Assembly (NCBI GenBank): GCA_028706105.1
Contig: JAQWCF010000005.1
Location: 1 to 39,668 of the forward strand
Length of the DNA: 39,668 bases
Reading direction: 5' to 3'
Origin: Candidatus Margulisiibacteriota bacterium
GTDB lineage: Bacteria > Margulisbacteria > Riflemargulisbacteria > GWF2-35-9 > DYQY01
The notes beneath the pieces were generated by a model. That model searched no databases. It saw only the letters and a list, made by a program, of their open reading frames with translations, and was not told the origin of the DNA. The position numbers were made by a program, and so were the translations under genes. The number at the start of each line of letters is the position of its first letter. Position 1 is the stretch's first letter. Shown here piece after piece: positions 1-39,668 of this stretch.

Positions 1-1
1 T

Positions 2-79
2 ATAAATCCTGACTTCTTAGAAGAAGTAGTTAGGCAATTTAAAGAACAATTTAATATTTTGTCAGAAATTGCTGCTTAA
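2..79 (+). CDS. C-terminal fragment of an unknown protein
   Basis: An open frame enters from the left edge and ends at TAA 77-79, giving 25 residues that end in LSEIAA. The composition (acidic and amphipathic, with FLEEVV and FKEQF) looks like a real C-terminal helix. The fragment is too short to assign to a family, and the rest of the gene lies outside the window. Confidence 0.5.
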   Translation: MNPDFLEEVVRQFKEQFNILSEIAA

Positions 80-155
80 GGTATATGGAGTTTACGATGA
101 AATTGCAAACATTTCTGGACATTACCTGTTTATTGAAAGATATATGATTATTGCG

Positions 156-254
156 TTGGTGAGGCAGGGAAGGTGTCCGCCTTAGGCGGACGGAAGTGTC
201 GTTCCCTCTCTTGAGACTTGTGCAGAGCTTGTCGAAGTAGAGGGTTAGGGAGAG
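156..254. repeat. Hairpin-rich non-coding repeat
   Basis: This lies between the first gene fragment and the DUF89 gene and has no credible ORF. It starts with GGTGAGGCAGG and holds a 7-bp perfect hairpin (GTCCGCC 175-181 with GGCGGAC 185-191). A second, longer hairpin has CCCTCT (204-209) pairing with AGAGGG (239-244), with GAC/GTC and CTT/AAG pairs inside. It ends in GGTTAGGGAGAG. It is more GC-rich than its surroundings. The GGTGAGG and CCTCTC modules recur near 27309-27521 and 31646-31676, so it is probably one member of a dispersed family. Its exact borders are uncertain. Confidence 0.5.
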
Positions 255-257
255 TGT

Positions 258-1136
258 TTAAAAGTATCTTGAGTAGTTGCTATTATTCAACAGCATCAAA
301 TCAAATTTATTTGTCTTAAAAGTTTGAGCAATCAGCTCACATTTACAAAGAAATAAATGAAACAAAGGTTTGGTTATCGCTTCTTCGGTAAGTGTCTCAA
401 AGTTACCTTGTCCTTTAGATATTATCAAATCTGCTTCATTTAGTTTCTTTAAAAATAGTTCATTTGCTCCAGCAAGAGTAGTGCCAGCTGTTGAACAACC
501 ACTTTCAATAACTTCAGTTATTTTGTCCATCCCAACATACTGAGCATCTTCCAAGAGAGCATCATTAAGTATTGGTGCGCTTTTGACTGTGAAAGTAACT
601 TTCTTACCCAGAGAGATAAGGTGTTTTATCAGTAGTCGGTCTAGAACAATTTCACCAGTATTGTCTCCTATATATAAGATAGAGTTAGCTTTATTTACTT
701 CTACTTCCAGGGCAGCAAAATCGTTGATGGCAAAATCACGATGTGCATAATCATTTAGAATATTTTCGATGTTAAAGTTCTTCAATGCACCATAATCAAT
801 TAAATTTCCGGCTATTGCTATTTTTATGGCAGTCTTAAGTTTGTTTTCTGATTCATTGTAGAGAGCTACTGCGTGTTCATATATTTCTAAAGCCTCATCA
901 TTACACTCTTTTTTTATGTCTTTAAATATATCTCTGCCCTTAAGGTAAGTATGCATAATTTTATGAAGGTTATCCGTGAGTACTGGTGGGCTAAGTTTGG
1001 AGAAATCATTTTCATGTAATTCTTTCAGGATTTTACGGAAAGCTTCTTCTCGTTCAGCTGGACTTTCAATGTGGCCATTAAGCGTGGCAATAATGTTATG
1101 CATGATGCAGGGGATACAGTCTATATATGCTCTCAT
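258..1136 (-). CDS. DUF89 family damage-control phosphatase
   Basis: DUF89 (ARMT1-like) proteins are metal-dependent phosphatases thought to clear damaged or surplus phosphometabolites in the cytoplasm. Counting from the chosen start, the protein shows the N-terminal C7-x2-C10 pair, the AGNLIDYG segment near 110, the metal-binding IGDNTGE motif (D158) and the SKGQGNFETL motif (K241). At 292 aa it has the usual length for bacterial members. I start at the ATG ending at 1136 rather than the in-frame ATG at 1154, because family members begin close to the CxxC pair and an extended -10 element lies just upstream of 1136. No Shine-Dalgarno sequence precedes either ATG. The gene is divergent from ppdK and stands alone. 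The family call is secure; the substrate is unknown. Confidence 0.88.
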   Translation of the reverse strand: MRAYIDCIPCIMHNIIATLNGHIESPAEREEAFRKILKELHENDFSKLSPPVLTDNLHKIMHTYLKGRDIFKDIKKECNDEALEIYEHAVALYNESENKLKTAIKIAIAGNLIDYGALKNFNIENILNDYAHRDFAINDFAALEVEVNKANSILYIGDNTGEIVLDRLLIKHLISLGKKVTFTVKSAPILNDALLEDAQYVGMDKITEVIESGCSTAGTTLAGANELFLKKLNEADLIISKGQGNFETLTEEAITKPLFHLFLCKCELIAQTFKTNKFDLMLLNNSNYSRYF

Positions 1137-1144
1137 AGGTGCTG

Positions 1145-1153
1145 ATTCTAGCA
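1145..1153 (-). promoter_or_regulatory. Extended -10 promoter of the DUF89 gene
   Basis: Read on the minus strand, TGCTAGAAT (TGn plus TAGAAT) ends 8 nt before the ATG at 1136. No convincing -35 is present, which is common for extended -10 promoters. Transcription would begin at or next to the start codon, and no ribosome-binding site is visible. Confidence 0.4.
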
Positions 1154-1179
1154 TATTTGAATTAATAGTAACTATCCCT

Positions 1180-1208
1180 TTGTAGGATTAGCTAGAAGAG
1201 TATATAAT
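1180..1208 (+). promoter_or_regulatory. Promoter of ppdK
   Basis: A perfect TATAAT (1203-1208) stands 17 nt downstream of TTGTAG (1180-1185). The -35 matches only its first three bases. Transcription from about 1215 would give a leader of roughly 55 nt carrying the hairpin at 1221-1249 and the AGGAGG ribosome-binding site. Confidence 0.5.
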
Positions 1209-1215
1209 AACGCTT

Positions 1216-1249
1216 GGTCACAGGGCGACCGAATATAAGACAGGCCCTG
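1216..1249 (+). promoter_or_regulatory. Leader hairpin of ppdK
   Basis: CAGGGC (1221-1226) pairs with GCCCTG (1244-1249) around a 17-nt loop. A competing small hairpin, GGTC (1216-1219) with GACC (1227-1230), would tie up the left arm in its loop, so the two folds exclude each other. The right arm ends about 8 nt before the ribosome-binding site. No known riboswitch class is recognised, so a regulatory role is inference. Confidence 0.3.
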
Positions 1250-1270
1250 AATAAATTAGGAGGTTAGTTA

Positions 1271-3907
1271 ATGGCAAAGAATATATATTTTTTCGGTAGT
1301 GGGAAAGGCGAGGCAGATGCCTCAATGAGAAACCTATTAGGTGGCAAAGGTGCTAACCTTGCGGAAATGACAAATTTAGGAGTACCAGTACCTGCTGGTT
1401 TTACTATTTCAACAGAAATGTGTTTAGACTATTATAAAAACGGCAGAAAGCTTTCTGATGAGCTTTTAGCTGAAATAAAGGAAAACATTGTCAAAACAGA
1501 AAAAGCAATGGGGATGAAGTTTAATGATGCTGAAAATCCTTTACTTTTTTCAGTCAGATCCGGTGCTAGAGTTTCTATGCCAGGGATGATGGACACAGTG
1601 CTTAACTTAGGTCTTAACGATACTACAATCAAAGGTCTTGTGGCAAAGTCTGGTAATGAAAGATTTGCTTATGATTCATATAGAAGATTTATCAATATGT
1701 ATGGTGATGTTGTTATGGATGTTCATCATGAGTATTTTGAAGAAAAAATCACAGCAATGAAAAAAGCTCGTGGAGTTGAGAATGATACAGATCTTTCTGC
1801 AGCAGATCTTAAAGAATTAGTTGAGCAGTATAAAGTTGTAGTTAAGGAACATGCTGGAAAAGCTTTTCCAGATGATGGCTTTGAGCAACTAAAGATGGCT
1901 GTTGCTGCTGTATTTAGTTCATGGGAAGTTCCAAGAGCAGTTAAATATAGAAAAATGAATAATATTGACGATAGTTGGGGAACAGCAGTTAACGTACAAG
2001 CAATGGTCTTTGGTAACATGGGTGAGACTTCTGGTACCGGTGTTGCTTTTACGCGTAATCCATCAACAGGTGAAAACTTATTCTACGGTGAGTTTTTAAT
2101 GAACGCACAAGGTGAAGACGTTGTGGCGGGTATCAGAACTCCACAAGAAATTTCTGAATTAGAAAAAATAATGCCAGTTTGCTATAAGCAACTAGTAGAT
2201 ATTTATAAGAAGTTAGAAAAACATTATAAAGATATGCAAGATATGGAGTTTACTATCCAAGAAGGTGTCCTTTATATGCTTCAAACAAGAAGTGGTAAGA
2301 GAACCGCAGCAGCAGCAGTAAGATGCGCTGTTGAAATGTTCAAGGAAGGTCTTATTGATAAAGAAACTGCTCTTAATAGAGTAGCTCCTACACAATTAGA
2401 TATGTTGCTTCACCCAAATATTAGTCCCAATGCAAAGCTAACGGTTATTGCCAAAGGACTACCCGCCTCACCAGGTGCTGCTGTTGGTAAATGTTCATTT
2501 ACAGCAGAAGATGCAGAAGAAAGAAAAGCTAAAGGTGAACAAGTAATTCTTGTAAGACAAGAAACTTCACCAGAAGATATTGGTGGTATGGATGCAGCAG
2601 AAGGTATTCTAACAGCAAGAGGCGGTATGACTTCTCATGCAGCTGTTGTTGCTAGAGGAATGGGCAAGCCATGTGTTGCAGGTTGTGCAGCTATTGATAT
2701 TAATGAAAAAGCTCAGACAGTTACAATTGCAGGCAAGAAATATGGACCAAATGATTTTATTACTCTTAATGGTACTACGGGTGAAGTTGTTGCTGGTAAA
2801 GTTGAATTAACAACTCCAACTTTATCAGGAGATTTTGGTGTTCTTATGGGATGGACTGATGAATTTAGAACATTAAATATCAGAACAAACGCTGATACAC
2901 CTCATGATGCTAAAGTTGCCAGAGATTTCGGTGCAGAAGGTATAGGGCTTTGTCGTACAGAGCATATGTTTTTCGAAGGCGATAGAATTAAAGCTGTAAG
3001 AGAAATGATTCTATCTGAAGATTTAGAAGGAAGAAAAGCGGCACTTGCTAAACTTCTTCCAATACAAAAAGGTGATTTTAAGGGCATCTTCGAAGTGATG
3101 GACGGCTTAGCAGTTACAATCAGATTACTAGATCCGCCTCTCCACGAATTTGTTCCTCATACACCAGAAGCACAAGCTGATATGGCCAAAGAAATGGGTA
3201 TTTCTGCTGAAGCTGTAAAAATAAGAGTAGACCAATTACATGAGTTTAACCCTATGCTTGGTCATAGAGGATGTCGTTTAGGTATCACGTATCCAGAAAT
3301 TTATGATATGCAAGTTGAAGCTATTATTACGGCTGCCGTTGAAGTAGCCAAAGCAGGGAAAAAGGTTATTCCTGAGATAATGATTCCACTTGTGGGCATG
3401 CTTCCTGAATTTAAGATTCTAAAAGCCAATGCAGTTAAAATAGCTGATGAGATTATTTCTAAAGCAAATATCAAATTGGATTACAAAGTTGGCACAATGA
3501 TTGAGATTCCAAGAGCAACATTAATTGCTGACCAAATTGCTGAGCATGCAGAATTTTTCTCTTTTGGAACCAATGATCTGACTCAGATGACCTTAGGTTT
3601 TTCTCGTGATGATGCCGGTGTTTTCTTGCCAGAATACGTAGAAAGACAGATTCTGCCAGATGATCCTTTCCAATCAATAGACCAAGAAGGTGTTGGTATG
3701 TTAGTGCAGTATGGTGTTGAACGTGGAAGAAAGACAAACCCAACATTAAAAATTGGTGTTTGTGGTGAGCATGGTGGAGATCCAAAATCAATAGAGTTTT
3801 TCCATAATGCAGGCTTAAGTTATGTTTCTTGTTCTCCATTCAGAGTGCCAATCGCAAGATTAGCAGCAGCGCAAGCAGCAATCAAGAGCAAAAAAAAACT
3901 AAAATAG
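1271..3907 (+). CDS. ppdK: Pyruvate, phosphate dikinase
   Basis: This enzyme interconverts pyruvate, ATP and phosphate with PEP, AMP and pyrophosphate in the cytoplasm. Domains in order: an N-terminal nucleotide-binding region (LLGGKGANLAEM at 22-33), the phosphohistidine swivel domain with GGMTSHAAVVARG (His456, with the neighbouring Thr that regulatory proteins modify in other species), and the C-terminal PEP/pyruvate TIM barrel with FGTNDLTQMTLG and the catalytic Cys831 in GVCGEHGG. The length of 878 aa is normal. ATG 1271 follows a strong AGGAGG (1259-1264). The gene has its own promoter and a strong terminator, so it is monocistronic. In anaerobes it commonly supports pyrophosphate-linked glycolysis or gluconeogenesis; the direction here cannot be read from the sequence. 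Confidence 0.97.
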   Translation: MAKNIYFFGSGKGEADASMRNLLGGKGANLAEMTNLGVPVPAGFTISTEMCLDYYKNGRKLSDELLAEIKENIVKTEKAMGMKFNDAENPLLFSVRSGARVSMPGMMDTVLNLGLNDTTIKGLVAKSGNERFAYDSYRRFINMYGDVVMDVHHEYFEEKITAMKKARGVENDTDLSAADLKELVEQYKVVVKEHAGKAFPDDGFEQLKMAVAAVFSSWEVPRAVKYRKMNNIDDSWGTAVNVQAMVFGNMGETSGTGVAFTRNPSTGENLFYGEFLMNAQGEDVVAGIRTPQEISELEKIMPVCYKQLVDIYKKLEKHYKDMQDMEFTIQEGVLYMLQTRSGKRTAAAAVRCAVEMFKEGLIDKETALNRVAPTQLDMLLHPNISPNAKLTVIAKGLPASPGAAVGKCSFTAEDAEERKAKGEQVILVRQETSPEDIGGMDAAEGILTARGGMTSHAAVVARGMGKPCVAGCAAIDINEKAQTVTIAGKKYGPNDFITLNGTTGEVVAGKVELTTPTLSGDFGVLMGWTDEFRTLNIRTNADTPHDAKVARDFGAEGIGLCRTEHMFFEGDRIKAVREMILSEDLEGRKAALAKLLPIQKGDFKGIFEVMDGLAVTIRLLDPPLHEFVPHTPEAQADMAKEMGISAEAVKIRVDQLHEFNPMLGHRGCRLGITYPEIYDMQVEAIITAAVEVAKAGKKVIPEIMIPLVGMLPEFKILKANAVKIADEIISKANIKLDYKVGTMIEIPRATLIADQIAEHAEFFSFGTNDLTQMTLGFSRDDAGVFLPEYVERQILPDDPFQSIDQEGVGMLVQYGVERGRKTNPTLKIGVCGEHGGDPKSIEFFHNAGLSYVSCSPFRVPIARLAAAQAAIKSKKKLK

Positions 3908-3963
3908 ACGTAAATGTTGGATTGTTGAAGTCTAAACAATCAGTGAAGGCTTAAGCTTATTTG

Positions 3964-4000
3964 AATAACCCCAGACAAAAGTCTGGGGTTATTATTTTAT
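3964..4000 (+). terminator. Rho-independent terminator after ppdK
   Basis: A 13-bp perfect stem (AATAACCCCAGAC at 3964-3976 and its complement at 3981-3993) closes on an AAAA loop and is followed by a T-rich tract. It is the strongest terminator in the window and isolates ppdK from the downstream secretion genes. Confidence 0.92.
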
Positions 4001-4088
4001 TAAAACATCTATGCCAAAATAGCATTTGATAGAATAGTAAGAAAAAGAATAAATAGCCTTTGTTTCGAATCCCATATATTCGTTGGCT

Positions 4089-4118
4089 TTCAGACATATC
4101 ATAAAAAATAGGTACAAT
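4089..4118 (+). promoter_or_regulatory. Possible promoter of the barrel/protease pair
   Basis: TTCAGA (4089-4094) and TACAAT (4113-4118) are 18 nt apart in the 318-nt gap between ppdK and the next gene. Other AT-rich -10-like strings nearby (for example TATAAA at 4152-4157) lack a -35. The call is weak. Confidence 0.3.
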
Positions 4119-4173
4119 TTAAACCTCAAAACACCGATAATTTAGTATAAGTATAAAAATGCATGTTTAGAAT

Positions 4174-4218
4174 CCACTTTTTTGGGGCATAGGTTTCTAT
4201 GTAACAAAAAAGGGGGGA
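4174..4218 (+). promoter_or_regulatory. Leader hairpin overlapping the ribosome-binding site
   Basis: CTTTTTTG (4177-4184) is perfectly complementary to CAAAAAAG (4205-4212). Inside it, CATA (4188-4191) pairs with TATG (4198-4201), and CC at 4174-4175 can pair with GG beyond one mismatch. The right arm runs into the G-rich Shine-Dalgarno sequence (4211-4219), so the fold would partly hide the ribosome-binding site of the gene at 4226. The stem is mostly A-T and therefore weak. A translational switch is inference. Confidence 0.35.
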
Positions 4219-4225
4219 TTTAATT

Positions 4226-5071
4226 TTGTCGCATGGATGCATTTTTAAAAACATTATTTTATGCTTTTTCCTTTTAACTTTTTCCAATTCAGCACAGATA
4301 ACATATGATTATCTAAAAGATGTTCATTTAGTCAATAAATTAGCAGGCTTAAGCTATTTAGAACAACCTGCTGTGAACAGAGTAATGGATCATTCTCTTA
4401 CTTTTTTGCAATACGGGTCAATGGATGGTCAATCCAAGTCTCAATTTGCTAATTTAACTATTCCAGGGTATTTTTTTAATTTAGGTTTAACAGTGAAGCA
4501 TGATGTTATTAGTGGAATAAACAGGACAGACAAATCTTCTAATGGTACTTTTTTTGTGCAAGATACTTTTAATCATGAAAAAGCAGCAGCCATGCTAACT
4601 GTCAGTCAAAAAATCCCTAAGCTACCAATTTATTATGGCGTTAATGCCAAAGCATATCAACAAAAAGTCTTAGATCAAACAATGACCGGTTATGGTTTTG
4701 ATGCTGGCGTCATGATCAAGATGGGTGGAACCATAATTGGTGCAACATTCAATGACATCAATAGTACAGTTCAAGAATGGGAGAATGGCACAGTTGATCA
4801 ATTACCAACTAACATTTCTTATCAGTTGGTACAGCAATTACCCTTTGGATATGTTTCTTATGTTGGGTCAGACTTGAACGATGATTACGTAAAATTAGGT
4901 TTAGATTTTTTTGGGGTTGTTTCAATTGAGTCTAAGATGTTGCTTACAGAAAAATTAGCTGGTGCCGTTTCTTGTGGAATAGATTTGGGAATTTTTGAGA
5001 TAGGGATAAGACAAGAATTAAGTGAAGTTGCGGGCACAAACAGTCAATTTTTTATGACCTTAAATTTATAG
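4226..5071 (+). CDS. Secreted outer-membrane beta-barrel protein, PorV/PorQ-like
   Basis: The 281-aa protein starts at TTG 4226, chosen because AGGGGGGAT (4211-4219) lies at normal spacing and the resulting N-terminus is a signal peptide (hydrophobic ILCFFLLTF, predicted cleavage after SNSAQ). The mature part alternates short amphipathic strands with Gly/Asn/Asp turns and ends in a strand with hydrophobic terminal residues (MTLNL), as outer-membrane barrels do. The pattern resembles PorV/PorQ/UPF0164-type barrels, but there is no diagnostic motif. It sits 13 nt upstream of a subtilisin with a sorting-like C-terminal domain. In type IX secretion, PorV shuttles such cargo, which makes a partnership plausible. 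The barrel call is moderate and the PorV assignment is inference. Confidence 0.6.
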   Translation: MSHGCIFKNIILCFFLLTFSNSAQITYDYLKDVHLVNKLAGLSYLEQPAVNRVMDHSLTFLQYGSMDGQSKSQFANLTIPGYFFNLGLTVKHDVISGINRTDKSSNGTFFVQDTFNHEKAAAMLTVSQKIPKLPIYYGVNAKAYQQKVLDQTMTGYGFDAGVMIKMGGTIIGATFNDINSTVQEWENGTVDQLPTNISYQLVQQLPFGYVSYVGSDLNDDYVKLGLDFFGVVSIESKMLLTEKLAGAVSCGIDLGIFEIGIRQELSEVAGTNSQFFMTLNL

Positions 5072-5084
5072 GAGGAGCTTAGAA

Positions 5085-6515
5085 GTGAAGAAAATATTTT
5101 TATTGTTGGTTGTTTGTTCTTTATTTGCTGTTGAAACTACAGGTACGATTAAGATTATCAAAAAAAATGGTTCGGTGTATTTCACAAAAGACAATAAAGA
5201 ATTTCAAATTCAAACCAATAAAGACAACCTGAAAAAGGGCACCAGAATGTCTGCTCTTGCTGTGTCTGAGTATGAGGAAGAAGATCTTCCTGTTGAGCTT
5301 TTTGGTTTTGTTTCCTTGGCTACAATTGTTGATAGTGCTGGAACTCTGGTGACAGCCAAAAATCCCGCGAACATAGTAGTTGCTGTTATTGATACGGGAT
5401 TAGATACTAATAATAGGGAGTTAACGGAATATTGTTTGATAAATACCAAGGAAATACCAGGTAATGGTCTAGACGATGACCATAATGGGTTTATTGATGA
5501 TTATTATGGAGTAAATATCCTTGAGAATAATGGAAATGTATTAGATGATCATGGGCATGGAACATCCATGTTTAGTACGATAGCAATTCAAAGCAAAGGG
5601 AATGTAAAGATAGTTCCTATAAAGGCATTTGATAGCAGTGGCTGTTCGTCACAGTTCTTAATAGCTAATGCTATTATTTATGCGGTTCAAAGAGGGGCAA
5701 ATGTTATCAACTGTAGCTTCGGGTATCAGTATTCGTCTGAAACTCTTCAAATAGCCGTGCAATATGCTTTGGATCACGGGGTAATAGTTGTTGCCGCAGC
5801 GGGTAACAATGGCCAGGAGATAGTGATGTATCCCTCTGGTTATGCAGGTGTAATTGCTGTTTCTTCTTTGGATGATTATGATAGGCTATCATATTTTAGT
5901 AACTATGGTGACCATATTAAGCTTTCTTGTATTGGAGAAAGAGTGGGATGCATTGGAGTCGGAGGGGCGTCGCAGCAGGTGAGTGGAACTAGCATTTCTT
6001 CAGCCTATATCGCTGGCACTATTGCCAATATAAATAATCTTTCTGATTTGAGTGTTAATGAAGTGGTTAGACATTATTCTAATGATGTTATGTATCCGCT
6101 AGGAAACGTTAAACCATATCCTGGTTGGGATAAATATACAGGTCAGGGCAAAATTTCTAATATACTTTTTTCAGAAAGTGATTCTACAGTTTTAGCTCAA
6201 GAAGGTTTAACAATTGATAGTTTGGAAGTAGCTAGTTTTTTAAATTATCCTAATCCTGTTGTTGGTAGTGGTACGGAGTTTGGTTTCGATTCCAATAAAA
6301 ACGCAAAAGTTAAGCTAGAAATTTATAACTTGGCTGGGATGAAATTATGGCAAGAGGAAAGAAATGTTGCGAGTGGTAAATATGAAATAATTCCTTATAA
6401 CTTGAAGCATGAGAATGGTAGCGAGTTAGCAAATGATAGCTATATTGCAGTTCTTCGAGTAAATGATGGAGCAGAAGAAATCATCAAAAAGACTGTAATG
6501 ACAATACTTAGATAG
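5085..6515 (+). CDS. Secreted subtilisin-like (S8) serine protease with sorting-like C-terminal domain
   Basis: GTG 5085 follows GGAGGAG (5071-5077). The 476-aa protein has a signal peptide (residues 1 to about 18), a short pro-region (to about 92) and a complete S8 catalytic domain: Asp103 in VIDTGLD, His158 in DDHGHGTS, oxyanion Asn241 in AAGNNG and Ser303 in SGTSISSAYIAG. Residues about 385-476 form a separate beta domain that starts FLNYPNP, contains KLEIYNLAGMKLW and ends in KKTVMTILR. This is the layout of T9SS type A sorting / FlgD-like Ig domains. It is probably exported across both membranes and either surface-attached or released. The partner is the barrel gene directly upstream. 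The protease call is secure; use of type IX secretion is inference because no core Por/Gld gene is visible here. Confidence 0.9.
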   Translation: MKKIFLLLVVCSLFAVETTGTIKIIKKNGSVYFTKDNKEFQIQTNKDNLKKGTRMSALAVSEYEEEDLPVELFGFVSLATIVDSAGTLVTAKNPANIVVAVIDTGLDTNNRELTEYCLINTKEIPGNGLDDDHNGFIDDYYGVNILENNGNVLDDHGHGTSMFSTIAIQSKGNVKIVPIKAFDSSGCSSQFLIANAIIYAVQRGANVINCSFGYQYSSETLQIAVQYALDHGVIVVAAAGNNGQEIVMYPSGYAGVIAVSSLDDYDRLSYFSNYGDHIKLSCIGERVGCIGVGGASQQVSGTSISSAYIAGTIANINNLSDLSVNEVVRHYSNDVMYPLGNVKPYPGWDKYTGQGKISNILFSESDSTVLAQEGLTIDSLEVASFLNYPNPVVGSGTEFGFDSNKNAKVKLEIYNLAGMKLWQEERNVASGKYEIIPYNLKHENGSELANDSYIAVLRVNDGAEEIIKKTVMTILR

Positions 6516-6572
6516 CATTTAATTCAAGTTTTGAATAATCCTTTAAATGTTTGAATAATATTGAATGAAATA

Positions 6573-6601
6573 TTGAATTAAATCATTCGAAAATTTATTA
6601 C
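6573..6601 (+). promoter_or_regulatory. Promoter upstream of the 335-aa gene
   Basis: TTGAAT (6573-6578) and TATTAC (6596-6601) are 17 nt apart. The gap holds four copies of TTGAAT (6531, 6551, 6561, 6573), so other registers are possible. An imperfect hairpin (6561-6568 with 6583-6590) overlaps the site. The TTGAA core recurs in promoters at 15508, 29153 and 39505. Confidence 0.4.
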
Positions 6602-6624
6602 AAATACTTAAAAGGAGAACAATT

Positions 6625-7632
6625 ATGATAGAAACTATAACAAACACTGAGCTACAAAAAAAAATTTATTATCCAGCAGTTAGAATCATTGAAGATATTA
6701 TTCCCTTTGTATTTGATATTTCTGTATTAGTTCGTGCTAAGTTTAACGAGGGCGTAAACAGTTTTATTCAGAATGATAAGCGAATAGACGTTATTCCTTA
6801 TGGTAAGGGTTTTCGTGGATGGATTGCCGATGCAGAAAAAGGTTCTTTTCCTGTTATTTACTCTGACACAGAATGTGTTGATCTCTATCCTGGGTGGAAT
6901 TTATTAATTATAAAAAATAAAGATATTGAAATGTTTGTTAATAATAGATTTTTTGTTGATAGTAAGGGGCAGTTTCTGGATATAACTATTATTAAGGAGA
7001 ATAAAGCTTTTCTTGATACAAATAATAGTAATATTTTTAAGTCGGCATGGGTTATGGTTAAAAAAGGAGTAGACTTATTGTCACTAGATATTCGTAATAA
7101 ATATTTAGATAACAACTTCGTGTTTACACTTGAGTCTCAGGAAAAGGTTATGATTATTTTGGGAGATAAAGGTAGAGGATATTATCGGTACGCGTTTATC
7201 AAAGAAGCTATAAATAATAATTTCTGGATATACTCTTTTGCGAGTTTTGATGATTTAGGTTATAAGCTTGATGAAAAGAAAAGATGTATTACTGATATTT
7301 GCCCAGAATGTTATGTGAGGCCAAGAGCACAATTTGTCATATTTGATGATCCATTGGTAACCTGTATTATTAAGCATCAATTAGAAATTTCAGGAAGAGG
7401 ACTTTTTTCTTCTGATTTATTGTTACTTAAAGAATTAGATTTAGAAGATTACAAATTACATTCCATAAACGGTCTTGATCAGTGCTTAGGTCTACAAGTT
7501 TTAAAAATCAGAGGCTTTTATGTCAGTGGTTTATCAGAAATAGTCTTTTCCTTGCCTTCTCTTAAAAAAATATATCTTTCTAAAGAGCTATATTCAGCAG
7601 AAGAGCTAAAAGTTTTAGCCTCTTTTCTATAG
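6625..7632 (+). CDS. Unrecognised protein with leucine-rich-repeat-like tail
   Basis: I do not recognise a family. The 335-aa protein starts at ATG 6625 after AAAGGAGA (6610-6617). It has no signal peptide or membrane segment. It is rich in Ile, Phe, Asn and Asp and reads as beta-rich in the first 210 residues. A small cysteine cluster follows (C221-x4-C226-x2-C229, in CITDICPEC), which could bind metal. Residues about 270-330 show leucine-rich-repeat spacing (ELDLEDYKL, LQVLKIRGF, LPSLKKIYLS). It is preceded by its own promoter and followed 25 nt later by an epimerase gene with a separate -10 element. A cytoplasmic, possibly protein-binding role is all that can be suggested. Confidence 0.7.
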   Translation: MIETITNTELQKKIYYPAVRIIEDIIPFVFDISVLVRAKFNEGVNSFIQNDKRIDVIPYGKGFRGWIADAEKGSFPVIYSDTECVDLYPGWNLLIIKNKDIEMFVNNRFFVDSKGQFLDITIIKENKAFLDTNNSNIFKSAWVMVKKGVDLLSLDIRNKYLDNNFVFTLESQEKVMIILGDKGRGYYRYAFIKEAINNNFWIYSFASFDDLGYKLDEKKRCITDICPECYVRPRAQFVIFDDPLVTCIIKHQLEISGRGLFSSDLLLLKELDLEDYKLHSINGLDQCLGLQVLKIRGFYVSGLSEIVFSLPSLKKIYLSKELYSAEELKVLASFL

Positions 7633-7645
7633 CATTGTTTATAGG

Positions 7646-7651
7646 TATACT
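7646..7651 (+). promoter_or_regulatory. -10 element directly before the epimerase gene
   Basis: TATACT ends 6 nt before ATG 7658, and no Shine-Dalgarno sequence lies in the normal window. The -35 position (about 7623) is only T-rich. If used, the transcript would start at or within a base or two of the ATG, matching the arrangement at 29119 and 39540. Confidence 0.35.
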
Positions 7652-7657
7652 TAGCGT

Positions 7658-8632
7658 ATGAAAACAGTTTTATTAACTGGCGTTGCCGGGTTTATTGCAT
7701 CCAGAACTGCGAAAGTTTTTTTAGACAAAGGCATTAGCGTTGTTGGTGTAGATAATCTTAACGATTACTATGATGTTAAACTAAAAAATTACCGTTTAAC
7801 TGAACTGAATAAAACGAAAGGATTTACTTTCTATAAAGGAGATATCGAAGATAGGCAATTTTTAGAAAGTTTATTTCAACAATATCAGTTTGATGCAGTA
7901 GTAAATCTTGCTGCTAGAGCAGGTGTTCGTTATAGTATGACCAATCCTTTTGTTTATCTTAGTACTAATGCCATGGGCACCTTAAACCTCTTAGAATTAA
8001 TGAAAGAGTTTGGTGTCAATAAAATGGTTTTGGCTTCTACTTCTTCTCTATACGCTGGTCAACAAATGCCTTTTACTGAGGACTTAGCTGTTAATGAGCC
8101 CATTTCCCCATATGCAGCATCCAAAAAAGCAGCCGAGGTAATGTGTTATTCGTACAAACATTTATATAATTTAGACATTTCTATTGTCAGGTATTTTACT
8201 GTTTTTGGTCCAGCTGGTAGACCTGATATGAGTATTTTTAGGTTTATTAAATGGGTAGATGAAGGAACTCCTATTGAGTTGTTTGGGGATGGCACACAGA
8301 GTCGTGATTTTACTTATGTTGAGGATATTGCAAGGGGAACCGTACTTGCTACAGAGAAGAAGGTTGGTTATGAGATTCTTAACCTAGGTGGAGGGCAAGA
8401 ACCTATTACAATGAATAAAGTGATAAAAATGATCGAAAGTTTGTTGGGTAAGAAAGCTATAGTAATCAATAAACCTTTCCATAAAGCGGACTTATTAGAA
8501 ACTAGTGCAGATATTAGTAAAGCCGAGAAACTATTAGGGTGGAAGCCAAGTATAAGTTTTGAAGAAGGTCTTAGCTTGACGATAGATTGGTATAAGGAGA
8601 ACAAAAATTGGTTAACCTCAGTGGTTCTATAG
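7658..8632 (+). CDS. NAD-dependent epimerase/dehydratase (UDP-glucuronate 4-epimerase-like)
   Basis: This is an extended short-chain dehydrogenase acting on nucleotide sugars, most similar in layout to UDP-glucuronate/UDP-glucose 4-epimerases. The 324-aa protein shows the Rossmann GxxGxxA motif (TGVAGFIAS, 7-15), the acidic residue of NAD specificity (VDNLNDYYD), NLAARAGVRYS at 84-93, STSS at 127-130 and the catalytic YxxxK (Tyr152, Lys156 in PYAASK). The C-terminal half has GDGTQSRDFTYVED, typical of sugar-nucleotide binding. It heads a cell-envelope operon and overlaps the next gene by 25 nt, which suggests it makes a sugar for a surface glycan built on undecaprenyl phosphate. The family call is secure; the exact substrate is not. 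Confidence 0.88.
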   Translation: MKTVLLTGVAGFIASRTAKVFLDKGISVVGVDNLNDYYDVKLKNYRLTELNKTKGFTFYKGDIEDRQFLESLFQQYQFDAVVNLAARAGVRYSMTNPFVYLSTNAMGTLNLLELMKEFGVNKMVLASTSSLYAGQQMPFTEDLAVNEPISPYAASKKAAEVMCYSYKHLYNLDISIVRYFTVFGPAGRPDMSIFRFIKWVDEGTPIELFGDGTQSRDFTYVEDIARGTVLATEKKVGYEILNLGGGQEPITMNKVIKMIESLLGKKAIVINKPFHKADLLETSADISKAEKLLGWKPSISFEEGLSLTIDWYKENKNWLTSVVL

Positions 8633-9666
8633 TTTTATTTGTTACATCACTAATGGGAATTGCTCTTCTAGGTTACACCTTAACTATTGTTATTATGCCT
8701 GTGGCTATCAAAAAAGCAATCAAGTTAAGAATTCTAGATGCTCCTGGTGACAGAAAGATACATAAATACAGTAAACCACGCGTTGGCGGTATGGTGATGT
8801 TTGTTGTTTATTTTTTTATGTTGGCTTTAATTGGAGTACTTTTTGACTATAAAATTGTGTTTCCAATTGCGGTCTGTTCTTTGCTTATTTCTTTTTTTGG
8901 ATTTTTAGACGACCTTTTCAATATTCGGCCTATGTATAAGTTGCTATTCCAATTGTTAGTTGCCTTAATGACTTCCATGCACTTTGTTGGCTTTGGTATA
9001 TCTATCAACGAAATATATTTACTTTTAGGAACTACATTAAATTTAGGTATGTTCTCAATTCCCATTACTGTTATCTGGATAATTGGAATTATGAACGCTA
9101 TTAATTTAATTGATGGCCTTGATGGGTTGGCTGGAGGGATAACTGCTATAGCAGGAATGGCCCTATGCGTGTGTGCGTTTTATTGGAAAGAGACAGAGAT
9201 GCTTTTTGTTGGAGTAGCTTTATTGTCGGTTGTTTTTGGCTTTTTGAAGTATAATCTTAATCCAGCTAGAGTTTTTATGGGCGATACAGGGAGTTTATTA
9301 TTAGGTTATAACCTCGCTGTTTTTTCAATACTTATCTGTTGGAATCAACCTAAGGTGATGGCCTGTGGTATTCCTTTAATTCTACTAGGTATTCCTATTT
9401 ATGATGTTTTTTCTGCTATTCTTAGAAGGGTAAAAAGGAACCAACATATTTTCCGTGCAGATAGAGAGCATTTTCATCATAGGATAATGAAAAGAGGATT
9501 TACACATAAACAGACTGTTGTTGTTATTCATATTGAATCAGCATTTTTGGCGGTATGTGCTTTAATAACACTTTTTATTAACAATAATGTAATGGTTTTT
9601 TATCTACTATCCTTAGCGTTTTTGATTCATATCTCTAGAATATATTTAAGGAAAAAATTTAGTTGA
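8608..9666 (+). CDS. Undecaprenyl-phosphate sugar-1-phosphate transferase (WecA/TagO/MraY family)
   Basis: This integral membrane enzyme moves a sugar-1-phosphate from a UDP-sugar to undecaprenyl phosphate, the first membrane step of surface glycan synthesis. The 352-aa protein has about ten hydrophobic segments and the family motifs PRVGGM, FLDDLFNI, NAINLIDGLDGLAGG, FMGDTGSLLLG and the cytoplasmic HFHHR loop (WecA/TagO type, DREHFHHR). TTG 8608 is chosen because AAGGAGA (8593-8599) lies at ideal spacing and no ATG is near; it overlaps the epimerase gene by 25 nt, implying coupled translation. Neighbours are sugar and peptidoglycan genes. WecA/TagO is favoured over MraY by the HFHHR loop. 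Confidence 0.92.
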   Translation: MVNLSGSIVLFVTSLMGIALLGYTLTIVIMPVAIKKAIKLRILDAPGDRKIHKYSKPRVGGMVMFVVYFFMLALIGVLFDYKIVFPIAVCSLLISFFGFLDDLFNIRPMYKLLFQLLVALMTSMHFVGFGISINEIYLLLGTTLNLGMFSIPITVIWIIGIMNAINLIDGLDGLAGGITAIAGMALCVCAFYWKETEMLFVGVALLSVVFGFLKYNLNPARVFMGDTGSLLLGYNLAVFSILICWNQPKVMACGIPLILLGIPIYDVFSAILRRVKRNQHIFRADREHFHHRIMKRGFTHKQTVVVIHIESAFLAVCALITLFINNNVMVFYLLSLAFLIHISRIYLRKKFS

Positions 9667-11984
9667 TGCTAAGGAAAATAAAACTAATAATTTTATTTTT
9701 GTTGTTTTCTAATGGTTGGGCTTATTATACGCAAAATGATGCAAGCGTTTTTTTTAATAGTAAAAAAATAAATCTTAAGTCTTCTTTTTATATAAACAAT
9801 AATAGATTATGTATTCCCTTAAAAGAATTTTCTGAGAAGGTAGGATTCTCCTATAAAAAAGAGGGTAGTTTTTTATTAGTTAGTGACGGTGATTACCAAA
9901 CTGTTTCTTTTTTAACAGCTCATGATCAAGTCATGATTGGGGATGTCAAATATCATATGTCAGACAAAAGTTTCCCAGTGTATCAGGAGTGGTATGTTCC
10001 ATTAGGATATTATGCTTGGTACTTAGGATATACGATGAACAGAACAGGCAATAATTATTATGTTTCTAAACGATTGGTTGATGTAAGTACCACACAAGAT
10101 ACTATTAAACTTAAATATGCCTCAAGTATTGATGGAGACGAATTAGAGCTAAAAAAAAGTGGAGATTATTACTCTCTTGACCTCAAGGCAACGGTTCTTT
10201 CTTTTCCGAGAAAAACCTTGTCTAATTCTTTTTCAAATCAAATTATTATTGGGCAAATTACCACTAAACCAGACTTGGCTAAGTTAAGCATTAGATCCAC
10301 AAAACCACTTTTTTTAAGTAGAACAGCGGATAATGAAATTATTATAAGTGAAAAGAAAATAGAAAAAGTTTTACCTATTAAAGAGCAGATAATGCCCGAA
10401 GATATTGACACTATAAACACTGATAAGGTTAGCGATAGGGCTGTGTGGATTCCTTCTTTTGAGGGCGTTAGAAACATCATTTTGAGCGTGAAGGGAAAGA
10501 AGACGACGCTTACAGGACAGGCTATTTATAAAGATGGTAATTATTTGGTTCCAGCTGAAAATGTTTTGTTACATTTTGGGTTTAGTTATAATGTTTCTGA
10601 TTCAGGTAACTTGTTAATTAAATACGGAGATAAGCCGGAAACAGATACGTTGGTCAAAGTATATATTATTAATAAGACTGTTTATGTACCATTACAACAA
10701 TTAGCAAAAAGGCTAGGGTTTGGGCTTAGATGGGACTATCGAATTCACACACTGTTTGTGAACCCAATTGTTAATGATATTTCATTTAAAAAGACAACAA
10801 ATGGAGACAGTGTTTTTATTAGTTCTTTTGTTGAAATTGAGCCTCGAAATCTTTTTGAATTGAATAAACCCAATAGAATAATTTTAGATATTCCTAATGC
10901 TGTTTTAGATGTTAGCAACACAAGTATCAAGGTTGATGGTAGCAATATTCAGCTTATTAAGGCTGGGCAGTTTGATGAGGAAACAGTTCGCATTGTTATT
11001 CAAGTTAACAAACCGATGAATTACGGTATGTCTATTTCGGATGATGGAACAAGGGTGTCTGTTTTACGTTCGGGAAGCATAGATAAGGTTTGGTATCAGA
11101 CTTTTGATAAGTATAATCTCTTGAGTATTTTGGGTGTGGATATGGGAAAAATCAGCTGGGAACAAAAAGAAAATATCTTAGAAATTGATATACCCGATGC
11201 TTCTTATGGCGCAAAAGGTGTTTATTATTTTAATGATCCTTTTCTAGAAAAAATAGTTGGCAGCCAATATTCATGGGATCCAGTTGCTTCGCGAATGAGT
11301 ATTTATTTTAAGTCACCACCGCAGTTAAAAATTGAACAATCAGGGGATAAAATAGATATCAGGATTGACAACAGTAAAGGTAAAGTTGTTTATGAAAAGA
11401 AGCAAGTAGTTGCTCCTAGGGAAACACCCGTGTCTTTAAAAATTCTTTCTGGCAAGAAAATAGTAGTTGAGGCAGGTCATGGTGGCGGTGATGTTGGAGC
11501 AATAGGCTTTGGTGGTAGATATGAAAAATGGTTTACTTTAGATACATCACAAAGAATTAAAGATATCCTTACTTCTTATGGTGCAACAGTTTTAATGCCT
11601 CTACAGAAGGATGCATCCATGTCATTATCTGGAAGAACCCAGTTTGCGAATAGAAATGACGCTGATCTTTTTATCAGTGTTCACTTTAATGCCTTCCATA
11701 GTGAGTATATTGGAGGTATATCAACTTATTATTATAGTGCCACTAGTTTGCCTATAGCGAGACATGTGCAACGAGAGATGGTTTCAGCCTTGGGTTTAAG
11801 GGACATTGGACTACGACAAGCAAGGTTTTTTGTGTTGTTCCATACGAAAATGCCTGCAATTTTAATTGAGCCTTGTTTTATCACAAATAAAAATGAATAT
11901 GAAATGTTGTTAAAACCAGAAAACAGAGATAAGATAGCCAGTGCTGTTGCAAAGGGAGTGGTGGCTTATTATAAAGGCAAATAA
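9666..11984 (+). CDS. N-acetylmuramoyl-L-alanine amidase with stalk and AMIN-like domains
   Basis: This secreted zinc amidase cuts the bond between N-acetylmuramate and L-alanine in peptidoglycan. In order: signal peptide (about 1-18, FLLFSNGWA), two copper-amine-oxidase-N-like stalk modules (about 30-115 and 275-365, with VPLQQLAKRLGF), an AMIN-like beta region (about 370-450) and a C-terminal Amidase_3 domain (about 595-772). Zinc ligands and catalytic residues are visible: His605 in EAGHGG, Glu620 in RYEKW, His673 in SVHFNA and Glu735 in IEPCF. ATG 9666 overlaps the previous stop by one base; TTG 9663 is an in-frame alternative. The large N-terminal part probably anchors or targets the enzyme to the septum. 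It overlaps murI downstream. Confidence 0.93.
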   Translation: MLRKIKLIILFLLFSNGWAYYTQNDASVFFNSKKINLKSSFYINNNRLCIPLKEFSEKVGFSYKKEGSFLLVSDGDYQTVSFLTAHDQVMIGDVKYHMSDKSFPVYQEWYVPLGYYAWYLGYTMNRTGNNYYVSKRLVDVSTTQDTIKLKYASSIDGDELELKKSGDYYSLDLKATVLSFPRKTLSNSFSNQIIIGQITTKPDLAKLSIRSTKPLFLSRTADNEIIISEKKIEKVLPIKEQIMPEDIDTINTDKVSDRAVWIPSFEGVRNIILSVKGKKTTLTGQAIYKDGNYLVPAENVLLHFGFSYNVSDSGNLLIKYGDKPETDTLVKVYIINKTVYVPLQQLAKRLGFGLRWDYRIHTLFVNPIVNDISFKKTTNGDSVFISSFVEIEPRNLFELNKPNRIILDIPNAVLDVSNTSIKVDGSNIQLIKAGQFDEETVRIVIQVNKPMNYGMSISDDGTRVSVLRSGSIDKVWYQTFDKYNLLSILGVDMGKISWEQKENILEIDIPDASYGAKGVYYFNDPFLEKIVGSQYSWDPVASRMSIYFKSPPQLKIEQSGDKIDIRIDNSKGKVVYEKKQVVAPRETPVSLKILSGKKIVVEAGHGGGDVGAIGFGGRYEKWFTLDTSQRIKDILTSYGATVLMPLQKDASMSLSGRTQFANRNDADLFISVHFNAFHSEYIGGISTYYYSATSLPIARHVQREMVSALGLRDIGLRQARFFVLFHTKMPAILIEPCFITNKNEYEMLLKPENRDKIASAVAKGVVAYYKGK

Positions 11985-12765
11985 TGCCCCTATTGGGGTT
12001 TTTGATTCTGGTATCGGAGGCTTTACTGTTTATTCTCATTTAGCCAAGCTAATGCCTAAAGAGAATTTTATTTATTTTGCTGATAACTTAAACAGCCCCT
12101 TTGGCGATAAAACAATCCCTCAAATCTTGGCAATTAACGATAGAATTATCAAATATTTTTTGAGCAAAAAAGTTAAGATGATTGTTATTGCTTGTAATAC
12201 TTCTTCCGCCTTAGCCATAGATCACAATAGCAATAAGTATGATGTACCCTTTGTGGATATGTTGAATGATGGACTTCGTTTTGCTCAAGAGCTTGAGGAA
12301 GGGACTAGGGTTGGAATTATTGCGACGCAAGCAACAGTAAATTCAGAGTCCTACTTAAAGATTCTTTCTAAGTATAATCCCAAGATTAAGGTTTTTCAGC
12401 AAGCTACACCAGAATTGGTTCCTTTAATTGAGTCAGGTGATATGGAAGGCGTTAAAGCAATTTTACCAAAATATCTTGAACCTTATGAAATTATGGATCA
12501 CTTGCTTTATGGTTGTTCACATTATCCTCATATTGATGAAACAGTCCATGAGCTATATCCTAATTTTAAGACAATAGACCCAGCCTTGTATGTTGCAACA
12601 AGTGCTTATAAGAAATTAAAAAAAATAGGACTTAGTTCAGCCAATAAGGGCAATGTGCTTTGTTATACCAAAGAACAACCATCACTTGTTAAGTTAGCCA
12701 AGAAATTAGGTTTCACAAAGTTTAAGCTAATCAAAAGCAAACAATCGGCAAAACAATCTGCTTAA
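11941..12765 (+). CDS. murI: Glutamate racemase
   Basis: MurI makes D-glutamate for peptidoglycan. The family signatures are present: GVFDSGIGGFTV near the N-terminus, first catalytic Cys in IACNTSSA and second in YGCSHYPH. The coordinates use GTG 11941, the longest conventional start, giving 274 aa. Homologues begin only a few residues before GVFDSG, and the one good ribosome-binding site (AAAGGGAG, 11951-11958) points to ATT 11968 or ATA 11971. No ATG or other usual codon lies between TTG 11947 and the GVFDSG motif. The true start may therefore be a rare ATT, giving 265 aa. The gene overlaps the amidase gene and closes the envelope operon. Confidence 0.92.
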   Translation: MLLQREWWLIIKANNAPIGVFDSGIGGFTVYSHLAKLMPKENFIYFADNLNSPFGDKTIPQILAINDRIIKYFLSKKVKMIVIACNTSSALAIDHNSNKYDVPFVDMLNDGLRFAQELEEGTRVGIIATQATVNSESYLKILSKYNPKIKVFQQATPELVPLIESGDMEGVKAILPKYLEPYEIMDHLLYGCSHYPHIDETVHELYPNFKTIDPALYVATSAYKKLKKIGLSSANKGNVLCYTKEQPSLVKLAKKLGFTKFKLIKSKQSAKQSA

Positions 12766-12790
12766 CCTTTTTGTGTTTTTCTATTATACT
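12762..12790 (+). promoter_or_regulatory. Promoter of the tRNA-Cys region
   Basis: TTAACC (12762-12767) and TATACT (12785-12790) are 17 nt apart and lie 14 nt before the first partial copy of the tRNA 5' end. The promoter sits directly after the murI stop. It would transcribe the partial copy, the structured insert and the intact tRNA together. Confidence 0.5.
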
Positions 12791-12803
12791 TATGGTCTGT
12801 TTA

Positions 12804-12824
12804 TTCTGGAGGCGTAGCCAAGTG
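12804..12824 (+). pseudogene. Partial 5' copy of tRNA-Cys
   Basis: These 21 bases are identical to 12944-12964, which cover 4 nt of flank plus the acceptor 5' strand and the start of the D-arm of tRNA-Cys. The copies are offset by exactly 140 nt. After the match the upstream copy diverges (TTCCGAG instead of GTAAGG), though a CCGAG appears in both. It lacks anticodon, T-arm and 3' acceptor strand and cannot be a tRNA. Confidence 0.75.
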
Positions 12825-12943
12825 TTCCGAGAAATCAGTCTTCGCAGAATGCGAGACATAATTTTTCTAGGATCCTCGAAAGTTTATGAAATCAAAGATT
12901 TCAATACTTTCGGGAGTAAGGCTGGTCTTTTAAGTTAACTAAG
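12825..12943. repeat. Structured insert between the tRNA-Cys copies
   Basis: This 119-nt stretch has no ORF but two clear hairpins. The first pairs GTC-TCGCA (12838-12846) with TGCGAGAC (12850-12857) around a GAA loop with one bulge. The second pairs CGAAAGT (12877-12883) with ACTTTCG (12906-12912), GAAATC (12888-12893) with GATTTC (12897-12902), and TCC with GGA outside. It looks like a small non-coding mobile or repetitive unit that ends at the direct repeat. Origin is inferred. Confidence 0.5.
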
Positions 12944-12947
12944 TTCT

Positions 12948-13021
12948 GGAGGCGTAGCCAAGTGGTAAGGCCGAGGTCTGCAAAACCTCTATCGTCAGTT
13001 CGATTCTGACCGCCTCCTCCA
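12948..13021 (+). tRNA. trnC: tRNA-Cys (anticodon GCA)
   Basis: The full cloverleaf is visible. Acceptor GGAGGCG (12948-12954) pairs with CGCCTCC (13011-13017). The D-arm is GCC/GGC. Anticodon stem GAGGT/ACCTC encloses the 7-nt loop with GCA at 12980-12982. T-arm GTCAG/CTGAC encloses TTCGATT. The discriminator base is T (13018), as expected for cysteine, and the CCA end is encoded (13019-13021). Its 5' part is duplicated 140 nt upstream. Confidence 0.97.
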
Positions 13022-13024
13022 AAA

Positions 13025-13064
13025 TACCTCATATCATAAATGACAAAAACTTGAAGCTGAGGTA
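13025..13064 (+). other. Inverted repeat after tRNA-Cys
   Basis: TACCTCA (13025-13031) is perfectly complementary to TGAGGTA (13058-13064), separated by 26 nt. It could help 3' processing or be part of the rmuC leader. There is no T-tract, so it is not a standard terminator. Confidence 0.3.
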
Positions 13065-13096
13065 CGATTGAGTTCATAACTTAATAAGGAGACTTT

Positions 13097-14440
13097 ATGC
13101 TTAACCTATTCATTTTTTTATTTATTGGTGTGGGATTAGGTGTTGCAATCGGATATTTGCTTGGGAAAATGCTTAATTCGAATAGTTCCTTAAAGGAAGA
13201 AATAGCTGGACTTAAAGTTTATAAATTAGAAAAAGAAGACCTCCAGAAAACTTGCAGAGAAGAAAAAGAGCTTATCCAAAAAAGGCTGGATGACTCAATT
13301 GAACATTTCCAAAAATTAAAGGCTGAGATTGCAAGAAAAGAAGAAGAAAATAAAAATTTAGTTGAGAAACTTCAGACACAAAAACAAGAAATAGACGAAA
13401 GATTTAAGTATCTACAAGATCAGTTTGCTAATCTTGCAAATAAAATATTTGAAGAAAAAAGTCAGAAGTTTACTACTCAAAATAAAGAAAATATTGATGT
13501 TTTGCTCAAGCCCTTGCAGGAGAAAATTCAATCCTTTCAGAAGAAAGTTGAAGATACTTATGATGACGAGAACAGACAACGAGCAGGGCTGAAACAGCAA
13601 ATTGAAATGTTGGCTGATTTAAATAAAAAAATGTCAGAAGATGCCCACAATTTGACTACAGCTTTAAAGGGAGAAACAAAGACACAGGGCAATTGGGGTG
13701 AAATGATTTTAGAAACGATTCTAGAGAAATCAGGTCTTCAAAAAGGTGTAGAATTTAGTGTTCAAGAGTCTTTTAAAACAGAAGATGGTCAACAAAGGTA
13801 TCCAGATGTAATTATTAATCTTCCTGGTAAAAAGCACATGGTAATTGACTCGAAAGTTACTCTTACAGCATATGAGAGATATATTTCAGCTGAAGATGCT
13901 GATAAGAAAGAAAAATTCTTAAAGGAACATATTATTTCTTTAAGAAACCATATCAAGGGCTTAAGCGATAAACAATACCAGAAGTTATATCAAATCAATA
14001 GTCCTGACTTTGTTTTAATGTTTGTTGCAGTTGAACCAGCCTTTGCTTTAGCAGTTCAACAGGACAATAATTTGTTTTATGAAGCTTTTGAAAGAAATAT
14101 TGTCATTGTTAGTCCTTCTACTTTACTTGCAACATTAAGAACAATTGATAATATTTGGAGGCAAGAAAAACAAAACAAAAATGCCATGGAGATAGCGAAA
14201 AGAGCAGGAGATATGTATGACAAATTTGTGAATTTTGTGGATGACTTGAAAAAACTAGGTAATCAGCTATTAACAACACAAAGAACTTATGATGAGGCAA
14301 TGAAAAAATTATCAACAGGAACTGGTAGCTTAGTTATCAGAGCAGAAGGTATTAAAAAATTAGGTGCAAAAACAGCTAAAAGCCTCTCAGTTGATAGCTT
14401 AGAAGATGTTGACCTTATTGAGGAAGAAAGTAGGGAATAG
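13097..14440 (+). CDS. rmuC: DNA recombination protein RmuC
   Basis: RmuC is a membrane-anchored, coiled-coil protein with a restriction-endonuclease-like fold that limits inversions at short inverted repeats. The 447-aa protein starts at ATG 13097 after AAGGAG. Residues 1-25 form a transmembrane helix (FIFLFIGVGLGVAIGYLLG), about 30-185 are coiled coil rich in Lys/Glu, and about 190-420 form the RmuC domain with GNWGEMILE, RYPDVIINLPG, VIDSKVTL, FVAVEPAFALA and VSPSTLLATLRTI. The length is typical. It lies 2 nt before gcvT and is probably co-transcribed, although there is no functional link to glycine cleavage. Confidence 0.95.
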   Translation: MLNLFIFLFIGVGLGVAIGYLLGKMLNSNSSLKEEIAGLKVYKLEKEDLQKTCREEKELIQKRLDDSIEHFQKLKAEIARKEEENKNLVEKLQTQKQEIDERFKYLQDQFANLANKIFEEKSQKFTTQNKENIDVLLKPLQEKIQSFQKKVEDTYDDENRQRAGLKQQIEMLADLNKKMSEDAHNLTTALKGETKTQGNWGEMILETILEKSGLQKGVEFSVQESFKTEDGQQRYPDVIINLPGKKHMVIDSKVTLTAYERYISAEDADKKEKFLKEHIISLRNHIKGLSDKQYQKLYQINSPDFVLMFVAVEPAFALAVQQDNNLFYEAFERNIVIVSPSTLLATLRTIDNIWRQEKQNKNAMEIAKRAGDMYDKFVNFVDDLKKLGNQLLTTQRTYDEAMKKLSTGTGSLVIRAEGIKKLGAKTAKSLSVDSLEDVDLIEEESRE

Positions 14441-14442
14441 CA

Positions 14443-15498
14443 ATGAAAAAAACAGCATTAAACGAAGAGCATAAAAAGCTTAAGGCCAAGATGGTAGATT
14501 TTGCCGGCTGGGAGATGCCAATTCAGTATACAGGAATTATTCATGAGCATAAAGCTGTCCGTGAATTAGCTGGTGTTTTTGATGTTTCCCATATGTGTGT
14601 GTTAGATGTGCGAGGCGATTCTGCTTTTGATTTTTTGCAATATGTAACAATTAATGATGTTGCTAAGCTAAAAATATATGGGGCTCAGTATTCAATGGTG
14701 TTGGATAAAGAAGGTCAGATACTTGACGATATTATAGTTAGCAGAATGGATGGTTATTTCAGGTTAGTCCTCAATAGTAGTAATGCTGATAAAATTAAAA
14801 AATGGTTTGAGTTGATGAAAAAAGAAAATAATTATGACATTACTTTAAATTATCGTGAAGATTTAAGTATACTTGCTTTGCAAGGTCCTAAGTCTCAGCA
14901 GATATTGGAAGAAATTCTTGGAGTTAAAATTTCTCTAAATAGTTTTTATTTTATGAAAACAAATTGGCAAGGTGAAGATATTGCAGTGAGTAGAACTGGC
15001 TATACCGGTGAACTAGGTTATGAAATTTTTATTTCTAATCAGTTGGCACCTCTTTTATGGCAAAAAATTATTAACAAGGGCGTTACTCCAGCTGGTTTAG
15101 GCGCGAGGGATACTTTGCGAATTGAAGCTGGTTTGCCGCTGTATGGCAAAGAAATTGTTGCAGATATTACTGCCTATGATCTGGGGTATAGCTGGATAGT
15201 TAGTTTGTTAAAGGGCGAGTTTTTAGGTAAAACTAAATTGGTGACTGCAACTAAGGATAAACGTCTTTATGGCTGTATTTTGGAGGATAAAGGTGTTTTA
15301 AGAGATGGTTATGAAGTGCTTGGGCATGGGAAAATCACTAGTGGTACTTTTTCTCCAACTCTTGGCACGGCGATTGGGATGTTTTATAGCGAAAAAAAAC
15401 CTAAGGAAAACGAGGGAATATCAGTGGTGATAAGGGGTAAGGAGTTTAAGGGTAGAGTGATAAATTTACCATTTTTAAAAAAGAAAATAAATAAGTAA
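14443..15498 (+). CDS. gcvT: Glycine cleavage T-protein (aminomethyltransferase)
   Basis: GcvT transfers the methylene group from the aminomethyl-lipoyl arm of GcvH to tetrahydrofolate and releases ammonia. The 351-aa protein has the expected layout: FAGWEMPIQY at the N-terminus, FDVSHM, LDDIIVSR, LALQGPKSQ, SRTGYTGELGYEIF, and GLGARDTLRIEAGLPLYG. The C-terminal barrel-like domain is present but short. The gene begins 2 nt after rmuC. A 70-nt gap with its own promoter separates it from gcvH, so T-protein and H/P genes may be transcribed both together and separately. Confidence 0.95.
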   Translation: MKKTALNEEHKKLKAKMVDFAGWEMPIQYTGIIHEHKAVRELAGVFDVSHMCVLDVRGDSAFDFLQYVTINDVAKLKIYGAQYSMVLDKEGQILDDIIVSRMDGYFRLVLNSSNADKIKKWFELMKKENNYDITLNYREDLSILALQGPKSQQILEEILGVKISLNSFYFMKTNWQGEDIAVSRTGYTGELGYEIFISNQLAPLLWQKIINKGVTPAGLGARDTLRIEAGLPLYGKEIVADITAYDLGYSWIVSLLKGEFLGKTKLVTATKDKRLYGCILEDKGVLRDGYEVLGHGKITSGTFSPTLGTAIGMFYSEKKPKENEGISVVIRGKEFKGRVINLPFLKKKINK

Positions 15499-15507
15499 AA
15501 TTTGGTC

Positions 15508-15542
15508 TTGAAATTTTAAAAATAGGAAACTAAAATAGTTTC
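15508..15542 (+). promoter_or_regulatory. Promoter and operator-like palindrome of gcvH
   Basis: TTGAAA (15508-15513) and TAAAAT (15531-15536) are exactly 17 nt apart. The -10 is embedded in the inverted repeat GAAACT (15526-15531) and AGTTTC (15537-15542), where it overlaps the left arm by one base. A protein binding this palindrome would block the promoter. The promoter match is good; the operator role is inference. Confidence 0.5.
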
Positions 15543-15568
15543 AAAAATAGTAAGGGAGATTTAAGAAG

Positions 15569-15958
15569 ATGAGTATGATAATAAATGGTTTATATTATTC
15601 TGAAGAACATGAGTGGGTAAAGGTTGAAGGCAATATTGCCACTATCGGAATTACCGATTATGCACAAGATGCTTTAGGCGACATAGTTTTCGTTGAGCTT
15701 CCAAATGTAGATGATGAATTTACTCAAATGGACGAGATTGGTGTTTTGGAGTCTGTAAAGACTGTGAGCAATATATACATACCTCTTTCGGGAAGAATAG
15801 TAGAAGTAAATGATGCAGCTATAGAAGATCCTGCCTTAATTAATTCTTCTCCATATGATGAAGGATGGTTAGTTAAGATAGAGATGTATGAAAAGTCTGA
15901 GCTAGACGACCTTAATTCCTCTGAGGAATATGAAGAGATGTTAGGCGAAGAGGAGTAA
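15569..15958 (+). CDS. gcvH: Glycine cleavage H-protein (lipoyl carrier)
   Basis: GcvH carries the aminomethyl group between P-, T- and L-proteins on a lipoylated lysine. The 129-aa protein begins YYSEEHEWVK, has GITDYAQDALGDIVFVELP and the lipoylation motif ESVKTVS with Lys64. The length and motif spacing are standard. ATG 15569 follows AAGGGAG (15552-15558). The stop codon abuts the ATG of gcvPA. A LipM-like gene at 19187 is the likely source of its lipoyl/octanoyl group. Confidence 0.97.
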   Translation: MSMIINGLYYSEEHEWVKVEGNIATIGITDYAQDALGDIVFVELPNVDDEFTQMDEIGVLESVKTVSNIYIPLSGRIVEVNDAAIEDPALINSSPYDEGWLVKIEMYEKSELDDLNSSEEYEEMLGEEE

Positions 15959-17242
15959 ATGGTTACTTTAGGTAGTCTGAAAATTAATTTATATAAAGAT
16001 TTACCAAAAAGCATCACTAATCCGGAAATTAATTTACCGCAGGGACTAAAAGAATCTGAGTTACAACTTGAAATCGAGAAATTAGCCGCTACTAATTGTC
16101 TTTATCCTAAAAATTTATCTTTTTTAGGTGCAGGTGTTTATCATAGGCATGTTCCAGCAATAGTTGATCATTTAACCAGTAGAAGTGAGTTCTACACGGC
16201 ATACACTCCTTATCAGCCAGAGATAAGCCAAGGTACGCTAACTGCAATATTTGAGTTTCAGACTTATATGGCAGAGTTAACTGGGATGGAGATAAGCAAC
16301 GCTAGTTTGTATGATGGGGCAACCTCTTTAGCCGAGGCTGTTCAAATGGTTGCTAGAGTTGTTAGCAAAGACAAGGCTAAGGTTATGGTTGCGGGGATTC
16401 TTTCTCCGAACTACAAACAAGTCTTGGATACTTACAATAAAGGCTTTGGGAATGATATTAATTATATTGAAGAGCTGAAGGGCATTGTGCTTGATGAAAG
16501 CCTAGATGCCATAGTCTTAATGTATCCTAATTTTTTTGGACAAGTTGTTGACCATGCCTCACTTATTGAAGATGCCAAAAGGAAAGGCATTGCTGTTATT
16601 TTTTGCGTAACCAATCCTTTGGCTTTAATGCTTTTTAAATCGCCAGGTGAGTTTGGTGCGGATATTGTTTGTGGCGAGGCTGCTTCCTTAGGTAGTTATC
16701 CAGCTTATGGTGGACCAGCATTAGGGTTTTTAACTACAAGGCAAAATTTAGTTAGAAGTATTCCTGGTAGAATTGTTGGTGAAACGAATGATGCGCAAGG
16801 CAGAAAAGGATTTGTTCTTACTTTTCAAGCTAGAGAACAACACATTAGAAGAGAGAAGGCTACTTCCAACATCTGTAGCAATCAAGGACTAATGGCACTT
16901 AGAACAACAATTTATATGTCTCATCTGGGGCAAGCTGGGATGCTAAGCTTAGCTGAGGATATTTATCAGAAAACAGAATATTTAAAAGAAAAAATAACCA
17001 AATTAGGTAGTGTTATTGTTGATAAAAATGTTTCTTTTCAGGATACCTTAATTTATTCAAAAGATGTAGATTTTCATGCACTTAATTTATTTTTGAAAGA
17101 AAAGGGAATATTAGGAGGATTAAATTTGTGTAGTCTTAAGGATGAATGGAATGGTTGTTATTTGCTTACGGTAAATGATTACATGCAAGAGTCAGATATA
17201 GACCTTTTAGTTTCGTACATTGAGGAGTTTATGCATGGATAA
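15959..17242 (+). CDS. gcvPA: Glycine dehydrogenase (decarboxylating) subunit 1
   Basis: This is the N-terminal half of the split P-protein, which decarboxylates glycine with PLP and loads GcvH. The 427-aa protein has FLGAGVYHRHVPAIVDHL, YTPYQPEISQGTL, YDGATSLAEA, YPAYGGPALGFLTT and IPGRIVGET, all typical of GcvPA. It lacks the PLP lysine, which is in subunit 2. The ATG follows the gcvH stop with no gap, so translation is probably coupled. It overlaps gcvPB by 8 nt. Confidence 0.96.
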   Translation: MVTLGSLKINLYKDLPKSITNPEINLPQGLKESELQLEIEKLAATNCLYPKNLSFLGAGVYHRHVPAIVDHLTSRSEFYTAYTPYQPEISQGTLTAIFEFQTYMAELTGMEISNASLYDGATSLAEAVQMVARVVSKDKAKVMVAGILSPNYKQVLDTYNKGFGNDINYIEELKGIVLDESLDAIVLMYPNFFGQVVDHASLIEDAKRKGIAVIFCVTNPLALMLFKSPGEFGADIVCGEAASLGSYPAYGGPALGFLTTRQNLVRSIPGRIVGETNDAQGRKGFVLTFQAREQHIRREKATSNICSNQGLMALRTTIYMSHLGQAGMLSLAEDIYQKTEYLKEKITKLGSVIVDKNVSFQDTLIYSKDVDFHALNLFLKEKGILGGLNLCSLKDEWNGCYLLTVNDYMQESDIDLLVSYIEEFMHG

Positions 17243-18650
17243 TACGCCGATTTTTGCAAAGGTAGCAGCTTCTAATAAGCTATCAGCTATCAACATTGTT
17301 GATCAATTAAAAAGAAAAAAGGTTTGTCGTTTTCCTGATTTGTCAGAACTACAAGTTGCTAGACATTATACTAAACTTTCAACTTTAAATTTTGGCGTAG
17401 ATAGCGGGATGTATCCTCTTGGTTCTTGTACAATGAAATATAACTATAAAATTTTAGAAAGACTTGCTTCGTTAAATGGGTTTTTACAGTTACATCCTTT
17501 TCAGGATGATCAAGATTGTCAGGGTGTTTTAGAACTTCTTTATAAGATGGAGCGTAATTTATCTGAATTATTTGGATACAGTGGTTTCTCACTGCAACCG
17601 ACTGCGGGTGCACAAGGGGAACACACAGGATTGCTTATAATCAGAGAGTACCTGAATGCTAACAATGATGAAAGAGATTTAGTTCTTATTCCTGATTCTG
17701 CTCACGGAACGAATCCTGCTAGTGCTGTTATGGCTGGATTTAGAGTTAAGAAAGTTCCTTCTGATAATTGGGGAAATGTGGACATTGATAAGTTAAAAGA
17801 GATGTTAAGCAAAGAAAAAGTAGCAGCCTTTATGCTGACTAATCCGTCAACATTAGGTTTGTTTGAAAACAACATTTTATTGATTTCTCAAATGATTCAT
17901 GAAAATGGTGGATTGCTTTATTATGATGGTGCAAACGCCAATGCTTTAATGGGTAAAATCAGACCGGGAGATATGGGGTTTGATGTTTGTCATTTGAATT
18001 TACATAAAACTTTTGGGACTCCACATGGAGGGGGAGGACCTGGTTCTGGCCCAGTGGGTGTTGTTTCTAGGCTAGTTCCATATTTACCTGGACCTATCAT
18101 TATTAAGGATGAAGAGGGTTATAAATGGCAACATCAAACTGGAACTGAAATAGGAAGAATGCACGGTTTCTACGGAAACGTGAATGTCGCCATTAAGGCA
18201 TATGTTTATTTTTTGCTTCACGGAGGCAAAGGCTTGAAAGAAGCAAGTGAGAGGGCAGTAGAGAATGCTAATTATATGATGAATAAAATAAAAGCGATAA
18301 TTGACTTACCTTTTGATAGAGTATGTATGCATGAATTTGTTATTTCAGCAGAGAAGCTCAAAAAAGAGACAGGTGTTTCAGCACTGGATATTGCGAAGGC
18401 GTTAATAGACAAAGGCTACCATCCGCCGACAATATATTTTCCACTAATAGTACATGAATGTCTTATGATAGAGCCAACAGAAACAGAGGACAAAGAGACT
18501 ATGGATAGATTTATACAAGCCTTTCAAGAAATAGTTGATGAGGCTAAAACATCACCAGAGAAAATTAAGTCAGCACCTATTACTAGAATAGTAGGTAGGT
18601 TAGACGAAGTTAAAGCAGTAAAAGAGCCGAAATTAACTTTCTTTAGTTAA
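17235..18650 (+). CDS. gcvPB: Glycine dehydrogenase (decarboxylating) subunit 2
   Basis: This is the PLP-binding half of the split P-protein. ATG 17235 is chosen over the upstream TTG 17220 because GAGGAG (17222-17227) lies 7 nt before it; the product is 471 aa. Motifs include MYPLGSCTMKYN, LQPTAGAQGE, DSAHGTNPAS, YYDGANANA, and LNLHKTFGTPHGGGG with the PLP Schiff-base Lys258. The C-terminal KGYHPPTIYFPL and MIEPTE are also standard. The gene overlaps gcvPA. A dihydrolipoyl dehydrogenase (L-protein) gene is not in the window. Confidence 0.97.
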   Translation: MDNTPIFAKVAASNKLSAINIVDQLKRKKVCRFPDLSELQVARHYTKLSTLNFGVDSGMYPLGSCTMKYNYKILERLASLNGFLQLHPFQDDQDCQGVLELLYKMERNLSELFGYSGFSLQPTAGAQGEHTGLLIIREYLNANNDERDLVLIPDSAHGTNPASAVMAGFRVKKVPSDNWGNVDIDKLKEMLSKEKVAAFMLTNPSTLGLFENNILLISQMIHENGGLLYYDGANANALMGKIRPGDMGFDVCHLNLHKTFGTPHGGGGPGSGPVGVVSRLVPYLPGPIIIKDEEGYKWQHQTGTEIGRMHGFYGNVNVAIKAYVYFLLHGGKGLKEASERAVENANYMMNKIKAIIDLPFDRVCMHEFVISAEKLKKETGVSALDIAKALIDKGYHPPTIYFPLIVHECLMIEPTETEDKETMDRFIQAFQEIVDEAKTSPEKIKSAPITRIVGRLDEVKAVKEPKLTFFS

Positions 18651-18691
18651 CTTTTCTTGGGATTAATTTTTAATATTCTCGATAAGTTTAT

Positions 18692-19147
18692 ATGAATCAA
18701 AAAATTGTAAGCATAAAAAATAACGGCTCTGACTTTGTTTATAGAAACATGACGTTAGATGCAATATCTGCTGAATATGACGATGGTAGTATTGATGAGA
18801 TAACAATGGTTGGAATTTATTATAATGATGAGATTATTATTGGAATGGAATCGGATTTTTACCACGGTTATTTACCTTCAATCATGGAATATTTTTTAAA
18901 TGCCCCTATTAAAAAAGAAGATGCTTTATATTTTACCTTATTTTTTTCTCATAATTATCAGAACGCAAGAGGTAAAAAAAAATTTATGGAGCAAAAAGGT
19001 GTTATCTTAGCTTCTGATGGTTGGGGATTATGGCCATTTTCTAGTGAAAACGCAAAAAATAAAGGTAAACCTATTCTTAATGTCAGTCAAAGAAATAAAG
19101 TCGCGAATGCTCTAAATTTTTTGCCTAAACTTATTTTGGTAGAATGA
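18692..19147 (+). CDS. Hypothetical 151-aa protein between gcvPB and lipM-like gene
   Basis: I do not recognise this protein. It starts at ATG 18692 without a clear ribosome-binding site, is soluble and mildly acidic in its first half (EYDDGSIDEIT), and has no signal peptide, membrane helix or cysteine. The pattern suggests an alpha/beta fold: MVGIYYNDEIIIGMESDF, then FFSHNYQNARGKKKFM, a GWGLWPF segment and a basic C-terminal helix (QRNKVANALNFLPKL). It lies 41 nt after gcvPB and 39 nt before the lipoylation gene, so it may belong to the same transcript, but no function is implied. Confidence 0.65.
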   Translation: MNQKIVSIKNNGSDFVYRNMTLDAISAEYDDGSIDEITMVGIYYNDEIIIGMESDFYHGYLPSIMEYFLNAPIKKEDALYFTLFFSHNYQNARGKKKFMEQKGVILASDGWGLWPFSSENAKNKGKPILNVSQRNKVANALNFLPKLILVE

Positions 19148-19186
19148 TAGTGGCTATATCACTAAATTAATAATATTATTGTTTCT

Positions 19187-19786
19187 ATGAGTTTTAATTA
19201 TTTAGGTTATGATGTTCTTTCTGCCGCGGAGAATATGCAAAAGGATATAGCTATTTTAAAGGCAATTACTACTGACGTTTTTTTGCGTTTATATTCTTGG
19301 ACGGATACTTGTGTAACCTTTGGTTATAATCAAAAAGAAGATACTGTGAAGTCTTTGGTTGGTAAACTTAATATAAATACTCATGAGTTTGTCAGAAGAC
19401 CAACAGGTGGTGGGTTAGTAGTACATGAGAGAAAAAATTTAGCTTGGAGTTTATTTGTTCCAGTTGATATTTTTGCTAAAAAATCACTATTAGGTTTTTA
19501 TTATGAGCTATCCAATGTTTATGCTGACCTTTTGCAAGATTGTGGAATAAATTGTAGCCTAATCAAAAGTGCGAGAAAAGAGTTTCAAAAAAAACGCATC
19601 AATGATGTCTGTCTTGATTATCCAGCTAAATATGAGCTTATTGATGAGAATGGCAACAAATTAATTGGTAGCGCACAAAAAAAAACAAAAAGTTGTTTGA
19701 TACAACAGAATAATTTATTCATTAAAGAACCACGCGAATTTAGAGAGAAGCTAGTCCAATCATTGTTTAAGTATTTCACTAAATAG
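19187..19786 (+). CDS. Lipoate/octanoate transferase family protein, LipM-like
   Basis: The family attaches octanoate or lipoate to carrier lysines. The 199-aa protein has the acyl-binding RRPTGGGLVVH motif (70-80), a conserved Lys158 in GNKLIGSAQ, and Cys142 in VCLDYPAKYEL, in the place of the catalytic cysteine of LipM-type octanoyltransferases. It is shorter than LipM (about 280 aa), mainly at the C-terminus, and lacks the accessory domain of lipoate ligases. It is near the gcv genes, so GcvH is the likely target. LipM-type transfer from acyl carrier protein fits the cysteine, but a ligase or amidotransferase role cannot be excluded. There is no clear ribosome-binding site. Confidence 0.82.
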   Translation: MSFNYLGYDVLSAAENMQKDIAILKAITTDVFLRLYSWTDTCVTFGYNQKEDTVKSLVGKLNINTHEFVRRPTGGGLVVHERKNLAWSLFVPVDIFAKKSLLGFYYELSNVYADLLQDCGINCSLIKSARKEFQKKRINDVCLDYPAKYELIDENGNKLIGSAQKKTKSCLIQQNNLFIKEPREFREKLVQSLFKYFTK

Positions 19787-19823
19787 GCTTTCAGCTTTTA
19801 TCTTTTAGCTTTTAGCTAATTTG

Positions 19824-19832
19824 TGATAGAAT
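19824..19832 (+). promoter_or_regulatory. Extended -10 promoter of the ilv-leu operon
   Basis: TGATAGAAT (TGn plus TAGAAT) lies 27 nt before the ilvB start; the -35 position holds only TTTAGC (19804-19809). Just upstream is a short direct repeat of CTTTTAG. The leader would be about 20 nt, too short for a T-box or a leader-peptide attenuator. Confidence 0.42.
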
Positions 19833-19859
19833 TAATTAAAATATTTGAGGAGAAACGCT

Positions 19860-21560
19860 ATGTCAGCAGAGAAGATGAAAGGTTCCAAAATACTTTTAGA
19901 AAGTTTGAAAAAAGAAGGAGTCACCGATATCTTTGGCTATCCTGGTGGCAAAGTGCTTCATATTTATGATGATATTTATAAAAGTGATATTAAACATTAT
20001 TTAGTTAGACATGAGCAAGCTGCTGCACATGCTGCTGATGGCTATGCTCGTTCAACAGGAAAAGTTGGGGTATGTTTAGCGACCTCAGGTCCTGGTGCAA
20101 CTAATTTAGTAACAGGGATTGCGACTGCCAATATGGATTCCGTTCCCATGGTCGCATTTACAGGGCAAGTTAGTTCTGGGGATATAGGCACAGACTCTTT
20201 TCAGGAAGCAGATATTATTGGTATAACAATGCCAGTCACCAAACATAATTTTTTGGTTAAAGATGTAAAAGACCTTGCGTTAACAATTAAGAAAGCTTTT
20301 TATATAGCCAGAACAGGTAGACCAGGTCCAGTTCTTGTGGATTTGCCAGTGGATGTTACTGTTAATAAAGCTATTTTTAATTACCCAGAGAGTATTATCA
20401 TCCCTTCATACAAGCCAACAACCAAGGGTAGTAGTAGACAAATAAAGAATGCAATTAAAATGATCAGAGAAGCAAAGCAACCAGTTGTTTTAGCAGGTGG
20501 TGGTGTTATATCTGCTAATGCGTCTGAAGAACTACGGGAATTTATTAGTTTAACCAAGATGCCAGTATCTAGTACTTTGTTGGGACTTGGGGCATATCCT
20601 TATAATGATTATTACTCACTTCAAATGCCAGGTATGCACGGAACTGCTTTCTCTAATTTTGCGATTCAAGAAGCCGATCTTTTAATTTCTATCGGGATGA
20701 GATTTGACGATAGAATTACTGGCAAGCTTGATACTTTTGCACCTAATGCCAAAGTTATTCATATTGACATCGATCCGGCTGAGATTGGGAAATGTATTGC
20801 CACCGTTCTGCCGATTGTTGGAGATGCCAAAGAAGTTCTTAAAGAGATGAACGCTTATTTAAAAGAAGAAAGTATCGAAGCTAAAGAACCTTGGTTAAAA
20901 ATAATTGAGAAATTGAAGCTAGATTATCCGTTGACTTATAAGATGGATAAAAATGCTATTAGTCCTCAATATGTCTTAGAAGTTCTAAATGAACTTACAA
21001 ATGGAGATGCCTTTTATACAACTGAAGTAGGTACTCATCAAATGTGGGCTGCTCAATATCTTAATCATACACAGCCAAGACATTTCATTAGTTCTGGTGG
21101 ATTAGGTACTATGGGTTTTGGTTTTCCTGCGGCAATGGGAGTTCAAGTTGCCAATCCAGGTAAAACAGTTATTAACATTGCGGGAGACGGTTCCTTTCAA
21201 ATGAATATTCAAGAGCTTTCTACGGTTTCTTATTATAATATACCTGTAAAAAATATTATTTTAAATAACCAGTGGTTAGGCATGGTTAGACAATGGCAAG
21301 AGTTGTTTTTTGAAGAAAGGTACTCTTCCACTAACCTAGAAGGTATGCAACCTGATTTTGTTAAGGTAGCTGAAGCTTATGGTGTTTTAGGTTTAAGGGC
21401 AACTAAGCCAGCAGAAGTTAGAGAAGTTTTAAAAAGAGCGTTAAGTCATAATGGACCTGTAGTAGTGGACATTAGAGTTGTTAGGGAAGAAAATGTTTTT
21501 CCTATGGTTCCAGCAGGCGGAGCGATTGACAAAATGATCGGGGAAAGGGGTAGTATCTAA
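19860..21560 (+). CDS. ilvB: Acetolactate synthase, large (catalytic) subunit
   Basis: The enzyme condenses two pyruvates to acetolactate, or pyruvate with 2-oxobutyrate, using TPP and FAD. ATG 19860 follows GAGGAGA (19847-19853); the upstream in-frame TTG 19845 overlaps that site and is rejected. The 566-aa protein has FGYPGGKVLHIYD, the TPP-activating Glu in VRHEQAAAHAADGYAR, central FAD-domain motifs (GMRFDDRITGKL) and the C-terminal TPP/Mg motif GDGSFQMNIQEL with NNQWLGMVRQWQ. The length is standard. It starts the ilvBNC-leuA operon and touches ilvN (TAATG overlap). Confidence 0.97.
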   Translation: MSAEKMKGSKILLESLKKEGVTDIFGYPGGKVLHIYDDIYKSDIKHYLVRHEQAAAHAADGYARSTGKVGVCLATSGPGATNLVTGIATANMDSVPMVAFTGQVSSGDIGTDSFQEADIIGITMPVTKHNFLVKDVKDLALTIKKAFYIARTGRPGPVLVDLPVDVTVNKAIFNYPESIIIPSYKPTTKGSSRQIKNAIKMIREAKQPVVLAGGGVISANASEELREFISLTKMPVSSTLLGLGAYPYNDYYSLQMPGMHGTAFSNFAIQEADLLISIGMRFDDRITGKLDTFAPNAKVIHIDIDPAEIGKCIATVLPIVGDAKEVLKEMNAYLKEESIEAKEPWLKIIEKLKLDYPLTYKMDKNAISPQYVLEVLNELTNGDAFYTTEVGTHQMWAAQYLNHTQPRHFISSGGLGTMGFGFPAAMGVQVANPGKTVINIAGDGSFQMNIQELSTVSYYNIPVKNIILNNQWLGMVRQWQELFFEERYSSTNLEGMQPDFVKVAEAYGVLGLRATKPAEVREVLKRALSHNGPVVVDIRVVREENVFPMVPAGGAIDKMIGERGSI

Positions 21561-22042
21561 TGAGACACGTATTATCAGTTATAGTTGAAAACAAATCTGG
21601 TGTCTTGGCTAGAGTGGCGGGTCTTTTTAGTAGAAGAGGATTTAATATTGATAGTCTTGCAGTAGGAACCACCGAAAAGCCTGAGTTTTCTAGGATAACG
21701 CTAGTGGTTACAGGCGAAGATTTAGTTATTGAACAAATCACCAAACAGCTTTATAAGTTAATTGATACATATAAAGTAACTGATTTAACAGCAGCAAAAC
21801 ATATCGAAAGAGAAATGATTTTAGTCAAGGTTAGTATTAATGCTAACAATAGGTCAGAAGTTATTGAAATAGTTGATATTTTTAGAGGTAAAATCATTGA
21901 TGTTTCTGATAAAAATATGACAGTTGAGATTACTGGTGATTATGAGAAGAATGAAGGCTTTTTATCTCTACTTAAGAAGTTTGGGATAATTGAGATAGTT
22001 AGAACAGGTACAGTTGCTATTCAGCGCGGTACAGGTAATTAG
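21560..22042 (+). CDS. ilvN: Acetolactate synthase, small (regulatory) subunit
   Basis: The small subunit activates IlvB and confers valine feedback inhibition. The 160-aa protein has an N-terminal ACT domain (HVLSVIVENKSGVLARVAGLF, split as LSVIVENKSGVL and FSRRGFNIDSLAVG) and the C-terminal domain with REMILVKV, FRGKIIDVS and IEIVRTGTVAIQRG. The length matches the bacterial IlvH/IlvN type. The start codon overlaps the ilvB stop by one base. Confidence 0.96.
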   Translation: MRHVLSVIVENKSGVLARVAGLFSRRGFNIDSLAVGTTEKPEFSRITLVVTGEDLVIEQITKQLYKLIDTYKVTDLTAAKHIEREMILVKVSINANNRSEVIEIVDIFRGKIIDVSDKNMTVEITGDYEKNEGFLSLLKKFGIIEIVRTGTVAIQRGTGN

Positions 22043-23053
<1,011 letters not shown>

Positions 23054-23065
23054 AGGAAAAATTAG

Positions 23066-24574
23066 ATGGATTTAGTAAAGATTTTTGATACAACATTAAG
23101 AGATGGAGAGCAATCTCCGGGTTGTTCTATGACAATTGGTGAGAAGCTAGAAATGGCTAAACAACTTGCCTATCTTAATGTTGATATTATCGAAGCAGGA
23201 TTTGCTATTTCCTCCAAAGGTGATTTTGAGTCTATTCAGACTATAGCCAAAGAGGTTAAAGGACCGTCAATCTGTAGTCTTGCCAGAGCAAGGCAAGAAG
23301 ACATTGATGCTGCTTGGGAAGCTGTTCGATTAGCCAAGAACCCACGTATACATGTTTTTTTAGCTACATCTCCTCTTCACATGAAGTACAAGCTTAACAA
23401 AGGAGAGGACGAGGTAGTTGCGATTGCTATTGAGGCAGTTAAATATGCCAAAAAATATTGTAGTGATATTGAATTCTCTGCAGAAGATGCGGGTAGAAGT
23501 GATAGAAAGTTTCTCTATAGAATTTTATCAGAAGTTATCAAGGCAGGAGCAGTTGTAATAAACGTTCCAGATACTGTGGGCTACACCTTGCCACATGAGT
23601 TTGGAGAGCTTATTAAGGACGTTAAAGCAAACACCGAAGGCATAGAGAAGGTAGATTTAAGCGTGCATTGTCACAATGACCTAGGGATGGCTGTGGCTAA
23701 TAGTATCTCAGCGGTTATCAATGGTGCTACACAAGTTGAGTGTGCAATAAATGGTATCGGTGAGAGAGCAGGGAATGCCTCGCTCGAAGAAATTGTGATG
23801 GCTATTTATACAAGGGGAGCTTTTATCAATAAGAAAACAAATATTAAGACTACTGAAATATATAGAACCTCCAAACTGCTCAGCAGTATCACTGGTGTTC
23901 AAGTACAGCCGAATAAAGCTATTGTTGGTGCGAATGCTTTTCTTCATGAGTCAGGTATTCATCAAGATGGAGTTTTAAAAAATAGAATGACTTATGAAAT
24001 TATGAGTGCTGAACTTATTGGTTTGAGAGAACAGGAATTAGTTTTAGGAAAACACTCAGGTAGACATGCTTTTAAGCAAAGACTTATAGATCTTGGATTT
24101 CATTTAACTGAAGAACAGCTAGAAAGGGGTTTTGTTAAATTTAAAGCTTTAGCTGATGAAAAAAAAGTAGTTACAGATAAAGATATAGAATCGCTAATCT
24201 CTAATGAAAACACCCATTTTGAAGAAAAATATAAATTAGAGTATGTTCAAGTAACTGCTGGGAATACAACAAAACCAACTGCTACAGTCAGAATTTCTAA
24301 CAAAGATGGCGAAATTTTTGAAGATGCTTGTATTGGAACTGGACCAGTTGATGCAATTTATAATGCAATAGAACAATTGGTTGGTGTCAAATTTAATTTA
24401 CAGGAATATATTGTTCACGCAGTCACTGGCGGTACTGATGCTCTAGGCGAAGTAACTGTTCGAATAAAAGAAGGCAACGACTTGTATACTGGACGTGGTT
24501 CTGATACTGATGTTTTGGTTTCTACGGCACAAGCTTTCCTTTCTGCGATTAATAAGTTTTTATATTATAAATAA
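23066..24574 (+). CDS. leuA: 2-isopropylmalate synthase
   Basis: LeuA condenses 2-oxoisovalerate and acetyl-CoA, the first step to leucine. The 502-aa protein has FDTTLRDGEQSPG (7-19) at the barrel entrance, the metal-binding HCHND (His201, His203), NGIGERAGNASLEE, the HESGIHQDG motif and the C-terminal LeuA regulatory domain (about 375-500) with GTGPVDAIYNAIE and VTGGTDALGEV, where leucine normally binds. It lies 12 nt after ilvC. leuB, leuC, leuD and ilvD are not in the window. It is clearly distinct from the second DRE-TIM enzyme at 31694. Confidence 0.96.
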   Translation: MDLVKIFDTTLRDGEQSPGCSMTIGEKLEMAKQLAYLNVDIIEAGFAISSKGDFESIQTIAKEVKGPSICSLARARQEDIDAAWEAVRLAKNPRIHVFLATSPLHMKYKLNKGEDEVVAIAIEAVKYAKKYCSDIEFSAEDAGRSDRKFLYRILSEVIKAGAVVINVPDTVGYTLPHEFGELIKDVKANTEGIEKVDLSVHCHNDLGMAVANSISAVINGATQVECAINGIGERAGNASLEEIVMAIYTRGAFINKKTNIKTTEIYRTSKLLSSITGVQVQPNKAIVGANAFLHESGIHQDGVLKNRMTYEIMSAELIGLREQELVLGKHSGRHAFKQRLIDLGFHLTEEQLERGFVKFKALADEKKVVTDKDIESLISNENTHFEEKYKLEYVQVTAGNTTKPTATVRISNKDGEIFEDACIGTGPVDAIYNAIEQLVGVKFNLQEYIVHAVTGGTDALGEVTVRIKEGNDLYTGRGSDTDVLVSTAQAFLSAINKFLYYK

Positions 24575-24621
24575 AATTTTAAACTTTTATTCCTCATCTC
24601 TACTTATGTCAGTTGGTAATA

Positions 24622-24627
24622 TATAAT
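24622..24627 (+). promoter_or_regulatory. -10 element before the HEXXH peptidase gene
   Basis: A perfect TATAAT ends 10 nt before ATG 24638 and overlaps the alternative ATG 24626. Transcription would start around 24634, so only the second ATG would be on the message. The -35 region is poor. Confidence 0.4.
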
Positions 24628-24637
24628 GGGGATACGT

Positions 24638-27301
24638 ATGTTTCGTTTATTGAGTGTTTTATTTTTATTTTCTTTTTTAATAGCTGGGGAATTTCGACCA
24701 GACGTAAAATGGTATCAATATGAAACTAAAAATTTCAGATTAATTTTCAATGATAATTCCAGGTATTTGGCTGATCAGACTTATGAGATAGTTGAAGATA
24801 TTTATGAAAACATTTCCTCTGAGTTAGGCTACAGAGTAAGAGAAAAAGTGGATATTTTATTTAATGATAGCTCAGATCTAATTCTGGATTATGCTAATTT
24901 TTTTGCGAATACAATAATGATCAACACAGCCAAGGTCCCCTCATCTCAGATAGGTCCTTTTTCTAAGGGCTATTTGCATAATCTAATTACACATGAGTTA
25001 ACGCATATTGTGCATTTGCAGATGTCTCCCATAACTGATGGTATCTATGCTTTCGTGAAGAGGACAACCGCTAAGGGCTGGATGTATCCGTATTTTATGA
25101 TAGAGGGCATGGCTGTTTATAATGAAAAACAAATATCTAATGGAGGTAGACTATATAATACTTCTTTTCTAGAGCAGTTTATGGCTTTTGCAAAGGATGA
25201 GGACTTTCCAACCTTAACTCAGGTTTACCAGCGGAGCATGGTTCGTTGGCCTATGGGCAGTGCTCCATATTTGTTTGGGGCAAAGTTTGTCGACTATTTA
25301 GTTGAAACACATGGGTTAGGTAAATTAGTTGAGTCTTATAGATATTTTGCAGGACAAATCAATGCGACTTATGAGCAAGCATTTTTGGCTGTGTATGGGT
25401 TTAAATTAGCCGACGAATATACTAATTTTATTAATCATTATAAAAATGTATATTTGATAAAAAACAAAGAAGATCAGTCTTTGAATTATTTAAGCAGTCA
25501 AAGTTCAGAGGTGATGAGCTCGTTGTTCGTCGCCAAAGACTTATATTATGCGACAATTAACGATTTTAAGGGAACGTCAAGGCTTGTAGTTGTAAGTGGC
25601 GATAAAACTGAAACTATCTACGAGAATAGTTTATTGTATGATACAAAAATAGGTTTGAGTAACGGAGAAATTTATTTTACTAGAATTTCTTTACCAAATA
25701 TTTATGAGAGCAGATTATCCTTGGTGAAATTGAGTCATAAAAAAGAAGTGTTAATTGATGAAGGGATAGTAGATATCGCTATAAATGACAAGAAGTTTAT
25801 GTATATTAAAAGTCATTTAGGTAGAGATAGTATTCTTATGAGGGAGAACGGTAAAAGCAATGTGTTGTATTCAACTGATTCGCTAGAGTCTTTAGCTGTT
25901 AGTTTTTCTGGTGACAGATATGCTTTTATAGAGAAAATTGCTAATGAGAAAACCTTGGTATTACAACAGGGAGACAAAAGAAAAGAATTAGTGTCTGGAG
26001 ACATCAAAACTGTAATTTTTGTTGGAGAGGAAGTATGGTTTGTAGCTGGAATGGACGGGCTTAGCCAATTATTTAGGTACGAGGAGAACACAAATAAGAT
26101 ATACCAGAAGACGAATGTTTTAACCGGCGTATATAATCCTCAAGTTATCGCCGACACTATTTATTTTTCTACTTATACTTCTAGAGGAATTGCTTTAGTG
26201 TCAATGAAAGCAAAAATGGATAAGGCTGTAAATAAAAGAGAGTTATTAATAACTTTTTCTGAGCCAACTGCCTATAGATGGGTTAGTGGTAATGCAAAAG
26301 AAGTTGTTATTACTCAAGATTCTTATAGTAAGGCCTTTAGTTCTGCTGTAGTCACAGAGAAGAACAAGGAGCCAATTAAGACAGCAAGTGATTACAATAT
26401 TTGGTCACTTGAGATGATGTATTTATATCCATATTTTTCTGCAAGCAATTATGGTTCTGAGGTAGCTTTTACCACTTTACTTTCTGACCCTTTAGCCTTT
26501 AATGTGTTAGATATGTCTTTTTATGCTTCAAACTATGGAAAACTCTTTAACATTAACTATATAAATAGTTCTATTTATCCTAATTTTGTTTTGAGTTCTG
26601 TTAAGGATGGTAGTAGTGATCACTTTTTAACTGGTTTTCAGTTTCCAATTAGGAAGGATAAACTTAACCAGAATTTATTTATAGGGATAAAAGATTATTA
26701 TGAGAACGATAATTTGCTACATAATTTGTATTCTTTAGCGTATTTAATGCGTACTGTTGAAATGTATCATCATTCAATCTCTTACGAAAAAGGGTTTGTG
26801 AATCAGTTGAATTTAGATTTTAGTCGAACAAACAATAGAGCATCCTATATGAATAATTTACAGCTTTATCTTCCAGGGATTGATTTTAATCATGTTGTGA
26901 AAGTAGGATTATTGGGAGCGTATAGTAAGGATTTTTCTTATAGGCTTTCTGGTATACCAGGGTTGTTATACGTTAGAGGATTAGATATGAGAGATACTAT
27001 TAAAGGTGGAATATTAGGCAAAGCAACTTGTGAGTACCGCTTACCTGTCGCTGTCGTTGATGAGTTGTCCTTACTTGGACTTTATCATAAACATACAGGA
27101 TTAATTTTCTTTTATGATTTGGCTGATGCCCAAGATAGTAGAGATGATTTTATGAAAAATCCTTTTTGGTCTTACGGTGCTTCTATAGAAATGCTTGGAG
27201 AATATTCTAATGTTTATCCAATAAGTTTAGGGTTGGGTATTGCTAAAACCTCACAGAAAGAATTTTTATTGTTTTTTTCTTTTGGTAGTTTGCTAAATTA
27301 A
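24638..27301 (+). CDS. Secreted HEXXH metallopeptidase with propeller-like and outer-membrane barrel regions
   Basis: I do not recognise a named subfamily. From ATG 24638 the product is 887 aa (an in-frame ATG at 24626 adds MGIR but overlaps the -10). It has a signal peptide (LLSVLFLFSFLIA), then a gluzincin-like domain with THELTHIVHLQ (His119, Glu120, His123) and a candidate third ligand Glu156 in MIEGMAVYNE. About 270-600 is a run of TolB/propeller-like beta repeats. About 640-887 resembles a small outer-membrane barrel (IPGLLYVRGLDMRDT, CEYRLPVAVVDELSLLGLY, LIFFYDLADA, final FSFGSLLN), like the end of surface-antigen proteins. A periplasmic or surface protease attached to the outer membrane is inferred. 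It is probably transcribed alone. Confidence 0.8.
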   Translation: MFRLLSVLFLFSFLIAGEFRPDVKWYQYETKNFRLIFNDNSRYLADQTYEIVEDIYENISSELGYRVREKVDILFNDSSDLILDYANFFANTIMINTAKVPSSQIGPFSKGYLHNLITHELTHIVHLQMSPITDGIYAFVKRTTAKGWMYPYFMIEGMAVYNEKQISNGGRLYNTSFLEQFMAFAKDEDFPTLTQVYQRSMVRWPMGSAPYLFGAKFVDYLVETHGLGKLVESYRYFAGQINATYEQAFLAVYGFKLADEYTNFINHYKNVYLIKNKEDQSLNYLSSQSSEVMSSLFVAKDLYYATINDFKGTSRLVVVSGDKTETIYENSLLYDTKIGLSNGEIYFTRISLPNIYESRLSLVKLSHKKEVLIDEGIVDIAINDKKFMYIKSHLGRDSILMRENGKSNVLYSTDSLESLAVSFSGDRYAFIEKIANEKTLVLQQGDKRKELVSGDIKTVIFVGEEVWFVAGMDGLSQLFRYEENTNKIYQKTNVLTGVYNPQVIADTIYFSTYTSRGIALVSMKAKMDKAVNKRELLITFSEPTAYRWVSGNAKEVVITQDSYSKAFSSAVVTEKNKEPIKTASDYNIWSLEMMYLYPYFSASNYGSEVAFTTLLSDPLAFNVLDMSFYASNYGKLFNINYINSSIYPNFVLSSVKDGSSDHFLTGFQFPIRKDKLNQNLFIGIKDYYENDNLLHNLYSLAYLMRTVEMYHHSISYEKGFVNQLNLDFSRTNNRASYMNNLQLYLPGIDFNHVVKVGLLGAYSKDFSYRLSGIPGLLYVRGLDMRDTIKGGILGKATCEYRLPVAVVDELSLLGLYHKHTGLIFFYDLADAQDSRDDFMKNPFWSYGASIEMLGEYSNVYPISLGLGIAKTSQKEFLLFFSFGSLLN

Positions 27302-27308
27302 AAACCTT

Positions 27309-27521
27309 CACCTCACCAGTGGAATATTCTTGATGTCTGTTAAAAAGGATAATGCCACTACCTCTCCTGGCAAAGAGGTTTACAAACTACGGTTTTTTAT
27401 GAATATAAAAAGGGGAAGATGTTTTTATAACGAAATATTAAATAACTAAACCTCTCTGTTAGGAGAGGTAGCTATATATTCAATAAAGATGAAGTTGAAA
27501 GTAAATTTAGCTGGTGAGGTG
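27309..27521. mobile_element. MITE-like element with 11-bp terminal inverted repeats
   Basis: CACCTCACCAG (27309-27319) and its exact complement CTGGTGAGGTG (27511-27521) bound 213 bp without an ORF. Inside are two similar hairpins, ACCTCT/AGAGGT (27360-27379) and ACCTCTC/GAGAGGT (27450-27469), and AGTGG (27318-27322) can pair with CCACT (27355-27359). No transposase is present, so movement would need help in trans. No obvious target duplication is seen. The right end lies 4 nt from the stop codon of the AMMECR1 gene, between two convergent genes, where it may also serve as a bidirectional terminator. Confidence 0.6.
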
Positions 27522-27525
27522 GCCC

Positions 27526-28065
27526 TTATTCTCCAAAGACTAAGGCAGTAAATCCAAAAAGTTTAGCTTCTTTTAGATTTGTGTCGCTGTAAGGCACATC
27601 TGCTTTTTGGAAAAGATTTATTATATATTCTTCTTTATTCCATTTTTGTTCCAACGGAACTTGGGGTAGGAATACGCCTGATTTGTATCCATGTTTGAGC
27701 ATTAGTCCATGTTTGCCTATTTCTATTGCATCATAGGAAATTTTTTCAAAAGGGGATAGAACACTAATCTCGATTTCAATTTCTGGTAGCTCATCCTCCC
27801 TAACTGGAGAGAATCTCGGGTCATGAAAAGCAGCTTCCTTCGCCATTGCTTCAATAGTTACATAAAGTGGCAGATCACTTGTCATTTTTCCAATACATCC
27901 TCGAAGTTGATTATTTTTATGTAGGGTAACAAAAGCCCCTTGTTTGATTCCTAAATGTTTTTTGTCAAAAAAATCCAGATTGGTATCATCTGGGTAAAAC
28001 TCTGAGATAAGTGATAGTCTTGCTAACTCTAGTAAGTCCTGTTTATTTTGTTCTGATAATTTCAT
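27526..28065 (-). CDS. amrA: AMMECR1 domain protein
   Basis: AMMECR1 proteins are conserved in all domains of life; the biochemical role is unsettled, though many bacteria pair it with Memo and a radical SAM protein (AmmeMemoRadiSam). The 179-aa protein has the hallmark LRGCIG motif (Cys57), GAFVTLHK before it, and AFHDPRFSPV followed by IEIEISVLSP. The C-terminal half has GLMLKHGYKSGVFLPQVP, also typical. It begins 1 nt after the stop of the solute-binding protein gene, so the two are probably co-translated. Memo is not in the window. The family call is secure; the symbol follows the system name and is tentative. Confidence 0.9.
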   Translation of the reverse strand: MKLSEQNKQDLLELARLSLISEFYPDDTNLDFFDKKHLGIKQGAFVTLHKNNQLRGCIGKMTSDLPLYVTIEAMAKEAAFHDPRFSPVREDELPEIEIEISVLSPFEKISYDAIEIGKHGLMLKHGYKSGVFLPQVPLEQKWNKEEYIINLFQKADVPYSDTNLKEAKLFGFTALVFGE

Positions 28066-28066
28066 C

Positions 28067-29119
28067 TCAGTGAAGCAACTTCATGAACTTAAAATAAATT
28101 CTGTTATTAAAAAATTTATTCATATTTTTTTCATCAATGTCTTGGTAATTTTTTTTGTTTTTTAGGAGAAAGTTTAGAACATCTGTTCTCTCTTCAAGCT
28201 TTTTGGGTTCTATAGATGTAGCCCAAGGAGAATATTCAGATATTTCATATAGTTTATTTACCTTAGAGTCTGTTTCTTGTAAGTGTGCTTTAAGTTGTTG
28301 GTTTGTTGGTAGTTGGTTAAGTATTTTCCATGTTTTTTCTTGGAATTCATAAGAGCGTAGAGTGTCCTTAATTGCATTGGTTTCTTCGTCATTTTTAAAG
28401 AAGATTCCGACATAGGCTCCTTTAAATCCTCTAACACCATTTTGCGAAGCTGGAACGTCGAAGACAGAAAACTCTGCATCTTGTTGCCTTAATAGGTTGA
28501 GCATCCATATTCCTGAAATAATAGCTTTATTTTCTTTTTTTAGAAAAGATTCTTCAGGGTTTTCTTTGAAAATCATTGGGTAATTATCCATTAGTTTATA
28601 CATAAGTTTTACAGTGTATATCATGTTTTGAGTAGAGAATGGGGTTTGGCTTATCCAAAAAGGAAGTTGGTCATTAAAGAAAGATAAGAAGTTATAAAGC
28701 TTGTTGGACGTCCAGAGTTTTGGAAAGGCAATAAAATCCGGGTGACTTTGCGCATAAAAAAGAACATCTCGCCATCTACTTACTGGAATTATTTTGGGCA
28801 CACCCCATAAGTATAAGGCTCTAATGTCTAAGAATAATGGTTCAACATGATCAAATCTTGAGTCAACGTTAGCTATGTATGGCACGAAGGTATGTCCAGT
28901 TAAAAGAACATTTGGTTTGTGTCCAGCTTTTATGAGTTTTGTCATTTCTTTTAGCCCATTATCCCAATAGAAAACTCTAATAATATCATTTGGAAAAAAA
29001 GCTTGAGATATTTTTTTCATCTCTTCATTTTGGCTTGTATCAATTGTAAACCAAATTTCAGAAGAAAAAACAAAAGAGAGTAAGATAAAGAGAATTGATA
29101 ATTGAAACTTTCTTATCAT
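28067..29119 (-). CDS. Extracellular solute-binding protein (family 1-like)
   Basis: The 350-aa protein has a signal peptide (KFQLSILFILLSFVFS) and the layout of ABC-importer binding proteins: an N-terminal lobe with FTIDTSQNEEMKKI, a NVLLTGHTFVPYI hinge strand, RALYLWGVPKIIPVSRWRDVL and an AVISG-like IISGIWMLN region, then a GVRGFKGAYVGIFF strand. ATG ending at 29119 is chosen over the upstream ATG at 29134 because a perfect TATAAT sits 6 nt before it and overlaps the earlier start. No permease or ATPase gene is adjacent, so the transporter must be elsewhere or the protein has another role. The substrate is unknown. It is translationally linked to AMMECR1. Confidence 0.75.
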   Translation of the reverse strand: MIRKFQLSILFILLSFVFSSEIWFTIDTSQNEEMKKISQAFFPNDIIRVFYWDNGLKEMTKLIKAGHKPNVLLTGHTFVPYIANVDSRFDHVEPLFLDIRALYLWGVPKIIPVSRWRDVLFYAQSHPDFIAFPKLWTSNKLYNFLSFFNDQLPFWISQTPFSTQNMIYTVKLMYKLMDNYPMIFKENPEESFLKKENKAIISGIWMLNLLRQQDAEFSVFDVPASQNGVRGFKGAYVGIFFKNDEETNAIKDTLRSYEFQEKTWKILNQLPTNQQLKAHLQETDSKVNKLYEISEYSPWATSIEPKKLEERTDVLNFLLKNKKNYQDIDEKNMNKFFNNRIYFKFMKLLH

Positions 29120-29125
29120 CTTTTT

Positions 29126-29153
29126 ATTATACATATATTTTTAGCATATTCAA
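29126..29153 (-). promoter_or_regulatory. Promoter giving a leaderless solute-binding protein mRNA
   Basis: On the minus strand TTGAAT (29153-29148) and a perfect TATAAT (29131-29126) are 16 nt apart. The ATG at 29119 begins 6 nt after TATAAT, exactly where transcription should start. No Shine-Dalgarno sequence can fit on such a transcript. Confidence 0.6.
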
Positions 29154-29156
29154 AAC

Positions 29157-29852
29157 CTATTTGTAAGTTATTTCTTTATCTTTTTTCTTTTTAGGGCTTA
29201 AATTGATGTTTTTTATTGTATTTAATACTAAATTGATGACACTATTTGGTTCTGACCAATTTAAGCAGTGAGCAGAATAGTTGCCTACTGGGAGAAGCGA
29301 AATGCCTTTTTGATTTTGAATTCTTTTTAAATATAGCATTATTTCTTTATCAAAATCATTTTCTTCGTAAAAGTTTAAAGGTTGCATAAAAATTTTGTTT
29401 CTAAAGGTAAGTAGAAGTCCAGCTAAATCTGTTGTTTCTGCTAGATTGTCTTTTGTAACAAAAAAAAGAATAGGTTTTTTGATAGTTTTGGGTAAAAGGT
29501 TCATAAAGGAAATCATTTTGTAAAAAGATTTTTTTCCAATAAATAAGTCATGTCCTTCTTCATTAGTAGAAAAAAAGGGGAACAGAATTACCTCGGGTTG
29601 ATGCTTTAAGTATTCTTCGTTAGCTAGTCCATTATAAAAAAGACCTAGCTTTTGTTTTCTTTTTTTTATTTCAGGTATTATTTTAGGTAGCTCCTTGTTA
29701 TCAATTGTTAAGTTGAAGAAAAAATTGAGAGTTCCTTGTGAAGAGGAGTTGATTTTGTTCATAATTGCGGACAGTGGGTCAGCTTCTCCTATAGTACACT
29801 TAAGACAAGAATATGGACATTTGGAACTTAATTGAAAGTTATTAAAACTCAT
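29157..29852 (-). CDS. Small CxxxCxxC protein, possible degenerate radical SAM protein
   Basis: The 231-aa protein opens with KCPYSCLKC (Cys12, Cys16, Cys19), the C-x3-C-x2-C spacing that binds the 4Fe-4S cluster of radical SAM enzymes. Downstream it reads as alternating strands and helices (LNFFFNLTIDN, KLGLFYNG, VILFPFFSTNEEGHDLF, KKPILFFVTKDN), consistent with a partial TIM barrel. It is much shorter than ordinary radical SAM proteins (300-450 aa), and the GGE-like SAM-binding strand is not obvious. An extra Cys (SAHCLNW) lies near the C-terminus. It overlaps the GT4 gene by an ATGA junction. A radical SAM relationship is a hypothesis; another Fe-S or zinc protein is possible. Confidence 0.6.
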   Translation of the reverse strand: MSFNNFQLSSKCPYSCLKCTIGEADPLSAIMNKINSSSQGTLNFFFNLTIDNKELPKIIPEIKKRKQKLGLFYNGLANEEYLKHQPEVILFPFFSTNEEGHDLFIGKKSFYKMISFMNLLPKTIKKPILFFVTKDNLAETTDLAGLLLTFRNKIFMQPLNFYEENDFDKEIMLYLKRIQNQKGISLLPVGNYSAHCLNWSEPNSVINLVLNTIKNINLSPKKKKDKEITYK

Positions 29853-30997
29853 TTATTAGCAAGTAATTTTTCATAAGTTTCTATGAGTTTTTTTGTCATT
29901 TTGTTTGCTGATAAATGAGTAGCCCTTTTATAAGCGTCTTTACATTTTTCTTCATATAATTTGGGGTCAGTAATAAGGCTTGAAACAATGGTCGTATATT
30001 CTTCAAGGTCATCTTTACTCAGGAATCCACCTTGGTTATCTTCCATGACATCGGAAACGCCCATAGAATCTATTGCTACACATGGTACCTTCATGGACAT
30101 TGCCTCTAAGAGAACTAGCCCTTGTGTTTCTGTTTTGGAAGCAAAGATAAAAATCTTAGAAAGTTTCAAAAGCGGGAAGATAAGCGAACGCTCAATATAT
30201 CCCGTCATAATAATATCATCAAAGATGCCTAGTTCTTTGGCTTTTTCTTCTTGTTTTTCTCTTTCTGGGCCGTCGCCAATCATAATTAACTTTAAATTGC
30301 TGTGTTTTTCTTTTAGTTTTTTAAAAGCATCTAATAGGAAAGAAATATTTTTTTCTTTTGCTATTCTGGAAATTGTTACTAAGTAATAGTGTTTCTTTGT
30401 ATCAATTTTGTATTTTTCTTTTGCATTAGCTGTTGATGTTTTGTGGTAGTCAGTGAGATTTATTCCTGTAGGAATAACTTCGATTGGAGAAAGCACATTG
30501 TAATCTGTAATTTCGTCTTTGATATGTCTAGAAGGTACTATTACTAAGTGATTTTGGTTACAAAAGGATTTGCTTGCCCAAGTAACAAAGTTTTTTGCAT
30601 AGTCTGAGGGGATTGGCAGATAGTGGATGTACTCCATGAATAGAGTGTGATAGGTATGCACTAAAGGTTTTTTATAATGTTGTGCCAAGAAAACTGCTAA
30701 CATGCCCATAGTAAAGGGAGTATGCGTGTGGATTATATCAATATTTAGCGATTTAAATTTGTTCAAAGCTCTTGAATATGGCCAAGATAGTCTATATTCT
30801 GGTTGGAAAAAAAGTTTAGCAGATTTAAACCTGAAAACATAGTCAGGGTCAGCTTTTTTTTGCCCGAATTCGGTTTGAGGACAAAAAATGTAAACGTTAT
30901 GGCCCTTGTCAGTAAGTGTTTGTCTAAATATTTCTATAGAGGTTACGACGCCATTTATTTGTGGTAAATAAGTATCGGAAAAAAAAGCAATATTCAT
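29849..30997 (-). CDS. GT4 family glycosyltransferase
   Basis: This is a retaining GT-B glycosyltransferase of family 4, similar in layout to enzymes that glucosylate diacylglycerol or phosphatidylinositol. The 382-aa protein has the acceptor-side MNIAFFSDTYLPQINGVVTS (first 20 residues), HTHTPFTMG, YHTLFMEYIHY, the donor-side PTGINLTDY, and the EX7E motif (TQGLVLLEAMSMKVPCVA). There is no signal peptide; it probably acts at the inner face of the membrane. It overlaps recO upstream and the small CxxxCxxC gene downstream, both by 4 nt, so the three are translationally coupled. Confidence 0.92.
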   Translation of the reverse strand: MNIAFFSDTYLPQINGVVTSIEIFRQTLTDKGHNVYIFCPQTEFGQKKADPDYVFRFKSAKLFFQPEYRLSWPYSRALNKFKSLNIDIIHTHTPFTMGMLAVFLAQHYKKPLVHTYHTLFMEYIHYLPIPSDYAKNFVTWASKSFCNQNHLVIVPSRHIKDEITDYNVLSPIEVIPTGINLTDYHKTSTANAKEKYKIDTKKHYYLVTISRIAKEKNISFLLDAFKKLKEKHSNLKLIMIGDGPEREKQEEKAKELGIFDDIIMTGYIERSLIFPLLKLSKIFIFASKTETQGLVLLEAMSMKVPCVAIDSMGVSDVMEDNQGGFLSKDDLEEYTTIVSSLITDPKLYEEKCKDAYKRATHLSANKMTKKLIETYEKLLANK

Positions 30998-31518
30998 AAC
31001 TGTACCATCTGTTTCCCAACGTAGCTGTTTAAGATATGTTCAATATTAATGTTTTTTTCTGAGGGATTCAATACCCCTTCAGAGATAAGTAAATTTTTTT
31101 TGAAAGAGGACAATATTGCTGAAAGATCTTTTTCTTCTGCAAATTCGATGGTATCTAAAGTTGTTTTTGTTAGTAAGAAAAGTTGTTCGTCTTGTTGATT
31201 TTCTTGAATAATAGAATTTATTATCCAGATTAGTTCATAAGCTGTTTGTAATTTGTCGTAATCTTTAAAAATATTGTCATATGTTTTGATAGTTTCTATT
31301 ACCATAATGGTTTTAAGTGATTGATTATTGCCACTTCTGACATGGTATTTATTGAGAGAAAAGGTATTAAGTTTGCCAAGGTTGCCATTTTTTGATTTTT
31401 TAACTCCTTTGGCAACAAGAGATACTTTGCCTTTTTCCTGTGAAAATGCTTGGACAATTATACTACTGTCTGAGTAGGCTATAGATTTTAGGTTTATTGC
31501 AGTTAAAGTTTGAATCAT
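30994..31518 (-). CDS. recO: DNA repair protein RecO, short form
   Basis: RecO helps RecR load RecA on SSB-coated single strands. The N-terminal OB-fold is recognisable (AINLKSIAYSDSSIIVQAFSQEKGKVSLVAKGVKKSK, in pieces YSDSSIIVQ and KVSLVAKGVKK), followed by a helical part with YELIWIIN. The protein is 174 aa; ordinary RecO is about 240 aa. It ends soon after LLISEGVLNP, where the family has a zinc-binding or equivalent module, and it has no cysteine. The stop lies in an ATGA overlap with the GT4 gene, so the truncation looks settled rather than a sequencing frameshift. Lower-confidence point: it may be partly functional. Confidence 0.83.
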   Translation of the reverse strand: MIQTLTAINLKSIAYSDSSIIVQAFSQEKGKVSLVAKGVKKSKNGNLGKLNTFSLNKYHVRSGNNQSLKTIMVIETIKTYDNIFKDYDKLQTAYELIWIINSIIQENQQDEQLFLLTKTTLDTIEFAEEKDLSAILSSFKKNLLISEGVLNPSEKNINIEHILNSYVGKQMVQL

Positions 31519-31527
31519 TACATAGTA

Positions 31528-31556
31528 ATATTAACATTATTAACAATGACTGTCAT
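31528..31556 (-). promoter_or_regulatory. Promoter of recO
   Basis: On the minus strand ATGACA (31556-31551) and TAATAT (31533-31528) are 17 nt apart. The ATG ending at 31518 begins 9 nt after the -10, leaving at most a two-base leader and no ribosome-binding site. Confidence 0.45.
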
Positions 31557-31569
31557 AGAGCTTGCTTTC

Positions 31570-31598
31570 TTGTATAAATAAGCCAGATAAGTTAAAAT
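31570..31598 (+). promoter_or_regulatory. Promoter of the citrate synthase-like gene
   Basis: TTGTAT (31570-31575) and TAAAAT (31593-31598) are 17 nt apart. The leader of about 90 nt contains a small hairpin (GCTTT/AAAGC near 31605-31619) and the CCTCTC repeat at 31646-31676. Confidence 0.45.
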
Positions 31599-31645
31599 GA
31601 TTTAGCTTTATTTTAAAGCAAATAAACAATAAAATTGTCTTTTCT

Positions 31646-31676
31646 CCCTCTCTTTTAGAAAAGAGGCTAGGGGTGA
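31646..31676. repeat. Short CCTCTC/AGAGG hairpin repeat in the leader
   Basis: CTCTTT (31650-31655) pairs with AAAGAG (31660-31665) around a TAGA loop, followed by GGCTAGGGGTGAG. The module matches the CCTCTC...GAGG and GGTGAG parts of the elements at 156-254 and 27309-27521. It ends 7 nt before the ribosome-binding site of the next gene, and its GTG (31673) opens the reading frame without being the likely start. Confidence 0.5.
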
Positions 31677-31693
31677 GACAAGAAAGGCAAATT

Positions 31694-33502
31694 ATGCAGT
31701 TTGAAAAAGGACATAATAATTTTTTGAGAAAGATACAAAAGGATTACCCCTTAGTGAATAGACCAGAGGCTGAGTTGTATCGAGAAATTTTTTCGTATTC
31801 AGAAGTTCCCAAAATTGTGTTTGATGACCATTTAATTGCCTTTGATGTTCCTGAACAAGTTTTTATTACAGATACTACCTTCCGTGATGGACAGCAAGCC
31901 CGTGAGCCTTTTACTGTTAAGCAAATAGTAGATGTTTATAAATTACTTAGCAAACTAAGTGGCGAACAAGGGATTATCCGACAATCAGAATTTTTTATGT
32001 ATTCCGATAAGGATAAATTAGCCTTAGAAAAAGTTTTAGAATTAGGGCTAAAATTTCCTGAAGTAACTGGTTGGATTAGAGCCCAGAAAAGTGACTTTGA
32101 TCTTTTAAAGCAGTTTGACCTAAAAGAAACAGGGATATTAACCAGTGTTTCTGATTATCATATTTACATGAAATTAAAGATGGACAGAAAACAAGCTTTT
32201 GATTTTTATGTAGACATTGTTGCTCATTCTTTAGATAAAGGAATTATCCCAAGGTGTCATTTCGAAGATATTACGAGAGCAGATTTGTATGGATTTACTA
32301 TTCCTTTAGCTCAAAAGCTTATGCAAATGTCCAAAGAAGCCGGTATTCCAGTTAAAATAAGACTTTGTGATACGATGGGTTTTGGGGTTCCCTATTCTGG
32401 AGCCATTGCACCAAGAGGAGTTGCAAAACTTTGTCATGCTTTTAGAAATGATGCAGGTGTTCCTTCTGAATGGCTAGAATGGCATGGTCATAATGATTTT
32501 CATAAGGTTTTAGCTAATACAACCGAAGCCTGGTTACATGGTGTTGCAGGTGCCAACTGTGCCTTGTTTGGTTTGGGTGAACGAACTGGAAATTGTCCAA
32601 CAGAAGGAATGATTTTTGAGTATATGGGGTTATTCGGTCATCAGGCAGGAATTGATACAACTGTAATTACTGAATTGAAAGAGTACTTCGAGAAAGAGTT
32701 AGGTCAGGCTTTTCCAACAAACTATCCATTTATTGGAGATGATTTTAATACCACTAAAGCTGGAATTCATGCTGATGGTATGGTTAAGAATGAAGAAATT
32801 TATAATGTTTTTGATACAGTGGCTCTGCTTAATAGAGAACCGGGAGTAAGTATTACTGATAAGACCGGAACCGCTGGAGTTATCCATTGGGTGTATAAAC
32901 ATTATCCCAAAGCACAGGAACTGGGCTTAACCAAGAAACACCCAAAAGTTATTAAGATTTATGACTGGATAGTTGCAGAATATAATTTTGGAAGAATTAC
33001 TTCGATATCTGACCAAGAGATGGAAAAGGCTATAAGGTACTATCTTCCCGAGTTAGTTCATACTACTTATTTGGAATTACGTAGGAGAATAACGGAGACA
33101 GCTGTCAAAATCATTGAAGAAACAGCAGTTATGTCTGAACTTAAGTCTTTGGATCCTAAAAAGTTTGAACCAATCTTAGTTCGACTTGCCCAGAATGATC
33201 CAGCAATGAAGCTTATCTCTATAACAAATGAAGAAGGCAAGAAATTAGGCAAGAATATTACTCAGTTATGTGATAAAAAGGCTTATGAAGAGAAGATGCT
33301 GGATGTAGACTTTTCTGATAGACAGTGGTTTGTCGAACCAATGAGTGATGGTAATACTCATATTTCAGAAATTTATATGTCAAAAATTACTAATTATCTA
33401 ACAATGACAGTTTCGGCTCCAATTTTTGATGATTCAGACCACATTGTTGGGATACTTGCGATAGACTTCAATTTTGATGAACTAGCAAACGAGGTAGATT
33501 AA
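31694..33502 (+). CDS. Probable Re-citrate synthase fused to a C-terminal Cache/PDC-like domain
   Basis: The 602-aa protein starts at ATG 31694, 6 nt after AAAGG (31683-31687). GTG 31673 is rejected because it lies in a repeat. Residues about 50-480 form a DRE-TIM metallolyase: ITDTTFRDGQQAREPF (58-73), FEDITRADL, LCDTMGFGVP, metal-binding HGHND (264-268) and GLGERTGN. The FRDGQQAR wording is that of Re-type citrate synthases of anaerobes rather than LeuA or homocitrate synthase. Residues about 490-602 look like a Cache/PDC sensor domain: MKLISITNEEGKKLG, DFSDRQWF, YMSKITNYLTMTVSAPIFDD and VGILAIDFNFDEL. Such domains normally sit outside the cell, but no signal or membrane segment is present here. 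Aconitase follows 4 nt later, supporting citrate as product. The fusion is the main oddity. Confidence 0.8.
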   Translation: MQFEKGHNNFLRKIQKDYPLVNRPEAELYREIFSYSEVPKIVFDDHLIAFDVPEQVFITDTTFRDGQQAREPFTVKQIVDVYKLLSKLSGEQGIIRQSEFFMYSDKDKLALEKVLELGLKFPEVTGWIRAQKSDFDLLKQFDLKETGILTSVSDYHIYMKLKMDRKQAFDFYVDIVAHSLDKGIIPRCHFEDITRADLYGFTIPLAQKLMQMSKEAGIPVKIRLCDTMGFGVPYSGAIAPRGVAKLCHAFRNDAGVPSEWLEWHGHNDFHKVLANTTEAWLHGVAGANCALFGLGERTGNCPTEGMIFEYMGLFGHQAGIDTTVITELKEYFEKELGQAFPTNYPFIGDDFNTTKAGIHADGMVKNEEIYNVFDTVALLNREPGVSITDKTGTAGVIHWVYKHYPKAQELGLTKKHPKVIKIYDWIVAEYNFGRITSISDQEMEKAIRYYLPELVHTTYLELRRRITETAVKIIEETAVMSELKSLDPKKFEPILVRLAQNDPAMKLISITNEEGKKLGKNITQLCDKKAYEEKMLDVDFSDRQWFVEPMSDGNTHISEIYMSKITNYLTMTVSAPIFDDSDHIVGILAIDFNFDELANEVD

Positions 33503-33506
33503 TAAG

Positions 33507-35426
33507 ATGAATTTAGTTGAGAAGATAATTAATAAACATATTGTTGATAAATCTGGTGAACAAGAAATTGGAATTAAAATAGACCAAACATTAACTCAAG
33601 ACGCAACAGGCACCATGGCATATTTGGAGTTTGAGGCAATTGGAAGAGAAGCTATTTCAACAGAGTTGTCAGTCAGTTACGTTGACCATAATACTTTACA
33701 AGATGGATTCGAAAATGCCGATGACCATAGATATTTACAGTCAATAGCTGCTAAATATGGCTTGTATTTTTCTAAAGCTGGAAATGGTATCTGTCATCAA
33801 GTTCATTTAGAAACATTTGGTAAGCCAGGTAAAACCTTATTAGGTTCTGATTCTCATACTCCAACTGGCGGAGGACTTGGAATGATCGCTATCGGTGCTG
33901 GCGGACTGGATATAGCTACTGCTTTAGCTGGTGGAGCCTTTTATTTGCCAACACCTAAGGTTTTGAAAGTAGAACTTACGGGGAAACTTTCTCCTTTTGT
34001 TACTGCAAAAGATGTTATTTTAAAGCTATTACAGATTCTTACAACTAAAGGAAATGTTGGATATATTGTGGAGTACACGGGTAAAGGGGTTAAAACTTTA
34101 TCAGTTCCAGAAAGAGCAACTATTGCTAATATGGGCGCTGAGTTGGGCGTGACAACTTCAGTCTTCCCTTCGGATGAAGTAACCAAAGAATTTTTAAGAG
34201 CGCAGGGCAGAGAAAATGATTGGATAGAGCTGATGGCCGATAAAGATGCTACATACAATAAAGAAATCTCTATTAACCTTGCTACACTAAAGCCGATGAT
34301 TGCTTTGCCTCATTCGCCAGATAATGTCAAAGAGGTTTCAGAAGTTGCTGGGATGAAGGTTAACCAAGTTCTTATTGGGAGCTGTACAAATAGTTCGTAT
34401 AAAGATTTATATACAGTGGCTATGCTTTTAAAAGATAAACAAGTTTCTACCGACGTTTCTTTTGGTGTTGCTCCTGGCTCTAAGCAGGTGCTAGAGATGA
34501 TGATGGAAACTGGCTTGATGAAAAACATTGTAGAAGCTGGTGGCAGAGTTTTAGAGTCTAGTTGTGGTTTTTGTATAGGGATGGGACAGTCTCCTGCTAC
34601 GGATGCGGTTAGTATAAGAACTAATAATCGTAATTTTTATGGAAGAAGTGGAACCAACAGTGCTGGTATTTATTTAGTTAGCCCAGAGACAGCGGTTGCT
34701 TGTGCTTTAACTGGAGAGATTACTGATCCGTCAGAGTTTTTTCAAAAAGCAGTCGAATTTAAACAACCATCAAAATTTTTAGTAAATAATTCTTTGGTGA
34801 TTAAGCCTTTACCTGTTAACGAACGGGCTAAGGTAGAAATATTAAAAGGTCCCAACATTGGGCCGCCTCCAATCAGTAGTCGCCTGGCAGAAAGCTTACA
34901 AACAAAGGTAGTTATTAAAGTCGGAGACAAAATAACCACAGACCATATTATGCCTGCAGGTCGATTTTTGAAGTTTCGTTCAAATATAGATAAGTATTCA
35001 CAGGCAGTTTTTAACGATGTTGAACCAAAATTTGCTGATAAATGTAAGGCTAACAAGTCAGGTGGATTTGATAATTTAATAGTAGCAGGACTTAGTTATG
35101 GCCAAGGTTCATCAAGGGAACATGCAGCTATTTGCCCTATGTATTTGGGTGTAAAAGTTGTTATTGTTAAATCTATTGAGCGAATACATAGGGCAAATCT
35201 TATAAATTTTGGAATTATTCCTTTGGTTTTTAAAAAGGAAAGCGACTATGCTAGAGTTAAAGCTGAAGAGATTTTTTCTTTTAACAAGATTAGAGAACAG
35301 ATTAAACAAGATTTTGTGGTTATGGAAAGTGCCTCTGGTAATAAATTCGAGTTAGTTGCTGGATTTTCTGAAAGAGAAATAGAACAATTGCTTGCTGGTG
35401 GTAAGCTTAATCTACTTAAGGAGTAA
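33507..35426 (+). CDS. acnA: Aconitate hydratase
   Basis: Aconitase isomerises citrate to isocitrate with a 4Fe-4S cluster. The 639-aa protein has cluster ligands Cys293 in GSCTNSS and Cys353/Cys356 in SSCGFCIGMG, substrate-binding LLGSDSHTPTGGGLGM near the N-terminus and the C-terminal swivel domain with TDHIMPAGRFLKFRSN and GLSYGQGSSREHAA. The length and domain order fit the shorter bacterial aconitases, with both catalytic and swivel parts in one chain, which excludes LeuC. It lies 4 nt after the probable citrate synthase and 2 nt before proS, with AATAAG as a weak ribosome-binding site. No isocitrate dehydrogenase gene is in the window. Confidence 0.93.
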   Translation: MNLVEKIINKHIVDKSGEQEIGIKIDQTLTQDATGTMAYLEFEAIGREAISTELSVSYVDHNTLQDGFENADDHRYLQSIAAKYGLYFSKAGNGICHQVHLETFGKPGKTLLGSDSHTPTGGGLGMIAIGAGGLDIATALAGGAFYLPTPKVLKVELTGKLSPFVTAKDVILKLLQILTTKGNVGYIVEYTGKGVKTLSVPERATIANMGAELGVTTSVFPSDEVTKEFLRAQGRENDWIELMADKDATYNKEISINLATLKPMIALPHSPDNVKEVSEVAGMKVNQVLIGSCTNSSYKDLYTVAMLLKDKQVSTDVSFGVAPGSKQVLEMMMETGLMKNIVEAGGRVLESSCGFCIGMGQSPATDAVSIRTNNRNFYGRSGTNSAGIYLVSPETAVACALTGEITDPSEFFQKAVEFKQPSKFLVNNSLVIKPLPVNERAKVEILKGPNIGPPPISSRLAESLQTKVVIKVGDKITTDHIMPAGRFLKFRSNIDKYSQAVFNDVEPKFADKCKANKSGGFDNLIVAGLSYGQGSSREHAAICPMYLGVKVVIVKSIERIHRANLINFGIIPLVFKKESDYARVKAEEIFSFNKIREQIKQDFVVMESASGNKFELVAGFSEREIEQLLAGGKLNLLKE

Positions 35427-35428
35427 TA

Positions 35429-37165
35429 ATGAAGTACAGCAAATATTATATACCGACGTTTAGAGAAAATCCTGCCGATGCGGAAATTCCTAGCCAAGCT
35501 ATTGCTTTGCGTGGTGGTTATATTAAAAAGATAGCAACTGGTATCTATGATTATTTACCTTTAGGACTAAAAGTTATTCGTAAAGTTGAAAAAATTATTA
35601 GAGAAGAAATGAACAGAAAAGACGCTGTTGAGGTGCTAATGCCTTCAATGGTGCCAGCTGAGCTTTGGCAAAAGAGTGGTAGATGGTTTAAGTATGGCAA
35701 GGAACTTCTTAGGATCAAAGATAGGGCAGGACGTGACTTTTGTTATGGACCTACACATGAAGAAGTAATCGTGAATTTAGTGAGTGATGATTTGAAAAGT
35801 TATAAGCAGTTGCCAATAAATTTTTATCAGATTCAGAATAAATTTCGTGATGAAATAAGACCTAGGTTTGGTTTAATGAGAGCGCGCGAATTTTCTATGA
35901 AAGATGCCTACAGTTTCCATGCTGATGAACAGAGCTTGGATGTTACTTATAAAGACATGTATGAAGCCTATAGCAATATATTTTCTAGATGTGGCTTAGA
36001 TTATCGAGTTGTTAGTGCTGATTCTGGTGCGATCGGTGGTAGTTCTTCCCAAGAATTTATGATAGTAGCGGAGACAGGTGAAGATGAAATTTTGTATTGT
36101 TCTAATTGTGACCATGCGGCTAATATAGAGAAAGCAAGCACAAAGGTGACGAATAAATCTGAACCTCTGTTGGCAAAAGAAAAGGTACATACTCCAAACA
36201 TTAAAGCCATTGAAGACATTTCTAGTTTCTTGCAAGTAGGAGCAGAAAAGACGATTAAAGCAGTAGCTTATAAATATGACAAAGAAGTAGCTCCAGAAAA
36301 AATTCAGTCTAAATATGCAATGGTATTTATTCGTGGTGATTACGAAGTAAATGATGTGAAATTGATGAATAACCTAGATGCCTTAGGAATAGAACCAGCT
36401 ACTGAAGAGGAAATAGTTAGTGTATTTAAAACGGTTCCTGGGTTTATGGGTTTTGCTCCTGAACAATGTGAGTATAAAATCATTATTGATGATTCAATTA
36501 TTGGTATTACAAATGCGGTAGTAGGTGCAAATGAGAAAGATTATCATTTTAAAAATGTGAATGTTGGCAGAGATTATCTAGTTGATGATAGTTTAGTTGC
36601 AGATGTTAAAACCGTTAATGTTGGAGATCTTTGTTTGTCTTGTTTTAAAGGAACATACAATAAAGAGAGAGGGATAGAAGTAGGTCATATTTTCAAGCTT
36701 GGCACCAAATATTCGGAATCGATGGAAGCAACCTTTCTTGATCAACAAGGTAAAGTTAAGCCTTTTATTATGGGTTGTTATGGGATAGGCGTTGGCAGAA
36801 CAGCTATGGCTGCGATAGAGCAACATCACGACGACAATGGACCGCTGTGGCCAATCAGCATTGCTCCCTTTGAAGTTATTGTATTGCCAGTTAATCTTAA
36901 CAAAGAAGAGCAAGTAAATTTAGCCGAGAATATTTACACTGAGTTGATGTCCAAAGGTTTTGATGTTTTGTGCGATGATCGAGATGAACGACTTGGCGTG
37001 AAAATGAATGATGCTGATTTGATAGGCGCACCATTTAGAGTGATTGTTGGGAAAAGGTCTATTGAGGGAATTGTCGAGCTTAGTTTCAGAAATGGTGATC
37101 CTAAGTTAGAGATGACAGCAAAGGAAGCAATCCAGTTTCTTACAGAAAAAATTAAAGGAGTTTAG
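35429..37165 (+). CDS. proS: Prolyl-tRNA synthetase (bacterial type)
   Basis: ProS charges tRNA-Pro. The 578-aa protein has class II motif 1 (LPLGLKVIRKVEKIIREEM), motif 2 with DEIRPRFGLMRAREFSMKDAYSF split as RDEIRPRFGLMR and REFSMKDAYSFH, GPTHEE, a YbaK-like editing insertion (about 235-390) and motif 3 GCYGIGVGRTAMAAIEQ. The C-terminal anticodon-binding domain has VLCDDRDERLGVKMNDADLIG. It is the bacterial-type enzyme with editing domain and normal length. It is joined to the aconitase gene by a 2-nt gap. Confidence 0.97.
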   Translation: MKYSKYYIPTFRENPADAEIPSQAIALRGGYIKKIATGIYDYLPLGLKVIRKVEKIIREEMNRKDAVEVLMPSMVPAELWQKSGRWFKYGKELLRIKDRAGRDFCYGPTHEEVIVNLVSDDLKSYKQLPINFYQIQNKFRDEIRPRFGLMRAREFSMKDAYSFHADEQSLDVTYKDMYEAYSNIFSRCGLDYRVVSADSGAIGGSSSQEFMIVAETGEDEILYCSNCDHAANIEKASTKVTNKSEPLLAKEKVHTPNIKAIEDISSFLQVGAEKTIKAVAYKYDKEVAPEKIQSKYAMVFIRGDYEVNDVKLMNNLDALGIEPATEEEIVSVFKTVPGFMGFAPEQCEYKIIIDDSIIGITNAVVGANEKDYHFKNVNVGRDYLVDDSLVADVKTVNVGDLCLSCFKGTYNKERGIEVGHIFKLGTKYSESMEATFLDQQGKVKPFIMGCYGIGVGRTAMAAIEQHHDDNGPLWPISIAPFEVIVLPVNLNKEEQVNLAENIYTELMSKGFDVLCDDRDERLGVKMNDADLIGAPFRVIVGKRSIEGIVELSFRNGDPKLEMTAKEAIQFLTEKIKGV

Positions 37166-37172
37166 CTAGGTA

Positions 37173-37793
37173 ATGACTTGGCCAACAATAATAATAATTT
37201 TTGTAAGCTTATTTACATTGTTTAATAATATAAATTATAATCCTCAAACTAACTGTAATCCACAAGAATTTCAGATGCGACAAACAGAGTATGACCAGTA
37301 CCTTCCTTATGATACTAGTTATCAGATTGTTTCAGCAAATTTATATCAGACAATTGTTTCTTATGTTATGAATTATAATAAAAATTTAGTATTAACTGAT
37401 GTATTGGAAATAGCAGAAGCAAACGTTAAATATGGGATAGAGTATAATGTAGACCCATTATTATTAACTGCTCAGCAGTCAGCAGAATCAAGTTTTAATA
37501 GACATGCAGTATCTCCATCTGGAGCAAGAGGTATTGGGCAGTTTATGCCGTTTAATTTTCCTGCTTATAATATAACCGATCCCCACAACGTAGCGCAGGG
37601 GATAAAAGCACAAGCTAAGATGATGAGAGAGTTACTGGATATGTGGAAGGGTAATATTAACTATGCCTTAGCTTCGTATGTGGAAGGGTGTAATTCTATA
37701 AAATCAAAAGGCTCTCAAGCATTTAAGCCTTCAACTCAGGGTTACGTTGATAAGATTTTAAAAACTTATGAGAATCTCAAAAAATTAACATGA
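37173..37793 (+). CDS. Lytic transglycosylase (SLT domain)
   Basis: Lytic transglycosylases cut peptidoglycan between MurNAc and GlcNAc and form anhydro ends. The 206-aa protein has an N-terminal hydrophobic segment (IIIIFVSLFTLF, signal peptide or anchor) and an SLT-type domain from about 80: YNVDPLLLTAQQSAESSFN with the catalytic Glu105, AVSPSGARGIGQFMP and a downstream ALASYVEGC in place of the more usual ALAAYNAG. The start lies 7 nt after proS. It overlaps the next gene by 4 nt. A periplasmic location is expected. Confidence 0.88.
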   Translation: MTWPTIIIIFVSLFTLFNNINYNPQTNCNPQEFQMRQTEYDQYLPYDTSYQIVSANLYQTIVSYVMNYNKNLVLTDVLEIAEANVKYGIEYNVDPLLLTAQQSAESSFNRHAVSPSGARGIGQFMPFNFPAYNITDPHNVAQGIKAQAKMMRELLDMWKGNINYALASYVEGCNSIKSKGSQAFKPSTQGYVDKILKTYENLKKLT

Positions 37794-38782
37794 AAAAAGT
37801 AGCGTTTACCACCACTATTCCCCAAGAGTATATTTGGGCGGCTAGTGCTATTCCTGTAGACCTAAACAATCTTTTTATATTAGGGCAATCTAAAAAGTTT
37901 ATAATATCTGGAGAAAAACATGGTGTTACCAGAAATACTTGCAGTTGGATCAAGGGATTGATGGGTGCAGTTGTAGAGTATGAAGAAGAATTTGACACTA
38001 TTATCGCTGTTACAGAGGGCGACTGTAGTAACAATCATGGATTGGTTAATTTGTGCCAGCATTTTATGCCGTCGCTTAAGGTTGTTTCTTTTGCTTATCC
38101 GGCAGATAGGGATGAACGAAAGCTGAGGTATGAGTTAGATAAATTAGGTGAACATTTTGGAGTTAGTTATGAGCAAGCAATGGAAATTAAAGAAAAACTA
38201 GATTTAGTAAGAGAACGATTAAGAGTATTAGACATTTTGTTTTATCAGAAGAAAAATGTTAGTGCTACTGAGTTTCAAAGATTAATGGTTGCTTCTTCGG
38301 ATTTTGGCAGCAACGTGGAAGTTTATAGTAATAAAATTGAAGAGTTAATAAAGCTAGCAGAAACTAGTCAATCAAATGTTCACACCATTTCCATAGGGTA
38401 TATGGGCGTTCCAACAATAATTAGTAATCTTTTTGGTTATTTAGAAGATGAGCTTGGGGTGAAGCTGTCTTATTTTGAAGTAGAAAATGATTTTGCTATG
38501 CTTCAAGAAAGCAAAGATTTAATAGAGCAATATCAGAACTTTAATTACCCGTATGAGTTAAATCGAAGAATCATTGAAGTAGAAAAACAAATAAAACAAA
38601 GAAATTTAAAAGGAATTATTCATTATGCTCAAGCTTTTTGTCATCGACAACTTGATGATATTATTATCAAAAACAGACTTAGCGTTCCTGTTTTGACAAT
38701 CGAAGGCGATGCTCCTGGTGAGCTTGATATGAGGACAAAGATAAGGATAGAATGTTTTGTAGAAAGGTTAAAAGAAGCATGA
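37790..38782 (+). CDS. 2-hydroxyacyl-CoA dehydratase (HgdB/FldC)-like protein
   Basis: The fold matches subunits of 2-hydroxyglutaryl-CoA dehydratases, which bind a 4Fe-4S cluster. The 330-aa protein has cysteines at the expected places: Cys51 in RNTCSWIKG, Cys79 in TEGDCSNNHG and Cys284 in AQAFCHRQLDD. It also has IEGDAPGELDMRTKIRIECF at the C-terminus. The partner subunit and the ATP-dependent activator (HgdC) are not nearby. Family members without partners are known in several lineages and have uncertain roles. It overlaps the lytic transglycosylase and GT2 genes by ATGA junctions, so it is coupled to envelope genes rather than to fermentation genes. The family call is fairly sure; activity is not. 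Confidence 0.82.
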   Translation: MKKVAFTTTIPQEYIWAASAIPVDLNNLFILGQSKKFIISGEKHGVTRNTCSWIKGLMGAVVEYEEEFDTIIAVTEGDCSNNHGLVNLCQHFMPSLKVVSFAYPADRDERKLRYELDKLGEHFGVSYEQAMEIKEKLDLVRERLRVLDILFYQKKNVSATEFQRLMVASSDFGSNVEVYSNKIEELIKLAETSQSNVHTISIGYMGVPTIISNLFGYLEDELGVKLSYFEVENDFAMLQESKDLIEQYQNFNYPYELNRRIIEVEKQIKQRNLKGIIHYAQAFCHRQLDDIIIKNRLSVPVLTIEGDAPGELDMRTKIRIECFVERLKEA

Positions 38783-39492
38783 AAGTATCCGTAATAGTTA
38801 TTCATTATAATACACCTGAGCTTTTAAAAAATTGCTTGGATTCCTTTTATGAATCAAACAAAGCTGTCAGTTTTGACGTTATTGTTGTTGATAATGCTTC
38901 ATCAAATAAGTTTAATAAAGATAGGCTTATGGAGGATTATTCAAACATTAGTTTTATAGAAAATTCAGAGAATGTTGGGTTTGCCAAAGCTAATAATCAA
39001 GGAGCAGTGGAAGCACTTGGGGAATATTTGTTTTTACTAAACTCAGACACTGTAACTAATAAAGATGTTTTGAGTCCGTTAGTGAGTTTTTATGAAAGCA
39101 AGAAAAAAATTGGCATTTTAGGGCCACGTTTGTTGAATCAGGATAGGTCAATTCAATATTATGGAAGCGTTTTAGGTAGGCACAAATATCGTGGCAATAA
39201 TCCCCGAGTTGTTGATTTTTTGTCAGGGGCAGCAATGTTTGTGAACAAAGAACTTTATTTAGCAGTTGGTGGCTTTGATGAGAATTACTTTTTTTATAAT
39301 GAAGACTTAGACCTTTGCAAAACATTAACAAGAAAAGGTTACCAAAATTACTATCATCCAGAAATAGTTCTTGTCCATTTAGGTGGTGGTAGTACTTTTG
39401 CTGCAAAGTCGCTTAAGAAGCAAGCATGGAAGAGTAGTTGGTATTTCTTTAAGAAGTTTTATTTGTCTTTCTTGCGACCATTAAACCAATGA
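38779..39492 (+). CDS. GT2 family glycosyltransferase
   Basis: This GT-A glycosyltransferase resembles rhamnosyltransferases of surface polysaccharides. ATG 38779 is chosen in the ATGA overlap with the previous stop; the upstream in-frame ATG 38752 would overlap by 31 nt and add nine residues before the conserved start. The 237-aa product has VSVIVIHYNTPELL, VVDNASSN, VGFAKANNQGA, the LLNSDT nucleotide-binding motif, LSGAAMFVNKEL and the GGFDENYFFYNEDLDLC acidic motif. It ends with a basic stretch and is shorter than many relatives (about 300 aa). It is the last gene of the operon starting at 31694. Confidence 0.92.
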   Translation: MKVSVIVIHYNTPELLKNCLDSFYESNKAVSFDVIVVDNASSNKFNKDRLMEDYSNISFIENSENVGFAKANNQGAVEALGEYLFLLNSDTVTNKDVLSPLVSFYESKKKIGILGPRLLNQDRSIQYYGSVLGRHKYRGNNPRVVDFLSGAAMFVNKELYLAVGGFDENYFFYNEDLDLCKTLTRKGYQNYYHPEIVLVHLGGGSTFAAKSLKKQAWKSSWYFFKKFYLSFLRPLNQ

Positions 39493-39518
39493 ATCATTGA
39501 ACTATTGAACCAATGAAC
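39487..39518. repeat. Four tandem 8-bp units
   Basis: CAATGAAT, CATTGAAC, TATTGAAC and CAATGAAC follow each other without gaps. The array starts in the last codons of the GT2 gene and its third unit supplies the TTGAAC -35 box of the next gene. Confidence 0.6.
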
Positions 39519-39533
39519 CAGTATGTGTATAAT
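39505..39533 (+). promoter_or_regulatory. Strong promoter giving a leaderless mRNA
   Basis: TTGAAC (39505-39510) and TATAAT (39528-39533) are exactly 17 nt apart, the best match in the window. ATG 39540 begins 6 nt after TATAAT, where transcription should start. No ribosome-binding site lies between. Confidence 0.65.
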
Positions 39534-39539
39534 TTAAGC

Positions 39540-39668
39540 ATGTACACCTTGCCAGAATATATAGACAAGTATTTTAACAAGTTTCTTTCCAGCATTTATA
39601 TCCAACCCAACATAACATATCAAGATGCTTATGAAATAATTCAACAGCGGGCAACTTATATCCAATCT
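39540..39668 (+). CDS. N-terminal fragment of an unknown protein
   Basis: ATG 39540 opens a frame that stays open to the window edge (43 residues, beginning MYTLPEYIDKYF and containing QDAYEIIQQRA). It is helical and soluble in character with no signal peptide. It is supported by a strong promoter whose expected transcription start coincides with the ATG. No family is recognised from this fragment. Confidence 0.6.
   Translation, partial: MYTLPEYIDKYFNKFLSSIYIQPNITYQDAYEIIQQRATYIQS

Follow-up and report, generated by a model that had tools for sequence, protein, structure and literature searches.

The window, i.e., the whole stretch of 39,668 nucleotides that was analyzed, contains a gene for a protein of 602 aa that combines a citrate synthase-like catalytic part with a sensor domain. 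Its reading frame (31694-33502, forward strand) has no internal stop codon across all 602 aa, and the opposite strand is rich in stop codons. The features of this gene, its downstream neighbor, and a further citrate synthase gene of the same genome are the following:

31694-33502, forward strand: 602-aa Re-type citrate synthase-like enzyme that carries a Cache domain at its C-terminus (open reading frame and full-length homologues in many phyla)
31859-32680, forward strand: DRE-TIM (HMGL-like) catalytic domain, residues 56-329 (PF00682, E=6.7e-27)
32819-33046, forward strand: residues 376-451, i.e., the catalytic subdomains that follow the barrel, and the linker (about here the orthologues of Clostridia stop)
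33047-33496, forward strand: single Cache/PDC domain, residues 452-601, a long N-terminal helix (452-478) followed by the PDC fold (AlphaFold2 model, PDB fold matches, PF22673)
33320-33331, forward strand: putative pocket motif R543-x-W545-F546 (R543 in 83/88, W545 in 88/88, F546 in 87/88 tails; aligned with R126, W128 and Y129 of PctA)
33374-33376, forward strand: putative pocket residue Y561 (Y in 76/88, F in 10/88; aligned with Y144 of PctA)
33464-33466, forward strand: putative pocket residue D591 (88/88; corresponds to D173 of PctA in the alignment, whereas the pyruvate-binding KinD has no counterpart)
33507-35426, forward strand: aconitase gene, 639 aa (NF005558 aconitate hydratase, 908.8 bits versus a cut-off of 612)
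Outside the window, contig C8:6733-7902 (L113:6682-8046) of the same genome (G000), reverse strand: canonical citrate synthase (NF010635, 700.7 bits)

The two signatures of the catalytic part, FRDGQQAR and HGHND, are residues 63-70 (31880-31903) and 264-268 (32483-32497), respectively, and the signature residues FRDGQQ and HGHND are nearly invariant in 88 homologues. In a tree of 75 rows the protein grouped with clostridial sequences, which are Re-citrate synthases according to the literature, and apart from the isopropylmalate synthases. Together with the PF00682 match and the signatures, this grouping bore out the sequence-only reading, which had compared the catalytic part with Re-type citrate synthases. 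Judged from its sequence, the protein is a Re-type citrate synthase-like enzyme, and citrate as the product and Re stereochemistry are predicted. Because a canonical citrate synthase is also present, the Re-type enzyme is not the only route to citrate in this genome, and Si- and Re-type enzymes coexist. This second enzyme could also be taken to mean that the catalytic part belongs to another acyltransferase of the superfamily, e.g., a homocitrate or citramalate synthase. The NCBIfam results would agree with that, as all matches to the 602-aa protein were far below the cut-offs, including those to the homocitrate and isopropylmalate synthase models, and none of the models named it. However, the protein clusters with the clostridial orthologues (about 50-56% identity) and not with the isopropylmalate synthases, the aconitase gene is directly downstream, and coexistence of Si- and Re-type citrate synthases has been reported for C. 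thermocellum (PMC12016533), which makes a different acyltransferase very unlikely.

The aconitase gene starts 5 nt past the stop codon of the citrate synthase gene. In several lineages genes for aconitase, isocitrate dehydrogenase or malate dehydrogenase adjoin the gene for the enzyme, which points to the oxidative branch leading to 2-oxoglutarate and glutamate. Other neighbors were observed as well. In Desulfobacterota aspS is found upstream of the Re-citrate synthase gene at 34 loci (e.g., L037, L045, L061), often preceded by hisS (22 loci). Further downstream in the window, an open reading frame of 330 aa (37790-38782, forward strand), which by eye resembles subunits of 2-hydroxyacyl-CoA dehydratases, follows a prolyl-tRNA synthetase-like reading frame.

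Cache domains are normally displayed on the outside of the bacterial cell, where they detect amino acids. The C-terminal tail of the enzyme matched the Pfam family MCP-like_PDC_1 (PF22673), a family that covers the first PDC module of chemoreceptor sensor domains, over residues 515-598 (33236-33487) with 48.8 bits, compared to a curated cut-off of 27. A profile built from 75 tails detected sensor domains in the PDB, i.e., those of C. jejuni Tlp3 (5.6e-11), B. subtilis KinD (2.6e-10) and P. aeruginosa PctA (3.3e-7), and also those of P. aeruginosa PctB and PctC, all with E values from 5.6e-11 to 9.5e-5. The AlphaFold2 model of residues 430-602, calculated from the family alignment of the tail, had a pLDDT of 87.8 and a pTM of 0.79, compared to a pLDDT of 39 for the single-sequence prediction of the whole protein. 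It contains the long N-terminal helix and the PAS-like sheet fold, and KinD, Tlp3, CitA and PctA were among its best folds in the PDB (probability 1.00, E values from 1e-8 to 2e-5), KinD being the best structural match. Both Pfam and the model revealed one PDC module instead of the usual two. The Cache-type structures that were recovered for the C-terminus, the profile matches and the Pfam score thus confirmed, at the level of sequence and model, that the tail is a genuine Cache/PDC domain. The proposed C-terminal Cache domain was therefore retained, but not its confinement to the last 110-120 residues, because the domain starts near residue 452.

The suggested cytoplasmic location also held. 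A transmembrane segment was not found in the 602-aa protein, for which the highest Kyte-Doolittle mean of 19 residues was 0.98, and thus the flanking transmembrane helices and the extracytoplasmic placement, which are usual for Cache domains although not strictly defining, are absent here. No further Cache domain was found in the genome beyond the citrate synthase tail, so the tail is not a stray receptor fragment.

The homologue search revealed the full architecture of DRE-TIM and Cache domains in 88 full-length sequences, and its conservation shows that the fusion is neither a chance event nor a misassembly. Full-length homologues are present in relatives within the same phylum and, mostly with 45-55% identity, in Desulfobacterota, Nitrospirota, Spirochaetota, Omnitrophota, Elusimicrobiota, Lentisphaerota, Fibrobacterota, Armatimonadota, Auribacterota and Margulisiibacteriota. 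In Desulfobacterota the enzyme was found in 195 of 395 genomes and, among the matches listed (the weakest were left out), all run through the Cache domain to at least residue 597 of the query. The architecture is thus the rule in Desulfobacterota and is found in many further phyla as well, and the impression that it is special to this genome had to be given up. A unique or recent fusion was ruled out by the wide distribution and by the lack of another Cache domain in the genome.

In Clostridia the enzyme was found in 83 of 391 genomes and, among the matches listed, all stop before the Cache domain, near query residues 444-465. These orthologues have about 450-495 aa and predicted masses of 51.7-56.5 kDa. 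The tail is therefore not common to all Re-citrate synthases, and the possibility that it is an ordinary part of every such enzyme was ruled out. On the tree calculated from the catalytic part, only three changes are required to account for which genes have the tail and which do not, i.e., one clostridial clade and the two single genes L017 and L108. Gain and loss of the tail cannot be told apart, because the root of the tree is poorly placed. L017 (genome G014) and L108 each stand alone as a tail-less orthologue surrounded by tailed ones, and an isocitrate dehydrogenase gene is near both. They are probably single losses of the Cache domain, judged from their position in the tree, and could serve as natural controls for its function. 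Remnants of a decayed tail were searched for behind the tail-less genes, and none were found. Tail and catalytic domain have diverged in step (Mantel r=0.58), and the tail has been retained in ten or more phyla.

The conservation within the tail pointed to a ligand pocket. Four residues, G515, W545, S563 and D591, are invariant in all 88 tails. In PctA the carboxylate of the amino acid ligand is gripped by an arginine and a tryptophan, and the amino group by a tyrosine and an aspartate (PMC10104139, PMC11237719). According to the HMM alignments, from which the correspondences between tail and PctA were taken, residues R543, W545, Y561 and D591 occupy these positions. The core of the motif, [RK]xW[YFW]x13-17[YFW]x27-34D, was present with the published spacing in 83 of the 88 tails, compared to 0.2% of shuffled sequences, and of the eight tail columns with the highest conservation, four are positions of the amino-acid motif (P=5e-5). 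Two positions deviate. The aromatic residue or leucine that leads the motif five residues before the arginine (Y121 in PctA) is a valine here and is present in only 11 of the 88 tails, and S563 stands where PctA and Tlp3 have an aspartate and where KinD also has a serine.

KinD binds pyruvate and other carboxylates, and the Cache domain might likewise sense a keto or organic acid near the reaction, such as pyruvate, 2-oxoglutarate, malate or citrate, and thereby couple citrate synthesis to the carbon supply. Its rank as best structural match and the three residues Y561, S563 and T566 that it has in common with the tail speak for such a ligand. However, KinD has no counterparts of W545 and D591, two residues that never vary in the tails and match the amino-acid receptors, and sensing of an organic acid is thus rather unlikely. 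Because the motif core is found in nearly all tails, and KinD has the arginine but not the tryptophan and the aspartate, an amino acid is the likeliest ligand predicted from the sequence, with a small carboxylate in second place.

It is also conceivable that the tail binds no ligand and is a structural or oligomerization module, which e.g. holds the tetramer together or mediates a protein interaction. Cache and PAS domains frequently dimerize (PMC8694187), and the tail-less orthologues in Clostridia as well as L017 and L108 would fit to a module of this kind. However, the best conserved residues of the tail are those of the pocket and not those of the surface, and a purely structural role is unlikely.

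From the observed fusion, fold, conservation, motif core, distribution and gene context we infer the class of the ligand, the direction of its effect and the allostery of the following mechanism. The N-terminal DRE-TIM barrel would condense acetyl-CoA and oxaloacetate, as suggested by its family and by the adjacent aconitase gene. In the single C-terminal Cache domain, a small metabolite would occupy the pocket in which chemoreceptors such as PctA and Tlp3 hold amino acids. Its carboxylate would be contacted by R543 and W545 and its amino group by Y561 and D591, and an amino acid would be more likely than a keto or dicarboxylic acid. Binding could shift the long Cache helix (452-478), which joins the Cache domain to the catalytic subdomains, and thereby change the activity. 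A product amino acid would then exert feedback on the carbon flow into 2-oxoglutarate and glutamate, like the leucine-binding domain in LeuA, and by this analogy allosteric control via the Cache domain is plausible.

The protein would thus be a Re-type citrate synthase with its own intracellular amino-acid sensor for feedback control of this carbon flow, a reading to which we assign a probability of about 50%. It is supported by the Cache fold in Pfam, profile and model, by the motif core, by D591, which is invariant here and missing in the pyruvate-binding KinD, by the retention of the tail in so many phyla and its co-divergence with the catalytic domain, and by the aconitase and isocitrate dehydrogenase neighbors. 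Against it count the rarity of the leading aromatic residue, the single PDC module, the serine shared with KinD, the canonical citrate synthase of the genome, and the fact that Clostridia manage without the tail. The wider proposal is that, in ten or more phyla, a cytoplasmic Cache domain that binds amino acids exerts allosteric control over a large branch of the Re-citrate synthases. The universal extracellular amino-acid sensor would then have found a second use inside the cell, as a feedback switch at the entry to the synthesis of 2-oxoglutarate and glutamate. This is held more tentatively, at somewhat less than even odds.

Citrate synthase is one of the main points at which central metabolism is controlled, and to our knowledge Cache domains have been described almost only as outside-facing sensors. 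If the proposal is true, the enzyme would clearly exemplify a Cache domain that operates within an enzyme of metabolism. The sensor pocket, conserved among sulfate reducers, syntrophs and phyla without cultured members, makes the regulation directly testable. Neither the family of the enzyme nor that of the sensor is new, and the two domains would appear on one protein in an automatic Pfam annotation. Within the limited literature searched, nothing relevant was found on a citrate synthase with a Cache domain, on cytoplasmic Cache domains, or on citrate synthase with PAS domains and allostery, and nothing on the control of Re-type citrate synthases in anaerobes. The Cache domain of Re-citrate synthases is thus a common, putative control module that is apparently unstudied.

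The position of the Cache domain has a parallel in LeuA (2-isopropylmalate synthase), a DRE-TIM enzyme with a C-terminal regulatory domain that binds a small molecule, leucine. As had been proposed, the Cache domain sits where LeuA has this regulatory domain, but the two folds are unrelated, and the leucine-binding/dimer domain of LeuA gave no Pfam match in the 602-aa protein at E values up to 1. The dCache_1AA sensors PctA and Tlp3 have the fold in common with the tail as well as the arginine, tryptophan, aromatic residue, tyrosine and aspartate of the motif at matching spacing. The tail differs from them in that it is a single PDC module, is cytoplasmic, is fused to an enzyme, and does not conserve the first aromatic residue of the motif. 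The sensor domain of the kinase KinD of Bacillus subtilis resembles the tail in its fold and in R543, Y561 and S563, but it is extracellular, consists of two PDC modules, has pyruvate as a ligand, and is without equivalents of W545 and D591.

Among the enzymes, the clostridial Re-citrate synthases, including that of Clostridium kluyveri (Li et al. 2007, doi 10.1128/JB.00198-07), are homologous to the 602-aa protein in the DRE-TIM catalytic domain, and the clostridial orthologues that were sampled (about 43-56% identity) are without the Cache domain. In contrast, the orthologues of Syntrophaceae have the same architecture as the 602-aa protein at about 51% identity. In a sample of 51 genomes of this family the tail was present in every full-length match (26 loci fetched), and the predicted masses were 71.0-73.3 kDa, with the exception of one gene at 65.6 kDa. 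The Cache tail thus explains why the Re-citrate synthases of Syntrophaceae have about 72 kDa and those of Clostridia about 52 kDa. Kim et al. are said to have reported in 2013 that the purified Re-citrate synthase of Syntrophus aciditrophicus (SYN_02536) is a tetramer with tagged subunits of 72,892 Da, and we know of no sensor domain or regulation described for this enzyme. The agreement of this subunit mass with the masses predicted for Syntrophaceae suggests that a tailed enzyme has probably already been assayed.
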